Origin: Chryseobacterium takakiae
GTDB taxonomy: Bacteria; Bacteroidota; Bacteroidia; Flavobacteriales; Weeksellaceae
Assembly (NCBI RefSeq): GCF_900129385.1
Contig: NZ_FQVO01000005.1
Coordinates: 186,001-250,000, forward strand
Reading direction: 5' to 3'
Length of the DNA: 64,000 nucleotides
Positions 1-64,000 of the stretch are shown here, one piece after another. The notes beneath the pieces were generated by a model. That model ran no database searches. It was given only the letters and a program-made list of their open reading frames with translations, and was not told the origin of the DNA. The position numbers were made by a program, and so were the translations under genes. Within the stretch, counting starts at the first letter, position 1, and every line of letters begins with the position of its first letter.

Positions 1-22
1 GTTAAATTCCTGTTAAATATAT

Positions 23-30
23 TATTTTTG
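23..30 (+). promoter_or_regulatory. Putative -7 box for the act operon
   Basis: The octamer TATTTTTG fits the Bacteroidota -7 consensus TAnnTTTG and lies 46 bp before the actA start. The matching -33 TTG would fall at the very edge of the window, so only half of the promoter can be judged. Confidence 0.4.
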
Positions 31-76
31 CCGAATTGATTGAATGTTCAATATTTACTAACATAAGATAATTTAA

Positions 77-1444
77 ATGATTAGTTGGAGAAAGCATTAT
101 AGACAAACGTTGATCGCAATAGGCTTATTGTTATCAACCAGTGCTTCAATTTACGGGCAAGACGGCGATCCTAAAAACGGGGAAAAACTTTTCAAAGCGA
201 ATTGTACTGCATGTCACGCGTTAGACAAACAGGTTATAGGACCTGCATTGAAAGGTGTGGTTGCAAGACTTGAAACAGAACAGGGGCTTGGGAAAGACTG
301 GCTTTACAAATGGATCAAGAACAACAAAGAGCTAAGAGCCTCTGGTGACAAATACGCCAATGAAGTTTTCGAAAAATTCAATAAGACTGAGATGCAGGTC
401 TTTCCAAATCTTACCGATAAGGATATTGATGACATCTTAGCATACACAACTAATCCGCCAGAACCAGCACCTGCAAAAACGGACGCTGCCAAAGATACAG
501 CAAACGCGGGATCTGCAAACGCGGCACCACAAAGTTCTACCACTACAAACGTAGTAATCATTTCACTTCTGGCGATTGCAGGTCTATTGGTTTGGATTCT
601 ATTGAAACTAAGACAATTAGTAAAACTGGGACAATCTGAAGACTTAGCAGGACTTAACGAAACAAGAGTAAAATCTTTCCGTGAAATTTACGAGAAATAC
701 CACTACATCGGTAAAGGACTTATTGCTATTCTGGCTTTACTGGCAGCATACGGAGTATGGAACTGGATCATGTGGATCGGGGTTTACAAAGGGTACAAAC
801 CTGAACAACCTATCTATTTCTCTCACAAAATCCACGCAGGAGAGCAGAAAATCGATTGTCAGCTATGTCACTCCAGTGCTAAGTATGGCAAAGTATCTGA
901 AATCCCTTCTATGAACGTTTGTATGAACTGTCACAGAACAATTTCAGAATACAACGCAGAGCACTACATGGAGCCAGGAAAAGATAAAGCTTTCTACGAC
1001 GGTGAAATCAAGAAAATCTATGCTGCTACAGGTTGGGATCCTGAAAAACAACAGTACACAGGAAAAACCCAGCCAGTTGAATGGACAAGAATCCACAACA
1101 TGCCGGACTTCGTTTACTTCAACCACGCTCAGCACGTTGTAGCAGGTGAGCAGGCAATCATCAATTCTTTCAACAAAAAGAATCCAAACAACAAAATTGA
1201 TGTTGTATGTAAAGCCTGCCACGGTAAAATTGATACAATGAATGTTGTTCAGATGGCCAATGACTTCACAATGGGATGGTGTATCGAGTGCCACAGAACT
1301 ACTGAGGTTGATATGAACAACGGTTATAATAAAGAATACTTCAAGAATCTACATGACAAGTTGAAAAAACAATACCCTAAAGATGGTGGTAAGATTACTG
1401 TAGATGCAATTGGAGGTCTTGAGTGTGGTAAATGTCATTATTAA
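77..1444 (+). CDS. actA: Alternative complex III subunit ActA, multihaem cytochrome c
   Basis: This is the multihaem electron-transfer subunit of alternative complex III, which oxidises menaquinol and passes electrons towards cytochrome c or a terminal oxidase. Six CxxCH haem motifs are visible, at residues 43, 261, 282, 378, 402 and 450. The first lies in an N-terminal monohaem domain after a signal peptide; the other five form the usual pentahaem part. Hydrophobic segments near residues 159-178 and 214-237 anchor the protein, with a Pro/Ala-rich linker (about 128-155) between the monohaem domain and the first one. It is the first gene of actABCDEF and ends 22 bp before actB. The family assignment is secure from haem pattern and gene order together. 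Confidence 0.93.
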   Translation: MISWRKHYRQTLIAIGLLLSTSASIYGQDGDPKNGEKLFKANCTACHALDKQVIGPALKGVVARLETEQGLGKDWLYKWIKNNKELRASGDKYANEVFEKFNKTEMQVFPNLTDKDIDDILAYTTNPPEPAPAKTDAAKDTANAGSANAAPQSSTTTNVVIISLLAIAGLLVWILLKLRQLVKLGQSEDLAGLNETRVKSFREIYEKYHYIGKGLIAILALLAAYGVWNWIMWIGVYKGYKPEQPIYFSHKIHAGEQKIDCQLCHSSAKYGKVSEIPSMNVCMNCHRTISEYNAEHYMEPGKDKAFYDGEIKKIYAATGWDPEKQQYTGKTQPVEWTRIHNMPDFVYFNHAQHVVAGEQAIINSFNKKNPNNKIDVVCKACHGKIDTMNVVQMANDFTMGWCIECHRTTEVDMNNGYNKEYFKNLHDKLKKQYPKDGGKITVDAIGGLECGKCHY

Positions 1445-1466
1445 TAACTAAAAATTAGAAGTATAA

Positions 1467-4400
1467 ATGGCTTCAAACAAAATACAATTTAGAAGTATTC
1501 ACGAACTTAAAGATCCGGCTCTAAACAACAAGCTGGCTCAAAAAGAGTTCCAGGAAGAAATTCCGGTAGAAGATTTCCTTGGAGATGCTGAAAAAAACGG
1601 ATCCAGTACTTCAAGAAGAGATTTCTTAAAACTATTAGGATTCTCTACTGCAGCGGTTACATTAGCTGCATGTGAAGCTCCGGTAATCAAAACGATTCCT
1701 TATGTGGTAAAGCCGCATGAAATCATCCCGGGGATTCCAAACTATTACGCTTCAACATATTTCGATGGTTTTGACTTTGCGAGTGTTTTAGTAAAAACAA
1801 GAGAAGGAAGACCTATTAAAATCGAACCGAACCCTGTTGCAGGAGATCTTGGAAAAACAAGCGCAAGAGCACAGGCAAGTGTACTTTCTCTTTATGACAA
1901 CGATAAAGTAAAGCAGCCCAAATTTGAAGGTAAAGATGAAACTTTCGATAAAGTAGACAGCTACATTATCAAAGGATTGGAAGAAGTTAACGCTGCAGGA
2001 AAAAGAATTGTGCTATTATCACATTCTTTCGCTTCCCCTACTTTCAAAAAATTATTCTCTGAATTTAAGGCTAAATATCCTACAGCAGAATTAGTGACAT
2101 ATGACGCTTATCCTTACGCTGCTGCATTAGACGCAGCTCAGGAAGTTTTCGGGACAAGAGCATTACCGGTTTACGACCTTAGAGGTACTGAATTGGTAGT
2201 TGCTTTCCAGGCAGATTTCTTAGGAGATTATAACGGAGGAGGACTTGAATCTTCTTACGCTGCTGCAAGAAAGCCGGGACCAAACATGTTGAGACACATT
2301 CAGGTGGAATCAAACATGTCATTAACTGGTGCTAATGCTGACGAAAGATTCAGATTAAAGCCTAGCCAGGTAAATAAAACCTTAGTTGAAGTTTATAATG
2401 CCATCGTTGGTGGTGGAACTTCAGACAAAACAGCTTCTGAAATTGCTAAAGAATTACAGGCTAAAGGAAATAAAGCAGTGGTTTTCGCAGACGGTTCAAA
2501 AGGAGCTCAGGTTTTAGCACACCTTATCAACAAACAGCTTGCTTCTACAGCTTTCACAGGTAAGGCAAACCTATTAAAAGAATTTGACAAAGCAAGATTC
2601 GAGGAATTCCTTGGGTGGGTAAATGCAGGTCAGGTTGGTGTATTGATCGCCAATAATGTAGATCCTATTTATTCTTATCACAAAGGAGAAGATTTCAAAA
2701 AATCTTTATCAAAAGTTCCTTATGTAATCGCTGTTGCTGATAAGAAAAATGAAATGTACAAAGCAGCGAAAGCTGTAATTCCTGTAGCCAACTGGCTTGA
2801 GTCTTGGGGAGATATTGAACCACAGACCGGAGTATATTCATTGATGCAGCCAACGATCCAGAAAATTTACAAATCAAGACAGATCGAGGAATCCCTATTG
2901 GTTTGGAAAAATGGAAAGAACAGCGCTGCCAACAATTACTACGATTATTTAAAGGCAAATGCTTCTTCCGTACTAGGAGGAACTTCATTCAACAAAGCTT
3001 TATATAACGGATTTAATACTTCTTCCAATGCAACAGCATTATCTTATGCAGGAGGAAATGCCGCTCAGGCTGTTGCTGAACTAGCAGGCTTTAAAGCATC
3101 CGATTTAGAATTGGTATTGTATACCAAAACCGCAATGGGAGACGGAACTCAGGCCAATAACCCTTGGCTTCAGGAATTACCGGACCCTATTACAAGAATG
3201 TCCTGGGATAATTACCTGACAATTTCTCCTAAAGATGCAGAAAGATTAGGTATAGAAAACGATCTTAACGCAAGAATGCAGCTGGATGGCTCTATCGTAA
3301 ATCTTACGGTAAACGGAGTTACGATAAAAGATGTTCCTGTATTCATTCAGCCGGGACAGGCAGAAGGATCAGTAGGTCTTGCGCTTGGATACGGTAAGAA
3401 AAACTCAGGAGCAACAGCTGATACCGGAGTAAATGCATACCCTTTATTCGATGGATCTAATTTGGTGGTATCTAATGTAAAATTAGAAAAAACAGGAGAA
3501 GACCATGAATTTGCAGGAATCCAGCTTCAGAATACATTAATGGGACGTTATGAAATTGCGAAAGAAGTTCCTTTGGCAGATTTCTTAAACGTGGCATTCG
3601 ACGATGAACACAAAGGATGGAATAAGCCTTTGGAATATCATACCATCAGCGGAGCACTTCCAGCAAGAAAGATTGACCTTTGGGATGCTTTCGATGATAC
3701 CGACGGACCTCACTTCAACATGTCGATCGACCTTAACTCTTGTACGGGTTGCGGATCTTGTATCATTGCATGTCAGGCAGAAAACAACGTTCCTGTAGTA
3801 GGAAAAGAAGAGATCAGAATGTCCAGAGATATGTACTGGTTAAGAATTGACCGTTATTATTCTTCAAGACAGAAAGTAGAAGTATATGAAGGATTAAAAG
3901 AAGGAATGGCAGTTCCTGAATTGTACGGTACTGCATTCGGCGACGGAGGTGCATTGAACCACCCTGCTGATAATCCTGACGTGATCTTCCAGCCGGTAAT
4001 GTGTCAGCACTGTAACCATGCACCTTGTGAAACGGTATGTCCGGTAGCGGCTACATCTCACGGTTCTCAGGGGCAAAATCATATGGCTTACAACAGATGT
4101 ATCGGTACAAGATATTGTGCAAACAACTGTCCGTACAAAGTAAGACGTTTCAACTGGTTTACTTACAACCTGAATGACAAGTTCGATTTCAACATGAACA
4201 ATGATCTTGGAAGAATGGTACTAAACCCGGACGTTGTTGTAAGAACAAGAGGGGTAATGGAGAAATGTTCATTATGTATCCAAATGACTCAGACTACGAT
4301 TCTTGAAGCTAAAAAAGAGAATAGAATTGTAAAAGACGGTGAATTCCAGACTGCATGTTCAAAAGCATGTACAACAGGATCTATCCAGTTCGGAGACATG

Positions 4401-4526
4401 AATGACAAAGGATCTGAAGTCAGAAAATTATACGCTGGCAACAGAAGATATTATTTACTTGAAGAGATCGGAACCAAACCAAATGTGTTCTATCATACTA
4501 AAGTAAGAAACAGAGTAGAAAAATAA
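1467..4526 (+). CDS. actB: Alternative complex III subunit ActB, molybdopterin-oxidoreductase-like / Fe-S fusion
   Basis: A 1019-residue fusion of a molybdopterin-oxidoreductase-like region with a C-terminal ferredoxin domain. A twin-arginine motif (residues 50-51) followed by a hydrophobic stretch ending in AAC lies behind a 45-residue cytoplasmic N-terminus, as is usual for ActB, so it is probably Tat-exported. Cysteine groups for four Fe-S clusters begin at about residues 759 (CTGCGSC), 846 (CQHCNHAPC), 878 and 934. In characterised ActB the molybdopterin site is vacant and the Fe-S wire carries electrons; that is family knowledge, not read here. It sits between actA and actC in the canonical order. 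Confidence 0.93.
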   Translation: MASNKIQFRSIHELKDPALNNKLAQKEFQEEIPVEDFLGDAEKNGSSTSRRDFLKLLGFSTAAVTLAACEAPVIKTIPYVVKPHEIIPGIPNYYASTYFDGFDFASVLVKTREGRPIKIEPNPVAGDLGKTSARAQASVLSLYDNDKVKQPKFEGKDETFDKVDSYIIKGLEEVNAAGKRIVLLSHSFASPTFKKLFSEFKAKYPTAELVTYDAYPYAAALDAAQEVFGTRALPVYDLRGTELVVAFQADFLGDYNGGGLESSYAAARKPGPNMLRHIQVESNMSLTGANADERFRLKPSQVNKTLVEVYNAIVGGGTSDKTASEIAKELQAKGNKAVVFADGSKGAQVLAHLINKQLASTAFTGKANLLKEFDKARFEEFLGWVNAGQVGVLIANNVDPIYSYHKGEDFKKSLSKVPYVIAVADKKNEMYKAAKAVIPVANWLESWGDIEPQTGVYSLMQPTIQKIYKSRQIEESLLVWKNGKNSAANNYYDYLKANASSVLGGTSFNKALYNGFNTSSNATALSYAGGNAAQAVAELAGFKASDLELVLYTKTAMGDGTQANNPWLQELPDPITRMSWDNYLTISPKDAERLGIENDLNARMQLDGSIVNLTVNGVTIKDVPVFIQPGQAEGSVGLALGYGKKNSGATADTGVNAYPLFDGSNLVVSNVKLEKTGEDHEFAGIQLQNTLMGRYEIAKEVPLADFLNVAFDDEHKGWNKPLEYHTISGALPARKIDLWDAFDDTDGPHFNMSIDLNSCTGCGSCIIACQAENNVPVVGKEEIRMSRDMYWLRIDRYYSSRQKVEVYEGLKEGMAVPELYGTAFGDGGALNHPADNPDVIFQPVMCQHCNHAPCETVCPVAATSHGSQGQNHMAYNRCIGTRYCANNCPYKVRRFNWFTYNLNDKFDFNMNNDLGRMVLNPDVVVRTRGVMEKCSLCIQMTQTTILEAKKENRIVKDGEFQTACSKACTTGSIQFGDMNDKGSEVRKLYAGNRRYYLLEEIGTKPNVFYHTKVRNRVEK

Positions 4527-4551
4527 AGTTTAAATAATAAATAGGTAAAAA

Positions 4552-5949
4552 ATGTCAGGACATTACGAAGCTCCGATAAGGGAACCTCTAATTATTGGTC
4601 ACAAAACTTATCACGATATCACGGAAGATATTGCACGACCTATCGAAGAAAGAGCAGGTAAATTATGGTGGATCTCATTATATGCAGCCTTAGTTCTATT
4701 CATCTATGGATTCGGGTGTATCGCTTATACTATCGGAACAGGTATTGGAGCATGGGGACTTAACAGAACTATTAACTGGGGTTGGGATATTACTAACTTC
4801 GTATGGTGGGTTGGTATCGGTCACGCCGGAACCCTAATCTCAGCGGTATTATTATTATTTAGACAGAGATGGAGAATGTCTGTTAACAGATCTGCAGAAG
4901 CGATGACGATCTTTGCGGTAGTACAGGCAGCAATCTTCCCGGTAATCCACATGGGTAGAGTTTGGGTAGGATATTGGGTATTCCCTTTACCAAACCAGTT
5001 CGGTTCTCTTTGGGGGAACTTCAACTCTCCGCTACTTTGGGACGTATTTGCAATCTCTACGTATTTCTCGGTATCAACAGTATTCTGGTTTATGGGTCTT
5101 ATCCCTGACTTTGCAATGATCAGAGACAGAGCGAAAACACCTTGGACTAAGAAAATTTATACATTCCTTGCATTCGGATGGGGAGGTAAAGCAAAACACT
5201 GGCAAAGATTCGAAGAACTTTCCTTGGTTCTTGCAGGGTTGGCAACACCGCTTGTATTCTCGGTACACACCACCGTATCTTTCGACTTCGCAACTTCGGT
5301 TATTAAAGGATGGCACTCTACAATCTACCCTCCTTACTTTGTTGCCGGTGCGATCTTCTCCGGATTCGCAATGGTACAGACCTTATTGTTAATTGCAAGA
5401 AAAGTTTGCCACCTTGAGGATTACATCACCATGTATCATATCGAAATTATGAACATCGTAATCATCTTAACAGGGGGTATGGTAACGGTAGCTTATGCCA
5501 CTGAGTATTTCATCGGATGGTATTCGGGATCAAGATTTGAAGACTTTACTTATCTTTCTCCAGGTGCTGCGGTAGGACCTTACTGGTGGGCTTTCTGGTC
5601 ATTGATTATCTGTAACCTTGTTGTTCCTGCTTCTTTCTGGTTTAAAAAATTAAGAACGAATATTATCTGGACATTCATCGTTGCATTGATCATCAACATT
5701 GGTATGTGGTTTGAGCGTTTTGATATCATTGTTATCAACCTTTCAAGAGACTACTTACCAGGATCATGGACGATGTTTAAGCCAACGATCATTGATGTGG
5801 GTGTATACTTAGGAACAATCGGGTTCTTCTCCGTATTATTCTTATTATATGCAAGAACATTCCCTGTAATTGCACAGGCTGAATTAAAATCGATTTTGAA
5901 AATCTCAGGTGAAACTTATAAAGCAAAAGAAGGAGATGAGCACCACTAA
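4552..5949 (+). CDS. actC: Alternative complex III subunit ActC, NrfD-like membrane subunit
   Basis: A 465-residue polytopic membrane protein of the NrfD/polysulfide-reductase family, with about ten hydrophobic segments. In alternative complex III this subunit holds the quinol-binding site next to the ActB Fe-S clusters. The His- and Trp-rich loops are typical of the family. It starts 25 bp after actB, and its last 14 bases overlap the start of actD, a sign of coupled translation. Confidence 0.92.
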   Translation: MSGHYEAPIREPLIIGHKTYHDITEDIARPIEERAGKLWWISLYAALVLFIYGFGCIAYTIGTGIGAWGLNRTINWGWDITNFVWWVGIGHAGTLISAVLLLFRQRWRMSVNRSAEAMTIFAVVQAAIFPVIHMGRVWVGYWVFPLPNQFGSLWGNFNSPLLWDVFAISTYFSVSTVFWFMGLIPDFAMIRDRAKTPWTKKIYTFLAFGWGGKAKHWQRFEELSLVLAGLATPLVFSVHTTVSFDFATSVIKGWHSTIYPPYFVAGAIFSGFAMVQTLLLIARKVCHLEDYITMYHIEIMNIVIILTGGMVTVAYATEYFIGWYSGSRFEDFTYLSPGAAVGPYWWAFWSLIICNLVVPASFWFKKLRTNIIWTFIVALIINIGMWFERFDIIVINLSRDYLPGSWTMFKPTIIDVGVYLGTIGFFSVLFLLYARTFPVIAQAELKSILKISGETYKAKEGDEHH

Positions 5950-6457
5950 AATTGTATACGGACTTTATGCTGACGACGACGATTTAATGAACGGCGTTAA
6001 AGCATTCAACGATAAAGGAATCGCAATCAACGAAGTTTATACTCCGTTCCCGGTTCACGGACTAGACAAAGCTTTAGGGTTAAAGAAAACAAGAATCTCT
6101 GATGCAGCCTTTCTTTACGCTCTTTACGGAGTTACGATCGGGGCTACCCTTACCTGGTATACCATGAATCACGACTGGCCTCAAAACATCGGTGGTAAAC
6201 CAGCTTTTGACTGGGGACATAACATGCCCGCATTCGTTGTACCAATGTTTGAGCTTATGGTATTTTGTGCCGCGCACATGATGTCATTAACGTTCCTCGT
6301 AAGAAACAAAATGTATCCTGGAGCTCCTGCACAGAACCCGGACCCAAGAACAACAGACGATAAATTTATGATGGAATTTGTAACTGATGATGTAGAATCT
6401 GTAAAGCAGTTGCTGATTGAAACCGGAGTTGAAGAAATAACTGTTAAAGATGCTTAA
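5936..6457 (+). CDS. actD: Alternative complex III subunit ActD (DUF3341)
   Basis: A 173-residue DUF3341 protein with an N-terminal soluble part (starting MSTTKIVYGLY) and two membrane spans in the middle, the known ActD layout. I chose ATG 5936 over the upstream in-frame ATG at 5909 because family members begin at this sequence and a purine-rich AAGGAG abuts it. It overlaps actC by 14 bases and stops one base before the actE start at 6459. ActD is a peripheral subunit of the complex with no known cofactor. Confidence 0.9.
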   Translation: MSTTKIVYGLYADDDDLMNGVKAFNDKGIAINEVYTPFPVHGLDKALGLKKTRISDAAFLYALYGVTIGATLTWYTMNHDWPQNIGGKPAFDWGHNMPAFVVPMFELMVFCAAHMMSLTFLVRNKMYPGAPAQNPDPRTTDDKFMMEFVTDDVESVKQLLIETGVEEITVKDA

Positions 6458-6458
6458 A

Positions 6459-7187
6459 ATGAAAAAGAATGTTTTAAAAATTACAGCAGTTTTAGGTTTA
6501 ACAACAGTGTTGCTTAACTCTTGCGGCCCAAAAGAAAATACTCCGCTGGTATACTTCCCGGACATGTATTTTCCGGTAGCTTATGATCCATTGATGAAAG
6601 CTCAGGATGCTTATTCAGACCATGAAAATGAAATCCCGGCTTTCGTAAAAAATAACGGGGCAACAGGCCTTACTCCTGTAGAAGGATCAGTTGCTCAGAA
6701 TAAAGATGGTATTTTTGAAGAAGGATTACTTCCTAAAACTGTTGACGAATACAACGCAGGTTATGATGCTTCAAAAAGCATGACTGCTTCTCCTTTAAAT
6801 CCTGCTAATTCCGCGAAGGATCTTGAAAGAGGAAAACAGCTTTTTGAAAAAACATGTGCCGCTTGTCATGGTGTAGGAGGTGACGGACAGGGACCTATCG
6901 TACAATCAGGAGCATTCTCCGGTGTACCAAACTACGCCGATAGGGAAATTACTGTAGGATCTGTTCATTATGTAATAACAAACGGTAGAAACGCAATGGG
7001 ATCCTATGCAGGGCAACTGAACGCTGGAGACAGATGGAGAGTAGCCATGTATGTGATGAATGCTTTCAAAAAAGGAGCAGCAGCACCTGCCGCTGCAACA
7101 TCTGCAGCGGGAACGGCTACTACAGCTTCAACGCCAGCAGCAGCGCCGGCAACTACTGAAACTAAGACTACCGAAACTAAAAAATAA
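6459..7187 (+). CDS. actE: Alternative complex III subunit ActE, monohaem cytochrome c lipoprotein
   Basis: A 242-residue lipoprotein with one c-type haem. The signal peptide ends in a lipobox with the modified cysteine at residue 22 (LLNSC), and the haem motif CAACH is at residues 133-137. ActE delivers electrons from ActA towards the oxidase. The C-terminal 35 or so residues are a low-complexity Ala/Thr/Pro tail. ATG 6459 is preferred over ATG 6450, which would overlap the actD stop and prefix three residues to a normal signal peptide. Confidence 0.9.
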   Translation: MKKNVLKITAVLGLTTVLLNSCGPKENTPLVYFPDMYFPVAYDPLMKAQDAYSDHENEIPAFVKNNGATGLTPVEGSVAQNKDGIFEEGLLPKTVDEYNAGYDASKSMTASPLNPANSAKDLERGKQLFEKTCAACHGVGGDGQGPIVQSGAFSGVPNYADREITVGSVHYVITNGRNAMGSYAGQLNAGDRWRVAMYVMNAFKKGAAAPAAATSAAGTATTASTPAAAPATTETKTTETKK

Positions 7188-7195
7188 GAAAAGAA

Positions 7196-8527
7196 ATGTA
7201 TAGTTTTTCACCAAAATTAAAATCAACTTCTATAATCCTTCTTGTTGTAGGTTTAGTTCTTTTTGGTATTGGCTTCTTTTTAAATAAAGGAATCACTACC
7301 GAGAAAATAGAACACATGATGGAAGCTGTTAACGCTTCTGGTCATACTGCTCCTACACATTCTAGTGAAATGGTTGGTCCTCAGGATCATGCTGCTCATT
7401 TGGAGCATGCTACTCTTCAGGTACACAACCAGCCTTTAGCGGCAATACATTTTGTAGCTGTATTTTTCTTCGGAGTGAGCTGCTGCGTATTATTCTTCTA
7501 TTCTATTCAGCACGCTGCACACGCAGGATGGCCAATCATCATTACAAGAGTAATGGAAGCTATTGCTTCTTATATTCCTTACGGTGGTGCTATTCTGATC
7601 ATCTTAATGCTTTTAAACATTACTCACCAGGGACATTTATTTCATTGGATGGATCCCGAATTGACAGACCCGAATTCTGCTCATTTTGATGTGATCCTAT
7701 TTGAAAAAAGAATCTTCCTGAATATTCCTTTTTATGCTGTAAGAACATTTATTTATGTTTTAGGTGCTTCATTCTTCGCTTGGAAGCTGAAAGCTCAGTC
7801 TAAAAAAGTAGATGAAACCAAATCAAAAGTAGATTACCAGATGCTTTACAGATGGGCAGTAGGATATATCGCATTCTTCGGATTTGCTTCTGCGGCTTGG
7901 GCTTGGGACTGGTTGATGTCTATTGATCCTCACTGGTATTCTACCATGTACATTTGGTATTCTATGGTGAGCTGCCTTTCAAGTGGTATTGCAGTAATCA
8001 TTCTTTTAAGTGTTTATTTAAAGAAAAACGGATTCCTTCCACAGTTCAATGATAATCACTTACATGATTTAGGAGTATTCCTTTTTGCTACAAGTATGCT
8101 TTGGACGTATACATGGTTTGCACAGTTCATGCTTTACTGGTATGCGAACATTCCGGAAGAGGTTAATTATTTCTTCGGAAGATTCCAACACTACTCTCCT
8201 ACTTTCTTGCCAATGCTGATCGTAAACTTCTTATTACCGCTATTGGTATTGGTAAGCAGCAGCATCAAGAGAAACTACAAAGTAGTAACCACAATGGCAG
8301 TAGTTGTAATCTGTGGTCATATTCTAGATTACTTCAACATGGTAATGCCGGGAACAGTAGGACCATACTGGAAAACTCCTGAAGTATTCATCCTGATCTT
8401 AGGAGCAATTCTTTTCGTAGTTGGATTGTTTATGTTCACCGTGCTTTCAGCATTATCTAAACTTAAGCTTATCCCTACAGGAAACCCTTACTTACATGAA
8501 TCTGAAATTTATGAATATCCTTTCTAA
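7196..8527 (+). CDS. actF: Alternative complex III subunit ActF
   Basis: A 443-residue polytopic membrane protein, homologous in architecture to ActC, and the last act gene, 8 bp after actE. One membrane span at residues 10-28 is followed by a His-rich periplasmic segment (about 40-75) and roughly nine more spans. ActF supports the membrane arm of the complex and has been proposed to take part in proton movement. A strong hairpin terminator follows, so no oxidase genes are co-transcribed here. Confidence 0.9.
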   Translation: MYSFSPKLKSTSIILLVVGLVLFGIGFFLNKGITTEKIEHMMEAVNASGHTAPTHSSEMVGPQDHAAHLEHATLQVHNQPLAAIHFVAVFFFGVSCCVLFFYSIQHAAHAGWPIIITRVMEAIASYIPYGGAILIILMLLNITHQGHLFHWMDPELTDPNSAHFDVILFEKRIFLNIPFYAVRTFIYVLGASFFAWKLKAQSKKVDETKSKVDYQMLYRWAVGYIAFFGFASAAWAWDWLMSIDPHWYSTMYIWYSMVSCLSSGIAVIILLSVYLKKNGFLPQFNDNHLHDLGVFLFATSMLWTYTWFAQFMLYWYANIPEEVNYFFGRFQHYSPTFLPMLIVNFLLPLLVLVSSSIKRNYKVVTTMAVVVICGHILDYFNMVMPGTVGPYWKTPEVFILILGAILFVVGLFMFTVLSALSKLKLIPTGNPYLHESEIYEYPF

Positions 8528-8551
8528 GGAATTTGTAACAAGATAAAAATT

Positions 8552-8584
8552 AAAAAGACTGGTCATTACGATCAGTCTTTTTTG
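8552..8584 (+). terminator. Rho-independent terminator of the act operon
   Basis: An inverted repeat AAAAGACTG / CAGTCTTTT with an 11-base loop is followed by a T-run. It lies 25 bp after the actF stop. Confidence 0.85.
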
Positions 8585-8678
8585 TTTTAATTTGAAAAAA
8601 ATAAAATTTCATGCAACCTTTTTCAACTTTTGTTGTCTTATAAATAAAGTCAGATTTTAATTATTAATACAATTAACC

Positions 8679-9692
8679 ATGAAGAAAAGTTTTCTATTAT
8701 TACTTTTGACATTAGCATTTCATTTTTTCAGTGCGCAAACCGTTACCTTCATTTCTGAAAAAACCAATAAACCACTGCCTAAAGTTTCGGTATTTGGAAA
8801 AAACGGAAACATTGTTGCCTATTCAGATATTGACGGTAAGATCGATAAAAACCTTATAAAGCCGGATCAGGAAAAGTTTCAGTTGGTGTACGATAATTTT
8901 TCTGTGGCCACATTATCATATGCCGATTTTGAAAAAGAAATTATTAAGGTTGATGACAAAATCCGGAATATTGAACCGGTTGTCATCAAAAACAACAAAC
9001 CTGCAAAATATGCTTTTGTAAAAGGTAATTTCAACGCGTATGTTACCGTAAACAACAAACTCAATTGTTATGCAGACGGAATTGTTACCTATATTTTTGA
9101 CAATAAAACTAAAAAACTGAAAGCAACAACTGTAGAGCAATACAGAATCTACAGACTGGAAGATGCCGTCTTCGAGAAAAAGCAAACCGGCATGTGGGAT
9201 TATCAGGCCTTATTAAGGCTTCCAGAAATGAAAGAAGTAGGAAATATCCTGGAGTACAAAAAGAAAAATTCCGTAATTAAAGAACTTAAAGGGCAACAAA
9301 AAGACCAGATTGAAATTACCGGCGAGGCGCTACAGGAAAAAGAATTTGCATTTTTTGGATACCGCTTCTATGACGTTAAAAATATTATCAATGCTGCTTA
9401 CGAAAAAGACACTCAAAAAACGCTCAGAGATTTGCTGGAATTTAATGAAATTAGTTTCCTCAAACTTAAGCACAAAAGTGAACCTGACTATAACCAACTG
9501 ATTATTTACAAAAATTTCTATCCAACGGAATTAGACTTCAGAAATGAAAATGTATCCGAAAAAAATAAGTTTGATTTAAAAAACAGCAGCTATACTACAA
9601 AATTCTGGGAAAGCCCGGATTTCCCGAATATGCAGTCCGTTTTTAGTTCCTATTTCGGGGATAAATTAAAGGAAAAACAAAATTTAAAATAA
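8679..9692 (+). CDS. Secreted protein with a carboxypeptidase-regulatory-like N-terminus
   Basis: A 337-residue exported protein. The signal peptide ends at FFSAQ (about residue 20). Residues 20-65 read like the carboxypeptidase-D regulatory fold common in Bacteroidota outer-membrane proteins (VTFISEKTNKPLPKVSVFG, then a Y-S-D-I-D-G turn). The rest is Lys- and Tyr-rich with no motif I recognise. It stands alone between the act terminator and a lipoprotein gene. The molecular function is unknown. Confidence 0.7.
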   Translation: MKKSFLLLLLTLAFHFFSAQTVTFISEKTNKPLPKVSVFGKNGNIVAYSDIDGKIDKNLIKPDQEKFQLVYDNFSVATLSYADFEKEIIKVDDKIRNIEPVVIKNNKPAKYAFVKGNFNAYVTVNNKLNCYADGIVTYIFDNKTKKLKATTVEQYRIYRLEDAVFEKKQTGMWDYQALLRLPEMKEVGNILEYKKKNSVIKELKGQQKDQIEITGEALQEKEFAFFGYRFYDVKNIINAAYEKDTQKTLRDLLEFNEISFLKLKHKSEPDYNQLIIYKNFYPTELDFRNENVSEKNKFDLKNSSYTTKFWESPDFPNMQSVFSSYFGDKLKEKQNLK

Positions 9693-9718
9693 AAATCTTC
9701 TATTAATAAACGTTTTAG

Positions 9719-9726
9719 TAAATTTG
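9719..9726 (+). promoter_or_regulatory. Putative -7 box TAAATTTG
   Basis: An exact TAnnTTTG match 16 bp before the lipoprotein start at 9743. No TTG is seen at the expected -33 position, so support is partial. Confidence 0.4.
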
Positions 9727-9742
9727 TGACAAACGGAAAAAA

Positions 9743-10936
9743 ATGAAAAAGTTGTCTTTTCTGCTAATTTTCAGTTTGTTGCTTTTTACAGCATGCAAAA
9801 AAGATTCAGTAGATGCCACCAACACGAAAACTTTACAGTCGAGTATCAATGATATGACGGCAAGTCTCCCAACCATTAAACAGATTAAGTTTAATGAAGC
9901 ACTTTATATTTTAAAGACCTTCGGAGTGGAAGCCGATGGTGATGTTGCAGAATTAAAAGCATTAGGCCAACTGATTAATGGTAAAAAAGTTCCTGAAATT
10001 ATGGCAATGGCCGATCAGGTAGCACAAAAAAACGGTATAGAATGGGCCAGCAACGCCCCTCCTTCTTTAGGAGAAATGAATATTTTCGGTGACGATAAAG
10101 CAAAAGAAAGTGATCCCAATGATGTAAAAGCAAATTCTTTGAGCATCATCACAAGACCTACAGGCGACGACGGAACCGGAGCATCAACTGCCATCCAGAT
10201 CGTTCCCAGACTTGTAGACAATGCCGGAAATCCTGTTTCATTCACAGGTGCAGGTCTGGAAGTAACTCTTGAAGTTTTCAGTAACGGCGTAAAACTATCT
10301 ACAGCAAAAAACCTGATGCAGGATAATAATTTTAAAGGATTTAATTTAAAATTCTCATCCATTCCGGCAGCGAAAGTGGTTGATAATAAAATTGATATTA
10401 CCGTATCCGTAAAAACAACAGCCAAAACATTCAAAATGACCAAAATTGGGCTGGATGTGAACCCTTCATTACTAAAAGTTCCGGCTCCGGTAGTCGTAGA
10501 TTCGATGGCTGTAAACCAAGATCCCGCAGTAATTGACCCGAACAATCCGGGCTCAACAGTTCCGCCAACGGATCCGAATGCAACGGCTACAACGCCGGCT
10601 ACGCCAAAACAATCTGTTGCAGATCCTAAAAACGTAGTGTCCGGCTTCCTGAATAATGTAAGCGCTCAAAACCTTAAGGCAGCATACGGCGCTTCAAGCA
10701 ATCCAAACTGGGGAAGCTATGAATCGTTTTCCAATCCTACTTCCGGCTTCGGATCAGTGAAAACCGTGAGTGTGAAAAATATTACCACGAATCTTTCCAA
10801 TACCAATGTGGCAAGTGTAAATGCAACCTATGACGTAACCGATAAAAATGGAAGAACAACATCGTTAAAGGCTACTTTCGGATTAAAAAATGTAAACGGA
10901 GAATGGAAAATTTCCAGCTATAAAATCAATCCTTAA
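9743..10936 (+). CDS. Lipoprotein with a C-terminal NTF2-like domain
   Basis: A 397-residue predicted lipoprotein (lipobox FTACK, cysteine about residue 18). The N-terminal two thirds are mixed alpha/beta without a recognised motif. A Pro/Thr/Ala-rich linker covers about residues 265-288. The last 105 residues resemble small NTF2-like or DUF4878-type domains that end in GEWKISSYKI. The gene stops 3 bp before apt and may be co-transcribed with it. The function is unknown. Confidence 0.65.
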   Translation: MKKLSFLLIFSLLLFTACKKDSVDATNTKTLQSSINDMTASLPTIKQIKFNEALYILKTFGVEADGDVAELKALGQLINGKKVPEIMAMADQVAQKNGIEWASNAPPSLGEMNIFGDDKAKESDPNDVKANSLSIITRPTGDDGTGASTAIQIVPRLVDNAGNPVSFTGAGLEVTLEVFSNGVKLSTAKNLMQDNNFKGFNLKFSSIPAAKVVDNKIDITVSVKTTAKTFKMTKIGLDVNPSLLKVPAPVVVDSMAVNQDPAVIDPNNPGSTVPPTDPNATATTPATPKQSVADPKNVVSGFLNNVSAQNLKAAYGASSNPNWGSYESFSNPTSGFGSVKTVSVKNITTNLSNTNVASVNATYDVTDKNGRTTSLKATFGLKNVNGEWKISSYKINP

Positions 10937-10939
10937 AAA

Positions 10940-11476
10940 ATGGCGTCACAAGAACTCATCAGGAAACTGGAAGAAACGATAGAAAATGTACCCGATTTTC
11001 CGATTCCGGGGATTCAGTTTAAAGACATCTCTCCTATTTTTTTAAACCCAAAATTGTATGAAGATGTCATTGCAGATCTCGTAGCATTCAGCAAAGGAAA
11101 AGTGGATGCCGTTTGCGGGATCGAAAGCCGTGGTTATCTTTTCGGGATTGCCATCGCTGTTGCCCTGGAAGTTCCTTTTATTTTGATAAGAAAATCCGGA
11201 AAACTTCCTCCGCCGGTTATTTCAGAAAAATACGACCTAGAATACGGAAGCGCCGTGATCGAAACGCGTGAAGGACAAATAAAGCCTGGGCAAAAGGTTC
11301 TGATTCATGATGATCTGCTTGCAACAGGAGGAACTACGGAAGCGGCAGCAAAGCTGGTCGAAAAACAAGGAGCAACCGTATCACAATTCAGCTTTCTAAT
11401 TGGACTGAAAGATCTTAAGGGAGAAGAAAAATTAGAGAAATTCAATGCGGAAGTGTATCATATTTTAGAATATTAA
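10940..11476 (+). CDS. apt: Adenine phosphoribosyltransferase
   Basis: A 178-residue cytoplasmic enzyme that salvages adenine: adenine + PRPP gives AMP + PPi. The PRPP-binding motif with its acidic pair and glycines (VLIHDDLLATGGTT) spans about residues 120-133. The family-typical FPIPGIQFKDI opening is at residues 20-30, and length matches the family. The 3-bp gap to the preceding lipoprotein gene suggests a shared transcript. Confidence 0.95.
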   Translation: MASQELIRKLEETIENVPDFPIPGIQFKDISPIFLNPKLYEDVIADLVAFSKGKVDAVCGIESRGYLFGIAIAVALEVPFILIRKSGKLPPPVISEKYDLEYGSAVIETREGQIKPGQKVLIHDDLLATGGTTEAAAKLVEKQGATVSQFSFLIGLKDLKGEEKLEKFNAEVYHILEY

Positions 11477-11489
11477 ACTTAAAAGATTA

Positions 11490-11525
11490 TTTCTTCGAGA
11501 GGCTTAGCTTTTCGAAGCATTTTTT
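11490..11525 (+). terminator. Weak hairpin after apt
   Basis: CTTCGA and TCGAAG pair across an 18-base loop and are followed by CATTTTTTG. The stem is short, so the terminator call is tentative. Confidence 0.4.
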
Positions 11526-11599
11526 GTTAAATTCAAGCTCAACAATTCATCAGTTAGTTTATTTGTTTAAATAAAAATCAACAATACGCACAAAGTATT

Positions 11600-11629
11600 T
11601 TGTAAATCATTCAGAAACAATTAAATTTG
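11600..11629 (+). promoter_or_regulatory. Promoter with TTG and TAAATTTG boxes
   Basis: TTG at 11600-11602 is separated by 19 bp from TAAATTTG at 11622-11629. This fits the Bacteroidota housekeeping consensus (TTG, 17-23 bp, TAnnTTTG) and leaves 21 bp to the TPR-protein start at 11651. Confidence 0.65.
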
Positions 11630-11650
11630 CATTTCAATTTTTAACAATTT

Positions 11651-12358
11651 ATGGCAAAAATTACAAAGAATGCTCAAAACGAGCAAGAAGGTAAAGAAAC
11701 AGTGGAGTTTTTTAAAGATCTGGACAGAGAAGCTTTAAACACCGAAAGATTTATTGAGAGATATTCAAAACCTTTGGGTATTGCTTTTGGGGTGCTTGTT
11801 TTAGGCGTTCTGGGATTCTTCGCTTACCAACAATTTGTGGTAACTCCTAAAAACGCTGAAGCTGTAAAAAGTTTCCTTGCCGCTCAGAAAAATCTTACTG
11901 AAGGAAAAGATAAGGAGGCATTAGGTGGTAAATCTGCTGCGAATCCTGGTTTCTTAGGAACCTATAATGAATATTCTGCAACCGATATCGGTAAGCTTTC
12001 TGCGTATAATGCGGGACTTCTGAAGTTCAAAGAAGGAAAATTCCAGGAAGCATACGATCTTTTAGACAAATTCTCATCAGACAATAAAACTTTGATGGCG
12101 ATGAAATACGGAGCAATGGCTGATGCGCAGTCTGGTCTCAATAAAAATGACGACGCTCTGCAATTGCTTGATAAAGCAGCTTCTGCATCAGACGATCCGT
12201 ATACCATGTATTACTTCACAAGAAAGGCAGGTATTCTTGCTTTAGGTCTTAACAAAAAAGCCGAAGCTAAAAAATATTTTGCAACAATTGATGAAAAATA
12301 TCAGGACTACGACAACGGAATGTCTGACTCTTATATTGAAATGACTAAATATTACTAA
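11651..12358 (+). CDS. YfgM-like single-span TPR protein
   Basis: A 235-residue protein with a cytoplasmic N-terminus, one membrane span at about residues 43-62 and a periplasmic TPR region. This is the architecture of YfgM-type proteins, periplasmic chaperones associated with SecYEG. The helix-turn-helix repeats are clear from about residue 105 on (YNAGLLKFKEGKFQEAYDLL and following). It has its own promoter and stops 3 bp before ribH, so the two genes are probably co-transcribed. The exact role in this organism is inferred from architecture alone. Confidence 0.75.
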   Translation: MAKITKNAQNEQEGKETVEFFKDLDREALNTERFIERYSKPLGIAFGVLVLGVLGFFAYQQFVVTPKNAEAVKSFLAAQKNLTEGKDKEALGGKSAANPGFLGTYNEYSATDIGKLSAYNAGLLKFKEGKFQEAYDLLDKFSSDNKTLMAMKYGAMADAQSGLNKNDDALQLLDKAASASDDPYTMYYFTRKAGILALGLNKKAEAKKYFATIDEKYQDYDNGMSDSYIEMTKYY

Positions 12359-12361
12359 AAA

Positions 12362-12880
12362 ATGGCAACAGTTAATCTTTCTGATTATAAGCCACTTCAT
12401 ATAAACAATGCCGATGAATTTTCAATCGGCATTGTTTTTTCTGAGTGGAATGATTTTGTAACATACAATCTTCGCGATGCAGCTCTGGAAATCCTTCAAA
12501 AAGAAGGAGTAAAGTCTGAAAACATTAAGCTTTTCCCCGTTCCCGGCGCCTTTGAACTGAACTACGCAAGCATGCAGCTGTGCAAAGAGCGTAAATATGA
12601 TGCGGTAATTGCCATCGGCTGTGTGATTCGCGGGGAAACACCTCATTTCGATTATGTATGTTCTGCGGTTGCACAGGGAATTAAAGACTGCAATATACTT
12701 ACCGATACTCCTACCATTTTCTGCGTGCTTACCGATGATACAAAAGAACAGTCTGTCGCAAGAAGTGGCGGAGATCTTGGAAATAAAGGGGTTGAAGCAG
12801 CAGTTACCGCGTTAAGGATGATCGATTTCAGAAAGAACTTATCCGGTAAAAAAGGAAATATTGGTTTCGGCCATTCTTAA
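12362..12880 (+). CDS. ribH: 6,7-dimethyl-8-ribityllumazine synthase
   Basis: A 172-residue enzyme of riboflavin biosynthesis. It condenses 5-amino-6-ribitylaminouracil with 3,4-dihydroxy-2-butanone 4-phosphate. Family landmarks are VPGAFELNYA (about residues 59-68), AIGCVIRGETPHFDYV (about 84-99) and the AVTALRM helix near the C-terminus. Other rib genes are absent from the window. The hairpin after it closes the yfgM-like/ribH transcript. Confidence 0.95.
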   Translation: MATVNLSDYKPLHINNADEFSIGIVFSEWNDFVTYNLRDAALEILQKEGVKSENIKLFPVPGAFELNYASMQLCKERKYDAVIAIGCVIRGETPHFDYVCSAVAQGIKDCNILTDTPTIFCVLTDDTKEQSVARSGGDLGNKGVEAAVTALRMIDFRKNLSGKKGNIGFGHS

Positions 12881-12905
12881 CTAATTTAACTTTTTTTATT
12901 ATTTT

Positions 12906-12936
12906 AAGGATTGCGGAAGCGATCCTTTCTTTTTTT
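12906..12936 (+). terminator. Rho-independent terminator after ribH
   Basis: AAGGATTGC / GCGATCCTT form a nine-pair stem with a GGAA loop, followed by TTCTTTTTTT. Confidence 0.85.
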
Positions 12937-13070
12937 ATTGAAATAAAAAAAAGCCTTATATATTGTGATTTTCACAGATATCACATTTTTAATTTTATTT
13001 TAAATAATTATAAATTTCCTAATTATTTTTAACTTTTAAGATTTTATAACAAACAATTCATCCCAATCAC

Positions 13071-13078
13071 TAAATTTG
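13071..13078 (+). promoter_or_regulatory. Putative -7 box before the sulfatase gene
   Basis: TAAATTTG is an exact -7 match 29 bp before the TTG start at 13108. It supports a short leader and argues against a start much further upstream. No -33 TTG is seen. Confidence 0.45.
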
Positions 13079-13107
13079 CAGGAATTAACATTGAATTAAT
13101 ACAGATT

Positions 13108-15189
13108 TTGTTTCAAAAAATTAAACCATTCCTTTATTTAGGGATCTTCTATCTTACAATCTCATTCATACTGAGAATTATTTTTATTTTTCACCCCATT
13201 ACCACAGCAGATTTCGGTTTTTTAGATGTATTGCAAATTATGATCGTCGGAATTCTGAATGATATATTGGTATTCATTATTACATGCCCTTTTCTGGCGC
13301 TTTATTTTTTATTTTTGTCCGATTCAAAATATCAAAAGCCTTATGGCTATATTATTCTGGCATTATTATGTGCTTTCCTTTTGTATATTCTTCTCATTCC
13401 AAATAATATTTTCAAGCAGTATGGCGGATCAGTCGCTGAAATAGCAATGGCATTTATCGGCCTGAAAATCATTGTATTCAGCTTGATGCTTTTCCTGCCG
13501 GAGAAACGTATAAAGATCAGGAATGCAATGTACTTTATTACCGTTTTTCTGTATGTTCTGCTTATCATTTTTAATGCAGTGAGCGAATATTTCTTTTATA
13601 ATGAGTTTGGATTGCGGTACAACTTTATTGCCGTAGATTACCTAATATATACCAATGAAGTAATAGGAAATATTATGGAAAGCTACCCTGTTGTTCCTTT
13701 ATTTCTGGCCATATTTGCACTGGCCGTGGTATTTACGGTTTATATTTATAAAAAAACTAAAATCGAACTTCTGAACCTTCCGAATATTAAACAGAAAATC
13801 ATCTTATTAGGTGCATTTTGCACTTTGGTAGCAATAAGTATTTTAGGATTAAGTTTTACCACAAAATTGAAATCAGAAAATGTTTTTGAAGAAGAAATTC
13901 AGGCTAACGGATTGCCAAAATTTTATTGGGCATTCACCCATAACGAGCTGGATTATTTTCAGTTTTATCCTCATATTAATCAACAGGTTGCAGAAAATAC
14001 TTTCCTGAGCCAGTTTGCTCCGCCTGCCTTAAAAAGAACGATTCAGCCTCAAAAACCTGAATTGAAGAAAAATGTTGTATTAATTTCTATTGAAAGTTTA
14101 TCTGCCGATTTTATGGCACATTACGGCAACACTCAGAAAATTACCCCTTTTCTGGACAGTCTTGCAGATAAATCCCTGATGTTTACCAATCTTTACGCTA
14201 CCGGAAACAGAACCGTTCGAGGTTTGGAAGCACTCACGCTCTGTATTCCGCCAACTGCCGGTGAAAGCCTTATCAAAAGAGAAAACAATAAAAACAAATT
14301 CACAACAGGAAGTATTTTTAAATCCAAAGGTTATGACGTAAAATTTTTATATGGCGGCTATAGTTACTTCGATAATATGAAAGATTTTTATGAAGGAAAC
14401 GGGTATGAAATTGTTGACAGAAATAGTTTTACCCCTGAAGAAATCTCATTTGCCAATGTCTGGGGCGTTGCAGATGAAGATATGGCTAAAAAAGCAATTC
14501 AGACCATGAACACCGAAGCCAAATCCGGAAAACCGTTTTTCAACCATTGGATGACGGTTTCCAATCACCGGCCTTTTACTTATCCGAATGGGAAAATTGA
14601 CATTCCGGGTGATGCGAAGTCAAGAGAGGGCGGCGTAAAATATACAGACTATTCTCTCAGAAAATTCTTTGAAATGGCTAAAAAACAAGACTGGTATGCC
14701 AATACGGTTTTTGTGATCATTGCAGACCATTGTGCTTCAAGCGCCGGAGATACGGAACTACCGATGGATAAATACAAAATTCCTGCGATGATCTTTTCAG
14801 AAGGTTTTATTCAGCCTCAAAAATTTACACAAACCATGTCCCAGATTGATGTGATGCCTACCCTTTTAAGTCTTCTCAATTTTAATTATCAGACTACGTT
14901 TTTAGGACAGGATGTATTTTCTAAAGAATTTCAGCCAAAAGCCTATGTGGCAACATATGAAGATTTAGGACTCATTAAAGACAATTATTTAACCATCATT
15001 TCTCCGGTTAAGAAAATTAAACAATATGTTTTAACGCAACAAAAAAACAGCCTCGCTCCGGAATTCAACCTGTATTATGATGAAAAATATGTGAAGGGAA
15101 ATCTTCAGAACAAAAAACTTATTGAACAGACCATTTCTGCATATCAGTCGACTTCCTATTGGCTGAAGAAAAACCATCTCGACCGATAA
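13108..15189 (+). CDS. LTA-synthase-like membrane sulfatase / phosphoglycerol transferase family protein
   Basis: A 693-residue inner-membrane protein with about five N-terminal spans (residues 1-260) and a periplasmic alkaline-phosphatase-superfamily domain (about 325-640). The metal-site strand VVLISIESLSADF (about 328-340), the nucleophile region TGNRTVRGLEAL (about 371-382) and IIADHC (about 538-543) match the lipoteichoic-acid-synthase-like family. In a Gram-negative it probably moves a phospho-head-group onto an envelope glycan or lipid; the substrate is not predictable. The best start is TTG 13108: no in-frame ATG precedes the first span, and a -7 box lies 29 bp upstream. Confidence 0.85.
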   Translation: MFQKIKPFLYLGIFYLTISFILRIIFIFHPITTADFGFLDVLQIMIVGILNDILVFIITCPFLALYFLFLSDSKYQKPYGYIILALLCAFLLYILLIPNNIFKQYGGSVAEIAMAFIGLKIIVFSLMLFLPEKRIKIRNAMYFITVFLYVLLIIFNAVSEYFFYNEFGLRYNFIAVDYLIYTNEVIGNIMESYPVVPLFLAIFALAVVFTVYIYKKTKIELLNLPNIKQKIILLGAFCTLVAISILGLSFTTKLKSENVFEEEIQANGLPKFYWAFTHNELDYFQFYPHINQQVAENTFLSQFAPPALKRTIQPQKPELKKNVVLISIESLSADFMAHYGNTQKITPFLDSLADKSLMFTNLYATGNRTVRGLEALTLCIPPTAGESLIKRENNKNKFTTGSIFKSKGYDVKFLYGGYSYFDNMKDFYEGNGYEIVDRNSFTPEEISFANVWGVADEDMAKKAIQTMNTEAKSGKPFFNHWMTVSNHRPFTYPNGKIDIPGDAKSREGGVKYTDYSLRKFFEMAKKQDWYANTVFVIIADHCASSAGDTELPMDKYKIPAMIFSEGFIQPQKFTQTMSQIDVMPTLLSLLNFNYQTTFLGQDVFSKEFQPKAYVATYEDLGLIKDNYLTIISPVKKIKQYVLTQQKNSLAPEFNLYYDEKYVKGNLQNKKLIEQTISAYQSTSYWLKKNHLDR

Positions 15190-15265
15190 TTGGTAAAAAT
15201 ATTGCTCCATCCGTAAAACATATGTTTTAAATTTCTAAATTTATATATCACAAAATAATACAACT

Positions 15266-16117
15266 ATGAGATGGACTGACGACAGAGGCGGCAACGTGGA
15301 AGACAGGCGTGGACTAGGCGGCGGAGCCGTTGTAGGAGGCGGACTGGGAACTTTAATTATTGCTGCCATCATTTTTTTCCTGGGAGGAGACCCTTCTTCC
15401 ATACTTTCTTCCAGCAGCAGTTCCGGACCTGCACCAACCGAACAGCGGGAACTATCCGCAGAAGAAAGAAAAATCGGGGAAATGGTAGATATGATGGGCA
15501 AATGGAATACCATTACCTGGGAGCAGGTATTCAGTGAAAACGGAATGACCTATGAACCTCCGAAAATCGTACTTTTCGAAAACACAACACAATCAGGATG
15601 TGGAACCGCCCAAGCTGCAATGGGTCCTTTTTATTGTCCGGCAGACCAGTCTGTGTATATGGACATGAGCTTTTTTAATGAGCTTCAGCAAAGGTTTGGT
15701 GCTAAAGTAACGGAATTTACGGTTGCCTATGTACTTGCCCACGAAGTTGGCCATCATGTTCAGACCCTTCTGGGAACCACCCAAAAAGTAGATCAAATGC
15801 GGAGAAGCGGACAATACAGCGAAGCAGAAATGAACAGAGTTTCCGTTGCTACGGAATTACAGGCAGACTTTTATGCCGGGCTTTGGGCCAAAAGAACAGA
15901 TGCTGAAAAAAATATCCTGGAACCTGGAGATATACAATCTGCCATTGATGCCGCAGAAGCTGTTGGGGATGATAATATCCAGAAAAGATCTCAGGGATAT
16001 GTCAATCAGGAAAGTTTTACACACGGTTCTTCTGCTCAGCGTAAAGAATGGTTCATGAAAGGATACAACACCGGAGACATCAGACAGGGGGATACTTTCA
16101 ACCAGCTGTTGAGATAG
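15266..16117 (+). CDS. ypfJ: YpfJ-family neutral zinc metallopeptidase
   Basis: A 283-residue membrane-anchored protein with a single hydrophobic span near residues 27-46, after a Gly-rich cytoplasmic N-terminus, and a protease-like domain behind it. The zinc motif HEVGH is at residues 159-163, with ATELQADFYAGLWA (about 195-208) supplying the usual third ligand region. This matches the YpfJ/KPN_02809 neutral zinc metallopeptidase family, whose substrate is not established. It converges on the minus-strand GLPGLI gene at a shared terminator. Confidence 0.88.
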   Translation: MRWTDDRGGNVEDRRGLGGGAVVGGGLGTLIIAAIIFFLGGDPSSILSSSSSSGPAPTEQRELSAEERKIGEMVDMMGKWNTITWEQVFSENGMTYEPPKIVLFENTTQSGCGTAQAAMGPFYCPADQSVYMDMSFFNELQQRFGAKVTEFTVAYVLAHEVGHHVQTLLGTTQKVDQMRRSGQYSEAEMNRVSVATELQADFYAGLWAKRTDAEKNILEPGDIQSAIDAAEAVGDDNIQKRSQGYVNQESFTHGSSAQRKEWFMKGYNTGDIRQGDTFNQLLR

Positions 16118-16135
16118 ATAAAATTAACCTAAAAT

Positions 16136-16168
16136 AAAAAGCCCTGAAGAAAATCTTCGGGGCTTTGT
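16136..16168. terminator. Bidirectional terminator between convergent genes
   Basis: AAAGCCCTGAAGA / TCTTCGGGGCTTT form a long stem with a short A-rich loop. A-run and T-run flank it, so it can serve both the YpfJ-like gene and the convergent GLPGLI gene. Confidence 0.85.
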
Positions 16169-16993
16169 TTATTGCAATTCGATTGGATTACTGTTTTTCT
16201 TGGCTTCTTCTTTTACCCGCTCTTCCATTCTTTTTCTCATTTCCGCAGGATTTCCACCGCCGCCTCGGTTACCGCCAATTCTCATTGGCCCACCACCTTG
16301 CGACATGAAAGCCATAGGATCTTCCATAAATTTTTTCTGCTGCTTTATGTAGTCGGATCTTTTTACTTTAATGGTATTACCGAATTGGTTTAATGTAGGA
16401 AAATCAGCAATTTTATAATTTTTCATCAGATCGAAAGAATATTCGCCTTTATCATCTTCTACCTTTACGATAAGTCCGGGAAGCCCTCCGAATTTGTAAG
16501 GTCCGTCCTGATAAGGCAAATCCGTAGTAAACCAAGCCGTCCATTTTCTGCCTCCGAAATCAGTTTCTGCTTTCTGTACTTTATATTCACCTATTTTTGT
16601 AGTTTCCGGCATGATCTTCCAGTTCAGAGGCCTGTCTTCCTCATAAGTGTAAACATCCCTTCCTATTCTGTCCTTAAAAATGGTCTTCTGATCTTTTTTA
16701 TCTTTTTCTATAGAATAATTGATATTCGATCTCAGACTTTCCATCTGGTCCCTGTTGAATCCTCTTGCTCCACCGCTTTGCATGGCAGCCTGTATAACAG
16801 AGTCTCTTTTAATCCTGTTTTCAGAGTAGAACATTGATTTTTCCGGAGAAATATCCAGGTATGCATTTTCCGTTTTAATGTTATCTTTGTCAGACGCATT
16901 CGGCTTCATGGTAACCTGATAGACAAATCTGTTAGTCTGCGCTATAACAGTCTGCATGAATAATGATAAAATGATGATTCCTAATTTTTTCAT
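16169..16993 (-). CDS. GLPGLI family secreted protein
   Basis: A 274-residue exported protein. The signal peptide (MKKLGIIILSLFMQTVIAQ) fixes the start at 16993, although the frame stays open to 17047. The family signature GGLPGLIVKVEDD is in the middle, preceded by WTAWFTTDLPYQDGPY. The C-terminal quarter is rich in Gly, Met and Lys/Glu with a charged KRMEERVKEEAKK stretch. GLPGLI proteins are abundant in Bacteroidota and have no proven function; a role in metal or protein handling in the periplasm is only conjecture. Confidence 0.85.
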   Translation of the reverse strand: MKKLGIIILSLFMQTVIAQTNRFVYQVTMKPNASDKDNIKTENAYLDISPEKSMFYSENRIKRDSVIQAAMQSGGARGFNRDQMESLRSNINYSIEKDKKDQKTIFKDRIGRDVYTYEEDRPLNWKIMPETTKIGEYKVQKAETDFGGRKWTAWFTTDLPYQDGPYKFGGLPGLIVKVEDDKGEYSFDLMKNYKIADFPTLNQFGNTIKVKRSDYIKQQKKFMEDPMAFMSQGGGPMRIGGNRGGGGNPAEMRKRMEERVKEEAKKNSNPIELQ

Positions 16994-17101
16994 TAAGGTA
17001 AATTTATAGTTTGGATTTTGAAATCTTTGCAAAGTTAAAGCCATCAATAATAAAAATTGATAAAATAAAATCGCTAATTTTTATATACTAATTATTGTTC
17101 G

Positions 17102-17109
17102 TATTTTTG
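17102..17109 (+). promoter_or_regulatory. Putative -7 box for the Fe-S assembly cluster
   Basis: TATTTTTG matches TAnnTTTG and lies 28 bp before the A-type carrier gene. The -33 region is A/T-rich without a TTG. Confidence 0.4.
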
Positions 17110-17137
17110 CACTATTAAATCATTCTAAATAAATACA

Positions 17138-17467
17138 ATGATAAAAGTATCAGATCAAGCAAAGGCAAAAGCAGTCCAGCTAATGACAGAGGAAGGCTTT
17201 AACCCTGCTGAAGATTATATAAGAGTAGGGGTAAAAAGCGGAGGATGTTCTGGTTTAGAATATGTTTTGAGGTTTGACAACCAAAAAGCAGACACTGATC
17301 AAATTTTTGAAGACAATAATATTAAAATTGTTGTCGACAAAAAATCAATCCTCTACCTTGCAGGGACAACTCTTGAATATTCAGGAGGATTAAACGGAAA
17401 AGGATTTGTTTTTAACAATCCTAATGCATCCAGAACATGCGGATGCGGTGAAAGTTTTTCTCTTTAA
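17138..17467 (+). CDS. A-type Fe-S carrier (SufA/IscA family)
   Basis: A 109-residue HesB/IscA-type protein that holds and hands on Fe-S clusters. Three ligand cysteines are visible: one in KSGGCSGLEY (about residue 37) and two in the C-terminal CGCG. It opens the suf cluster and lies 148 bp before sufB. Whether it should be called sufA or iscA cannot be decided from sequence alone. Confidence 0.92.
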   Translation: MIKVSDQAKAKAVQLMTEEGFNPAEDYIRVGVKSGGCSGLEYVLRFDNQKADTDQIFEDNNIKIVVDKKSILYLAGTTLEYSGGLNGKGFVFNNPNASRTCGCGESFSL

Positions 17468-17615
17468 ATTTAAGATTTAAGTAAGAAAATAGGAGGCTTT
17501 ATATTTTATTTAGAAAATAGTGATCTAAAAGGCTCCAAATACAAAAACAGAAAATAAAAATAATTCGGAGATACAAAATTTTGAATTTCGAATTTTGAAT
17601 TTTTGAATATAAATT

Positions 17616-19064
17616 ATGAATAAATATACCGAAGACGATTTACGCGTCGACTTAGAAAATAAAAAATACGAATTCGGATGGGAAACGAAAATCGATTACG
17701 AAGATTTTCCTACCGGTCTGAATGAAGATATCATCCGCGCTATTTCTGCAAAAAAAGAAGAGCCGGAATGGATGACGGAATGGCGCTTGGAATCTTTCAG
17801 AATCTGGCTGAAAATGACAGAGCCGGAATGGGCCAATATTAAATATGAAAAACCGGATTTCCAGGCGATTAAATATTACGCAGCTCCGAAAGTAAAGCCT
17901 GAGCTGGCAAGTCTTGACGAAGTTGACCCTGAATTGATCAAAACTTTTGAAAAATTAGGAATCAATATCGAAGAGCAGAAAAGACTTTCCGGTGTTGCTG
18001 TAGATATTGTAATGGACTCCGTTTCTGTGAAGACCACTTTCCAGGAAACCTTAATGGAAAAAGGAATTATCTTCTGCTCTATTTCGGAAGCCATTAAAAA
18101 TCATCCGGACCTGGTAAGAAAATATCTTGGAAAAGTAGTTCCGAGAGGTGATAATTTTTATGCCGCCCTGAATTCTGCCGTATTCTCTGACGGAAGTTTC
18201 TGCTATATCCCGAAAGGCGTAAGATGCCCAATGGAACTTTCAACCTATTTCCGTATCAATCAGGCAGGAACAGGACAGTTTGAAAGAACGCTGGTGATTG
18301 CCGATGAAGGAAGTTATGTTTCTTATCTGGAAGGGTGTACTGCACCATCAAGAGATGAAAATCAGCTTCACGCAGCTGTTGTTGAATTGATCGCTTTAGA
18401 TAATGCTGAAATAAAATATTCAACCGTACAAAACTGGTATCCGGGAAATGAAGAAGGAAAAGGCGGAGTTTTCAATTTCGTAACGAAGAGAGGACTTTGC
18501 GAAAGAAATGCAAAAATCTCCTGGACACAGGTAGAAACAGGCTCTGCAGTAACATGGAAATATCCTTCATGTATATTAAAAGGAGACGGATCCATTGGTG
18601 AGTTCTACTCTATCGCGGTGACAAACAATCATCAATATGCAGATACAGGAACAAAAATGATCCATATCGGTAAAAATACGAAGTCCACAATTATCTCTAA
18701 AGGTATTTCTGCCGGGAAGTCACAAAATTCATACAGAGGTCTTGTTAAGGTCATGCCTTCTGCAAAAGGAGCCAGAAATTTCTCGCAATGTGACTCTCTG
18801 CTGATGGGTAATGAATGTGGAGCGCACACTTTCCCATATATTGAAATTAAAGATCCTTCTGCACAGCTGGAGCATGAGGCAACAACTTCAAAAATAGGGG
18901 AAGACCAGATTTTCTACTGCAACCAAAGAGGAATTGACACAGAAAGAGCTATTGCTCTGATTGTAAACGGTTTCAGTAAGGAAGTTTTAAATAAATTACC
19001 TATGGAGTTTGCCATTGAAGCTCAGAAATTACTTGAGATTTCTTTAGAAGGTTCTGTCGGGTAA
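17616..19064 (+). CDS. sufB: Fe-S cluster assembly protein SufB
   Basis: A 482-residue scaffold subunit of the SufBCD complex, which builds Fe-S clusters in the cytoplasm. Family landmarks include [25 protein letters not shown] (about residues 190-214), YLEGCTAPS, and the C-terminal [19 protein letters not shown] containing the conserved cysteine. Its usual partner sufC does not follow directly: a GxxExxY element begins only 6 bp after the sufB stop. Confidence 0.95.
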
Positions 19065-19070
19065 TATATG

Positions 19071-19091
19071 TAAACATTAAGAAGTTAAGTT
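19071..19091 (+). repeat. Left terminal inverted repeat of the GxxExxY element
   Basis: This 21-bp AT-rich sequence is the reverse complement of 19681-19701 at 20 of 21 positions. It starts 6 bp after the sufB stop. Further inside (19104-19125) is an inverted partial copy that can fold back on this arm with one wobble pair. Confidence 0.7.
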
Positions 19092-19169
19092 TTTTTAAAC
19101 TCTCTTAAATTCTTAACGTTCAAAATATTAAGGAATTGATAAAATCAATTCTTTTAAAGAAAAATTAAT

Positions 19170-19574
19170 ATGACAAAAACACAAATAACACAACTTTCTT
19201 ATGACATTGTAGGATGCGCCATCAAAGTACATAAGGAATTAGGCCCGGGCTTATTGGAAAGTGTTTATGAAATGTGTTTGGCATATGAGTTAAGAGAAAA
19301 GGGATTTTTAGTTAATCAACAAATTAGCACCAAAATCAGTTATGGAAAAATTGAAATTGAAACTCCGCTAAAAGTTGATTTACTTGTAAATGATTCAATT
19401 ATTATAGAAATCAAAACTGTTGAAAGTTTATTGCCCGTCCATCAGGCTCAGCTGATGACTTATATGAAAATATTGGAAAAGCCTCAAGGTCTTTTAATTA
19501 ATTTTTATACGGACAATATAACAAAGTCGATGATTCCTTTAATAAATGAGTATTTTTCAAAACTCCCGGAATAA
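19170..19574 (+). CDS. GxxExxY protein, PD-(D/E)XK nuclease-like
   Basis: A 134-residue member of the GxxExxY family, related to PD-(D/E)XK nucleases. The name-giving motif GLLESVY is at about residues 28-34, and the nuclease-like core VDLL...IIIEIKTVE (Asp, then Glu-x-Lys) at about 72-86. Family members are scattered and often sit in small AT-rich elements with complementary ends. Here the gene lies between sufB and sufC inside such an element. A nuclease activity is inferred from the fold only. It is almost certainly not an Fe-S assembly factor. Confidence 0.85.
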   Translation: MTKTQITQLSYDIVGCAIKVHKELGPGLLESVYEMCLAYELREKGFLVNQQISTKISYGKIEIETPLKVDLLVNDSIIIEIKTVESLLPVHQAQLMTYMKILEKPQGLLINFYTDNITKSMIPLINEYFSKLPE

Positions 19575-19584
19575 TATTTTGTTC

Positions 19585-19625
19585 AATTAAGTTAAATTTA
19601 CTGCAATAGCTTAATTAACTTAATT
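19585..19625. repeat. Internal hairpin after the GxxExxY gene
   Basis: AATTAAGTTAA and TTAACTTAATT form a perfect 11-bp stem around a 19-base loop, 11 bp after the GxxExxY stop. It has no T-run, so it looks like a structural part of the element rather than a terminator. Confidence 0.55.
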
Positions 19626-19680
19626 TAAAATCAATTTTATTGATTTGCTTAAAAAAAATAAATGTTACATTAAGACTAAT

Positions 19681-19701
19681 AACTTAAATTCTTAATGTTT
19701 A
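19681..19701 (-). repeat. Right terminal inverted repeat of the GxxExxY element
   Basis: Reverse complement of 19071-19091 with one mismatch. Outside it, the sequence up to sufC (19702-19811) has three short hairpins, for example CCTTTG/CAAAGG and AAGATT/AATCTT, but no gene. Confidence 0.7.
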
Positions 19702-19811
19702 AAAAGAAAAAAAGAAAAGTATTTCATTGATAAGCGTTAGCGCCTTTGTTATTTTAAAAAACCAAAGGAAGATTAAAAATCTTAGTCTAGCCTTGCGATA
19801 AATTAGAAAAT

Positions 19812-20555
19812 ATGTTAGAGATAAAAAACTTACACGCCAGAATTGAAGACGGCGCAGAAATTTTAAAAGGAATTAATCTTGAAATAAAGCCGGGTGAAGT
19901 TCATGCTATCATGGGACCAAACGGAGCCGGGAAATCAACACTCTCTTCCGTAATCGCAGGAAAAGAAGATTATGAAGTTACAGATGGAGAAATCATTTTC
20001 GGAGGTGAAAACATTATTGAAGATGCTCCTGAGGAAAGAGCACACAAAGGAATTTTCCTTTCTTTCCAGTATCCGGTAGAAATTCCGGGAGTTTCTGTAA
20101 CCAACTTCATCAAAGCAGCGATGAACGAAAACAGAAAAGCCAACGGATTAGACGAAATGCCTGCCAAGGAAATGCTTTCGATGATCCGTGAGAAATCGGA
20201 AAAATTAGGTATTAAAAAAGATTTCCTTTCAAGATCATTAAACGAAGGATTTTCCGGAGGTGAAAAGAAAAGAAATGAAATTTTCCAAATGATGATGCTG
20301 GATCCGAAACTGGCTATTCTTGACGAAACAGATTCAGGATTGGACATTGATGCACTGAGAATAGTTGCAGACGGTGTTAATGCTTTTAAAAATGAAGGAA
20401 ATGCAGTTCTTCTGATTACCCACTATCAGAGACTGCTTAATTATATACAACCTGATTTCGTACATGTATTGGCCAACGGGAAAATCATCAAAACAGGTGA
20501 TAAATCTCTTGCGCTGGAACTGGAAGAAAGAGGTTACGACTGGCTTTTAAATTAA
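19812..20555 (+). CDS. sufC: Fe-S cluster assembly ATPase SufC
   Basis: A 247-residue ABC-type ATPase that drives the SufBCD scaffold. Walker A (GPNGAGKST, about residues 36-44), the signature FSGGEKKRNE (about 145-154), Walker B with the SufC-typical LAILDETDSGLD (about 165-176) and the switch histidine in LLITHYQR are all present. It is followed by sufD after 66 bp. The gene is intact despite the element inserted upstream, so it needs either read-through from sufB or its own promoter. Confidence 0.95.
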   Translation: MLEIKNLHARIEDGAEILKGINLEIKPGEVHAIMGPNGAGKSTLSSVIAGKEDYEVTDGEIIFGGENIIEDAPEERAHKGIFLSFQYPVEIPGVSVTNFIKAAMNENRKANGLDEMPAKEMLSMIREKSEKLGIKKDFLSRSLNEGFSGGEKKRNEIFQMMMLDPKLAILDETDSGLDIDALRIVADGVNAFKNEGNAVLLITHYQRLLNYIQPDFVHVLANGKIIKTGDKSLALELEERGYDWLLN

Positions 20556-20621
20556 TTAAAAGATAAGAATTCAGAGATTCATCTCTTAGTTTAACAATTC
20601 AGCCAAACAAAAAAAGAAAAA

Positions 20622-21956
20622 ATGGTGCAAACCACAGATATACCAGTAATGGCATTAAAAGAACAGATTACAGAAAATCATAACAAATTTTTGGAGAGCC
20701 TTCGTCATAGATTCCTGGACGAAAAAAGAAAAGCAGCTCTTCAAAGATTTGAAAGAATAGGTTTTCCTACAAAAAAAGACGAAGAATATAAATATACCAA
20801 TCTCAAGGAGATTACCGAAAAAACCTATAACTTTTTCCCGAAAGAAAGCCACAATATCACCAAAGAGCAATTGGATAATCTGCATTTGGGTGAAGAAAAT
20901 TTTGACTGGATTACTTTCGTAAATGGTAAGCTTCATAAAGAACTTTCAAAAGTTTCTATTGAAAATGTAGAGTTTCTTTCATTTAATTATGCTTTAAATG
21001 ATGAGCAACACAGAGAGGTTTTCGATACCTACTTCAATACAATTGCTTCGAAAGATTCTGCTTTTACCAATCTGAATGAGGCCTATTGCAAATATGGATT
21101 CTTTTTGAAGGTTCCTAAAAATGTAATAATCGAAAAACCGATTCACATTTTCTACATCTCTCAAAATCAGGAAGAAAACACCTTCTATAATACGAGAAAT
21201 TTATTAATCGTAGAAGAAGGTGCCAAAGTGGAAATTATTGAAAGTCACCACAACTTTGACAGCACGTATGTACTTACAAATTCGGTAACAGAAATTTTCA
21301 CGTACCCCAACGCAAAGGCAGACTGGCATAAAGTACAAAACGATAACGATACTTCTTATCTCATTGACAGTACTTTTGCAAGACAGGAAAAAGACAGTTT
21401 AACCACTGTCAATACATTTTCTTTCGGAGGAAAGCTGGTGAGAAATAACCTGGATTTTATTCATAACGGATCCAATATCAATTCGTTTATGAACGGAATT
21501 ACCATTATCGGTAAAGATCAGCTCGTAGATCATCACACAGCGGTTCACCATAATTTCCCGAACTGTGAAAGTTACCAGAATTATAAAGGTATTTTCAACG
21601 GAAAATCTCACGGAGTTTTCAACGGAAAAGTTTTTGTTGATAAAATAGCCCAGAAAACAAATGCGTACCAGCAGAATAACAATGTTTTGCTGAGCGAAGG
21701 AGCAAGTATTGATACAAAACCTCAGCTGGAGATTTTTGCAGATGATGTAAAATGTTCTCATGGATGTACCGTAGGACAATTAAATGAAGATGCTCTGTTC
21801 TACTTAAGAGCAAGAGGTATTTCTAAAAAAGAAGCTCAGGCTTTATTGCTCTATGCTTTCGCAAATGATGCAATGCAGAATATAGATATTGAGCCGTTGA
21901 AAGAAAAAATTTCTAAGCTTTTAGCCGAGAAACTGGAAGTTGATATAGAATTTTAG
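20622..21956 (+). CDS. sufD: Fe-S cluster assembly protein SufD
   Basis: A 444-residue SufD subunit, paralogous to SufB in its right-handed beta-helix core. Landmarks are the N-terminal helical region with FPTKKDEEYKYTNL (about residues 48-61), DHHTAVHHNFPNCES and the C-terminal KCSHGCTVGQLNEDALFYLRARG. The cysteine desulfurase gene sufS does not follow in this window: a terminator comes next. Confidence 0.94.
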   Translation: MVQTTDIPVMALKEQITENHNKFLESLRHRFLDEKRKAALQRFERIGFPTKKDEEYKYTNLKEITEKTYNFFPKESHNITKEQLDNLHLGEENFDWITFVNGKLHKELSKVSIENVEFLSFNYALNDEQHREVFDTYFNTIASKDSAFTNLNEAYCKYGFFLKVPKNVIIEKPIHIFYISQNQEENTFYNTRNLLIVEEGAKVEIIESHHNFDSTYVLTNSVTEIFTYPNAKADWHKVQNDNDTSYLIDSTFARQEKDSLTTVNTFSFGGKLVRNNLDFIHNGSNINSFMNGITIIGKDQLVDHHTAVHHNFPNCESYQNYKGIFNGKSHGVFNGKVFVDKIAQKTNAYQQNNNVLLSEGASIDTKPQLEIFADDVKCSHGCTVGQLNEDALFYLRARGISKKEAQALLLYAFANDAMQNIDIEPLKEKISKLLAEKLEVDIEF

Positions 21957-21977
21957 TAATATATAATTGATAATAGT

Positions 21978-22009
21978 AAGCACTTCATATTTTATTGGAG
22001 TGCTTTTTT
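21978..22009 (+). terminator. Terminator of the suf cluster
   Basis: AAGCACT / AGTGCTT with an intervening A/T loop is followed by a run of seven T. Confidence 0.8.
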
Positions 22010-22027
22010 TATTCATCTTTATCAAAG

Positions 22028-22052
22028 CTTCAAGGTTTTAAAAACCTTGAAG
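22028..22052. terminator. Perfect 11-bp palindromic hairpin between convergent genes
   Basis: CTTCAAGGTTT and its complement are separated by three bases. The hairpin lies 19 bp beyond the DUF3078 stop on the minus strand. The T-run is poor on both sides, so it may be a terminator stem or a small dispersed palindrome. Confidence 0.5.
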
Positions 22053-22071
22053 TTATAATCTGCAGATGTAT

Positions 22072-22998
22072 TTACTTTTTAATCCACCACTGGCTGTCTT
22101 TTCTGTCGGAACGTTTTACGCCATTATCCAAGGTGTAAGCAAAACCTACCCCCAGCGTTTGTTTAAGCTGTGTTTTTTTAATTTGATTATGATCATACAT
22201 CAAATCCACTGTAATATTTGAGGAGATGAATTTATTAACTTTTAAATTCAAGATCAATCCGTACGCAAGAACCAGTCTTTCAGGATGATCCAGATAGTTG
22301 GAAAAAACAGAAGCAGTATTGGTAATATTTACATTTTCCATCAATTTAACTTTATAATACGCTGTGCCGAGAAAACCGTACTGTAATAAAGAATTATCAC
22401 CGTCAGCTTTCAAGCCGTATGTTCCTGCAGTCTGAAGATCTTCATCAAAAACGAACGTCCATCTTGCATTGGAAGGCCGCAATGTTACATTGATGTTATC
22501 ATTCGGCCGGTAAGTGATCCCCATCCCGACATTCAGATAACCGGGAGCCATAAAATTAGAAATTTTCTTAGCCTCAGGATTATTGCCATCTTCATATCCT
22601 ACCGTAAACTGAGAGATAACCCCGGCTCCCACGGAAAGATACCAGCTTTTTGAAACCCTTCTTCCGTAATTCGTGGAAACATTAATCACATCCTGGGTTT
22701 TTCTCACCCCAATTCCCTGAGTATCATTTTGTCCGTAATTTAAGAGAATAATATTTTCCCACAAATCCTTATCTTTTTCGTAGGTAATATTATAATCTGC
22801 TCCCAAAAGCCAGCCTACGTTATTGGCTCCACCCCCAACCCAATTGGAGAATGCTGCCTGATTGATCATTAAAGACTGCTTGCCGAGAACTGACCAGTGC
22901 TTAACAGTATCTGTCTTTATAGATGCAGTGTCCAGAATGACCTGCGAATTGACGAAAATCCCCAAATAAAGGGTAAGAATTAATAAAAGCTTCTTCAT
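22072..22998 (-). CDS. DUF3078 family exported protein
   Basis: A 308-residue exported protein with a signal peptide ending near NSQV (about residue 19). The HWSVLGKQSLMINQAAFSNW opening and GGANNVGWLLGADYN are typical of DUF3078. The rest consists of alternating amphipathic beta strands and suggests a small outer-membrane barrel. It is transcribed towards the suf cluster and away from the rhomboid gene. No function is established for the family. Confidence 0.82.
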   Translation of the reverse strand: MKKLLLILTLYLGIFVNSQVILDTASIKTDTVKHWSVLGKQSLMINQAAFSNWVGGGANNVGWLLGADYNITYEKDKDLWENIILLNYGQNDTQGIGVRKTQDVINVSTNYGRRVSKSWYLSVGAGVISQFTVGYEDGNNPEAKKISNFMAPGYLNVGMGITYRPNDNINVTLRPSNARWTFVFDEDLQTAGTYGLKADGDNSLLQYGFLGTAYYKVKLMENVNITNTASVFSNYLDHPERLVLAYGLILNLKVNKFISSNITVDLMYDHNQIKKTQLKQTLGVGFAYTLDNGVKRSDRKDSQWWIKK

Positions 22999-23244
22999 GA
23001 GTTCAGGATTTCATTGTACAAAATTCTCAACAAAAATATTAAATATAAATTTTATGACGGAAAGCACAGTATTAAATCTCATATTCAAGGTATTAAAAAA
23101 CAAAATTGAGTGACAATTCGATGGATGAAAAATTAAATCAAGGCAAAAAATTACTTTTTGGCTGAAATAAAAGACCATCATCAAAAATTCATCGCCAAAT
23201 TTTCCGAAATTTATCGTTGGCTTTTCGTTTGACATATACACTGC

Positions 23245-24015
23245 ATGCTAAAAAATAATGTAATTTCCAAAAAAGCTATTATAAACCCGTTGCTGATGCT
23301 TTCAGCCATGTGGCTGGGATATTTTCTTCAGCTTCAAGGCTTTTTTGAAAGTTGCTTTGGTGCCATTATTCCTTTATTGCCTGAAGGTCTGCTGGGAATC
23401 ATCACTTCTCCTCTGCTGCACGGAAATCTGGATCATATTGTGGGCAATTCCGTCCCTATCGTGATCCTGATGTTTCTTCTGTATCAGTTTTATCCGATGG
23501 TTGCCAATAAAGTATTTATAATCGGCTGGCTTGCTACTGGTCTTTTGGTTTGGCTGTTACCGCCCATCGATATTATAACCGGCGATTATCTTTATACATG
23601 TACCATCGGAGCCAGCGGCGTGGTATATGTTCTCGCTTTCTTTCTTTTCTTCAGCGGTATTTTTAAATGGAATATGAAGCTGCTTACCATCTCCTTGCTT
23701 GTTGTGTTGTATTACGGAAGTTTGGTTTGGGGTATGCTGCCGGAAGAATTGTTTTATAACCTTCAGGAACCGAGCAAAATCGCATGGCAGGCGCATATTG
23801 CAGGCGCTGTTGTGGGTGTAATTCTTGCCTTTATGTTTAAGAAAGCAGGCGAAAAAAAGAAAAAATACATTTGGGAATTCCCGAATTATTACAGTGAAAA
23901 AGACGATAAATTATGGCAGGAGTACAAAGAAAATCATCCTGAGGATTTTCTGGAACTGCCTTATAAAGAAAAAGATGACATCTGGAAACACCTTGATGAG
24001 CTGAGAAGAAAATAA
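23245..24015 (+). CDS. Rhomboid family intramembrane serine protease
   Basis: A 256-residue membrane protein with six hydrophobic segments. The rhomboid landmarks are HGNLDHIVGN (about residues 57-66), the nucleophile Ser124 in GASG, and His184 in the sixth segment (HIAGAVVG). Rhomboids cleave transmembrane helices within the bilayer. About 55 charged residues follow the last span and probably lie in the cytoplasm. The substrate is unknown, and the neighbours (DUF3078, dprA) give no hint. Confidence 0.9.
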   Translation: MLKNNVISKKAIINPLLMLSAMWLGYFLQLQGFFESCFGAIIPLLPEGLLGIITSPLLHGNLDHIVGNSVPIVILMFLLYQFYPMVANKVFIIGWLATGLLVWLLPPIDIITGDYLYTCTIGASGVVYVLAFFLFFSGIFKWNMKLLTISLLVVLYYGSLVWGMLPEELFYNLQEPSKIAWQAHIAGAVVGVILAFMFKKAGEKKKKYIWEFPNYYSEKDDKLWQEYKENHPEDFLELPYKEKDDIWKHLDELRRK

Positions 24016-24059
24016 GTCAGTAAAGAAATTATCTCTTTCAAGATCTACGCTAAATTCAA

Positions 24060-24067
24060 TACATTTG
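24060..24067 (+). promoter_or_regulatory. Putative -7 box before dprA
   Basis: TACATTTG matches TAnnTTTG and lies 14 bp before the dprA ATG. No -33 TTG is visible. Confidence 0.4.
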
Positions 24068-24081
24068 CCAAAACAACACAA

Positions 24082-25191
24082 ATGTATTCTGAAGAACATC
24101 TTTACTCTATTGCCCTCCGTGAATGTAACTTAATCGGTGATATTAATTTCCACAAACTTGTGCGCACTTTCGGAAGTGCAAAAAAAGCATGGCTGAATGC
24201 CAGGAAAGACTACAAAAAACTTGACGGCTTTGGCTATCGGATGGTTGCTGATATCGGAAATCCCGACCATCTGAAGTTTGCGGAAAATGAACTTACATTT
24301 TGCGAAAAAAATAATATTATAATTAATCTCAGGCATTTTGGTGACCTTCCGGAATTGCTCAATGAATGCAATGATGCTCCGGCAATTCTTTATCAAAAAG
24401 GAAGTTTTGATGACACAAACCAGCGGATCAGCCTGGTAGGAACCCGAAATATGACGGCATATGGACAACAGTTTCTCATTGATTTTTTTGAAGAAACTAA
24501 ATCCTGTAATTATATTTCCGTGAGCGGACTTGCCTTGGGTGTTGATAAGGAGGTTCATGAACAGTCTGTTGAAAAAGGAATTCCTACAACAGCCGTTTTA
24601 GCACACGGATTTCATATGATTTACCCTTCAAAAAACAGAAAACTATCTGAAAAAATTTTGGAAGAAGGCGGTGCATTATTCACAGAATTCAATTCTTCCC
24701 GGAAACCGGACCGTGAAAATTTTATCCAGCGAAACAGAATTGTTGCCGGTTTATCGCCTTCAACAATCGTTGTTGAGACTGCTTTTGGTGGCGGATCGGT
24801 AAGTACTGCGACATTCGCCAACCAATACAACCGCGAAGTTTTCGCCTTGCCCGGAAAAATTACAGATAAACAGAGCCAGGGCTGCAATCATCTGATTTAC
24901 CACAACAAGGCAGCATCTATTTCTACCATTAAAGATCTTATTGATGATTTAGGCCTTAAAAAGCCTAAAGTAAAAATGGATGAACTATTTTCACGCAGTG
25001 AAACCAAGATTCAATTAACTGAAAATCAACAATTAATATTTAATCTTATATTAAAATATCCACAGATCTCTTTAGATGAAATTATTGAGAAAACGGAACT
25101 AGCATCTCATAAAATTTTACCCATAATTCTGGATTTGGAGCTTTTGGGGAAAGTAAAATCACTTTCGGGGAGACAATTTATTGCAATATGA
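24082..25191 (+). CDS. dprA: DNA-processing protein DprA
   Basis: A 369-residue single-strand-DNA-binding protein that loads RecA onto incoming DNA during natural transformation. The Rossmann-like core carries ISLVGTRNMT (about residues 115-124), SGLALGVDKEVHE (about 148-160) and the FIQRNRIVAGLS / GGGSVSTA stretch typical of DprA. An N-terminal helical region and a C-terminal winged-helix domain (about 310-365) complete the usual layout. Its presence fits the signs of cassette recombination elsewhere in the window but does not prove competence. Confidence 0.93.
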   Translation: MYSEEHLYSIALRECNLIGDINFHKLVRTFGSAKKAWLNARKDYKKLDGFGYRMVADIGNPDHLKFAENELTFCEKNNIIINLRHFGDLPELLNECNDAPAILYQKGSFDDTNQRISLVGTRNMTAYGQQFLIDFFEETKSCNYISVSGLALGVDKEVHEQSVEKGIPTTAVLAHGFHMIYPSKNRKLSEKILEEGGALFTEFNSSRKPDRENFIQRNRIVAGLSPSTIVVETAFGGGSVSTATFANQYNREVFALPGKITDKQSQGCNHLIYHNKAASISTIKDLIDDLGLKKPKVKMDELFSRSETKIQLTENQQLIFNLILKYPQISLDEIIEKTELASHKILPIILDLELLGKVKSLSGRQFIAI

Positions 25192-25325
25192 GATTTAACC
25201 ATTTCTTAATATTGCATTATTTTAAACATAACATTTAATTTTTAATAAAATTAACGGTTAAATTATTAACTTAATAATATTAACTAATTATATTATTAAA
25301 CTTTCAGCAATCATTCATTAAGGTG

Positions 25326-25355
25326 TTGTGAATCTTGAAAAAAAAATTAAATTTG
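25326..25355 (+). promoter_or_regulatory. Promoter of the glutamate dehydrogenase gene
   Basis: TTG at 25326-25328 and TAAATTTG at 25348-25355 are 19 bp apart, a good match to the Bacteroidota consensus. The -7 box is 26 bp before the ATG. The 190-bp gap after dprA holds no gene. Confidence 0.7.
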
Positions 25356-25381
25356 TTGGCAATAATATTCAACCCTAATAT

Positions 25382-26740
25382 ATGGAACAATATAATATTG
25401 ACCAGAAAATCCAAGAGTTTATAGCAAAAATTGAGGCCAAAAACCCTAATGAGCCAGAATTTTTACAAGCCGTAAAAGAAGTTGCTGTTACAGTAATTCC
25501 GTTTATTATGACTAAGAAGGAATATACGGGCATGAAACTTCTTGAAAGAATGGCGGAAGCTGAAAGAATCATCATCTTCAGGGTTCCGTGGGTTGACGAC
25601 AAAGGCGAAATCCAGGTAAACAGAGGATTCAGAATTCAGATGAACTCTGCTATCGGACCATATAAAGGAGGAATCCGTTTCCATCCTACCGTAAATCTTT
25701 CGGTTCTAAAATTCTTAGCTTTTGAGCAGGTATTCAAAAACTCGCTTACGACACTTCCGATGGGAGGTGGAAAAGGAGGTTCAGACTTTGATCCGCAAGG
25801 AAAATCTGATATGGAAGTGATGCGTTTCTGCCAGGCTTTTATGACGGAGCTTTGCAAGCATATCGGACCGGAAACCGACGTTCCTGCGGGAGACATCGGG
25901 GTAGGTGCCAGAGAAATCGGGTATCTGTTCGGGCAGTATAAAAAAATCAGAAATGAGTTTACCGGAGTACTTACCGGTAAAGGCCTTGCATACGGAGGAT
26001 CTTTGATCCGTCCTGAAGCTACAGGATATGGTGTAGTATACTTCGCGGAGCAGATGCTTAAAACGATCGGGCAAACATTTAAAGACAAAATCGTAACGGT
26101 TTCAGGTTTCGGAAATGTAGCATGGGGCGTAATTAAAAAAGTATCTGAACTTGGCGGAAAAGTAGTGACGATTTCCGGGCCGGACGGTTATATTTATGAT
26201 AAAGACGGGATCGACGGCGAAAAAATCGATTATTTATTAGAATTAAGATCTTCCGGAAATAACAGAGCTGAAGATTATGCTAAAAAATATCCATCTGCAC
26301 AGTTTTTTGCTGGGAAGCGTCCTTGGGAAGTGAAGTGTGATGTTGCTATTCCATCTGCAACTCAAAATGAGCTTGATCTTGAAGATGCTAAACTTCTTGT
26401 TGAAAACGGATGTGTTTGCGTAACTGAAGCGGCCAACATGCCATCAACTTTAGATGCTATCAATTATTTCCTTGACAATAAAGTGCTATTCTCTCCGGGG
26501 AAAGCTTCCAACGCTGGAGGTGTCGCAACTTCGGGTCTTGAAATGACACAAAACTCTATCCGTTTGAACTGGACTTCCGAAGAAGTTGACGCAAGACTGA
26601 AAGAAATCATGATCGGAATTCATAAAGCCTGCAGAGACTACGGTAAAGAGGAAGACGGCTATGTAAACTACGTGAAAGGTGCCAATATCGCCGGCTTCGT
26701 GAAAGTTGCAGAAGCAATGCTCGCTCAGGGAGTCGTATAA
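25382..26740 (+). CDS. gdhA: NADP-type glutamate dehydrogenase
   Basis: A 452-residue hexameric-type glutamate dehydrogenase, which converts 2-oxoglutarate and ammonia to glutamate. The substrate motifs KGGIRFHPTVNLSVLKFLAFEQVFKN and GGGKGGSDFDPKG-like (here DPQGKS) lie at about residues 98-142, and the nucleotide-binding VSGFGNVAWG at about 240-249. Length and motifs fit the 450-residue NADP(H)-dependent class. The gene is monocistronic, with its own promoter and terminator. Confidence 0.94.
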   Translation: MEQYNIDQKIQEFIAKIEAKNPNEPEFLQAVKEVAVTVIPFIMTKKEYTGMKLLERMAEAERIIIFRVPWVDDKGEIQVNRGFRIQMNSAIGPYKGGIRFHPTVNLSVLKFLAFEQVFKNSLTTLPMGGGKGGSDFDPQGKSDMEVMRFCQAFMTELCKHIGPETDVPAGDIGVGAREIGYLFGQYKKIRNEFTGVLTGKGLAYGGSLIRPEATGYGVVYFAEQMLKTIGQTFKDKIVTVSGFGNVAWGVIKKVSELGGKVVTISGPDGYIYDKDGIDGEKIDYLLELRSSGNNRAEDYAKKYPSAQFFAGKRPWEVKCDVAIPSATQNELDLEDAKLLVENGCVCVTEAANMPSTLDAINYFLDNKVLFSPGKASNAGGVATSGLEMTQNSIRLNWTSEEVDARLKEIMIGIHKACRDYGKEEDGYVNYVKGANIAGFVKVAEAMLAQGVV

Positions 26741-26745
26741 AATAC

Positions 26746-26774
26746 AAAGGTTGGGAATTTCCCGACCTTTTTTC
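26746..26774 (+). terminator. Terminator of gdhA
   Basis: AAAGGTTGGGA / TCCCGACCTTT pair with one wobble and run into TTTTTT. The hairpin starts 6 bp after the gdhA stop. Confidence 0.87.
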
Positions 26775-26827
26775 ATACAACCTGTTCCCGGGATTATAAA
26801 TGGGATAAAAGTAAAAAGTGAAAGGAG

Positions 26828-26855
26828 AAAGCGTTGATGATTCAACGCTTTTTAT
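26828..26855 (+). terminator. Second hairpin with T-run after gdhA
   Basis: AAAGCGTTGA / TCAACGCTTT with a short loop is followed by TTT and an A/T stretch. It may be a back-up terminator. Confidence 0.65.
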
Positions 26856-26902
26856 TTTGTGAAATGCAGTATCCTAAAACATTTTATTTTAAGATCAAAA
26901 AA

Positions 26903-26924
26903 AATCCTGAAAAATTTCAGGATT
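26903..26924 (-). terminator. Terminator of the Asn-rich secreted protein gene
   Basis: A perfect 10-bp stem AATCCTGAAA / TTTCAGGATT is followed, in the minus direction, by eight T. Confidence 0.85.
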
Positions 26925-26939
26925 CTTTATTGGCATTAT

Positions 26940-27224
26940 CTACTTATTTTTCTTTTTCATTTTTCTGTCGCCGGTAGTTGCATCTCTGTTTTTCCAGTTG
27001 GCTGTATCGGTTTTAGATGTATCCCAATTGTTATTGTTGTTATTGTTGTTATTGGTTCCGTTATTCATGGTACCGTTTGTTCCGTTGTTCATGTTGTCAT
27101 TTCTCATGTCTCTGTTCCTGGTTGTGTCAGGTTTTACAGTGTCTGTCTTCTGTGGGGTAGTTTGTGCAGATACTGCGATCGTTCCAAACATTGCTAAAGC
27201 TGTTGCTAAAATTAAATTTTTCAT
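26940..27224 (-). CDS. Small secreted Asn/Thr-rich low-complexity protein
   Basis: A 94-residue protein with signal peptide MKNLILATALAMFGTIAVSA (cleavage before Q); this fixes the start at 27224 although the frame is open to 27272. The mature part is almost all Asn, Thr, Asp, Lys and Gly, with a run of nine Asn encoded by AAC/AAT triplets, and ends KMKKKNK. The repeat could vary in length. It is a paralogue of the next gene upstream (27407-27754). No function is known; secreted disordered proteins of this type are common in Chryseobacterium-like genomes. Confidence 0.65.
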   Translation of the reverse strand: MKNLILATALAMFGTIAVSAQTTPQKTDTVKPDTTRNRDMRNDNMNNGTNGTMNNGTNNNNNNNNNWDTSKTDTANWKNRDATTGDRKMKKKNK

Positions 27225-27352
27225 AATATAATGATTTGGTGTTGGTTGTGTTATAGTAAGTACAATAATCATACAAAGTGGTAGGTATAAAAATGTTTTA
27301 ACTTGATTTATAATAATTTAAGACAAATTATATTATAAACAGGTTGAAGGAA

Positions 27353-27378
27353 AATCCCGGACTATAAGATCCGGGATT
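27353..27378 (-). terminator. Hairpin after the second low-complexity gene
   Basis: AATCCCGGA / TCCGGGATT with an 8-base loop. The T-run in the minus direction is short (TTTT), so efficiency is uncertain. Confidence 0.55.
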
Positions 27379-27406
27379 CCATTTCTACTTTACTAAATTT
27401 AAATAC

Positions 27407-27754
27407 TTACTTCGACTTTTTCTTTTTAGACTTCTTTTCTTCTTTGGTCGCTTCATCATTAAGCTTGGCAGTATCCGCATTTGGATCTGCAGTTACACTG
27501 GCTGAAGCATCAGTTGCAGTGGTTGCTGCCGCCGCGTCTGTTGTTGAAGCTGCATTGGTATTTTGAGTTTGGGCTGTTCCGGAGGAATTTGCTCCCCATT
27601 CTGAAGTAGCCTGTGTCCCCTGTTGAGGCTGAGTTGTCGTTTGGTTATTAGGATTTTGGGTTTGAGACGGGTTTTGTTGTGTGCTGTCCGTCTGAGCTGA
27701 TACTGCGATTACTCCGACTAATGTAAACGCTGCTGTTAAAACTAACTTCTTCAT
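27407..27754 (-). CDS. Small secreted Gln/Thr/Ala-rich low-complexity protein
   Basis: A 115-residue protein. The signal peptide MKKLVLTAAFTLVGVIAVSA sets the start at 27754. The mature chain is rich in Gln, Thr, Asn, Ala and Asp and ends in a basic cluster KKSKKKKSK. Signal peptide, composition and basic tail all parallel the neighbouring 94-residue protein, so the two probably arose by tandem duplication and then diverged in their low-complexity core. The function is unknown. Confidence 0.65.
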   Translation of the reverse strand: MKKLVLTAAFTLVGVIAVSAQTDSTQQNPSQTQNPNNQTTTQPQQGTQATSEWGANSSGTAQTQNTNAASTTDAAAATTATDASASVTADPNADTAKLNDEATKEEKKSKKKKSK

Positions 27755-27879
27755 AATAATTAATATTTTATTTATTAAATGGTTGTTTAACTTAAACGTC
27801 ATCATTTTGTAGAATATTATCTGCAAAGCCTTTATTTAACGTACTTTATATTTATTTAAGAATGATTTTGGATTATATG

Positions 27880-28368
27880 CTATTTTGCTAAATTTTTCAT
27901 AATTCGCTCCACAAACTCGTATGCAGCAGGGCAAATCAGGGTATTTTTCATTGTAAGATTGTTGATCTGATAAATCTTTTTACGGTCCGTATGCGGGTAC
28001 TCCCGGCAGGCTTTTGGACGTACTTCGTAAATAGAGCACGTGTTATCACTGTTTAAAAAGAAGCAGGGAAGATGCTGCAGGACTTTATCGTTATCTTCAT
28101 CAATACGAAGATATTTGGCTTCAAAATCAGCAGGTTTCATTCTAAGATGTTTTGCTATTCTTTCAATATCTTTTTCCGTATAAAGAGGACCTGTGGTTTT
28201 GCAGCAATTGGCGCATTGCAGACAGTTTATATTTTCGAAAACTTCATCATGCGTTTCCTGAACTATATAGTCCAGATTTTTCGGCGGCTTTTTCTTAATC
28301 CCATCAAGAAATTTTTTATGCTCTTTTTGCTTTTGTAAAGCCTGTTTTTTGTATAAGTCTAAATTCAT
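27880..28368 (-). CDS. YkgJ-family cysteine cluster protein
   Basis: A 162-residue cytoplasmic protein with the YkgJ cysteine pattern: C49, C52, C55 and C56 (CLQCANCC), then CFF, C-S-IYEVRPKAC-REYP in the second half. The family is annotated as zinc- or iron-chelating, and the cysteines probably bind a metal or Fe-S cluster. Its start overlaps the Kir channel stop by four bases on the same strand, so the two genes are translationally coupled. The biological role is unknown. Confidence 0.85.
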   Translation of the reverse strand: MNLDLYKKQALQKQKEHKKFLDGIKKKPPKNLDYIVQETHDEVFENINCLQCANCCKTTGPLYTEKDIERIAKHLRMKPADFEAKYLRIDEDNDKVLQHLPCFFLNSDNTCSIYEVRPKACREYPHTDRKKIYQINNLTMKNTLICPAAYEFVERIMKNLAK

Positions 28369-29339
28369 TTATTCTTTTCTTCCTTAAATTCCGGAAGATC
28401 CGTTTGTTGATAATGGCTGATTTTATCCAGATCCAGCACTGTTGAAAGGTGCTCCTGGTCCGGATAATACATCGGGATAAATTTGGCTCCGTACACAATT
28501 TCTTCCGAAACATAAGACGTGCGCTGTACTACCGTATTGGAAAATACTTCATCAAATGCACGCACATGAACGATGATTTCAATATCCGTTTTTTTAAAAT
28601 CCTCGTCAGAAAACCCGAAGAACGGTGAATCCTCATCAATCACATGAACGATTGTCCAGTTCAGCGCCAGCGTATTAATTTTGTTGAGCCGTGTTTTCAG
28701 TGTATAAAAATTACTTTTCTTTATATTGTTTTCGATCACTTCAATAGCAGCTGAAACCGTAACCTCGGCATCCGTTAAAGAATTATTTTTATAGGGAGCA
28801 AGCCTGAACATCAGCGCTGTTTTGTCCGTGAAAGGAGCAATCAGCGCGATATCTGAAAATTTCAGATAGGCTCTCGGTCTTGAAAATCTCCCGTAAAAAA
28901 GTCCCGTTGCAATGGCAAAGGTAAGCAATCCGAGGAAAGCTTCAAAGGTTGCCACAAGACTTGCCATGAAGCCCACCGGCGCAATTCTTCCATATCCCAC
29001 AGTGGTAAAGGTCTGGGAGCTAAAGAAAAAAACATCAATAAATTCGTTTACCGGATCACTTTTATCAATCCCCGTTAGGTGCTCTACACCAATAAGATAA
29101 TAAATGAATGCAAAAAACAAATTGACCAGAACATATGCAATCACCAGATAAGAAAGGAAATTAAAGGTTGACAGCTCCAGCATGGTATGATACCAGCTGA
29201 ACCGGTTGAAAATATTCACGCCTTTCCTTCTGACGTTCGGAAGACCGTCCTTGTTGATAAATCTCCCTGATGCATTATCCCCGAAACCACTGTTATCCGT
29301 ATTTTTCTGACGAATTTTTTGCCTGAATTCTCTTGCCAT
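28365..29339 (-). CDS. Bacterial inward-rectifier (Kir) potassium channel
   Basis: A 324-residue two-span K+ channel. The selectivity filter TVGYG is at residues 113-117, between a first span (about 61-84) and a second span (about 125-147). The cytoplasmic C-terminal half is the immunoglobulin-like IRK domain known from KirBac proteins (EVTVSAAIEVIENN and following). It forms a two-gene operon with the YkgJ-type gene. Control by the cytoplasmic domain is family knowledge; the ligand cannot be read from sequence. Confidence 0.9.
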   Translation of the reverse strand: MAREFRQKIRQKNTDNSGFGDNASGRFINKDGLPNVRRKGVNIFNRFSWYHTMLELSTFNFLSYLVIAYVLVNLFFAFIYYLIGVEHLTGIDKSDPVNEFIDVFFFSSQTFTTVGYGRIAPVGFMASLVATFEAFLGLLTFAIATGLFYGRFSRPRAYLKFSDIALIAPFTDKTALMFRLAPYKNNSLTDAEVTVSAAIEVIENNIKKSNFYTLKTRLNKINTLALNWTIVHVIDEDSPFFGFSDEDFKKTDIEIIVHVRAFDEVFSNTVVQRTSYVSEEIVYGAKFIPMYYPDQEHLSTVLDLDKISHYQQTDLPEFKEEKNK

Positions 29340-29412
29340 GTATGATCATTTTGTTTTTAATTTCACCCAATCAGCAGAATGCTTATCACATTCATCTATC
29401 TGAAGTAACATG

Positions 29413-29420
29413 CAAAGATA
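29413..29420 (-). promoter_or_regulatory. Putative -7 box for the Kir channel operon
   Basis: On the minus strand this reads TATCTTTG, a TAnnTTTG match. A TTG occurs 24 bp further upstream, one base outside the usual spacing. The rest of the 450-bp gap to 29790 holds no gene; it contains a GAAG...CTTC hairpin near 29725-29750, before the large plus-strand gene. Confidence 0.45.
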
Positions 29421-29789
29421 GAATATTGTTTTCATGAAATTTATCAAAATGTTTCGGATAATGTGAGTGAAAAACATTTTTAATATTTAACGAAATACCA
29501 TTCAATTTATACCAGTAAAACGTATCTCGCTCTCTGGAAATTTCTTTTAAATATTTAATACAATTTATTGATTTTTTATTGATTTAATATTATACGACGT
29601 GTTCTGTCGCTTCTGTGATGGATATTTGCTTTAAGAAAATACAAAGAATGAAACAGGATTTTAAGACTTCCGGTGGATATAGATTAGCCTGAAGACCACC
29701 TAAAAAAATAAGGCTGAAACCTGAAGTGACTCTCATAAAAAGAGGCTTCAAATCTTAACCTTAACAAGCAAAACAAAATTACAAAAAAA

Positions 29790-32700
29790 ATGTCCACAAA
29801 TGAAAGAATTGCCAATCCCGGCAATCCCACTACTCAGAACACCTCTCAAACATTATTCAGATTCATAAGCATGAGAAACCCTCAGCTTACCGAAACCAAG
29901 AAAGAAAATTTAGGATTTATCCACAGACCTGTTTTAAATAATGCCTTTGATCAGGCTGTGAAAAACAGATCCGGAATTTCAAAAATTCAGGCATTGGAAA
30001 ATCAATGTAAATCTTTCCCTTCCCCTTTTTCAGAAAAAGATCTTGAAAACAGCCAATATGCCGGTCTGCTGAAAATAGGCAGAAAAATAGCCAAAAAGGA
30101 AACGCTTTCGGCCGCGGAACTTACCCGGACAAAAGATGCCTATTCTTCCGGGCAGACCGAATTTGAAAAACTGTGGGAAAATCTGATTTTTCAGGTCGTT
30201 ACCCAAAAAGATTTTTATGCTAAAGAAGCGTTGGTTCATATTTTAAAAGCTTTGCATGTAGGCTACGCGCAGACCCTTTCTTTAACCGAAGAACTTACAA
30301 AAATAAACGGTACCAATTTAGTGGCAAAAGCATTGGATGCTAAAGTGGTAATGCCAAAAGAACTTTTCGTAGAAGAAGAAATATCAGGATCTTCATTAGC
30401 CTCTAAAATGGCAACATCCGAAACATCAGCACTTTCAAATAAAACACAGGAAAGAATAAAAGCTGATGCCCAAAGGGATTTAGCAGTAACTCAGGCGCTT
30501 CTTAAAAAAGAACAGCTTGAAAAATTGAATTCGGAACTGGAAAATATCCAGAAAGCATATCATAATTCCAAAACGAAAGCTTATCAGTCTGCTTATAATG
30601 AATATACTGCCGCATATCAGTCTCAAAAAGAAGAGTATGAAAAAGTTTTTGAAGAAATCAACTATTTAACGGAACATAAAGCATCCGAAGAAGAGCTGAT
30701 ACGTTTACATGAAAGATTGAAAGAGCTCGAAGTTCCTCCGTTTGAATTTTCGTATCAAAACGAGATTACTATTTCAGACCTTCAGAGAAAGCTGTCTCCT
30801 GAGTCATTCGAACTGTTTATGACCCTTTTTGCGTATCAGGAAATGGGCGAATTATTTTACTCTCAAATACCGCCAACAGCAAAAACAGAAGTAGTTTCAG
30901 AATCAGAATTGAGAATAGGGACACAAGTTCTACAGATCGACGAAAGCTATCAAACCTTTGAAGATCTGATTTATCAGGTGCAAAATCATATTTCACAGGA
31001 AATGCAATCTGCCCTTGACAATACCGTTTTGGAGCAGACTCAATATGCAAATTTGGGAGGAGCATTAATTCCGGTTGGAAATTCATTGGTGAGAACACAT
31101 TTGGCGTACAGCCTTTTGCCGGTCTGGAGAAGATCTGCCTTCGTCCAGGATAACGGATTTCTCAATTTCTCTTTTGAAGTGCAGGATAATTCCTGGAGTG
31201 TTGCCAATGCAAAAATTATATTGGAATCTAATACAGGATATCATGAAGAAACATTGGCAAATATTGATGTCCTTAACGGAATGATCAGTTTCCCTGCAGT
31301 AATGGTCAATAAATTTTCATCAATAAGCAAAATTCGAATTGATATTTACTTCAGCAACGGAAGAGAAGCGTATCTGGAACTGCTTAAAATTCCTAATAAT
31401 CAAATACAGACAGGATTACTTACATTAAAACCAGGCAAAGAAGATCCGAGAGGAGAAGAGCCGGAAGTGGTATCAGCCGGAAGAAAACTGTTCGGGCTGA
31501 AAAGATTGGGAATTGCAGAATACATGAAAGTAGTACAGAGTACCCACGCTTATGTTCCGGGAGATGTTACGCATATTGAAAATATCATGGCAAAAGAGTT
31601 CAAGCAAAAGTCTACCCGAAGACTGAGAAAAAGTGAAATTCAGACCACTGCTTCTAAAGCTACAGAACGTGAGACCCTTAGTGATACAACCAGCACCACA
31701 AGACACGATATGCAGTCGGAAGTTGCCAATGTTATCATGAAAGATACCACCGCACAGGCACATGCCAATTGGAGAAGCGGAGAAACCCCTTATGGAATAT
31801 TTGAAGCCGGAGGAAGCCTTGCTACCCACAATGCCAAAGAAAACAGCGTAAGACAGGCGATAACGCAATCGCAGGAAATCACCAATAAAGCAGCCGACAG
31901 ATTGCTTACTAAAATTGCAGAAGAAAGGATTGAAAAAATTATTGAAGAATTTGAAGAAAATAACGCTCACGGCTTCGACAACAGAAACGGTGACAAGCAT
32001 GTTGTAGGCATTTACCGATGGGTAGATATGAAATACAAGAATCAGATCTACAATTACGGAAAGCGTACCATGTTTGAATTCATGATCCCGGAGCCGGCAA
32101 GATTACACAGACTGGCTTTGGCAGTAGCAAAGGCAGATGTGCTTACTGCGCCGGTAGATCCAAGAAAAGCACCGGCTCCTTACACGATGCCGAATTCTAA
32201 AGCAGCCACAAAAACCTTACTGCAATATTGGGCGGATATTTACGGAGTAACGCTTACAGACGAAATGCCCGGCAAAGAGGTTATTCTTAATGCCAACGGA
32301 AGCCCTCAGACAGAAGGAGAAGGCACGTTCTTCGATGCCAACCTGGAGATTCCGGACGGATACAAGGCAACCACCGCAACCATTGTTTGGGCATACAATA
32401 AACAGAGAAACAGATCAGGTTTCTGGCAGGGAAATTATATTTTGCCCGCTTATTTATCTTTCGGAAACTTAAAAGGAGGCAGTTTTTATAAAGAAACCCG
32501 AAATCAAACGCTTAACGGAACAGAAGGAGTAAGCGGATTAAACCTTACCGGAGTATTCAACTACAGGGTATCCGGTAAAAATATCGGCGGATTTAATATT
32601 GCCTTAAAGTTCCCATGCGTTCCGAATGATGCCAATGTTCTGGCGTGGCAGACCGAAAACTTTAATGCCATCATCGAAGCGTATAAAGAAGCTTATGAGA

Positions 32701-33551
32701 AATTTAAAGAAGAGCAGAAGCGTCTCGATGAAGAACAAAAAGAGAAAGAAGCAGAAGCTAAAGACAAAATGGGCAATTTTTACCGTTACATGGAGAATGA
32801 TGTGTTAAAGCACAACTGTATTGCCTATTTGCTACAGGATTATCTTTCTCCCAATACCATCGGACAAAACTTTACCGATGGTGACAAAATGGAAAACTTC
32901 CAGGTATTCTTAAATGAGGATCTCGATCAATACACTGCTTTAGCCAAATTCATGGAACAGGCTTTTGAATGGAATATTATGAGCTATAATTTCTATCCTT
33001 ATTACTGGGCCAACAGAAAACACTGGCAGGAAATGTATATTTCGGAAAGCGTAGATCCTTTATTCAGAAGCTTTTTACAATCCGGTATGGCGAGAGTTAT
33101 TGTAACCGTAAGACCGGGATTTGAAGATGCCATCCAGTTCTTCCTGAGTACCGGAAAAATCTGGAATGGTGAAGAAGTTCCTGTAATCGGAGACCCAATG
33201 TACATGAGTATTGTGGATGAAATGAGAGAACCGGTAGGAATCAAGCAGGGAAAACCGTGGATTACCAAACTTCCTACCACCCTTACGATTCTTCAGGAAG
33301 GTTCTGCCGGACTGAGAACAACAACTGCATTGCCGTTCAGCGCAGAAAATCCACTGGAGTTTGAGAATCCGGAAGAAGTGGTTACCTCGTCAGAATTTGC
33401 CATTACGGATGCGCAGTTAAGTTCGGGGGCACACCGTTTCGTGGAAAATATCGATATCAAAGACGGTAATCTGCAGCTGACCACAGATAGTGATCCGAGA
33501 AAGGTCATTGCCCAGATCTCCATGCAAAGCATCAAAAACAATCTTCCTTAA
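29790..33551 (+). CDS. Large unrecognised protein upstream of the polymorphic toxin
   Basis: A 1253-residue protein that I do not recognise. It has no signal peptide and no clear membrane span. Charged coiled-coil-like stretches lie at about residues 230-310 and 960-985. Between them are beta-rich regions, and a well-formed region follows (about 1010-1180), rich in aromatic residues (FYPYYWANRKHW; VIVTVRPGFED). A Ser/Thr/Arg-rich segment (about 610-640) separates the halves. It lies 110 bp before the toxin gene on the same strand. By position and size it could be a carrier, scaffold or delivery factor for the toxin, but that is inference. Confidence 0.75.
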   Translation: MSTNERIANPGNPTTQNTSQTLFRFISMRNPQLTETKKENLGFIHRPVLNNAFDQAVKNRSGISKIQALENQCKSFPSPFSEKDLENSQYAGLLKIGRKIAKKETLSAAELTRTKDAYSSGQTEFEKLWENLIFQVVTQKDFYAKEALVHILKALHVGYAQTLSLTEELTKINGTNLVAKALDAKVVMPKELFVEEEISGSSLASKMATSETSALSNKTQERIKADAQRDLAVTQALLKKEQLEKLNSELENIQKAYHNSKTKAYQSAYNEYTAAYQSQKEEYEKVFEEINYLTEHKASEEELIRLHERLKELEVPPFEFSYQNEITISDLQRKLSPESFELFMTLFAYQEMGELFYSQIPPTAKTEVVSESELRIGTQVLQIDESYQTFEDLIYQVQNHISQEMQSALDNTVLEQTQYANLGGALIPVGNSLVRTHLAYSLLPVWRRSAFVQDNGFLNFSFEVQDNSWSVANAKIILESNTGYHEETLANIDVLNGMISFPAVMVNKFSSISKIRIDIYFSNGREAYLELLKIPNNQIQTGLLTLKPGKEDPRGEEPEVVSAGRKLFGLKRLGIAEYMKVVQSTHAYVPGDVTHIENIMAKEFKQKSTRRLRKSEIQTTASKATERETLSDTTSTTRHDMQSEVANVIMKDTTAQAHANWRSGETPYGIFEAGGSLATHNAKENSVRQAITQSQEITNKAADRLLTKIAEERIEKIIEEFEENNAHGFDNRNGDKHVVGIYRWVDMKYKNQIYNYGKRTMFEFMIPEPARLHRLALAVAKADVLTAPVDPRKAPAPYTMPNSKAATKTLLQYWADIYGVTLTDEMPGKEVILNANGSPQTEGEGTFFDANLEIPDGYKATTATIVWAYNKQRNRSGFWQGNYILPAYLSFGNLKGGSFYKETRNQTLNGTEGVSGLNLTGVFNYRVSGKNIGGFNIALKFPCVPNDANVLAWQTENFNAIIEAYKEAYEKFKEEQKRLDEEQKEKEAEAKDKMGNFYRYMENDVLKHNCIAYLLQDYLSPNTIGQNFTDGDKMENFQVFLNEDLDQYTALAKFMEQAFEWNIMSYNFYPYYWANRKHWQEMYISESVDPLFRSFLQSGMARVIVTVRPGFEDAIQFFLSTGKIWNGEEVPVIGDPMYMSIVDEMREPVGIKQGKPWITKLPTTLTILQEGSAGLRTTTALPFSAENPLEFENPEEVVTSSEFAITDAQLSSGAHRFVENIDIKDGNLQLTTDSDPRKVIAQISMQSIKNNLP

Positions 33552-33610
33552 ATAATCTTTGGCAGTATACTAAAAGCCAGAAGTTAAATATTAACCTGCT
33601 TTAGGCAAGT

Positions 33611-33636
33611 GGCGGTTAGAAAAAGAGCTAACCGCC
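33611..33636 (+). promoter_or_regulatory. Strong hairpin in the leader of the toxin gene
   Basis: GGCGGTTAG / CTAACCGCC form a perfect 9-bp stem with an 8-base loop, 25 bp before the toxin start. No T-run follows, so it is not an ordinary terminator. It may stabilise the mRNA end or tune toxin translation relative to the 1253-residue protein. Confidence 0.5.
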
Positions 33637-33661
33637 ATAAGCCAAAAGCTAAAAGCAAAAA

Positions 33662-36052
33662 ATGATGACTTACGAAGAATATTTAAAAGAGATAGAAGAT
33701 TTTGATGACATTACCCAACAGGAACTTTTAGCCGATTTTCAAAACCTTATTCCGCTGGATAATCCTTCTATGATGCAGCAAATGGGATATGGGGGATTTC
33801 AGGATTTTATGAAAGTGAAAAATGACGCTCAGACAATGCAATTGGGAGAGACGATACGCGGAATGAATAATGTGAGTCCTTTGGTTACAATGAAGTTTGG
33901 GAATCAAACCTCAAAAGATATTGCATCCAAATATTTTATAGATGGTAAATCAGCTAAAAATGGAAATACTAACATTATTGAAGATATCAACATTACCGTA
34001 AAAAACGGATATAAATTCGACACCTACAGTTATTATTTTGATAATAACCACAACGGAATTTATGGAGACGGACAAGATGTACTTGCCTTCAAACTTTTGC
34101 TTTTTGTTTCTACAGACGGAAATAAAGTGAAAGAATGCTATGAGGTTGTGAAACCTGCTGGTTATGAAGTTATTCTGTTTTTAGAATCCGATGAAGATGT
34201 GTTGACCAAAGGTGTACTTTATGGAAGAATGTCAGAAAAAGTACGAAAACAGTTTACCGATGAAAAAGGAAACCTGAAAAGCAACCTTTTTGATAACGAA
34301 ATCATGAAGACGGTAAGCAAATATGCAGATGTCAACCAAGATGTTGTTGAAGAACTTATGAAAAAAGGACATATAGAAAACAGCGCAATTGCAGAAGGCT
34401 TTTTTATATTCCTCAAATATGTAATGATGGGGCTTTCTGCACCTGCAAAAGCCTTAGGGTGGGTGTGCAGAAAAATAGGACATGGATTGGATTATCTTAA
34501 AATATCCGATGATTTTTGGGATACTCAAAGTGAAGATTACTTCTTTAATAAAGATAATCTCATTAAGAAAATCACCATTTCTGAAGATCTTATTAATGAG
34601 ATCGACAAGCTTTTTGAAGATAAAAAGGGATTGGATCTACATGATATTACTCCCGATATTTTAGAAAGGTATATCAAAGAATATTCAGCAGCTATAAAGA
34701 ATTTTATACGAGATTATAACGATTTTGTTACCCAAGAGATAGAAGCTTTTTATCAGCTTGGTAATAATGCTGTTGCTAATCTTATGGCCGGAGCAACACA
34801 AATGTGGGTTGCTTACAGATGTGGGCTGTGGAATGGTATTGTAGATTTTGTATCTTCGCTGTTAAAGTTTGCAGGAGAACTACTGGAGGCTCCTTTTAAT
34901 GCAGCGCAGGATTTTCGGGCAGCAATGGAAACATTGGATAATGTCTATGACTTTTTGTTTGGAGGACATTTTAAGGAAAATCTTAAGGCAGCGGTTAAGG
35001 AAATGTATAACAGGCTGTTGGATTTTTGCAAAACTCACAATAAAGAAGATTACGATTGGGTAAGGGTTTCTTATGTAGCGGGAAGTGGAGTTGCTTTTAT
35101 TGCGAGTTTTTTTATACCTTTTACACAGGTTCTGAAAGTCGCCAAGTTAGGTAAAATTGCCGAAATTGTAGGAGCCGTAAACAAGGAAGTAGGAGCGGTG
35201 CTTTCAGCTACAGCAAAGTATGGAAAAGATCAGGCATACAAGGCGATAAGTAATTTACTGGAAATCTTTTCAAAAGGTGGCAAAGCATTTTGGGACTTTT
35301 TGAAGAAGGTTTGGGATGAGCTGGAAAAATGGTTTCTGAGCGAAAGGTATAAACTTTCCAAAGCCAAAGAATTTCTGGGATTAGGCTTTAGTAAAGAAAC
35401 TTCAGAAACTTTAGGCAATCTTGGATTGAAACCTAAACTTGATGGTTTCCGATCGACTGCAACCCCAATGAATGTTCCATATGGAAACTTCATAACCAGA
35501 TTGGAATATAAAGGTTTTACAGTTTTTAGAGGGAGTAAAAAAGCAGTTGCAGCATTTGCCAAAGAATTAGAAGAAATGGGGGAAGAGGCAGCCATAAAAC
35601 ATTTAGAGGATTTATTAAATAAATTTAATAAATTTCTTCCTGAAAATTGTGACATTATTTTCAAAGATGGATCTTATAACTTTAAGGATTTATTGACAGA
35701 TGAATTAGTGGGACTTGTAGAAATTAATGTAGATGAATTTTTAGAATTTGGAATATATCGTAAGGGGTTAAGTACACAAGTTACAGGAAAACAAGTTTTT
35801 AATGCTTTAATAGAGCATCTGAAAATTCGAAAGATTTCATTTAAAGGAATTAGAGGTTTGTGGTCTGGAGCGAGTGATAATGTTACTACTTTTAACAATG
35901 CTATACAAAAAGGGATGACCGCTGAGAAAGCGGCATTTGAAACATGGACAGGACAAAGAGCATTAGAGCAAGGTTATAAAAAAGTTATTATACAAGAACT
36001 AACACCTCCTACTCCGCCACATACAAAAATTTATGTTAAATTTTATGAATAA
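33662..36052 (+). CDS. Polymorphic toxin, full-length, with exchangeable C-terminal domain
   Basis: A 796-residue protein without a signal peptide. The N-terminal part (1-540) includes an EF-hand-like loop DNNHNGIYGDG (about 127-137), amphipathic helices and hydrophobic stretches near 395-420 and 470-500 that could enter membranes. From residue 545 (FWDFLKKVWDELEKW) the DNA is almost identical to a second copy at 36408; similarity fades near residue 653, after which the last 140 residues are unique. This is the trunk-plus-variable-tip pattern of polymorphic toxins. I do not recognise the tip fold (it contains KAAFETWTGQRALEQGYKKV). An immunity-like gene follows 9 bp later. Confidence 0.75.
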   Translation: MMTYEEYLKEIEDFDDITQQELLADFQNLIPLDNPSMMQQMGYGGFQDFMKVKNDAQTMQLGETIRGMNNVSPLVTMKFGNQTSKDIASKYFIDGKSAKNGNTNIIEDINITVKNGYKFDTYSYYFDNNHNGIYGDGQDVLAFKLLLFVSTDGNKVKECYEVVKPAGYEVILFLESDEDVLTKGVLYGRMSEKVRKQFTDEKGNLKSNLFDNEIMKTVSKYADVNQDVVEELMKKGHIENSAIAEGFFIFLKYVMMGLSAPAKALGWVCRKIGHGLDYLKISDDFWDTQSEDYFFNKDNLIKKITISEDLINEIDKLFEDKKGLDLHDITPDILERYIKEYSAAIKNFIRDYNDFVTQEIEAFYQLGNNAVANLMAGATQMWVAYRCGLWNGIVDFVSSLLKFAGELLEAPFNAAQDFRAAMETLDNVYDFLFGGHFKENLKAAVKEMYNRLLDFCKTHNKEDYDWVRVSYVAGSGVAFIASFFIPFTQVLKVAKLGKIAEIVGAVNKEVGAVLSATAKYGKDQAYKAISNLLEIFSKGGKAFWDFLKKVWDELEKWFLSERYKLSKAKEFLGLGFSKETSETLGNLGLKPKLDGFRSTATPMNVPYGNFITRLEYKGFTVFRGSKKAVAAFAKELEEMGEEAAIKHLEDLLNKFNKFLPENCDIIFKDGSYNFKDLLTDELVGLVEINVDEFLEFGIYRKGLSTQVTGKQVFNALIEHLKIRKISFKGIRGLWSGASDNVTTFNNAIQKGMTAEKAAFETWTGQRALEQGYKKVIIQELTPPTPPHTKIYVKFYE
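35293..35451 (+). repeat. Toxin junction repeat, copy 1
   Basis: This 159-bp stretch inside the full-length toxin gene recurs at 36408-36566 with very few changes and no indel. It encodes the junction between trunk and variable tip. Weaker similarity continues at the same offset of 1115 bp to about 35620. Confidence 0.85.
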
Positions 36053-36061
36053 TAATATATT

Positions 36062-36340
36062 ATGGAAGATATAATAAAAATTTCTATTGAAAACAGTCAA
36101 AAAAAAATTAACAATAGAGGGTTGGATGAAATGTTAAAAGACTTTTCATCAGACGAAAAAGAATATATTTTCATTACTAATATTTTCAAAAAGGTAAATA
36201 ACCAAAATGATATTATTAATGAATTAAAATTAATTAAGTCTAAAACCACACCAACTTCACTATTACTAATACTAAAAACCTTAGGCAAAATTTCAATATC
36301 AGATGCTCAACCTATTTTAGACAAAATACTACATGAATAA
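36062..36340 (+). CDS. Small immunity-like protein for the full-length toxin
   Basis: A 92-residue acidic/helical protein directly after the toxin gene (9-bp gap), then a terminator. Size, position and coupling are those of a polymorphic-toxin immunity gene; there is no recognised domain. By inference it binds and blocks the unique tip of the 796-residue protein. It is AT-rich like the cassettes downstream. Confidence 0.65.
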   Translation: MEDIIKISIENSQKKINNRGLDEMLKDFSSDEKEYIFITNIFKKVNNQNDIINELKLIKSKTTPTSLLLILKTLGKISISDAQPILDKILHE

Positions 36341-36344
36341 ATTT

Positions 36345-36369
36345 AAGCAGTCTTCGGGCTGCTTTTTTA
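36345..36369 (+). terminator. UUCG-loop terminator, copy 1
   Basis: AAGCAGTC-TTCG-GGCTGCTT forms an eight-pair stem with a stable UUCG tetraloop and then a run of six T. A near-identical hairpin recurs after the second immunity gene. Confidence 0.88.
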
Positions 36370-36407
36370 TTTTCAAATAGGGTTTAATTAATTGTCAAGA
36401 ATTTTTA

Positions 36408-36566
36408 GGACTTTTTGAAGAAAGTTTGGGATGAGCTGGAAAAATGGTTTTTGAGCGCAAGGTATAAACTTTCCAAAGCCAAAGAATTTCTGGGATTAGG
36501 CTTTAGTAAAGAAACTTCAGAAACTTTAGGCAATCTTGGATTGAAACCTAAACTTGATGGTTTCCG
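36408..36566 (+). repeat. Toxin junction repeat, copy 2
   Basis: Second copy of 35293-35451. It opens the orphan toxin cassette. Immediately before it, TAG at 36406-36408 closes the reading frame. Confidence 0.85.
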
Positions 36567-37137
36567 GCAAATTGGTGCGGGTATGAATCTTCCTTATGGA
36601 AACTTTATAACAAGATTAGAGTATAAAGGTTTTACAGTATTTGAGGGTAGCAAAAAACAGATAGAAACTCTCGCAAAAGAGCTAAAGGAAATGGGTGAAG
36701 AGGCTGCAATAAAATATTTGGATAATTTATTGCAGAAGATTACACTTAGAGAAATTGGAGTTTCAGAAGGAGCTGTATACAAATTTCTATTAGGAGAATA
36801 TGTATCATTTGAGTTTATATCTAGAACCTCCGGTTATGTATCAGGGTATGTAGTTAAAGTGGGAGATTTATTAAGATGCCATATATTCTATACTACGGAT
36901 AAATCAGGGAAGGCATTAGTTTCTTTTATGCAATATAGAACTAAGGTATTTAATATCGCTAAAAGCTTGAATCTTACACGTGTTGAATTAGAAGGTTCAA
37001 CAGTTATTAATGAAGATGTATTAAAATTTGTTAAGAATCAGCAATTTGATAAAAAATTAATGGAAGTTCCGGAAGCACTTGGAGGAAACCCTGGTGAAAA
37101 AATGGACGTTTATTTTAAAGAATTTGAGATTAAATAA
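36415..37137 (+). pseudogene. Orphan toxin C-terminal cassette (same junction family)
   Basis: A 240-residue frame identical in design to the end of the full-length toxin: about the first 50 residues match its junction closely, residues 50-108 less so, and the last 130 are unrelated. There is no ATG at the beginning; only a TTG inside the repeat (36415) could serve, and a TAG lies just upstream. It therefore looks like a silent tip that becomes active only after recombination into a trunk gene. The unique tip ends in KMDVYFKEFEIK and contains AKSLNLTRVELEG; I do not recognise the fold. An immunity-like gene follows after 8 bp. Confidence 0.75.
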
Positions 37138-37145
37138 TTAAAGTT

Positions 37146-37388
37146 ATGAAAAATAAAGAGTATTATCAGCAAATTAAAAAAAATGGAAAAAACGTTTTTG
37201 AAGTTTATTTAGAATATAAAAAAACTTTGTCTCCTTTAGAATCTATGAAAAAAATGAGAAAAGATTTTCCTCAAATTACTTTTGAAGAAGCAAAAGAAAT
37301 AATGATAATCTGTGATACGAATTATAATTCCATAGAGAAATATCAGGGAAGTATCTTAGATGATATAAAAAAAATTATAGAAAATTAA
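37146..37388 (+). CDS. Small immunity-like protein of the orphan cassette
   Basis: An 80-residue Lys/Glu-rich helical protein 8 bp after the orphan cassette and just before the second UUCG terminator. It has an ATG start and could be expressed on its own, which would protect against siblings that carry the matching active toxin. No recognised domain. Its first codons and the upstream spacer recur at 40115-40157. Confidence 0.6.
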   Translation: MKNKEYYQQIKKNGKNVFEVYLEYKKTLSPLESMKKMRKDFPQITFEEAKEIMIICDTNYNSIEKYQGSILDDIKKIIEN

Positions 37389-37392
37389 TTTT

Positions 37393-37416
37393 TAGCAGTC
37401 TTCGGGCTGCTTTTTT
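37393..37416 (+). terminator. UUCG-loop terminator, copy 2
   Basis: AGCAGTC-TTCG-GGCTGCT followed by TTTTT. It repeats the hairpin at 36345 almost exactly. Confidence 0.87.
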
Positions 37417-37487
37417 CTTTTTCAAATAGGGTTTAATTTATTGTAAGAATTTTTTTTGGATTTCTTAAAGAAAGTTTTTGGGACGAA
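37417..37487 (+). repeat. Repeated spacer plus decayed third junction
   Basis: The 19 bases CAAATAGGGTTTAATTnATT and the following start of a junction (AAAGAAAG-TTT-GGGA) repeat 36372-36435 with several indels. The junction frame is lost after about 45 bases, so this is the remnant of a third cassette. The following 250 bp (37488-37736) hold no gene that I can support. Confidence 0.65.
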
Positions 37488-37736
37488 CTAATATCTCCGG
37501 ACTGAGTTCACAAAACAACTACACACTGAAATCTTTACATTCTTAGATACAACAAAATACAAATTTTTATTTATATTTGATTTGCGCAACAAAAATGGAA
37601 TTGCCATAAAACCAAATGGGTTGAAGTAGATCCTCTAATTCATTTATTAATTGGAGATTAGTTTGTATCAAAATCATAAATCACCAATTCGGCAATACGA
37701 AATTGTTGTACGATATTTTATTCAAAAAAACACTAA

Positions 37737-38201
37737 ATGAAAAAAACATTAACAATTTTATTTTTAACCATAGGTTATTTTTCTTTTTCACAAAAACTTT
37801 ACAAGCAAATTGCTGAAAAAGATATTAACCAGGAAAGATTTAACGTAGCAAAAAGTTTTGCACAGGAATATTTAAAAAAATGCGAAAATAAAGATTATTC
37901 CAAATTTCAAAATTACATTATTGATTCAAGGTCAACTAAAAAGTTGAACGACAGCATTAAAGAAAACTGCCATGAAATGTTTGCGAAATACGGAAAATCA
38001 GAAATTCTAAATCTCAATTCTTCGTATTATCATAAATATACAAAAAATTATGACCCACTGGAACTTTTTATTTTTGACTTTAAAACTGAGAAAAATTCGG
38101 AAGTAAAATATGCAAGTATTTGGGTATACGAAGATAAGAATATTATTGGAGGCTTGTTGTTTTCAAAAGAGAAACCACTAAAAATAGTAAGGAAGAAATA
38201 G
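37737..38201 (+). CDS. Small exported protein in the toxin region
   Basis: A 154-residue protein with signal peptide MKKTLTILFLTIGYFSFS (cleavage before Q). The mature part is Lys-, Asn- and Tyr-rich with no recognised motif. Its TAG stop is followed in the same frame by 66 further open codons (38202-38402), so it may once have been longer. It could be cargo picked up between cassettes or an immunity protein acting in the periplasm; neither is proven. Confidence 0.5.
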   Translation: MKKTLTILFLTIGYFSFSQKLYKQIAEKDINQERFNVAKSFAQEYLKKCENKDYSKFQNYIIDSRSTKKLNDSIKENCHEMFAKYGKSEILNLNSSYYHKYTKNYDPLELFIFDFKTEKNSEVKYASIWVYEDKNIIGGLLFSKEKPLKIVRKK

Positions 38202-38402
38202 TTTACAAAGAAATATCATTTTAGTGAAATCATTAAGGGCGCAAATTACCCCAAAAATTCGCTAAATACGCCTGATCAATCTTGCTATTGCAAGAACGAC
38301 AGGTTCGAATTCATTGTTTTTTATAACAAAAAAGCCACCCCATATCTAAGAGTAAAAAGAATTTATAAAAAGTCTCAAAATAGTATTGAGCAGGATATAT
38401 GA
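38202..38402 (+). other. Open frame continuing after the stop of the 154-residue gene
   Basis: Sixty-six codons in frame with the preceding gene and without an ATG. The composition looks protein-like (GANYPKNSLNTPDQSCYCK, then FEFIVFYNKKATPYLRVKR). It may be a decayed gene fragment. From 38403 to 38840 I see no gene. Confidence 0.3.
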
Positions 38403-38921
38403 TATGTAAATCATAGCCGGAATTATTCTTTTTCCAATAATTTTTTCACAATAAGATGAGCGAAATACTTAGTGTTTTTTTAGTTTAACAAATATTTTTC
38501 ACAGAATGTCGGAAACAGTTTTAACCAATCCATACACATCATAAAATCTGCCAACTTACATCATTAAAAACATTAAAATCAGCCGAAACTCAATTCAGAC
38601 CTAGTGTTTCGCAGCTTTGCATAAACGTACTTGTGCAAGCTAAGTGTTGATCGTCAATAAAATTAAAAGGTATTTTACTCTTTTGTAAAGGTTATTTATA
38701 AATGTCTCATCTGCTGTCAGCATCAGTAAAAAATATAATCAGCAGATCAGGTTTAATAATATAGAGAAACCTGTATTTTCATATTCTCAATCTGTAGACA
38801 TTATTTTCCCCCGACAATAGGAGTTATATCTGATTTGTAGCTGGCGAAAACAGGACCCCGCTATGACGATCCTAAACTTAACCAATACCAGATACAACAT
38901 AATGAAGGAGAGGATCTTATT

Positions 38922-39524
38922 TTGGCAATAGATATTATTGTAATGATCGTTAGCATAGTAAAAGGTATTGTGAAACTTGCAAAACAATTATCTAAATTTG
39001 TTAAATGGATAGATGAAGTTTTGGTAAGAGGTGGAAAGGGTGCTCTAAAAGTTGAAGAAGCTTTGCAAGAAGCCAAACGGATTGAATTATTTTCTAAAAT
39101 TGTAGGAAAACCTATAAGCAAAAAATTACTTAGAGAATTACAAGATGAATTTAAAAAACTCGGCGGAGATTTAGTATATGATAAAAATTCTTTTGAGTAT
39201 ATAGCATCACGAGAGAAAGTTTACAATGAAGAAATTGAAGCGCTTACTTTTAATGAAGAACTTATTTATCTTAATAAGAATACAACAACTTCAGCTGTAT
39301 ATGAGGAATTAATTCATGCTGAACAATTTAGAAGTGGAAAGTATAATGATTGGGTTAATAAATATAATAATATTATTGCTGAAAACTTAATGGAAAAAGA
39401 AGCAGCGGAAGAACTGTTGGAAAATGCAACAAAATGGAAATTACCAACAGAAGAAGTAAAATTAATAAAAGAAAGATTGGAATATTTTAAAAACGAATTA
39501 AAAAGATTAAATTATGACAAATAA
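38922..39524 (+). pseudogene. Orphan toxin cassette of a second junction family, zincin-like tip
   Basis: A 200-residue frame with a TTG at 38922 as the earliest possible start of the usual kind; the frame is open back to 38841, where a TAG closes it. The upstream codons read GPRYDDPKLNQYQ, like the end of a larger trunk protein absent here. Hydrophobic residues 4-16 are followed by a conserved junction (KLAKQLSKFVKWIDEVLVRGGKG). The tip contains VYEELIHAEQFR, an E-E-x-x-H-x-x-Q pattern like zincin-type polymorphic toxin domains (Tox-MPTase4-like). A silent cassette is the best reading. The immunity-like gene overlaps its end by 11 bases. Confidence 0.7.
38973..39043 (+). repeat. Second-family junction repeat, copy 1
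   Basis: 71 bp matching 39813-39883 with three differences. It encodes KLAKQLSKFVKWIDEVLVR and the glycines after it. Confidence 0.85.
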
Positions 39525-39768
39525 AATAGAAGTGCTTGAAGTGTTTAATTTATCGAACAAAATAATTTTTGTAGTAAAATTTGAGGGAGATAAATATTTG
39601 ATTAATGATAAATATCAAAACTTTGAAAATAATTTAGCATTTATTTTAAAAGGCGTAGGAATGGAGAATAATCCTAATAGCGAAAGTAAATCTATTTTAG
39701 TAGAGATATTAAACGAAAATTATTCATTAGAAGATTTTAAAGATAAAATTTTTATCAAGAAAGATTAA
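39514..39768 (+). CDS. Immunity-like protein paired with the zincin-like cassette
   Basis: An 84-residue protein whose ATG overlaps the toxin cassette end by 11 bases. It is acidic, with a beta-rich first half (IEVLEVFNLSNKIIFVVKFEG). Position, size and overlap match an immunity gene; a terminator follows within 10 bp. No recognised domain. Confidence 0.62.
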   Translation: MTNKIEVLEVFNLSNKIIFVVKFEGDKYLINDKYQNFENNLAFILKGVGMENNPNSESKSILVEILNENYSLEDFKDKIFIKKD

Positions 39769-39777
39769 CTCCTCAAA

Positions 39778-39802
39778 ACTCCGAAGCTTTTGCCTTCGGA
39801 GT
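39778..39802 (+). terminator. Terminator after the second-family immunity gene
   Basis: CTCCGAAG / CTTCGGAG with a 7-base loop, followed by TCTTGTTTT. The next cassette junction begins 11 bp later. Confidence 0.75.
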
Positions 39803-39812
39803 CTTGTTTTGA

Positions 39813-39883
39813 AAACTTGCAAAACAATTATCTAAATTTGTTAAATGGATAGATGAGGTTTTAGTAAGAGGTGGCAAGGGTGC
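39813..39883 (+). repeat. Second-family junction repeat, copy 2
   Basis: 68 of 71 bases match 38973-39043, at a constant offset of 840 bp. It marks the left edge of the cassette. Confidence 0.85.
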
Positions 39884-40085
39884 AAGAAGAGTTGAAATTG
39901 CACTATTAAGGCGAGGAAAGTATTTAGGGCAGATTCTTGATGATGCAGATTTTATAAAGATAGAAAGTTATCTAAAACAATTAAAAGTAGAATTGCAAAA
40001 CGGAAAAGGCACCAAAGCTTTTGAAGTAGAAGCATTCTTTCTTAAATCTGGAAATCCTTTAATGTTAGAAGCTCAAATGCACTAA
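39813..40085 (+). pseudogene. Second orphan cassette of the second family, no start codon, truncated
   Basis: Ninety codons in frame with the junction KLAKQLSKFVKWIDEVLVR, ending at TAA 40083. TGA at 39810-39812 directly precedes the frame, and no ATG or TTG occurs in the first 50 codons, so it cannot be expressed by itself. After the junction the sequence (RRVEIALLRRGKYLGQILDD and on) differs from the zincin cassette. The frame ends early for a toxin tip, and foreign cassette-tail sequence begins at 40115, so the 3' end appears to have been lost by recombination. Confidence 0.65.
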
Positions 40086-40114
40086 TGTTCGTTACAGATA
40101 GGATAAAAATGAAA

Positions 40115-40157
40115 TTTATTTTAAAGAATTTGAGATTAAACAATTAAAGTTATGAAA
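40115..40157 (+). repeat. Recombination scar: toxin tail and immunity start from another cassette
   Basis: These 43 bases match 37109-37151 at 42 positions. In the first family they encode the last residues of the toxin (YFKEFEIK), the stop, the short spacer and the ATG of the immunity gene. Here the stop TAA has become CAA and the toxin body is missing. Confidence 0.8.
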
Positions 40158-40376
40158 AAAGAATTAATTGATAGTCCATGGAATTTTACTTTATATGAAG
40201 AAAATGACATGAAATTTTTGGAGGTAGTTTATTGTAATAGTTTTGTTGATTTTACCAGAGAATTTAAATTACAAGGAGATGAACTCAACTATGATTTTGA
40301 AGAATTGAAAACATTAGCAGAAGACATCAGAAAAAATTACGAAAAGTATAAAGCCCGAGAAATAAAAGATGAATAA
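40152..40376 (+). CDS. Immunity-like protein without its toxin
   Basis: A 74-residue acidic protein preceded by the same tail-and-spacer sequence that precedes the immunity gene at 37146, yet with an unrelated coding sequence. The partner toxin has been replaced by a truncated cassette from the other family. It may persist to protect against neighbours that still carry the lost toxin. No recognised domain. Confidence 0.58.
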   Translation: MKKELIDSPWNFTLYEENDMKFLEVVYCNSFVDFTREFKLQGDELNYDFEELKTLAEDIRKNYEKYKAREIKDE

Positions 40377-40510
40377 CTTTCATATTACCTAACAACAAAT
40401 TAGTAGATATATAGATTCAAGCAAATTTCACTCACTATTTTAATCAAAATCATGAAATTTATCAACCTGATTATTAAATTTCAGAATGAATTTTACCTTA
40501 ATTTTGAACT

Positions 40511-40891
40511 ATGAAAAAGTTGGAATCACGGGAAGATATAGAACATCTTGTTAATTCTTTTTATGCGAAAGTTACTAAGGATGAGACGATAGGTTTATTT
40601 TTCACCGATATTGCTAAAGTAGAATGGAATAAGCATTTACCCAAAATGTATGCGTTCTGGGAATCGATATTGTTCGGGCAGATGACGTACAAAGGAAATC
40701 CTATGGGAGCTCACTTCCCTATTAATGAAATGCAGGCGATGGAACAAAAACATTTCGACCGCTGGCTTGAGCTCTGGAAAGCTACCATTGAAGAAAATTT
40801 TGCAGGTGAAAATGCAGACATAGCCATCTATAAAGCTGAAAATATTGCCAGATTAATGGCCTTCAAAATGGATCTTGCGAGAAGACTTTAA
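40511..40891 (+). CDS. Group III truncated haemoglobin
   Basis: A 126-residue globin of the 2-on-2 type. The group III features are the FWESILFGQMTYKGNP stretch (about residues 49-64) and the proximal histidine H81 in KHFDRWL. Such proteins bind O2, NO or CO; detoxification of nitric oxide or peroxide is proposed for the group. A TAATTTTG sequence ends only 4 bp before the ATG, so the transcript could be nearly leaderless. The gene marks the return to ordinary chromosome after the toxin region. Confidence 0.88.
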   Translation: MKKLESREDIEHLVNSFYAKVTKDETIGLFFTDIAKVEWNKHLPKMYAFWESILFGQMTYKGNPMGAHFPINEMQAMEQKHFDRWLELWKATIEENFAGENADIAIYKAENIARLMAFKMDLARRL

Positions 40892-40903
40892 TCTCGGATA
40901 TGC

Positions 40904-41974
40904 TTAAGGAACAATTACGGTAAAAATATATGCTGCAAGGTTTACCAGAAGTACTGTTCCGTAAAGAATGTTCGTCTTGCCTCTGCTTAACGATAGCATA
41001 ACGATAAATACTGATAAAGAAAGCAAAATAATATCTTTTTTGTCAAGTCCTAAAACCAGAGGAATATCATACATAATGCACACTACGGAAACCGCCGGTA
41101 TCGTAAGCCCAATACTTGCGAGTGCAGAACCCAGCGCCAGATTAAGGCTCGACTGGATCTGATTACTCCTTGCTGCACGGATAGCAGCCAAACCTTCCGG
41201 CAATAAAACCATTCCGGCAATAATAACTCCTACCAGGGATTTTGGAGCACCCAGGCTCTGTACCATATTTTCAATAGTAGAAGAAAGTCCTTTCGCCATC
41301 AATACAACAATAGCAAGACAGATTATGAGAAAAACAAAGCTGCTAAGCGTTTTTTGAAAAGACGGGATGTAGTTTTCCTCAGGATGCTCTTCGGGTACGA
41401 TGAAATAATTTCGGTGCCTTACCGTCTGTACCATCAGGAAAGTACCATAAATGACAAGACACGCAATAGAAACGAATACCAGCTGTGCCTGATTATAAAA
41501 AGGCCCGTTGATACTTGAAGTAAAATTCGGGAGCACAAGCGTGAGAATAAGGATTGACACAATACTTACCAGATAGGTTGTTGCTGATGTCCTTGCAAAA
41601 AACTGTTCATAATATTTTACTCCACCCACCAGTATACAGATACCCAGGATTCCGTTGAGAATCAACATTACCGCAGCAAATACAGTATCCCGGGCCAAAG
41701 TAATAGCCTGATCACCGCCGGCTACCATTAATGAAATAATAAGCGCTACTTCCAGTATCGTAATACAAAGTGCGAGTATAATTGTTCCGAAAGGCTCCCC
41801 TACTTTATGGGCCACAACTTCTGCATGGTGAACAGCAGAAATTACACTTCCTGTTAATAAAATACCGGCAATTACATCAGAAATTACCCCAGTACCCATA
41901 GCACCGGAAAAATAATATCCTACGGCAAGAATGGGAAAGATGTAAGTATAATGTAAAAGTTCTTTTATTTTCAT
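40904..41974 (-). CDS. Calcium/proton antiporter (ChaA/CaCA family)
   Basis: A 356-residue membrane protein with about eleven spans in two halves. The acidic repeat motifs of the CaCA family are visible: GEPFGTIILALCITILEVALI in the first half and VVLLPEGLAAIRAARSNQIQSSLNLALGSALASIGLTIP in the second (given here by key residues GEPFG...E and LPEG...QSSLN). It exports Ca2+, or Na+/K+, in exchange for protons. The start at 41974 (MKIKELLHYTY) is preferred over 41992. It is the last gene of a minus-strand run. Confidence 0.86.
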   Translation of the reverse strand: MKIKELLHYTYIFPILAVGYYFSGAMGTGVISDVIAGILLTGSVISAVHHAEVVAHKVGEPFGTIILALCITILEVALIISLMVAGGDQAITLARDTVFAAVMLILNGILGICILVGGVKYYEQFFARTSATTYLVSIVSILILTLVLPNFTSSINGPFYNQAQLVFVSIACLVIYGTFLMVQTVRHRNYFIVPEEHPEENYIPSFQKTLSSFVFLIICLAIVVLMAKGLSSTIENMVQSLGAPKSLVGVIIAGMVLLPEGLAAIRAARSNQIQSSLNLALGSALASIGLTIPAVSVVCIMYDIPLVLGLDKKDIILLSLSVFIVMLSLSRGKTNILYGTVLLVNLAAYIFTVIVP

Positions 41975-42037
41975 AGCGTCTACAAAATACAAAAAATCTA
42001 TGGCTTTTGAAATATTAAAAGAAAATATTAATATTAT

Positions 42038-42376
42038 TTAATGGCTCCAGCAATAAAAATCCTGAAGGTCTGTCAGCATATGAAACAATAAACCAATTGC
42101 AATAATTCTGATATTTCCTTTAAAGAACAGCATCAAAAAATACACCGCAATGGCATAATAAGAATGTAAAAAATGAAATCCAACGCTTGCACGATCAGGA
42201 TCGAAAACAGGATCAGCAAAAAGATGATCAAGATCGACGAGCATGGTTGCCAAAAGAATAATGTAGGTTTTCTTCCATGTCTTGCGGTAGAAAATCAAGG
42301 CAATAAATACAGGAAATACAAAATGCAGAAAATAATGCACAAACGTCCTGATCAAAGCAATATCTGAATGTTCCAT
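42038..42376 (-). CDS. DUF6122 family membrane protein
   Basis: A 112-residue polytopic protein with about four spans. HYFLHFVFPV near the start, LVDLDHLFADPVFDP in the middle and FHMLTDLQDFYCW at the end match DUF6122. The His/Asp pairs resemble those of small membrane hydrolases such as the YdjM group, but activity is unproven. It lies 10 bp downstream of the 413-residue gene on the same strand. Confidence 0.75.
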   Translation of the reverse strand: MEHSDIALIRTFVHYFLHFVFPVFIALIFYRKTWKKTYIILLATMLVDLDHLFADPVFDPDRASVGFHFLHSYYAIAVYFLMLFFKGNIRIIAIGLLFHMLTDLQDFYCWSH

Positions 42377-42386
42377 CTAGTATGAA

Positions 42387-43628
42387 TTAATTGTTCTGCC
42401 ATCTCAGCATCAGCGGAAGATTTCCTTTTTTGAATTGCAGCCTCAGATAATATTTCTGTCCTTCATTTCCATAAAATATAGAGTTTATATCGGAAATTAT
42501 ATTTCTTTCTTTTGAATTTAAAAATTTTAATTTTGAAAACAGCAATGTCTTATTTTTAATAAAAATATAATTTGTATTGAATCTGTTCGGGGCCTTAAAC
42601 ATCTTTTTTGTTGAATAAATTTCCAGACCTTCAGGATTTTTCTCAATGATATTCGGTTGAAAGGGAATGGCTGTAAACTGGCTCTGTGCATTGACCCATT
42701 TTTTATTCCGAAAATATTGTAACGCTTTATCTGCATGCGACGTGGATAATGAAATCGCATAATCAGGCTGTACAATTTTCTGTATGGTTTTCTTTTCAAT
42801 TTCATTAAAATCATCGTCATAACTATACGTAATAATGGTATCATTTACTTGTTTAAGAACAGCTGTTGCCTTCAATGAATTGATCTGTACGGAATCTGAA
42901 ATATATCTATTAAATACTGAAGTAATACTTTCAATATTACCCTTATTTAATTCTGCATCAATAAAATAATTATTTTTTTCAAGCTTATCAATAATTGAAT
43001 AAAAATCTTCTTTTTGACCGTTACTTATTTCAATATTATCCGAATTTAAGCAGATAGGAAAATTTCGTATTTTATTGTTAGAAATCAATGAAATACTTCC
43101 CAGTGATCCATCAATAAAATCATCTGAGCTGAAGTTTGTTCTTTGCGAAAATTTCTGAAATAGTGATTTTATATTTTCAAAAGCAGAATCGGAAGTTCCG
43201 GCAATACAATAAGAACCTTCCATTTTGATAAAAAAATGACCTTTCTGAAACAAATCATTTCCTTTTCTTGAAAAACCATTTTGATTTAAATATATTAGAA
43301 ATTTTGATTTGTCTTTAAGCTCCAGAATGCAATACCAATCTGAAAAACCAGTTTTCTCCAGGTGAAAGACCTGTAAAAAATCGGGAATTTTCACTCCCGA
43401 ATCTTTTATGGACATTCCCTTTTTATCTTTTGTCTCTGATTGACCCCATACCGATGGATTTCCAAGAAAGCTTAGCAGATATTGCCTTGTTGCCTTTTTA
43501 ACATCAAGTAAAACAACAGCATCTGCATTCTGTGGAATATATTTTAATTCTTTATTTCGGTGATAAAGGATAAAGTATCCATAAACGAGCAGGATCAGCA
43601 ATATAAAAGCCGCTACCTTCTTTTTCAT
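42387..43628 (-). CDS. Membrane-anchored protein of unknown function
   Basis: A 413-residue protein with an uncleaved N-terminal span (residues 5-22) and a large periplasmic part. The beginning YIPQNADAVVLLDVKKATRQYL resembles DUF3352/DUF4836-type proteins, which typically start by treating a stretch after PxxA as a beta strand. Its start shares one base with the stop of the upstream 685-residue gene, so the two are translationally coupled and may form one envelope complex. I see no catalytic motif. Confidence 0.6.
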   Translation of the reverse strand: MKKKVAAFILLILLVYGYFILYHRNKELKYIPQNADAVVLLDVKKATRQYLLSFLGNPSVWGQSETKDKKGMSIKDSGVKIPDFLQVFHLEKTGFSDWYCILELKDKSKFLIYLNQNGFSRKGNDLFQKGHFFIKMEGSYCIAGTSDSAFENIKSLFQKFSQRTNFSSDDFIDGSLGSISLISNNKIRNFPICLNSDNIEISNGQKEDFYSIIDKLEKNNYFIDAELNKGNIESITSVFNRYISDSVQINSLKATAVLKQVNDTIITYSYDDDFNEIEKKTIQKIVQPDYAISLSTSHADKALQYFRNKKWVNAQSQFTAIPFQPNIIEKNPEGLEIYSTKKMFKAPNRFNTNYIFIKNKTLLFSKLKFLNSKERNIISDINSIFYGNEGQKYYLRLQFKKGNLPLMLRWQNN

Positions 43629-45685
43629 TACAGAACAGGCTGTTTTTTGCCGGCTTCATGCTGTTTGTACATTTCATCAAAAAGATCGAAGAAGTACATC
43701 AGGCTGTTTTCCGAAGATCCTTTAATCGAATAATCGATTTCCGTCTGGATCGTATTTCCTTTAGATTCTGATTTAAAATAAATATCGCCCACATTCTTTC
43801 TCACCGTATCCAGCATTTTTCTTTCGGAACCGCTTTTGAATTCCTTTTCCAGTCCGGCTAACAGCCTCTGAAGATCAATCCTCCCTGAAGCCGGATATTT
43901 TGTGGAATCCTTTATCCAGCCTTTCGAGCTTTGTCCCTGGTTTTCAATATTTAATCCGTTCGCAGAGGTCATAATATAGACGATTCCGTCTTTAACAGTA
44001 AAGAAAAGCTCATCCATATATACGGAATTGTTATCTTCTTTGAAAGAATATAGGCTTCCTTTTTTAGAAAAGTTCTTTGATGTGTTTTTATTGGCAGCAA
44101 GCAGATTAAAAATACGATTCCAGTATCCTTCATTTTCCGTAGCAAAAGCAAAAGTAAAATCCGGAACCGCCACTTCTTTCGTTTTCTTTATTTCTTTTTC
44201 ATTGTAGTCGTTATCATATTCATACTCGGTGTACTCTACTGTTTTAGATTTCAGTTCATTGAGCACGAAAATTCCGTTTCCGGGTGCAATTTTAGAAATT
44301 GCTTTTTCATCCAGCACGATTTTAACCGTTTCCATAATGAGCTCGGTTTCTTTCTGATATTTGGAATCCCCAGTATTTTTCATCAGCGCATACATCATGT
44401 CGAAGTATTTGCTTCCATTTACGTTAATTGCATAATATCCAATGCTTTTATCATTGATAAGCTGCGCAAGCTTCTTGTTTTTACGCCCTTTATAGATTTC
44501 CGAAACGCTTTTCTGAACCTCGGGATCTTTGTGCTGATAATTGTTAACCAACCTTACCTGAGTCTTATCAAAATAAAGATTATACGAGGAGTTGGAGTTG
44601 TAGGCAGAATTGATCAGACTGCCGAATTCGTACATCTTCATCATTCTCCCATAAATTCCGTTATTAACAAGGCTTCCGTAGTCCGTATACACAAAAACAT
44701 CCGATGCGGCATCCCGGGAAGCCGTCATTTCAGCCGGAACATCCAGATCGAGGTTAGAGTTGAAGTACAGATCGAAAGACTCTTCCGCAAGCTTTCTGTG
44801 CATTTTGAATTTTTCCGTTTTCAGGGAATCCCTTTCTTTTTTAAAATCATCGTATTCAGGAATTTGCAGATCTTCCATATCCTCTTCCGGTCCAGGCAAA
44901 GACTCCGCTTCTACAATAGGTTCCTCATATTTTTTATCTGTTGATCCTTTCTTTTCTTCAGGATATTTGTGATGTTTTTCAAGATATTTGATATCTTTCC
45001 GGATCTTTTCAATTTCAGCCGTATTTTCTTTGATACTCTCTTTTAAATATGTAATATCATCTTTCAGGTATTGTATTTCTTCCTTGTAATCGAAAGGCTT
45101 TTCCGGAGCTTCGGCATACGCGCTGTCCATGGCTACGCTGTCTACAGCAGTGGCTACGCTATCTATAACTGCCATAGCACTATCCTGAACCACCATATCG
45201 TCCCATTTGTCTTCATACGGTTTTTCGTAGCTTATCATTTTCAGAACAGCTCTGTTGTCGTTCCAGGCTACGAAAATATCATCATCCAGGCTTACATAAG
45301 AATAGTTGTTCTTACGGGAGTTTTCCAGTCCTTTTTTCTTGATGGAATTGATGAATTCCTGAAACTTTTCTTTATTGTCGAGGATGAAATGCGCCGTGTA
45401 CGCTTTCACCGAATCATTAAAAGATGCGTAGTGATATTGTGTGGCATCGTATTTAATCCCTGTTTTAGAATAATCTGTCCAGGAAAGTTTTTCTTTATTC
45501 TTTTTAGTTACTTCCTGCAGGATCGGGTTAAATTTTTCCCAGTTGATTTTTTTATCCAACTGTTTTCCGTTGATTTCCATATAGAAAAGCACGTCTGCAG
45601 GTATTTTCATACGCTGCTGTGCAAGAGCAAGTGAAAAGCAGAGCAATAAGAGGGTCACCTGTGTTTTTTGTAGGATAGATTTCAT
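43628..45685 (-). CDS. Large exported protein, DUF4836-like
   Basis: A 685-residue exported protein with a signal peptide ending at SLALAQ (about residue 22). MKIPADVLFYMEINGKQLDKK after it resembles DUF4836-like Bacteroidota proteins. Residues 200-300 are a highly charged coiled coil (IKENTAEIEKIRKDIKYLEKHH and on), then Pro/Glu-rich. The C-terminal 350 residues look alpha/beta. It is coupled to the following gene by a one-base overlap and follows a lipoprotein gene by 14 bp. The function is unknown. Confidence 0.62.
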   Translation of the reverse strand: MKSILQKTQVTLLLLCFSLALAQQRMKIPADVLFYMEINGKQLDKKINWEKFNPILQEVTKKNKEKLSWTDYSKTGIKYDATQYHYASFNDSVKAYTAHFILDNKEKFQEFINSIKKKGLENSRKNNYSYVSLDDDIFVAWNDNRAVLKMISYEKPYEDKWDDMVVQDSAMAVIDSVATAVDSVAMDSAYAEAPEKPFDYKEEIQYLKDDITYLKESIKENTAEIEKIRKDIKYLEKHHKYPEEKKGSTDKKYEEPIVEAESLPGPEEDMEDLQIPEYDDFKKERDSLKTEKFKMHRKLAEESFDLYFNSNLDLDVPAEMTASRDAASDVFVYTDYGSLVNNGIYGRMMKMYEFGSLINSAYNSNSSYNLYFDKTQVRLVNNYQHKDPEVQKSVSEIYKGRKNKKLAQLINDKSIGYYAINVNGSKYFDMMYALMKNTGDSKYQKETELIMETVKIVLDEKAISKIAPGNGIFVLNELKSKTVEYTEYEYDNDYNEKEIKKTKEVAVPDFTFAFATENEGYWNRIFNLLAANKNTSKNFSKKGSLYSFKEDNNSVYMDELFFTVKDGIVYIMTSANGLNIENQGQSSKGWIKDSTKYPASGRIDLQRLLAGLEKEFKSGSERKMLDTVRKNVGDIYFKSESKGNTIQTEIDYSIKGSSENSLMYFFDLFDEMYKQHEAGKKQPVL

Positions 45686-45699
45686 GGTCTGTGATTGAA

Positions 45700-46368
45700 T
45701 TATTGAAATAGAATATTATTTTGCAATTGTTTCTTCTGAAGGATGAGGTCGATAATATTGGCTTCCAGTTTCACCGCTTTCCTGTTCGGAGAAATTGAAT
45801 AAGTAGTATTCGACTGGGATTTTACCGCGTTTTCGAACTGCAGTATGGAAACATAGCGGGCTTCGTTAAAGATTTCCCGGTCTGCCCTGCTCATTTTATC
45901 ATACTCACTTTTAAACGTGTTGACTTTGTTTCTGGTAAATACCTTCTTAGCAAGATTCTGATTATAAATTTGTGTAGGAATCATTTTACCGATAATATTT
46001 CTGGCTTTCAGCCGTTCCAGGCCTGCGTTAATATTTTCAATCTTACTAAAATTACAACTTAATTTTATAATGTAATTATCAAAATCCATAGAAGTTTTCA
46101 CATTGGAAATACCGGGTGTTGATTTAAAAATATTGGCTGCTTCACTGACTTTTGCTTCAATTTCAGGCCGCTTCGGAACTTTCCTTCCGTTAATCGTTTC
46201 CATTTTTGAGATGGAGGCCAGCCTTGTTTTGCTTTTACTCGCATTCAAAATCAGCGTATATTCACCGCTTCCGTCCGCTTTCATATTTACTTTGTCTAAA
46301 ATATCAAAGCAGCTTGTGAGCACTAACAGAGGCAAAGTTACAAAGAGTATTTTTAAAATATTTTTCAT
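45700..46368 (-). CDS. Lipoprotein of unknown function
   Basis: A 222-residue lipoprotein with lipobox LTSC (cysteine about residue 20). The pattern FDILDKVNMKADGSGEYTL, with an aspartate-glycine turn right after the anchor, recurs in small Bacteroidota lipoproteins that accompany DUF4836-like genes. The rest is charged and helical. It lies 10 bp after the alkylation-repair gene and 14 bp before the 685-residue gene in the same run. Confidence 0.58.
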   Translation of the reverse strand: MKNILKILFVTLPLLVLTSCFDILDKVNMKADGSGEYTLILNASKSKTRLASISKMETINGRKVPKRPEIEAKVSEAANIFKSTPGISNVKTSMDFDNYIIKLSCNFSKIENINAGLERLKARNIIGKMIPTQIYNQNLAKKVFTRNKVNTFKSEYDKMSRADREIFNEARYVSILQFENAVKSQSNTTYSISPNRKAVKLEANIIDLILQKKQLQNNILFQ

Positions 46369-46378
46369 TGTTTATTTA

Positions 46379-47095
46379 TTAAATTCTTCCTTTCAGATAA
46401 TCCTGACGAAGCGGTTCATCAAACTTCTCGATGGCATATCTGAGACAGGTTCTTGGCATTTGCTGATAATATTTATTGAGATAAAGAATCAGTTCCTGCT
46501 TATTTTTCTGTCCCATTTCTCTAAGCATCCATCCGTTTGCTTTATGCATAAGATCATGGGTATGGTTTAAATTCTGTGTGACGAATTCTTTGGTGAGCTC
46601 AAATAGCCCTTTTTTAATATAATACAATGTTCCTACAACTGCCATTCTTTTGTGCCACATTTCCTGAGATCCGGACAGTTTTCTTAAAATGTCTTCTTTC
46701 TGATATTCAAAGCAATATCTGCCCAGAATTTTGTAACAGCTTGAATCTACAAGATCCCAATTATTAATATATTGCAGATGATTCAGATAAAACCCTACAA
46801 TTTCATCTTTTACCTTTTCATCTTTTGCCTTTTCAAATTTTAAAACCAGCATCAGCAAGGCTGTCAGACGATGTTCATGATATCCGGACGAAAGCAGTTT
46901 GCTAAGATCTGCTAAAGAAACCCGAGCATAATATTCTTTCGCAACAGAACGCTGATCCGGAACGGTTACTCCCAAAAACAAATCTCCTTCACCATATTCT
47001 CCTTTTCCCGTTTTAAAAAATTTCGGGAAAAATGCTGCTTTTTCAGGAATTGAAAGATCATTTAAGGCTTCCAGAATCTGATGATAAGTTTCCAT
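46379..47095 (-). CDS. DNA alkylation repair protein, AlkD-like HEAT-repeat family
   Basis: A 238-residue all-helical protein of the AlkD family. Landmarks are AKEYYARVSLADLSKLLSSGYHEHR (about residues 52-76), NNWDLVDSSCYKILG (about 111-125) and DLMHKANGWMLREMG (about 186-200), which together line the DNA-binding groove. AlkD removes bulky cationic 3- and 7-alkyl purines; the exact substrate of this paralogue is not known. It starts 2 bp after the DUF4919 gene. Confidence 0.86.
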   Translation of the reverse strand: METYHQILEALNDLSIPEKAAFFPKFFKTGKGEYGEGDLFLGVTVPDQRSVAKEYYARVSLADLSKLLSSGYHEHRLTALLMLVLKFEKAKDEKVKDEIVGFYLNHLQYINNWDLVDSSCYKILGRYCFEYQKEDILRKLSGSQEMWHKRMAVVGTLYYIKKGLFELTKEFVTQNLNHTHDLMHKANGWMLREMGQKNKQELILYLNKYYQQMPRTCLRYAIEKFDEPLRQDYLKGRI

Positions 47096-47097
47096 TA

Positions 47098-47745
47098 TTA
47101 AAAATTAAGGCATCCCACACATTTAACAACTAAGCTGGCTCCTCTGTTAGAATATTCTGTCATCATTGAACTTTTATCTGTTTTCAGATCCTTTTGTTTA
47201 AAATCTCTTCCCAACATCATAATAGGTTTAGCAAAGGTCATCATATCATCTAATGTAATAACACAGATCGGCAAATTTTCGTTTTGCCCGGTACCGCTTT
47301 CGTCAATTATTTTAATAATTGTATTGTTTTGCAGTATACATAGTTCCGCTTTTGCCTTTTCTCCGGTCACTTGATAAATATTTACCATAGAAGCCAGGAT
47401 TTCTCTATTCAACGGATTCTTATGATAGGCTTCTTCAGCAGCCGGCAGTATTTTTTGAGCTTTTGCTTTTGACAATCCTTTTCTCGAAGCAATTTTCCAG
47501 AGTTCTTCGTAATCTTTATTATAATCTGCCCTACTGTATTCTGCCGCTACAAAACGGCTTCCGTAATACATTTGATTTCTGTCTTGCTGAGTCAGTTTTG
47601 AAGGATCTTGTTTAAAAATTTCCAAATATTTATAAAAATTCTCCTGTGGATTTTCAACTGCCTTTTTTTTAATTTCTTCAACATTAATCTGAGCAAAGCT
47701 AAATTTGAACGTTAATAAAATTAATATTGCAATAATTTTTTTCAT
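47098..47745 (-). CDS. DUF4919 family exported protein (paralogue 1)
   Basis: A 215-residue exported protein (signal peptide ending at KFSFAQ, about residue 19) with a TPR-like helical region and the QMYYGSRFVAAEY motif of DUF4919. A second member lies at 49076-49705, with the Na+/H+ antiporter gene between them. Five cysteines are present, including a C-terminal CVGC. The function is unknown. Confidence 0.72.
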   Translation of the reverse strand: MKKIIAILILLTFKFSFAQINVEEIKKKAVENPQENFYKYLEIFKQDPSKLTQQDRNQMYYGSRFVAAEYSRADYNKDYEELWKIASRKGLSKAKAQKILPAAEEAYHKNPLNREILASMVNIYQVTGEKAKAELCILQNNTIIKIIDESGTGQNENLPICVITLDDMMTFAKPIMMLGRDFKQKDLKTDKSSMMTEYSNRGASLVVKCVGCLNF

Positions 47746-47783
47746 CTTCTTTATTGAATAACAATTATTTAAATCTATTTATT

Positions 47784-49049
47784 TTAAGCAATATTTTCAA
47801 GCTCTTCCTCTTCTTTTGCAATTTTGTTCGGATTCGCAAGTTTGCCAATCGTAAGCCCTTGAACAATAATAGAAAACACAACCACACAATAAGTAATACT
47901 TAAAACAGCAGTACTGTATTCATTTTTAGGGATCGAAAGTGCCAAAGCGATGGAAACTCCACCCCGGATTCCTCCCCACACCAAAACTTTTACGGTTTGC
48001 GGACTAAAGGTCCTTTTCATAAATTTTGTTGGCCCATAAATGGAAACAAGTCTTGCGATTAATACAACAACAATAGCTACAATCCCAGGAATCATGAAAT
48101 GGCTTAAATCTTTAATTAACAACAGTTCAAATCCGATGAAAAGGAAGAGCACTGCATTAAGAATTTCGTCAATTAATTCCCAGAATTTGATCAGATAATC
48201 CTGAGTGATGGATTTCATTTTAAATTTAACATTAAAATTACCCATGAATAATCCTGCCGCCACCATAGTTAAAGGTCCGGAAATATGCATCTGCCGGGCG
48301 ATGAGATATCCACCCATCACGACAGACAGCGTTACCAGGACGGAAATAATATAATCATCCACTTCCCGCATGAGCCGGGAGGTAACCCATCCCAGCATTA
48401 CGCCCAACAACAATCCGCCTCCGGCTTCCTTAAGCAAAAGCAACCCGATGCTTTCCACACCAAGATCTACTTCATTCCCGATGGCCAACTGCAGGACGAC
48501 CGTAAAAACCACCACCGCCATACCATCATTAAACAAAGATTCACCAGCCACTTTTGTCTCCAGAGATTTTGATACGTTAGCTTGTTTTAAAATACTTAAA
48601 ACCGCTACAGGATCGGTGGGTGAAATAAGCGCTCCAAAAAGCAGGCAGTAAATGAAAGGAAGTTCTATCCCCAGAAACGGAAGAATATAAAACATCCCGA
48701 AGCCCACTACAAATGTTGATATTACGACGCCTAATGTTGAAAATATAAGTACGGGACGCAACTGTTCTTTAAGATCATTTATGTTGATATGAATTCCCCC
48801 TGCAAAAAGAAGAAAATTCAGCATGGCTCCCATGAGTACTTCTGTAAAATCGATGCTGTTCATCAGATTATGAAGATGCCCGAAAGTTCTGGGCAGCACA
48901 GTCTCGCCGAAAGAAACCAGAAATATGGAAACCACAATGGCGATTACCATAATTCCGATGGTACTCGGAAGTTTAAGAAATCTGTAATTAAGATATGAAA
49001 AAATAGATGCTAAAACGATTAAAGCTGAAAATGAATAATATAACTCCAC
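47784..49049 (-). CDS. Sodium/proton antiporter, CPA1 family
   Basis: A 421-residue inner-membrane protein with about twelve spans. The CPA1 core is clear: GALISPTDPVAVLSIL (about residues 139-154), ESLFNDGMAVVVF (about 168-180; conserved ND pair) and GGIRGGVSIALALSIP (about 356-371). It exchanges Na+ (or K+) for H+. It lies between the two DUF4919 genes with short gaps. The C-terminal tail is short and acidic. Confidence 0.9.
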   Translation of the reverse strand: MELYYSFSALIVLASIFSYLNYRFLKLPSTIGIMVIAIVVSIFLVSFGETVLPRTFGHLHNLMNSIDFTEVLMGAMLNFLLFAGGIHININDLKEQLRPVLIFSTLGVVISTFVVGFGMFYILPFLGIELPFIYCLLFGALISPTDPVAVLSILKQANVSKSLETKVAGESLFNDGMAVVVFTVVLQLAIGNEVDLGVESIGLLLLKEAGGGLLLGVMLGWVTSRLMREVDDYIISVLVTLSVVMGGYLIARQMHISGPLTMVAAGLFMGNFNVKFKMKSITQDYLIKFWELIDEILNAVLFLFIGFELLLIKDLSHFMIPGIVAIVVVLIARLVSIYGPTKFMKRTFSPQTVKVLVWGGIRGGVSIALALSIPKNEYSTAVLSITYCVVVFSIIVQGLTIGKLANPNKIAKEEEELENIA

Positions 49050-49075
49050 TAAGCTGTTATTTTAATTTATTTTTT

Positions 49076-49705
49076 TTAGAAATCAATGTAAAGTACTTTG
49101 ATGTAAATGGTAGTGTCATCCTTTCTCCAGATGTCGAACATTCCCCCTTTTCCTGGTTTTGAAACCCTCGTGTAATCCTGCCCGAGATTCAGAATATTTA
49201 GCAGAATATATTCATCTCCCACTGAATTAACCAGATATGCCGTTTTTTCAGATTTTCCATCACCGGAACTTCTGACTGCATCCGTAAGGGTACGAAACTG
49301 ACTCAGATGGTGCATAAAGTTGTTTCCATCCTTTTTAGAATCATAAGCCTTCAGTAAGATCAGGATAACATCAAGATTAGTAGGATCTTTTTCATAAAGG
49401 ACTTTTCCTTTTTTTATACATTCATCAAAATCTCCGTTTTTAAAGGCTTCTGCCAAAGCTTTGAAATCTTCTTCCGTTGTGGAAACCAGATCACTTTTGA
49501 AATTTCGTCCATAATACAAGTGTTGTGATTCTATCGTATCAAGAGATTTAGGATACGCTTTATACTTGAAAATCAGCTTCTCATAATTATATGGAGACTT
49601 TTCGTTTTTAAGATCTTTCCTAATCGTTTTCAGATCAATTGCAGCTTTTTGTCCGAAGCTGAAGACCGAAAACACTATAAATAAGAGCAAAAGGTGATAT
49701 TTCAT
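49076..49705 (-). CDS. DUF4919 family exported protein (paralogue 2)
   Basis: A 209-residue exported protein with a signal peptide ending at FSFGQ (about residue 19). The IESQHLYYGRNFKSDL stretch corresponds to the QMYYGSRF motif of the paralogue at 47098-47745; helical TPR-like repeats follow (GDFDECIKKGKVLYEKDP). It lacks the cysteines of the other copy. Its start is 2 bp after the hflX stop. The function is unknown. Confidence 0.72.
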   Translation of the reverse strand: MKYHLLLLFIVFSVFSFGQKAAIDLKTIRKDLKNEKSPYNYEKLIFKYKAYPKSLDTIESQHLYYGRNFKSDLVSTTEEDFKALAEAFKNGDFDECIKKGKVLYEKDPTNLDVILILLKAYDSKKDGNNFMHHLSQFRTLTDAVRSSGDGKSEKTAYLVNSVGDEYILLNILNLGQDYTRVSKPGKGGMFDIWRKDDTTIYIKVLYIDF

Positions 49706-49707
49706 GA

Positions 49708-50934
49708 TTAGTCAGGATTATTTTCTTCCTCGTCGTTATCAAAATATTCAAAAAGGAAATCATTGTATGGAAATCTTGAGATATGGATTTTCATGACCTC
49801 ATCATAGATCATCTTTTTCATTTCAGGGAAATTCTCTTTTGTAAGCGCCGAAATAAATACGGTAGGATATTTTGATTTTGCCATCCATGTGTTTTTCCAT
49901 TCTTCCAGGGAAATATTTTTTCTTGTGGAAGGCGTTAGATCATCTTCATCTTTTTTCTCATAGCTGAAATCATCGATCTTGTTAAAAATCATGATCATCG
50001 GTTTTTGATGTGCATTGATTTCCATTAAAATCTGATTCACGGAATCAATGTGATCTTCAAAGCTTTCATGAGAAATATCTACCACATGAATCAGAAGATC
50101 TGCTTCACGCACCTCATCCAGTGTTGATTTGAACGATTCAACAAGTTGTGTCGGAAGTTTCCTGATAAATCCTACGGTATCGGTAAGCAGAAACGGAAGA
50201 TTCCCGATTACCACCTTTCTTACCGTAGTATCCAGCGTGGCAAATAATTTATTTTCGGCAAAAACCTCGGATTTTGAAAGGGCATTCATCAACGTTGATT
50301 TACCCACATTGGTATATCCTACCAATGCCACGCGCACCACTTTCCCGCGGTTGTTTCTCTGGGTCGCCATCTGTTTATCAATGGTTTTCAGTTTGTCCTT
50401 TAAGAGGGAAATTCTGTCCCGGATGATACGTCTGTCGGTTTCAATCTCTGTTTCCCCCGGACCTCTCATCCCGATTCCCCCTTTCTGACGCTCAAGGTGG
50501 GTCCACATTCTGGTCAGTCGCGGCAACAGGTATTGGTATTGCGCCAGTTCCACCTGGGTTCTCGCATATGACGTTGTTGCACGTTGGGCAAAAATATCAA
50601 GGATCAGGTTGGTTCTGTCCAAGATTTTTACTTCCATTTCCCTTTCCAGGTTTTTAAGCTGTGACGGGGAGAGTTCGTCATCAAATATGACGGTTCCTAT
50701 TTCATGTTCTTTTACGTAATCTCTGATTTCCTGAGCCTTACCACTTCCAATAAATGTTTTGGAATCCGGCTGTGTCAATTTCTGGGTAAATCGTTTATCT
50801 ACGGTGGCTCCTGCGGTGTACGCCAAAAACTCCAGCTCATCCATGTATTCCTGAAGCTTATCCTCATCCTGATGCTGCGTAACAACACCTACCAATACGG
50901 CCTTCTCGTAATTGTGTTCTTTCTTTTCTAGCAT
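49708..50934 (-). CDS. hflX: GTPase HflX
   Basis: A 408-residue ribosome-associated GTPase that rescues or splits stalled ribosomes under stress. The N-terminal HflX domain (about residues 10-190) includes FDDELSPSQLKNLE and the glycine-rich GGIGMRGPGETE linker. The G domain follows with GYTNVGKST (G1, about 206-214), DTVGF (G3) and NKID (G4). It is the first gene of the minus-strand run. Confidence 0.94.
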   Translation of the reverse strand: MLEKKEHNYEKAVLVGVVTQHQDEDKLQEYMDELEFLAYTAGATVDKRFTQKLTQPDSKTFIGSGKAQEIRDYVKEHEIGTVIFDDELSPSQLKNLEREMEVKILDRTNLILDIFAQRATTSYARTQVELAQYQYLLPRLTRMWTHLERQKGGIGMRGPGETEIETDRRIIRDRISLLKDKLKTIDKQMATQRNNRGKVVRVALVGYTNVGKSTLMNALSKSEVFAENKLFATLDTTVRKVVIGNLPFLLTDTVGFIRKLPTQLVESFKSTLDEVREADLLIHVVDISHESFEDHIDSVNQILMEINAHQKPMIMIFNKIDDFSYEKKDEDDLTPSTRKNISLEEWKNTWMAKSKYPTVFISALTKENFPEMKKMIYDEVMKIHISRFPYNDFLFEYFDNDEEENNPD

Positions 50935-51081
50935 TAAATTCTATCTGTATTTGTGAGATTTACAAGATACCATTTTTAGTTAAAAAAACCAAGATGAATT
51001 TTCGTGGTACATCTCATAAACATGATTCATTTTAACTTCAATTATTTTATTTAAGTTAAAATCAGAACTTATGACATTATA

Positions 51082-52872
51082 TTACAATCTTCTTATTGAA
51101 TTATTTTTTAGGTTAATTTCAAAATGGTCTGCAGGATCTCCAGTGGAAAAGTGTGACAGAATTTTAAAAACTCTCTTAAGATTTAAAATTAAAATATGTT
51201 GTCCCTGATAAGCTGAAAAAAGTTCTTCCAGAATTTTGTATTGCTGTAGTCGTTCAAAGGGTATATCTTTCCGGGCCAGTTCATCAGCCGACTGAAATTT
51301 ATATAAATCCAGAAGAAGGTCTTCCGTCTTCCATTTTCTGAACGCTTCCGTATCGATCTTCCTTTTCTTTAAGTTTTTGTTATTTTGTATGAGCAGAAGA
51401 AGTTCCTTACCGTTGAAATCTTTTATACGTTCTATAAAATCCTTCGGCCAATCGTCCGGAATCATCCTTAATCGTACAAGTTCTTTAAGATGAAAGAGCA
51501 TAAAATCGTGGTAAGATACAGATTTCAGAATATCTTTATTCCAGATTGTCTTATCCGCCGTTTTCTGCAAGGTGCCATATTCTTTTTCATACAGCGGAAA
51601 TAGCTCATTAAAACGTGGAACATCATTTAAAACTTCTGTCTGCACCTCCATTTTATCTTGAGAATGTATGGTAAGTACTTTATAGGCAGGAATATACGCT
51701 GCAAGTGACGGCACCTGAATATTGACCAGCATTTTGCCGGTATCATTCCGTACTCCGGTATCATTAATGTGCATGTGTCCTGCAAAATGAATCTGCAAAC
51801 CCGCTTCCGCAAATGCTTTCGCTACTTCCTCTTCAGGCACTCTCTCCATTTGCCATTTTTTTTCACCCAACAGGCTCTTTATTTCCGGTGTTACTCCGTC
51901 ATTGAAATCAATCATGGGATAATGCGTAAATGCAATGACGGTTTTGCCAATTTTTTTTGCTTCAGCCATGGTTCTTTTTACCCAATCGATCAAATGTTTT
52001 TTGTGAGTAAGTACATTATTATAACCGATACTTGCTCCTTTGTAATTTTCAGGATTTTCAGGATTTTCAGAGGTATTTTTAGGAATGTAAGTATTCCCGT
52101 CGATCGCCATCAGCCAGACTCCTTTTACCGGTTCTGCAACGTAGCTGAGATCCGGAACGGGAAAACCTTCGGTTACATCGTACATCCTTTTCGTGTAGTC
52201 TGCATTTTGCAGTGCTTTTTCGTAGGAATAATCTTTAGGTGAATATTGGGTGAAAGGTGTTGCCCAAAACAGGTCTTTCTTTTTAGGATAAAACCCGAAA
52301 TCTTTCAGCTCATCCAGAATTTCAAGATAGCCTGATTCTGCAATGTCTTTGGTGATGATTTTCCGATCTGTCTTTCCGATATTTTCTTTGCTGTAAATAC
52401 CCAGTTGATTACCATCCTGCCACAGAAAATCATCCTTTCCTGCATCCCGTCGGAACGGGCCTACCGGATCATGGTTTCCGGTGGTCATATAAAATTCAAT
52501 TCCGTATTGTTCATGATATTTATCGAGAATTTTATGCAGGCCGCGGAGATTGTAAGCCTGTCCGTCATCTGAAAAATCACCGGGCATGGCTATGATCTTA
52601 ATTCCTTTTTTTGCAATATCATCCAGTGCTTTCAGGAATGCAAAATAGTTTTCGTTAAAAATCCGGGTAGAATGCAGCTGTGCATCCATGGTCCTGAGAA
52701 TCGTCGGCTTACCGGTTTTCGGATTGATGATTCCTTTAAAATCATGATCAGAAAAGCTTCCGTACAGATCCTGAAAATGAACATCCGAAAGAAAAGCGAT
52801 CTGCACCGGCTTCTCCTGCGCCGAAAACAATGAAAAAGCAAAGACCAAAAATGAAAATATTCCTTTACGCAT
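51082..52872 (-). CDS. Exported calcineurin-like metallophosphoesterase
   Basis: A 596-residue exported protein; the signal peptide ends at LFSAQ (about residue 19). The phosphoesterase motifs are in order: LSDVHFQD, MPGDFSDDG, TGNHDPVG, FTHYPM and FAGHMHIND, giving a two-metal site over about residues 28-385. A C-terminal 200-residue helical region has no recognised motif. The hydrolysed substrate (nucleotide, phospholipid or phosphoprotein) is unknown. It stands alone, with 147 bp of non-coding sequence to hflX. Confidence 0.85.
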   Translation of the reverse strand: MRKGIFSFLVFAFSLFSAQEKPVQIAFLSDVHFQDLYGSFSDHDFKGIINPKTGKPTILRTMDAQLHSTRIFNENYFAFLKALDDIAKKGIKIIAMPGDFSDDGQAYNLRGLHKILDKYHEQYGIEFYMTTGNHDPVGPFRRDAGKDDFLWQDGNQLGIYSKENIGKTDRKIITKDIAESGYLEILDELKDFGFYPKKKDLFWATPFTQYSPKDYSYEKALQNADYTKRMYDVTEGFPVPDLSYVAEPVKGVWLMAIDGNTYIPKNTSENPENPENYKGASIGYNNVLTHKKHLIDWVKRTMAEAKKIGKTVIAFTHYPMIDFNDGVTPEIKSLLGEKKWQMERVPEEEVAKAFAEAGLQIHFAGHMHINDTGVRNDTGKMLVNIQVPSLAAYIPAYKVLTIHSQDKMEVQTEVLNDVPRFNELFPLYEKEYGTLQKTADKTIWNKDILKSVSYHDFMLFHLKELVRLRMIPDDWPKDFIERIKDFNGKELLLLIQNNKNLKKRKIDTEAFRKWKTEDLLLDLYKFQSADELARKDIPFERLQQYKILEELFSAYQGQHILILNLKRVFKILSHFSTGDPADHFEINLKNNSIRRL

Positions 52873-52945
52873 CTTTAAAAAAGACGAAGGTAAAGGAATA
52901 TCTTGGGAAGAAGTTTAATGGAGTTTTAAATAATTATGAAGGAAA

Positions 52946-53773
52946 TTATTCTCCTCCATATGTTTCTATAATATATTCAGTTGCTTCTTTTAAAGTCTTT
53001 CCATTTTCAGGATGTTCACCGTAGCTTGTAAAAAATTCCACTTCATTATTGCTTTTATTATACCAGACTTTGTGTAAAGCATTATCTACAGTAAGCGTAT
53101 CGGGCCTGGTAATCAGTTTAAGATATTTAAAAGGCTGTTCATTCATTGGAATTACGTCCACATGTGGGCCAAGATAGCTGCTGTCAGTGGCAATATATCT
53201 TTCACCATCCCAATACATGTATTTTTTATCCTGATCTGATTTTCCGAATAATGACAATGCGAAGGAATTTTCAGAACCTTGCGAATTACTTTTAGTATTC
53301 GGGAAAACAACACCTCCTGTAACAAGCACTAATAAAAGAGCCATTTCCATAATTCCCAATCCGTTTTTCTTAATGAATTCCGGCATTTTAAAATGCTGTT
53401 CGTTACTTATGTTAATGATAATTTTCGAAAGTTTTTCTGTTAAAGATTCTTCGTCATGATCAACGCTTATTTTCACTGTGGTTTTGTTGGCATCCTCTTC
53501 CCTGTTCACAAACGTTCTTGAGAACTCTGCGAAATTTTTGTAACCGATATACTCACTAAGCCTGTCTAAACGATCCGGCTGAATTTTTATATCACCATTT
53601 CCTGTTACATAAGTATCATAATACCTTGAGAAGCTTCTGTCATTTATTTCAAACCCTAAGTCTTCCTTAAAATACAGCCATAAGTAAGATGCTAAGCCAT
53701 TTTTAGTATCTCGTTGAGATTCTTCTTTTGCTTTTCTGAACACTTCATTGATTAATAGTTTTTTCTTGGACAT
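52946..53773 (-). CDS. Single-span membrane protein with an N-terminal DNA-binding-like helical domain
   Basis: A 275-residue protein. The start at 53773 (MSKKKLLINEVF) is chosen because the longer frame to 53818 would run through the promoter. Residues 1-85 are helical and of a kind seen in Bacteroidota membrane regulators (DRSFSRYYDTY; ANFEDF-like KNFAEFSR). One span lies at about 147-166, then a periplasmic domain rich in Tyr/Asp. The protein may signal from outside to inside, but this is inference. Its promoter carries the TTACGG-N4-CCGTAA palindrome shared with the operon at 56968. Confidence 0.62.
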   Translation of the reverse strand: MSKKKLLINEVFRKAKEESQRDTKNGLASYLWLYFKEDLGFEINDRSFSRYYDTYVTGNGDIKIQPDRLDRLSEYIGYKNFAEFSRTFVNREEDANKTTVKISVDHDEESLTEKLSKIIINISNEQHFKMPEFIKKNGLGIMEMALLLVLVTGGVVFPNTKSNSQGSENSFALSLFGKSDQDKKYMYWDGERYIATDSSYLGPHVDVIPMNEQPFKYLKLITRPDTLTVDNALHKVWYNKSNNEVEFFTSYGEHPENGKTLKEATEYIIETYGGE

Positions 53774-53795
53774 AATTAGTTTTTTAAGGGTAGTA

Positions 53796-53840
53796 CAAAA
53801 TAGGTGATTTTTTATCATGTCGCATTACGGGATTCCGTAA
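53796..53840 (-). promoter_or_regulatory. Palindromic operator with -7 box before the membrane-protein gene
   Basis: TTACGG-GATT-CCGTAA occupies 53825-53840. On the minus strand the -7-like box TATTTTG lies at 53796-53802, and 25 bp separate the palindrome from its TTTG. The same palindrome and the same 25-bp distance occur before the gene at 56968. It is likely to be the binding site of the response regulator encoded nearby. Confidence 0.65.
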
Positions 53841-53944
53841 CGAATTTCTTCTCCACATTGTCCATCGATGTCCATGTTTTGTCTAACACCTACGTCTGTG
53901 TTTGCTGCATCTTTGCTCCAGAAATCAGTTGAGAAACACAACAT
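53825..53944 (-). CDS. Possible small peptide gene overlapping the operator
   Basis: A 39-residue frame from ATG 53944 to TAA 53825. The codons upstream of the ATG, open to 53969, read KSIFLIFVL, so together with MLCFS they look like a signal peptide whose own start codon is missing. The body (DVGVRQNMDIDGQCGEEIRYGIP) is acidic with one Cys. Its last codons coincide with the operator palindrome. It may be a real small exported peptide or a decayed gene; confidence is low. Confidence 0.35.
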   Translation of the reverse strand: MLCFSTDFWSKDAANTDVGVRQNMDIDGQCGEEIRYGIP

Positions 53945-53998
53945 TAAAACAAAAATAAGAAAAATAGATTTTCAAAACTGATTTCAAAATCCGCCAGA

Positions 53999-54049
53999 TA
54001 AAACGGAAGAAAACTCCGGGTTGGGAAGCAGATGATTCTCTTCCGTTTT
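53999..54049. other. Long-loop inverted repeat in the divergent region
   Basis: AAAACGGAAGA and TCTTCCGTTTT can pair across about 27 bases, and T follows on the plus side. The remaining sequence up to 54168 shows no further gene. It could be a terminator or attenuator ahead of the small gene at 54169. Confidence 0.4.
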
Positions 54050-54168
54050 TGAAGGTTCACTTCCCAAAAAATTTAAGAAGCGCTTCGAAATTTTTCCCGT
54101 GTAACACTGTCTGCGATCTGTTTCGCAGGGAAGAACACGAATGCCTTAACAATTAAATTTTTTGACAA

Positions 54169-54402
54169 ATGTTACAATTCATATTGATGCTATTAGGTTT
54201 AGCATTCGGACACAATAATGCTCATACCGCAACATGCAACGACGATAACAACGGAGAGCCAATCACGCAATATTCTCCCACTGATGGAACAGACCCAGGT
54301 ACAGGAACAGGAACGGGAGACGACGGAACTGGTGGACCGGGTAATGGAGGAAGTACAGGAGGCAATACAGGACAAAATCCTCCTCCCCTTGTAAAACCAT
54401 AA
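54169..54402 (+). CDS. Small Gly/Thr-rich secreted protein
   Basis: A 77-residue protein with a short hydrophobic N-terminus (MLQFILMLLGLAFG) and a mature part dominated by Gly, Thr, Asp and Asn, ending PPPLVKP. One cysteine is present (about residue 23). It has a good terminator of its own and precedes the sensor-kinase gene by 78 bp. It could be a secreted structural or signal peptide sensed or controlled by the two-component system, but nothing in the sequence proves this. Confidence 0.5.
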   Translation: MLQFILMLLGLAFGHNNAHTATCNDDNNGEPITQYSPTDGTDPGTGTGTGDDGTGGPGNGGSTGGNTGQNPPPLVKP

Positions 54403-54415
54403 TTACATTTGGTAC

Positions 54416-54446
54416 AGAGCAGATTGTTTTAATCTGCTCTTTTTTA
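54416..54446 (+). terminator. Terminator between the small gene and the kinase gene
   Basis: AGAGCAGATT / AATCTGCTCT with a GTTTT-like loop, followed by TTTTT. Confidence 0.87.
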
Positions 54447-54480
54447 TTACTTTGCAAAATAAAACTATAACCAGACAACC

Positions 54481-56142
54481 ATGAAAAACTATTTTTTATT
54501 CCTCGTTTTGATCTTTCTGTTTTCCTGCAGTAAGGAAACATCAAACATCAAGAATGATTCTATTGCCACCACTTATTATAAGAAAGCTAAAAAGTTATCC
54601 GGAGATTCTGCTTATTATTATTACAATTTGGCAAAGAATGCCTATTTAGATATCAAAGATTCTTCGGGAGTTGGCAGATCATTAGTCAATATGGCGATTA
54701 TCCAACAAGAAAATGGTGACTATTATGGAGGTATTGAAACGTCTCTTGAAGGCAACAGATACCTTAAAAATGTTAATGATACTATAGTCAGAGCAACATT
54801 AGGTTCAAGTTATAATAATATGGGAATCAGCTCATCTTACCTTTATGATTATGAAAATGCTATAAAATTTTATACCGAAGCTTTAAAATATGCTAAAACT
54901 CCTGCTGACATTACACTATATCAAAATAACTTAGGCGATGCCTTGGTATCATTAAAGGAATATAAGGCAGCTGAACAGAATTTTATTTTGGCCCTTAAAA
55001 CGGAGGATAAACTAAACTATGCAAGAGCTTTAAATAATCTAGCAAGAGCAAGATATAGCGAGAATCCCAAATACAATCCCCTGCCCGAATTTTATACAGC
55101 TTTAAAAATAAGAGAAGAAAATGATGATCTTTTGGGACAAAATTCAAGTTACGCCACATTGTCTAATTACTTTTTAGATAAGAATAATAAAGAAAAGGCT
55201 TTAGAATATGCTAAAAAGATGCTTACCGTCTCAAGGCAAAAAAATAGTAAAGAAGATCAGGCACAGGCACTTCAAAAAATAGTTTATCTTGATAAAGAAA
55301 ATTACCCACAATATTTCAAAGAATTTCAGATACTCAATGATAGTCTGCAAATTTCAAAAAGCAGAGCCAAGAATCAATTTGCGGTTGTCCGATATGATGT
55401 AGAACAAAAAAATGCTGAAAATCAAAGGCTAAAAGCTAATTCAGCAGAAAAAGACAATTATATCTTGCGTCAATATTTTATTTTAACCATTCTCGTCTTT
55501 TTAATTATTTTCATAATCATTCTATACAGAAAAAGACAAATCCGTTTAAAACAAGAAAAAGAACTCGAAATTAAAAACACACAGCTTAAAATTTCCAAAA
55601 AAGTTCATGATGTAGTGGCGAATGGTATTTACCAGGTGATGACGAAAATCGAAAACCAGGAATATTTTGATAAAGTAAAAGCCCTGGATGAACTTGAATT
55701 TGTGTATGAAAAATCGAGGGATATTTCTTATGAAAAAAGTGATGCTTCAACTGAGGAGAAATACTTCAGCGAAAAAGTTTCGGAGCTTATCGGATCTTTT
55801 AAAAATGAGTCCGTGAATACTTACATTGCCGGAAACGACAAAAATCTGTGGGAAAATGTACGTGAAAAAACACAGGATGAAATATATCAGATCATCCGTG
55901 AACTGCTTGTGAATATGAGAAAACATTCAGGCGCAAGCACTGTTTCTTTCAGGTTTGAAAGAATACAAGACGAAATCAGAATTAACTATTCAGACAACGG
56001 AATCGGAATTCCGGGTGATGTACTATACAAAAACGGGCTGTCTTCTACGGTTTCCCGTATAGAAGCTATCCGCGGAGCAATTATTTTTGACACCAAAATT
56101 GAAAAGGGACTGAAGATCAATATTTCATTTCCTGTTTCTTAA
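54481..56142 (+). CDS. TPR-containing sensor histidine kinase
   Basis: A 553-residue two-component sensor. The signal sequence ends in a lipobox-like FSC (cysteine about residue 16). Periplasmic TPR-like repeats span about 30-290 (YNNMGISSSYLYDYENAIKFY and on), then a membrane span (about 331-350). The phosphoacceptor is probably His376 (KKVHDVVANGIYQ), and the ATPase domain has an N-box ELLVNMRKHSG (about 474-484) and a G-box DNGIGIPG (about 506-513). This is the NarX-like HisKA_3/HATPase_c type. The response-regulator gene follows 14 bp later. The ligand is unknown. Confidence 0.87.
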   Translation: MKNYFLFLVLIFLFSCSKETSNIKNDSIATTYYKKAKKLSGDSAYYYYNLAKNAYLDIKDSSGVGRSLVNMAIIQQENGDYYGGIETSLEGNRYLKNVNDTIVRATLGSSYNNMGISSSYLYDYENAIKFYTEALKYAKTPADITLYQNNLGDALVSLKEYKAAEQNFILALKTEDKLNYARALNNLARARYSENPKYNPLPEFYTALKIREENDDLLGQNSSYATLSNYFLDKNNKEKALEYAKKMLTVSRQKNSKEDQAQALQKIVYLDKENYPQYFKEFQILNDSLQISKSRAKNQFAVVRYDVEQKNAENQRLKANSAEKDNYILRQYFILTILVFLIIFIIILYRKRQIRLKQEKELEIKNTQLKISKKVHDVVANGIYQVMTKIENQEYFDKVKALDELEFVYEKSRDISYEKSDASTEEKYFSEKVSELIGSFKNESVNTYIAGNDKNLWENVREKTQDEIYQIIRELLVNMRKHSGASTVSFRFERIQDEIRINYSDNGIGIPGDVLYKNGLSSTVSRIEAIRGAIIFDTKIEKGLKINISFPVS

Positions 56143-56156
56143 AAAAACTAAAAACA

Positions 56157-56822
56157 ATGTTCAAAAAAATTTTAATTGCGGAAGATCATGAAAGCATCAG
56201 TATTTCCGTACAGAAAACGCTGGAAGATCTTCATATTCCGAGTGTAGATTATGTGTATTATTGCGATGATGCGTTGGCAAAAGTTCAGAAGTCCCTCCGT
56301 GAACAACAGCCTTATGACCTTTTGATCACAGATTTGTATTATGAAGAAGATCATCATCCACAACAGATCAGAGACGGAAGAGAACTGATTGAGAAGATCA
56401 GGGAAATTCAGCCTTCATTAAAGATTATCGTTTTTTCTGCCGAACACAAATCCGGGATTATTGATTCACTTTTTAAAGATTATCACATCAACGGCTATGT
56501 ACGGAAAGCAAGAAACGATTCCAAAGAGCTGAAAAAATCCATCGCATCGGTGTATATCAATGAAAATTATTTGTCGCTCGATCTGAAGCAGGATGTCAAA
56601 AAGCTCAACAGCTACGAGTTTTCGGCATATGATATCGCCTTGGTATCTCTTCTTTCAAAAGGAATTCTGCAGAAGCATATTCCTGAACACTTTAAAGAAA
56701 AAAATATTAAACCCAACAGCCTGAGCAGTGTTGAGAAAAAACTCAACAGCCTGAAGGAAGATCTGGAAGTAACGAGCAACGAACAACTCGTAGCCTTCTG
56801 TAAGGACATCGGGATTATCTGA
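56157..56822 (+). CDS. Response regulator partner of the TPR kinase
   Basis: A 221-residue regulator. The receiver domain has the acidic pair E9-D10, phosphoacceptor Asp59 (LLITDLYYEED) and the FSA switch region with Lys (YVRKARNDSKEL). The last 70 residues form a four-helix region (SAYDIALVSLLSKGILQKHIPEHF...) at the place of a LuxR/NarL-type DNA-binding domain, although the typical GLTNKEIA motif has diverged. It probably recognises the TTACGG-N4-CCGTAA palindromes on either side of the pair; that is inference from position. Confidence 0.85.
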   Translation: MFKKILIAEDHESISISVQKTLEDLHIPSVDYVYYCDDALAKVQKSLREQQPYDLLITDLYYEEDHHPQQIRDGRELIEKIREIQPSLKIIVFSAEHKSGIIDSLFKDYHINGYVRKARNDSKELKKSIASVYINENYLSLDLKQDVKKLNSYEFSAYDIALVSLLSKGILQKHIPEHFKEKNIKPNSLSSVEKKLNSLKEDLEVTSNEQLVAFCKDIGII

Positions 56823-56852
56823 TCATCATTTTTTTCATCCATATTTTAATAA

Positions 56853-56882
56853 AGCCTTTCAATTTTTTGAAAGGTTTTTTCT
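56853..56882 (+). terminator. Terminator of the two-component operon
   Basis: CCTTTCAA / TTGAAAGG with a TTTT loop, followed by TTTTTTC. Confidence 0.85.
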
Positions 56883-56894
56883 TTTTTCCTGGTT

Positions 56895-56939
56895 TTACGG
56901 ATTCCCGTAAGGTTTGGTTTTGAAAGGTTTATACTTTTG
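56895..56939 (+). promoter_or_regulatory. Palindromic operator with -7 box before the small-protein operon
   Basis: TTACGG-ATTC-CCGTAA lies at 56895-56910, and TACTTTTG (TAnnTTTG) at 56932-56939. The palindrome is 25 bp from the TTTG, exactly as at 53825-53840 on the other strand. The site sits where an activator would touch RNA polymerase at the -33 region. Confidence 0.68.
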
Positions 56940-56967
56940 GAATGTTAAACAAATAAAATTATTTATC

Positions 56968-57117
56968 ATGAATGTAAGACACACCCCAACAGACATTATC
57001 CACAAAGGACAAAAAGGAGGAACAACAGGGTGCGGAACAGACACCAATGCGCATCCTACTCATTGGACAAATACCAATGCAAAAGTAACCTGCGATAAAA
57101 ACGGATGTAAAAACTAA
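56968..57117 (+). CDS. Small Cys/His/Thr-rich protein
   Basis: A 49-residue protein without a signal peptide, with four His and three Cys, in the frame GTTGCGTDTN, TCDKNGCKN at the end. The pattern could bind a metal or be processed as a peptide. The start at 56968 is the first ATG after the promoter box; the longer frame from 56914 would begin within the operator. It is the first gene of the palindrome-controlled unit. No family recognised. Confidence 0.55.
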   Translation: MNVRHTPTDIIHKGQKGGTTGCGTDTNAHPTHWTNTNAKVTCDKNGCKN

Positions 57118-57146
57118 TTATTTACTAAAAAAACAACTTAATTATC

Positions 57147-57452
57147 ATGAAAAAACTACTACTTACAAGCTTATTAGCCTTAGGATTATTATTACCGGCA
57201 AGTATTTCTGCATCGGCAAACAATACAACATCGGCAACAGAATTTACCGCAAAAAAACAGAAAAAGAACAAATCTAAAAAGAAGAGAAAAAGCAAAAGAA
57301 GTAAATCAAGAAGTTCAAGGTCGTATTCTCAAAGCAAAGGATGCACCTATAACGGACACCAGCTTATTGTTGGACCTCGTGGCGGATGTTATTATTATTC
57401 TGGTAACAGCAAAGAATATGTAGACAGGTCATATTGTTCCGGCTGTAATTAA
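57147..57452 (+). CDS. Small exported protein with basic linker and Cys-rich C-terminus
   Basis: A 101-residue exported protein. The signal peptide ends at about residue 24 (ISASA). A very basic Lys/Arg/Ser segment (about 35-66) leads to a 35-residue C-terminal module with four Cys and the sequence VGPRGGCYYYSGNSKEYVDR, which resembles the PBCV-type basic adaptor domain found in many small secreted proteins. The basic part could bind DNA, LPS or acidic polysaccharide. It lies 29 bp after the 49-residue gene. Confidence 0.62.
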   Translation: MKKLLLTSLLALGLLLPASISASANNTTSATEFTAKKQKKNKSKKKRKSKRSKSRSSRSYSQSKGCTYNGHQLIVGPRGGCYYYSGNSKEYVDRSYCSGCN

Positions 57453-57485
57453 AAATTAATAAAGTCCGACTAAAAACCAATAACC

Positions 57486-57848
57486 ATGAAATACCTCATC
57501 ATCATAGCCGCCATTCTGTGCTTCATCAGCATTTTCGAATGGCCTTACGGATACTACATTTTCCTCAGGATCTCAGTTTCATTTATGGCGCTTGTTATCA
57601 TCGTTAATGAGTTCAGAACCAGAAGCTTTTGGCTGATTGCTTTTATGCTGATCTTCATCATATTCAATCCCGTCTTTCCGGTTTATCTTTATATGAAACC
57701 ATTGTGGATCATCATTGATTATATCGTCGGACTTTTATTTCTCTATTACTTCTACACATTAATTCCGAAGAAAAAAACCAACGTACCCGAAGCCATCGAC
57801 ACAAAACACGAAGAAATTTCTAAAACAAGAGACAGAATAATTAAATAA
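57486..57848 (+). CDS. DUF6804-like small membrane protein
   Basis: A 120-residue protein with four hydrophobic segments. ISIFEWPYGYYIFLRI near the start and MLIFIIFNPVFPVYL in the middle are typical of the DUF6804 group. A charged cytoplasmic tail follows. It lies 2 bp before the TerB-like gene and is clearly part of the operon. The function is unknown. Confidence 0.68.
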   Translation: MKYLIIIAAILCFISIFEWPYGYYIFLRISVSFMALVIIVNEFRTRSFWLIAFMLIFIIFNPVFPVYLYMKPLWIIIDYIVGLLFLYYFYTLIPKKKTNVPEAIDTKHEEISKTRDRIIK

Positions 57849-57850
57849 CT

Positions 57851-58258
57851 ATGGAAACCAACCAATTAACCGAAAATTTAAAAGCCCATTTTCTAAGACT
57901 CTATCAAATGGCTATCTGCGATGATGATTTTAGCCCTCTTGAACTTAAAATGCTCTACAAAACGGCTGAAGAAAGAGGAATCTCTTCCAAGAAGCTGGAT
58001 GAAATTCTTCTTAATCCCATCAATTCAAAATCTTTAATTCCCGAAACCATTGAAGAAAAAGTAGAATACCTGTTCGATCTTACCGTGATGATCTGGGCAG
58101 ACGGAGTTGTTACGGAAAACGAACTATCAGCGCTCAATAAATATGTCGCCCTTTTCGGCTTTATGGAGGAAAATGTGAAAGACATTGCAGACTATTTCAT
58201 TGAAGCGGTAAAACAAGGAAAAACCAAACAAGATATTCTAAATGACCTAAAAAATTAA
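57851..58258 (+). CDS. TerB-like helical protein
   Basis: A 135-residue helical cytoplasmic protein. DDDFSPLELKMLYKTAEERGIS (about residues 20-41) and WADGVVTENELSALNKY (about 80-96) follow the TerB pattern: two acid-rich helix-start motifs that can bind metal. TerB-fold proteins occur with tellurite-type stress systems and membrane vWA proteins, and here a membrane protein and a vWA-like lipoprotein follow. It ends 5 bp before the next gene. Confidence 0.68.
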   Translation: METNQLTENLKAHFLRLYQMAICDDDFSPLELKMLYKTAEERGISSKKLDEILLNPINSKSLIPETIEEKVEYLFDLTVMIWADGVVTENELSALNKYVALFGFMEENVKDIADYFIEAVKQGKTKQDILNDLKN

Positions 58259-58263
58259 TCACG

Positions 58264-59610
58264 ATGAACCCAATGACCGCCAACATCAAAAATCTTTTCA
58301 GGCTAAAACCTGTTCCTGCAGACAGTCCGAAAGACGAACCCGTAAAATTCGAGATCGAAACCAACCCGGAATCTACGGAAGAAAGCAGAAGAAGAACCTA
58401 TCATGAATCCGGATACCGGGACAGCTCCAGGAACAATGGAAACCATACGGCTTTATCAATCTGCCTGGATGCCATTTATTCAAAATTTCAAAATGAAGAA
58501 AAAGAGCTGGGCGACAAACAGCATAAGCTGAAAGAGCCTTATCTCAATGAGCAGAAGAATAAAGAGACTGAAATCAAGGGACTTACCGTTTCGCTGGATA
58601 ATAAAGAAGATCAACTAAAAAAGCTGGGTGAGGATATTGATGCCGTACAGGAAACCATTGAGAAGATAAAATTTGAAATCAACGACCTTCCGAGAAATCC
58701 TGAAATGTATAATGTAAAGGCGACAAAAGGTGCATCCACAAAATTCTGGATCGGGTTGATTATTTTAATTCCTATCAGTCTTTACTTATTCGCCTTCTAT
58801 ATTTCAACTTCTTATTCTGCATTTTTCAAAAACTTTGACGCCAACAACAATATTATTCAGAGTGTTTTAGACGCGCAGGCTTTCAACAAGGCGTGGGCTG
58901 AAGGCCCTCTGGAAGGAGCTTTCGTAACGCTGATTCCTTTTGTTTTTCTGGGCTTAGGATACTTGATTCACATGTTTGGTGAAAATAAAAATTTCGTGAA
59001 TTATTCTAAAGTTGCGCTGCTCTTTATGATCACCTTCGTGTTTGATGCTATTCTCGCCTACGAAATTGAGTCGAAATTATATGAACTCAATAGAACATTC
59101 AATTCTCCCCCATTCGATCTTTCCATTGCGTTTACCAAAAATCAGTTTTGGGGAATTATCTTCGCCGGATTCATTGTTTATATCATCTGGGGATTGGTGT
59201 TTGACTTCGTGATGAAAGAACATAAAGAAAAAGATAAAATAAAACACGAGCAGACCAAAAGGCAAAAAGACATCCTGGTCTACAAAGAAAAAATACAAGA
59301 TCTTGAAAAACAAAAAGAAGAAGTACGCCAGAGCATAGGAAGCATCAAAGAACTTATCGCGAAAGCTAAAGGAAGGATTGAAGAGCTTCAGAACATTATT
59401 GACGGAACCATTATTCCCACCAAAGATTATAAACTCTACGCTTCCGAATACATGCAGGGCTGGATCACCTTTATTAATGAAAAACTTGTTGTTTCTTATC
59501 CTGTAAAGCAGGAAATGATTGAAGAATGCAAAAAGCAGTACACTTATAATCTTAATAAAGTAGGTGCAAATTCGGAAAGCCAGAACACCGTTTATATGTC
59601 AGTCTTATAA
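58264..59610 (+). CDS. Coiled-coil membrane protein
   Basis: A 448-residue protein with a charged N-terminal coiled coil (about residues 75-140), about four membrane spans (about 160-325) and a second coiled coil (about 320-385). It has no signal peptide and no recognised family. Coiled coils on both sides of a membrane block suggest that it forms a scaffold joining cytoplasmic partners such as the TerB-like protein. It ends 10 bp before the vWA-like lipoprotein gene. Confidence 0.6.
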   Translation: MNPMTANIKNLFRLKPVPADSPKDEPVKFEIETNPESTEESRRRTYHESGYRDSSRNNGNHTALSICLDAIYSKFQNEEKELGDKQHKLKEPYLNEQKNKETEIKGLTVSLDNKEDQLKKLGEDIDAVQETIEKIKFEINDLPRNPEMYNVKATKGASTKFWIGLIILIPISLYLFAFYISTSYSAFFKNFDANNNIIQSVLDAQAFNKAWAEGPLEGAFVTLIPFVFLGLGYLIHMFGENKNFVNYSKVALLFMITFVFDAILAYEIESKLYELNRTFNSPPFDLSIAFTKNQFWGIIFAGFIVYIIWGLVFDFVMKEHKEKDKIKHEQTKRQKDILVYKEKIQDLEKQKEEVRQSIGSIKELIAKAKGRIEELQNIIDGTIIPTKDYKLYASEYMQGWITFINEKLVVSYPVKQEMIEECKKQYTYNLNKVGANSESQNTVYMSVL

Positions 59611-59620
59611 TACCAATTCC

Positions 59621-60520
59621 ATGAAAAAAATACTCTATATTATTTTGGTTTCCGTATTGTTTATTGAATGCGGACAGCCTAAAGATCCTGTATCACAAAC
59701 CATTAACTCAAAAAACACAACAGATGCAACGAATTTAAAAGACCTGAACGTCAGTATATTGATTGACCTCTCGGACAGAATTGACCCTGAGAAAAATTCC
59801 AATCCCACCATGGAATATTTTCAGCGAGATATTGAATATATAAAAGCTATTGACAGAGGGTTTCTGGATCATATTAAAACTAAAAAAGTGATTCAGCTTA
59901 ACGACCAGATGCAGGTATTCTTCAATCCCGAACCATCGGACCCGAAAATGAATGAGCTTACCAAAGATCTTAAAGTCTCTTTTGACAAAAATACCACAAA
60001 AGACAATATTAATAAGGTTGAAAAAACCTACGCTTCCCTACCATCGCAGATCTATCAGTCGGCAATTCAGGATAAGAAATATATTGGTTCGGATATCTGG
60101 GAGTTCTTTAAAAACAAGGTTAAAGATTACTGTATTAAGGATGATCACAGAAATATTCTTTTTATTCTTACCGATGGATATATGTACCATAAAGATTCCA
60201 AATTTTCCGAAGGTAAAATGACTTCTTATTTAACTCCTGAACTTATCAAATCTTTAAAGCTTACTGCTTCAGATTATAAATCCAGAATCCAGTCTGAAAA
60301 ATCCGGGTTTATTAAAGCCAACGATGATCTTGAAAACCTTGAGGTAATTGTTCTCGGGATCAACCCTGTAAAAGGAAGTCCATTTGAGGAAGATGTCATT
60401 AAAGAATACTGGGAAAACTGGTTCAAAGAAATGAAAATCAACAAATATCAGATTAAATCTGCAGATCTTCCTTCTAACCTGGAACCTCTGATTCTCAAAG
60501 CAATTTCCGGAAAAAATTAA
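59621..60520 (+). CDS. vWA-like lipoprotein
   Basis: A 299-residue lipoprotein with lipobox FIEC (cysteine residue 17); this fixes the start at 59621. A von-Willebrand-A-like fold is suggested by VSILIDLSDRID (DLSDR, residues 49-53, in place of the MIDAS DxSxS) and HRNILFILTDGYMYH. It is the last gene of the operon that begins at 56968. The lipoprotein could bind a partner in the periplasm with a metal-dependent site; the altered MIDAS leaves this uncertain. Confidence 0.66.
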   Translation: MKKILYIILVSVLFIECGQPKDPVSQTINSKNTTDATNLKDLNVSILIDLSDRIDPEKNSNPTMEYFQRDIEYIKAIDRGFLDHIKTKKVIQLNDQMQVFFNPEPSDPKMNELTKDLKVSFDKNTTKDNINKVEKTYASLPSQIYQSAIQDKKYIGSDIWEFFKNKVKDYCIKDDHRNILFILTDGYMYHKDSKFSEGKMTSYLTPELIKSLKLTASDYKSRIQSEKSGFIKANDDLENLEVIVLGINPVKGSPFEEDVIKEYWENWFKEMKINKYQIKSADLPSNLEPLILKAISGKN

Positions 60521-60560
60521 AAACACATTCTCATATAAAACAAGATTGGTGCATGCCATC

Positions 60561-60590
60561 AAAGCGAAGAAAAAATCTTCGCTTTTATTT
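60561..60590. terminator. Bidirectional terminator
   Basis: AAAGCGAAGA / TCTTCGCTTT with an A-rich loop; T-run on the plus side, A-run on the minus side. It closes the vWA operon and may serve the convergent META gene. Confidence 0.83.
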
Positions 60591-61045
60591 TAATCCCAAT
60601 CGGCCGCGATAAATTCCATTTGATTTCCCGCATCATCAGAAAGAGTAAGAAAATGCCCTTTTACAGAATATTTTGTCACGCTTCTGAACGCTTTGGAGAA
60701 ATCCATTTCCAGTTTCATATCCTGGCAGGCTTTTAGGGTAGAGCCTAATTCCGACATTTTTACGGTGCCGTCATTCTTAAATTCAGAAGTAAAGAACATA
60801 CTGTTGCAGCCCATAAAGGCTGTTCCTTTGATTTTCCCGTTTTCTGCTTTTTCCGTAAGGTTAATTTTTGCATCTTTTGCAATCAGATCAGATTTGGAAT
60901 AGGATCCGAAAGCTGTAAGCATCCATTCCCTTTGAAGCTGGGAATTCTGGGCGGTATTTTGTGAGGTATTGCTGCTTACGGCATTACAATTCAGCAACAT
61001 TCCTGAAAATAAAACACACAAAACCGAAACGAATATTGTTTTCAT
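60590..61045 (-). CDS. META domain lipoprotein (HslJ-like)
   Basis: A 151-residue lipoprotein (lipobox LLNC, cysteine about residue 20). The META/HslJ fold is shown by WMLTAFG (about 41-47), AKINLTEKAENGKIKGTAFMGCNSMF, and the final SVKGHFLTLSDDAGNQMEF. Related proteins are heat-shock or antibiotic-resistance factors of the envelope, with an unknown mechanism. The gene faces away from the S46 peptidase gene. Confidence 0.8.
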   Translation of the reverse strand: MKTIFVSVLCVLFSGMLLNCNAVSSNTSQNTAQNSQLQREWMLTAFGSYSKSDLIAKDAKINLTEKAENGKIKGTAFMGCNSMFFTSEFKNDGTVKMSELGSTLKACQDMKLEMDFSKAFRSVTKYSVKGHFLTLSDDAGNQMEFIAADWD

Positions 61046-61132
61046 ACGCTTCCAAAAACCAATTTCATACCATTCCGGGGCCAGAATACAGTAAAAATTA
61101 GTAAATTAGCGACACAAAAATTATTTTATAAA

Positions 61133-63334
61133 ATGAAAAGAATACTTCTACTATTCACTTTCCTTTTAAGTTTTGCCCAGATGAGGGCAGACGAAGGAAT
61201 GTGGTTGTTAATGCTCATTAAAAGACTTAATGGTGTAGATATGCAAAAAGAAGGCTTGCATCTTACACCGGAAGAAATTTATTCCGTGAACAATTCCAGC
61301 TTAAAAGATGCAATCGTAAGCTTCGGAGGATTCTGTACGGGAGAGATTGTTTCCGGGCAGGGCCTTATCTTCACCAACCACCACTGTGGTTACGGCGCGG
61401 TAGCAGCAGCTTCCACTCCGGAAAAAGATTATTTAAAGAACGGATTCTGGGCGATGAAACAGAAAGATGAATTCAACGCTAAAGATCTCTATGTTAGATT
61501 TTTAGTAAGAATGGATGATGCTACGCAAAGAATCAATTCCAAACTCAACAACAACATGTCCGCTGCAGAAAGAAAAGCGGTGATCGATGCTGAAACCAAA
61601 GCGATCCAGTCTGAAAATTCTGAAAACGGAAAGTATACAGTAGTCGTAAGAGATTTCTTCAACGGAAACGAATTTTATTATTTCGTGTACCAGGATTATA
61701 AAGACATCAGATTGGTAGGGGCTCCGCCTTCCGCATTAGGAAAGTTCGGTGGCGATACCGACAACTGGGAGTGGCCAAGACATACAGCAGACTTCACCGT
61801 ATTCAGAGTGTATGCAGATGCTGCCGGAAACCCTGCAGAATATTCTCCAAGCAACGTTCCGTTAAAACCTAAACATTTCCTTCCTGTTTCTTTGAAAGGA
61901 GTAAAACCAGGAGATTTCTCCATGATCTTAGGGTATCCGGGAAGAACCAACCGTTACCTGACTTCTTACGGAATCCAGCAGATGGTTAACAAAGATTATC
62001 CGGCTTGGGTGGAAGCTTCTAAATTAGCGATGGACGTGATGAAGAAGTACATGGATAAAGACAAAGGTACCCAGCTGAACTATGCTTCTCAATACGCATC
62101 TGTTGCCAACTACTGGAAAAACAGACAGGGAACGATTGACGCCGTTATAAAAAACGGAACCATCACAGACAAACAAAAAGTAGAAGAGCGATTCAAAACC
62201 TGGGCTTTACAACCGGAAAATCTTGCTGAATATGAAACCGTTTTAGAAGATATCGGTATTTATTACAAGCAGACTTCAGACAGAAATGTTGAGAGAATGT
62301 ACATGTCCCAGCTTTCAAGAAATGCTAAATATTTCTCTTTGGCTTTGCAGGTAGGAAGCGTTCTTAAAGCGTATGCAGACCAGGATATGCAAGGAAGACT
62401 TGCCATGAAACCGAAAGTGGACGCCGCTTTAAAAAGCGCTTACGAAAACATCAACACACAGCTTGAAGGCGAAATGCTGAACTCTATGGTTAATCTTTAC
62501 CAGACCAGAGTAAACAAGGATGTAGCTTCTGAAACCATCATGGGACTTGACGCTAAGAATCTTTCCAATGTTGCCTATTCTTCCATTTTTGCCAACAAAA
62601 CATCCGCTACGAACTTCGTGTTGAATCCGGATAAATTAAAACTGGATGCCGATCCGCTTTGGAAAATTGCCAACGGACTGGTTGCAGACCAGAGAGCTTC
62701 AGCAGAAAGATTCGTGAAAATTGATGATAATTTTGCTAAAAACAACAGATTATTCTTAGCAGGACTAATGAAGGCTATGCCTGAAAAGAAATTCTACCCG
62801 GATGCCAACTCTACGATGAGACTAACCTACGGAACAGTAGATACATTACCTATCAGAACAGACAGAAACTATTTTGGTGTTACGGAAAACTATTATACGG
62901 ATATGGCCGGTCTTGTAGGAAAATACAAGAAAGGGGACGAAGAATTTGATCTTCCTCAAAGAGTGATCGACCTTTACAACCTGAAAGATTTCGGTCAGTA
63001 TGCCGATGCTAAAGGATACATGCCGGTTAACTTCCTTTCCAACAACGATATTACAGGCGGTAACTCCGGTTCACCGGTAATTGACGGAGACGGAAACCTT
63101 ATCGGTATCGCATTTGACGGAAATAGTGAAGCATTAAGCGGTGACATCGTTTTTGAACCGGAATGGCAGAAAACCATCAACGTAGACGTTCGTTTCGTTC
63201 TTTGGACGATTGACAAATACGCCGGTGCAAGAAGATTAATCGATGAATTACAATTGGTAAGAGACGAAAACACGCCTGCAGATACTAAAACAAAAATGCC
63301 TAAAGCAACACCTGCTAAAGGAAAAAGAAAATAA
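61133..63334 (+). CDS. S46 family dipeptidyl-peptidase
   Basis: A 733-residue exported serine peptidase that removes dipeptides from oligopeptide N-termini. The catalytic triad of the family is visible: His83/His84 region (FTNHHCGYG), Asp220 (WPRHTADF) and Ser647 (GGNSGSP). The signal peptide ends near residue 19 (RADEGMW). The family includes DPP7 (hydrophobic P1) and DPP11 (acidic P1); the residue that decides this could not be settled by eye. The C-terminal tail is Lys/Pro-rich and slightly longer than usual. Confidence 0.9.
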   Translation: MKRILLLFTFLLSFAQMRADEGMWLLMLIKRLNGVDMQKEGLHLTPEEIYSVNNSSLKDAIVSFGGFCTGEIVSGQGLIFTNHHCGYGAVAAASTPEKDYLKNGFWAMKQKDEFNAKDLYVRFLVRMDDATQRINSKLNNNMSAAERKAVIDAETKAIQSENSENGKYTVVVRDFFNGNEFYYFVYQDYKDIRLVGAPPSALGKFGGDTDNWEWPRHTADFTVFRVYADAAGNPAEYSPSNVPLKPKHFLPVSLKGVKPGDFSMILGYPGRTNRYLTSYGIQQMVNKDYPAWVEASKLAMDVMKKYMDKDKGTQLNYASQYASVANYWKNRQGTIDAVIKNGTITDKQKVEERFKTWALQPENLAEYETVLEDIGIYYKQTSDRNVERMYMSQLSRNAKYFSLALQVGSVLKAYADQDMQGRLAMKPKVDAALKSAYENINTQLEGEMLNSMVNLYQTRVNKDVASETIMGLDAKNLSNVAYSSIFANKTSATNFVLNPDKLKLDADPLWKIANGLVADQRASAERFVKIDDNFAKNNRLFLAGLMKAMPEKKFYPDANSTMRLTYGTVDTLPIRTDRNYFGVTENYYTDMAGLVGKYKKGDEEFDLPQRVIDLYNLKDFGQYADAKGYMPVNFLSNNDITGGNSGSPVIDGDGNLIGIAFDGNSEALSGDIVFEPEWQKTINVDVRFVLWTIDKYAGARRLIDELQLVRDENTPADTKTKMPKATPAKGKRK

Positions 63335-63354
63335 TCTTTAATGATATAATTTTT

Positions 63355-63388
63355 AAAACCGCGAAAGTTTTTTTTGCGGTTTTTTTAT
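63355..63388 (+). terminator. Terminator of the S46 gene
   Basis: AAAACCGC / GCGGTTTT with an internal GAAAG-T loop and a run of seven T. Confidence 0.85.
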
Positions 63389-63558
63389 TTAATTTTAGAA
63401 TCATGTTGTCAGTTAACTTTATATAAATATCCCGCAGATTATCCAGATTGAGTAGATTATAATATAAAGTTATATCGTATGCTAATTACAATATTTGCTT
63501 GTTTGTAGCTAGATCTCTAAAAACTAATAATATTAGTATAAATAAATTAAATTATAAA

Positions 63559-64000
63559 TGAAAATTCAGTCTATTCAATTCAACGCTGTTATTAAACAGC
63601 ACGGCACCATGAATGCCGCTTTTGTGGAATTCCCTTTTTCTACCGAAAAACTGTTTAACAAGAAAGGACAGGTGAAAATAAAAGCCGTCTTCGATGACAA
63701 AGTAGAATACCGCGGAAGCCTTGCCAAAATGAAAACTGACTTTCATGTATTAATTCTGACTCAGGAAGTAAGAAAACAATTAGAAAAAACTTTTGGTGAT
63801 GAAGTTTCCGTAAGCCTTATCGAAGACCAGGAAGAAAGAACCGTGGAAATAGCAGACGATATTCTAGCCGTCTTTAATGAAAATCTCGAAGCCAAAACTT
63901 TGTTCGACAAGATGAGCTACACCCACAAAAAGGAATACATCCGATGGATCAACGAAGCCAAAAAATCTGAAACCCGCGAAAACAGGAAGGTCAAAATGAT
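63559..64000 (+). CDS. YdeI/OmdA-like protein, partial (cut by window end)
   Basis: 147 codons of a cytoplasmic protein without a signal peptide. The first half is a DUF1905-like beta-barrel (IKAVFDDKVEYRGSLAKM), the second begins the OmdA/YdeI helical domain (FDKMSYTHKKEYIRWINEAKK followed by ETRENRKVKM). Such two-domain proteins are common in Bacteroidota and linked to low-level antimicrobial-peptide or stress tolerance; the function of this one is unknown. The stop lies beyond the window. Confidence 0.82.

Follow-up and report, generated by a model that had tools for sequence, protein, structure and literature searches.

A GxxExxY nuclease gene between its own inverted ends: a putative one-gene element in the sufB-sufC gap of Chryseobacterium takakiae

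In the window analyzed here, the whole 64,000-nucleotide stretch of C. takakiae contig NZ_FQVO01000005.1, positions 19071-19701 probably constitute a one-gene element, in which a GxxExxY nuclease is encoded between its own inverted ends and would act on these repeats as DNA. Comparison of sequences showed that the gene and its arms form one unit in which each type of protein has its own type of arm, that this unit is present at many unrelated loci, and that it has repeatedly been lost from a site through deletions ending in the arms. The one-gene unit is well supported, and we infer the transposition chemistry.

Structure of the sufB-sufC gap and its GxxExxY protein

The gap between the sufB stop (19064) and the sufC start (19812) is 747 bp long in this 4.2-Mb genome and contains a 134-aa open reading frame (ORF), the type-A GxxExxY gene (19170-19574, + strand), identified by profile, motif and structure comparison. 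Its flanks, sufB (17616-19064) and sufC (19812-20555), were called as ORFs on the + strand. The original prediction had placed 21-bp inverted repeats around the gene, beginning 6 bp after the sufB stop, and both statements were borne out. The left outer arm TAAACATTAAGAAGTTAAGTT (19071-19091, + strand), with which the element starts 6 bp past that stop, matched the reverse complement of the right outer arm AACTTAAATTCTTAATGTTTA (19681-19701, + strand), with which it ends, at 20 of 21 positions, and the pair reached 24 nt with 92% complementarity when extended by alignment. The best left/right arm score was 19, against a mean of 11.4 in 3000 dinucleotide-preserving shuffles of both gaps flanking the gene (P = 0.0037), and pairing of the arms at P ≤ 0.007 was kept in 15 of the 16 orthologous sufB-sufC sites.

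Internal fold-backs, also foreseen, were found at both ends, which share the layout outer arm, inner partner, palindrome. On the left, 19071-19090 folds locally with 19104-19121, part of the inner arm 19104-19125 (+ strand), which is in addition a 22-bp direct repeat (91%) of the right arm at 19683-19704. The left palindrome GGAATTGATAAAATCAATTC (19132-19151, no strand) lies directly 5' of the gene, and its 10 pairs are conserved in almost all of the 13 species compared. On the right, AAATCAATTTTATTGATTT(G) (19627-19646, no strand) mirrors the left palindrome, and 19667-19675 folds with 19691-19700. The whole right end (19607-19702, - strand) is a relative of a dispersed palindromic repeat of ~107 bp (E 1.4e-6).

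Positions 19719-19803 (+ strand) proved to be a remnant of a different right arm: identity is ~90% with the right arms in three intact type-B GxxExxY elements (L066, L105, and L130) and ~80% with their left arms in reverse complement; the type-B gene and the type-B left arm are absent from the sufB-sufC gap of the window. A sufC leader had been considered for this segment, but was dropped, as type-B species show an element arm there. The type-B gene, 36-39% identical to type A, was found between sufB and sufC at 10 genus-level sites. Its inverted repeats were strong in all four sites tested (scores 26.5-48, shuffles at most 17) and ~87 bp long in three of them. By this comparison the gap holds a type-A element adjoining the scar of a type-B element. 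That the leftover arm comes from an older, different GxxExxY element is part of our overall explanation and shares its better than even standing.

The 134-aa protein scored 136.8 bits with TIGR04256 (GxxExxY; cut-off 35) and 130.7 bits with PF13366 (PDDEXK_3; cut-off 22). In 26 sequences E80, K82, Q94, and Y98 were invariant and D70 nearly so, which gives the RecB/Cas4 pattern D...ExK...QxxxY; as read from these residues, the catalytic set of the family is complete. The AlphaFold2 model (pLDDT 95) had as its best Foldseek match in the PDB SSO0001, a Cas4-family structure (E 2e-4, probability 1.0), followed by lambda exonuclease, and Cas4 profiles also matched the protein (E 5e-5). We predict that it is a minimal Cas4/RecB-like PD-(D/E)XK nuclease, and we infer that it cuts DNA. 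It resembles SSO0001 and lambda exonuclease in fold and in the D...ExK and QxxxY motif. In contrast to Cas4, it is 134 aa long, is without the Cas4 iron-sulfur cysteine set by our reading of the sequence, has no adjacent cas genes in the window, and is framed by inverted arrays. The median dN/dS of the type-A gene was 0.06 (sufB, 0.02), indicating purifying selection.

Gain and loss at the sufB-sufC site

SufB is 95-100% identical across nearly all 148 genomes of the genus, and 97 distinct sufB-sufC sites from the genus and its close neighbours were surveyed. GxxExxY genes accounted for 16 type-A sites, 4 with type-A relics, 10 type-B sites, and 2 with type-B relics. A GNAT gene occupied 25, an exported transthyretin-like gene 8, an S23 four-helix-bundle gene 1, and another gene 1, these non-GxxExxY names being our reading of the translations; 30 sites had none. 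On the sufB tree of the 97 genomes the occupancy label changed 41 times. Filled, decayed and empty sites were thus found when relatives were compared for an empty junction, and together with matching arms at unrelated loci they uphold the view that the gene belongs to an inserted element. The element was also said to split an essential operon, which is true; however, the gap is a tolerant insertion spot, as the frequency of GNAT genes illustrates.

Type A was present between sufB and sufC in Halpernia and Cloacibacterium as well. Because of this distribution and a dS comparable to that of sufB, type A is an old resident of the site that has frequently been lost; its gain is therefore deduced, and loss alone is well dated. 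In a sister genome (L058), ~500 bp of the site in the window (L001) are gone, equal to about 19082-19583, and independent deletions of the type-A gene distinguish two other pairs of sisters (L013/L064 and L015/L071). In all three pairs the deletion ends lie inside the arms. An arm-arm hairpin is the sole remainder in several empty sites, for example L122 and L077, which fits the expectation if direct repeats recombine. No recent jump between near-identical strains was seen in the compared genomes.

Several other arrangements were observed in this gap. The type-A left end is repeated in tandem in L023 and L013, where a ~95-bp unit is present about 5 and 2 times, respectively. Two different GxxExxY genes occur together with an NAD(P)H-oxidoreductase-like ORF in Cloacibacterium (L025), a RelBE-like pair in L139, and a subtilase-like ORF in L098. 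Eight sites (L079, L087, L088, L101, L111, L119, L125, and L144) share a conserved gene-free sequence of ~235 bp with fold-backs, which ends in GCAAAAGTTAGCAAGA 5' of sufC and is possibly an RNA leader or an element remnant. A different palindromic repeat, TGTCATTCTGAAC...GAAATGACA, was found in L065, L084, L089, L096, L104, and L124. An S23/four-helix-bundle gene lies between inverted GATAATTTG-type repeats in L078 and L103, and L073, L075, and L136 may hold remnants of S23 genes.

GxxExxY genes and matched arms at other loci

The exact hairpin AACATTAAG...CTTAATGTT had no match in the window, as the inner arm deviates from it at one position, and the only genome match of the pattern ACATTAAG...TTAATGTTTAAA was the sufB-sufC copy. 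A looser 17-mer and a 111-bp query were used for finding further genome copies. The genome contains two further GxxExxY genes, and all three genes have inverted arms, of three unrelated sequences. The arms of the copy between murC and ftsQ (L011) are 40 nt long and clearly significant; those of the other (L010) are 19 nt long, seen by eye and weak by score. The left outer arm motif AACATTAAGAANTTAAG occurs 14 times in the genome, compared with 0 for its reversed control. Genus genomes with a type-A gene have a median of 9 copies and the others 0 (Mann-Whitney P = 2e-14, kinship ignored). In addition, ~25 gene-free palindromic copies of ~107 bp, related to the type-A right end, are dispersed in the genome, and conservation beyond their ends suggests a full repeat of more than ~107 bp. 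Four ATTAAG-type dispersed repeats (L298-L301) are clustered on contig C24 (116862-117700).

The murC-ftsQ distance in relatives was either 0-65 bp (empty) or ~610-675 bp (element present), and decayed copies were also found, two truncated (L394 and L395) and four left as arm scars of ~30 bp (L369, L372, L375, and L376). Over 11 species the 39-bp arms at this locus were 97% complementary (417 of 429 cells), with both-sided changes at three pairs; the orientation of some rows of the alignment was not fixed, which leaves the pairing count unaffected.

For 90 Bacteroidota GxxExxY genes outside the sufB-sufC locus, the 350-bp flanks on the two sides were searched for their best inverted match; loci were chosen by best HMM score or similarity, and some are near relatives. 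The data showed that 64 were framed at P ≤ 0.01 and 73 at P ≤ 0.05, clear arms at P ≤ 0.01 being missing in 26. Against mismatched left/right flank pairs, 58 of the 90 exceeded the 95th percentile and 38 the 99th. The median arm distance was 34 nt 5' of the start and 7.5 nt 3' of the stop. None of 44 control genes, the other genes of the window and thus from one genome, was framed at P ≤ 0.011. Among cyanobacterial genes, taken together with two from Chloroflexota, 31 of 32 were framed, and the cyanobacterial arms were often 0-5 nt from the ORF, many touching it, for example ACGAACCACAGAGGCACAGAGGACACGGAG (L350) and TTTTTAAACGCAAAGGGGCGCAGAGG (L338). GxxExxY genes were present in 149 of 296 sampled Bacteroidota genomes, often in several copies; a plasmid search gave distant homologues only, and a phage search gave none.

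The arms are arrays of 7-mers of the classes CACAGAG, CGCAAAG, CACGGAG, CGCAGAT, and ATTAAG, mostly spaced 8-11 bp apart; left-hand units point to the gene, and right-hand units are their mirror image. In Bacteroidota the left arms had 205 forward and 62 reverse units and the right arms 73 and 227, counts that are partly circular for the units, whose pattern was derived from this phylum, and not for spacing or orientation. In cyanobacteria, with the pattern fixed beforehand, the numbers were 106 and 11 on the left and 7 and 95 on the right. On a tree of 142 proteins the arm class, assigned by simple patterns, changed 21 times, compared with 62.6 times when shuffled. The ATTAAG arms were confined to one clade of 37 proteins (support 100/100), whose hosts are Weeksellaceae, Flavobacteriaceae, Sphingobacteriaceae, Marivirga, Niabella, and Bacteroidales, and which by comparison of neighbours occupies ~14 unrelated loci. 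Between L336 and L338 homology is bounded by the element, and the flanks are unrelated.

Possible mode of action, alternatives, and significance

Spacing near a helical turn and fixed orientation suggest binding of duplex DNA or of single-stranded DNA hairpins. The nuclease would recognize the oriented, ~10-bp-phased units in duplex DNA or, alternatively, the hairpins that the units form when single-stranded during replication. It would cut at the recognized arms, and host replication and repair would finish insertion or copying. Against this scheme, PD-(D/E)XK enzymes resembling Cas4 and lambda exonuclease are not known to perform strand transfer. As part of the same explanation, and with the same fair degree of confidence, we regard the element as selfish or semi-domesticated and as persisting for long periods where it does no harm, in intergenic positions like sufB-sufC and murC-ftsQ.

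The gene was originally likened to intervening sequences (IVS) of rRNA genes, with arms that would pair in the transcript, bring sufB and sufC close and allow RNA processing at the stem. As an RNA element of this kind, its arms would be cut by RNase III or a similar enzyme, and the insert would either be taken out of the sufB-sufC mRNA or lie insulated within it. We consider this quite unlikely, even though the outer arms are paired in the minimum-energy RNA fold (z = -3.8) and S23/four-helix-bundle proteins, which are encoded by rRNA IVS elements, offer a parallel: the S23 gene in the same gap of L078 has its own inverted repeats (P = 0.001), and the same test found 12 of 30 Bacteroidota S23 genes outside rRNA (L208-L237) to be framed. 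Those framed S23 genes carry short-period inverted repeats such as TGGCTACTGGCTACTGG and AAGTATCAAGATATGAGTATCAAG. The likeness to IVS is partial, however, as an rRNA context is absent in 20 GxxExxY and 20 S23 loci; an Rfam scan found neither rRNA nor any other known RNA family at the 20 GxxExxY loci, and at gathering thresholds it gave no match in window positions 17000-22000, group I and II introns included. A stem bridging sufB and sufC is one option, but both ends also fold locally. Processing at the stem is not supported, since covariation in the left end hairpin was limited to 1 of 20 pairs, and the helix-like unit spacing and Cas4-like fold point to DNA.

It is also unlikely that the gene was captured passively, being unrelated to dispersed palindromes that attract insertions and moved by homologous recombination between such repeats. 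The right end does belong to the dispersed family with its gene-free copies, and the site hosts other repeats and genes too; however, arm class tracks protein clade across bacterial families, the arms abut the gene in a fixed orientation, and three genes have three arm types in one genome. Least probable, in our view, is a settled regulatory or defence gene, in which the arms form hairpins resembling operators or terminators that control the nuclease, the nuclease serves the host, and the unit is now immobile. Strong purifying selection, the long stay at sufB-sufC and the Cas4-like fold agree with this, but the gene is patchy, two loci showing both relics and empty sites, the same gene-arm unit lies at many unrelated loci, genomes carry several diverged GxxExxY copies, and terminators would leave the matched inverted arrays on the two sides unexplained. 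Over these three readings we favour a one-gene element with a nuclease that works on the element's own ends.

Such an element shares features with several known systems. Like rRNA IVS with S23 (23S_rRNA_IVP, TIGR02436), it is a sporadic, short single-ORF insert with complementary ends, but it lies outside rRNA, encodes a nuclease instead of a four-helix bundle, and has ends made of unit arrays at about one helical turn. The IVS of Coxiella are likewise short single-ORF inserts with complementary ends and decaying ORFs (PMC4990558). REP/RAYT (TnpA-REP) and IS200/IS605 also combine dispersed palindromes with a small nuclease, a matched repeat type and flanking inverted repeats; in contrast, GxxExxY has a Cas4-like PD-(D/E)XK fold, 7-mer arrays and no HUH (Y1) enzyme. 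Terminal inverted repeats, gene-free palindromic relatives, and empty and filled sites recall IS elements and MITEs. However, the sole ORF is a PD-(D/E)XK nuclease and not a transposase of DDE, HUH or recombinase type, and no target-site duplication was detected, flanking direct repeats showing no excess across 87 elements. The TAACTGA heptamer repeats of Beggiatoa come near in concept, being intergenic and of short period (PMC4679880); the words 'nuclease', 'S23', and 'intervening' are all absent from that text. In the open-licence literature 'GxxExxY' occurred in two incidental mentions only, and we found there no description of a GxxExxY function, the repeat units, PDDEXK_3, or such one-gene elements.

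Among the 'hypothetical' protein families of bacterial genomes GxxExxY is one of the more common, and the cognate, oriented inverted arrays around its genes lead to a testable hypothesis, that the nuclease of the element acts on its own ends. We propose tentatively, as a broader possibility that is somewhat less than even, that GxxExxY genes lie at the heart of a large class of one-gene mobile elements, present in Bacteroidota and Cyanobacteria at the least. A minimal Cas4-like nuclease would recognize the cognate inverted arrays at the ends of its own element and drive the spread of these elements, gene-free palindromic relatives included. If true, this would explain a class of short dispersed repeats, the CACAGAG, CGCAAAG, and ATTAAG arrays, and would suggest GxxExxY as a source or a side branch of the Cas4-like nucleases. 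How IVS-type elements move could also become clearer through the likeness to S23 genes that lie outside rRNA.
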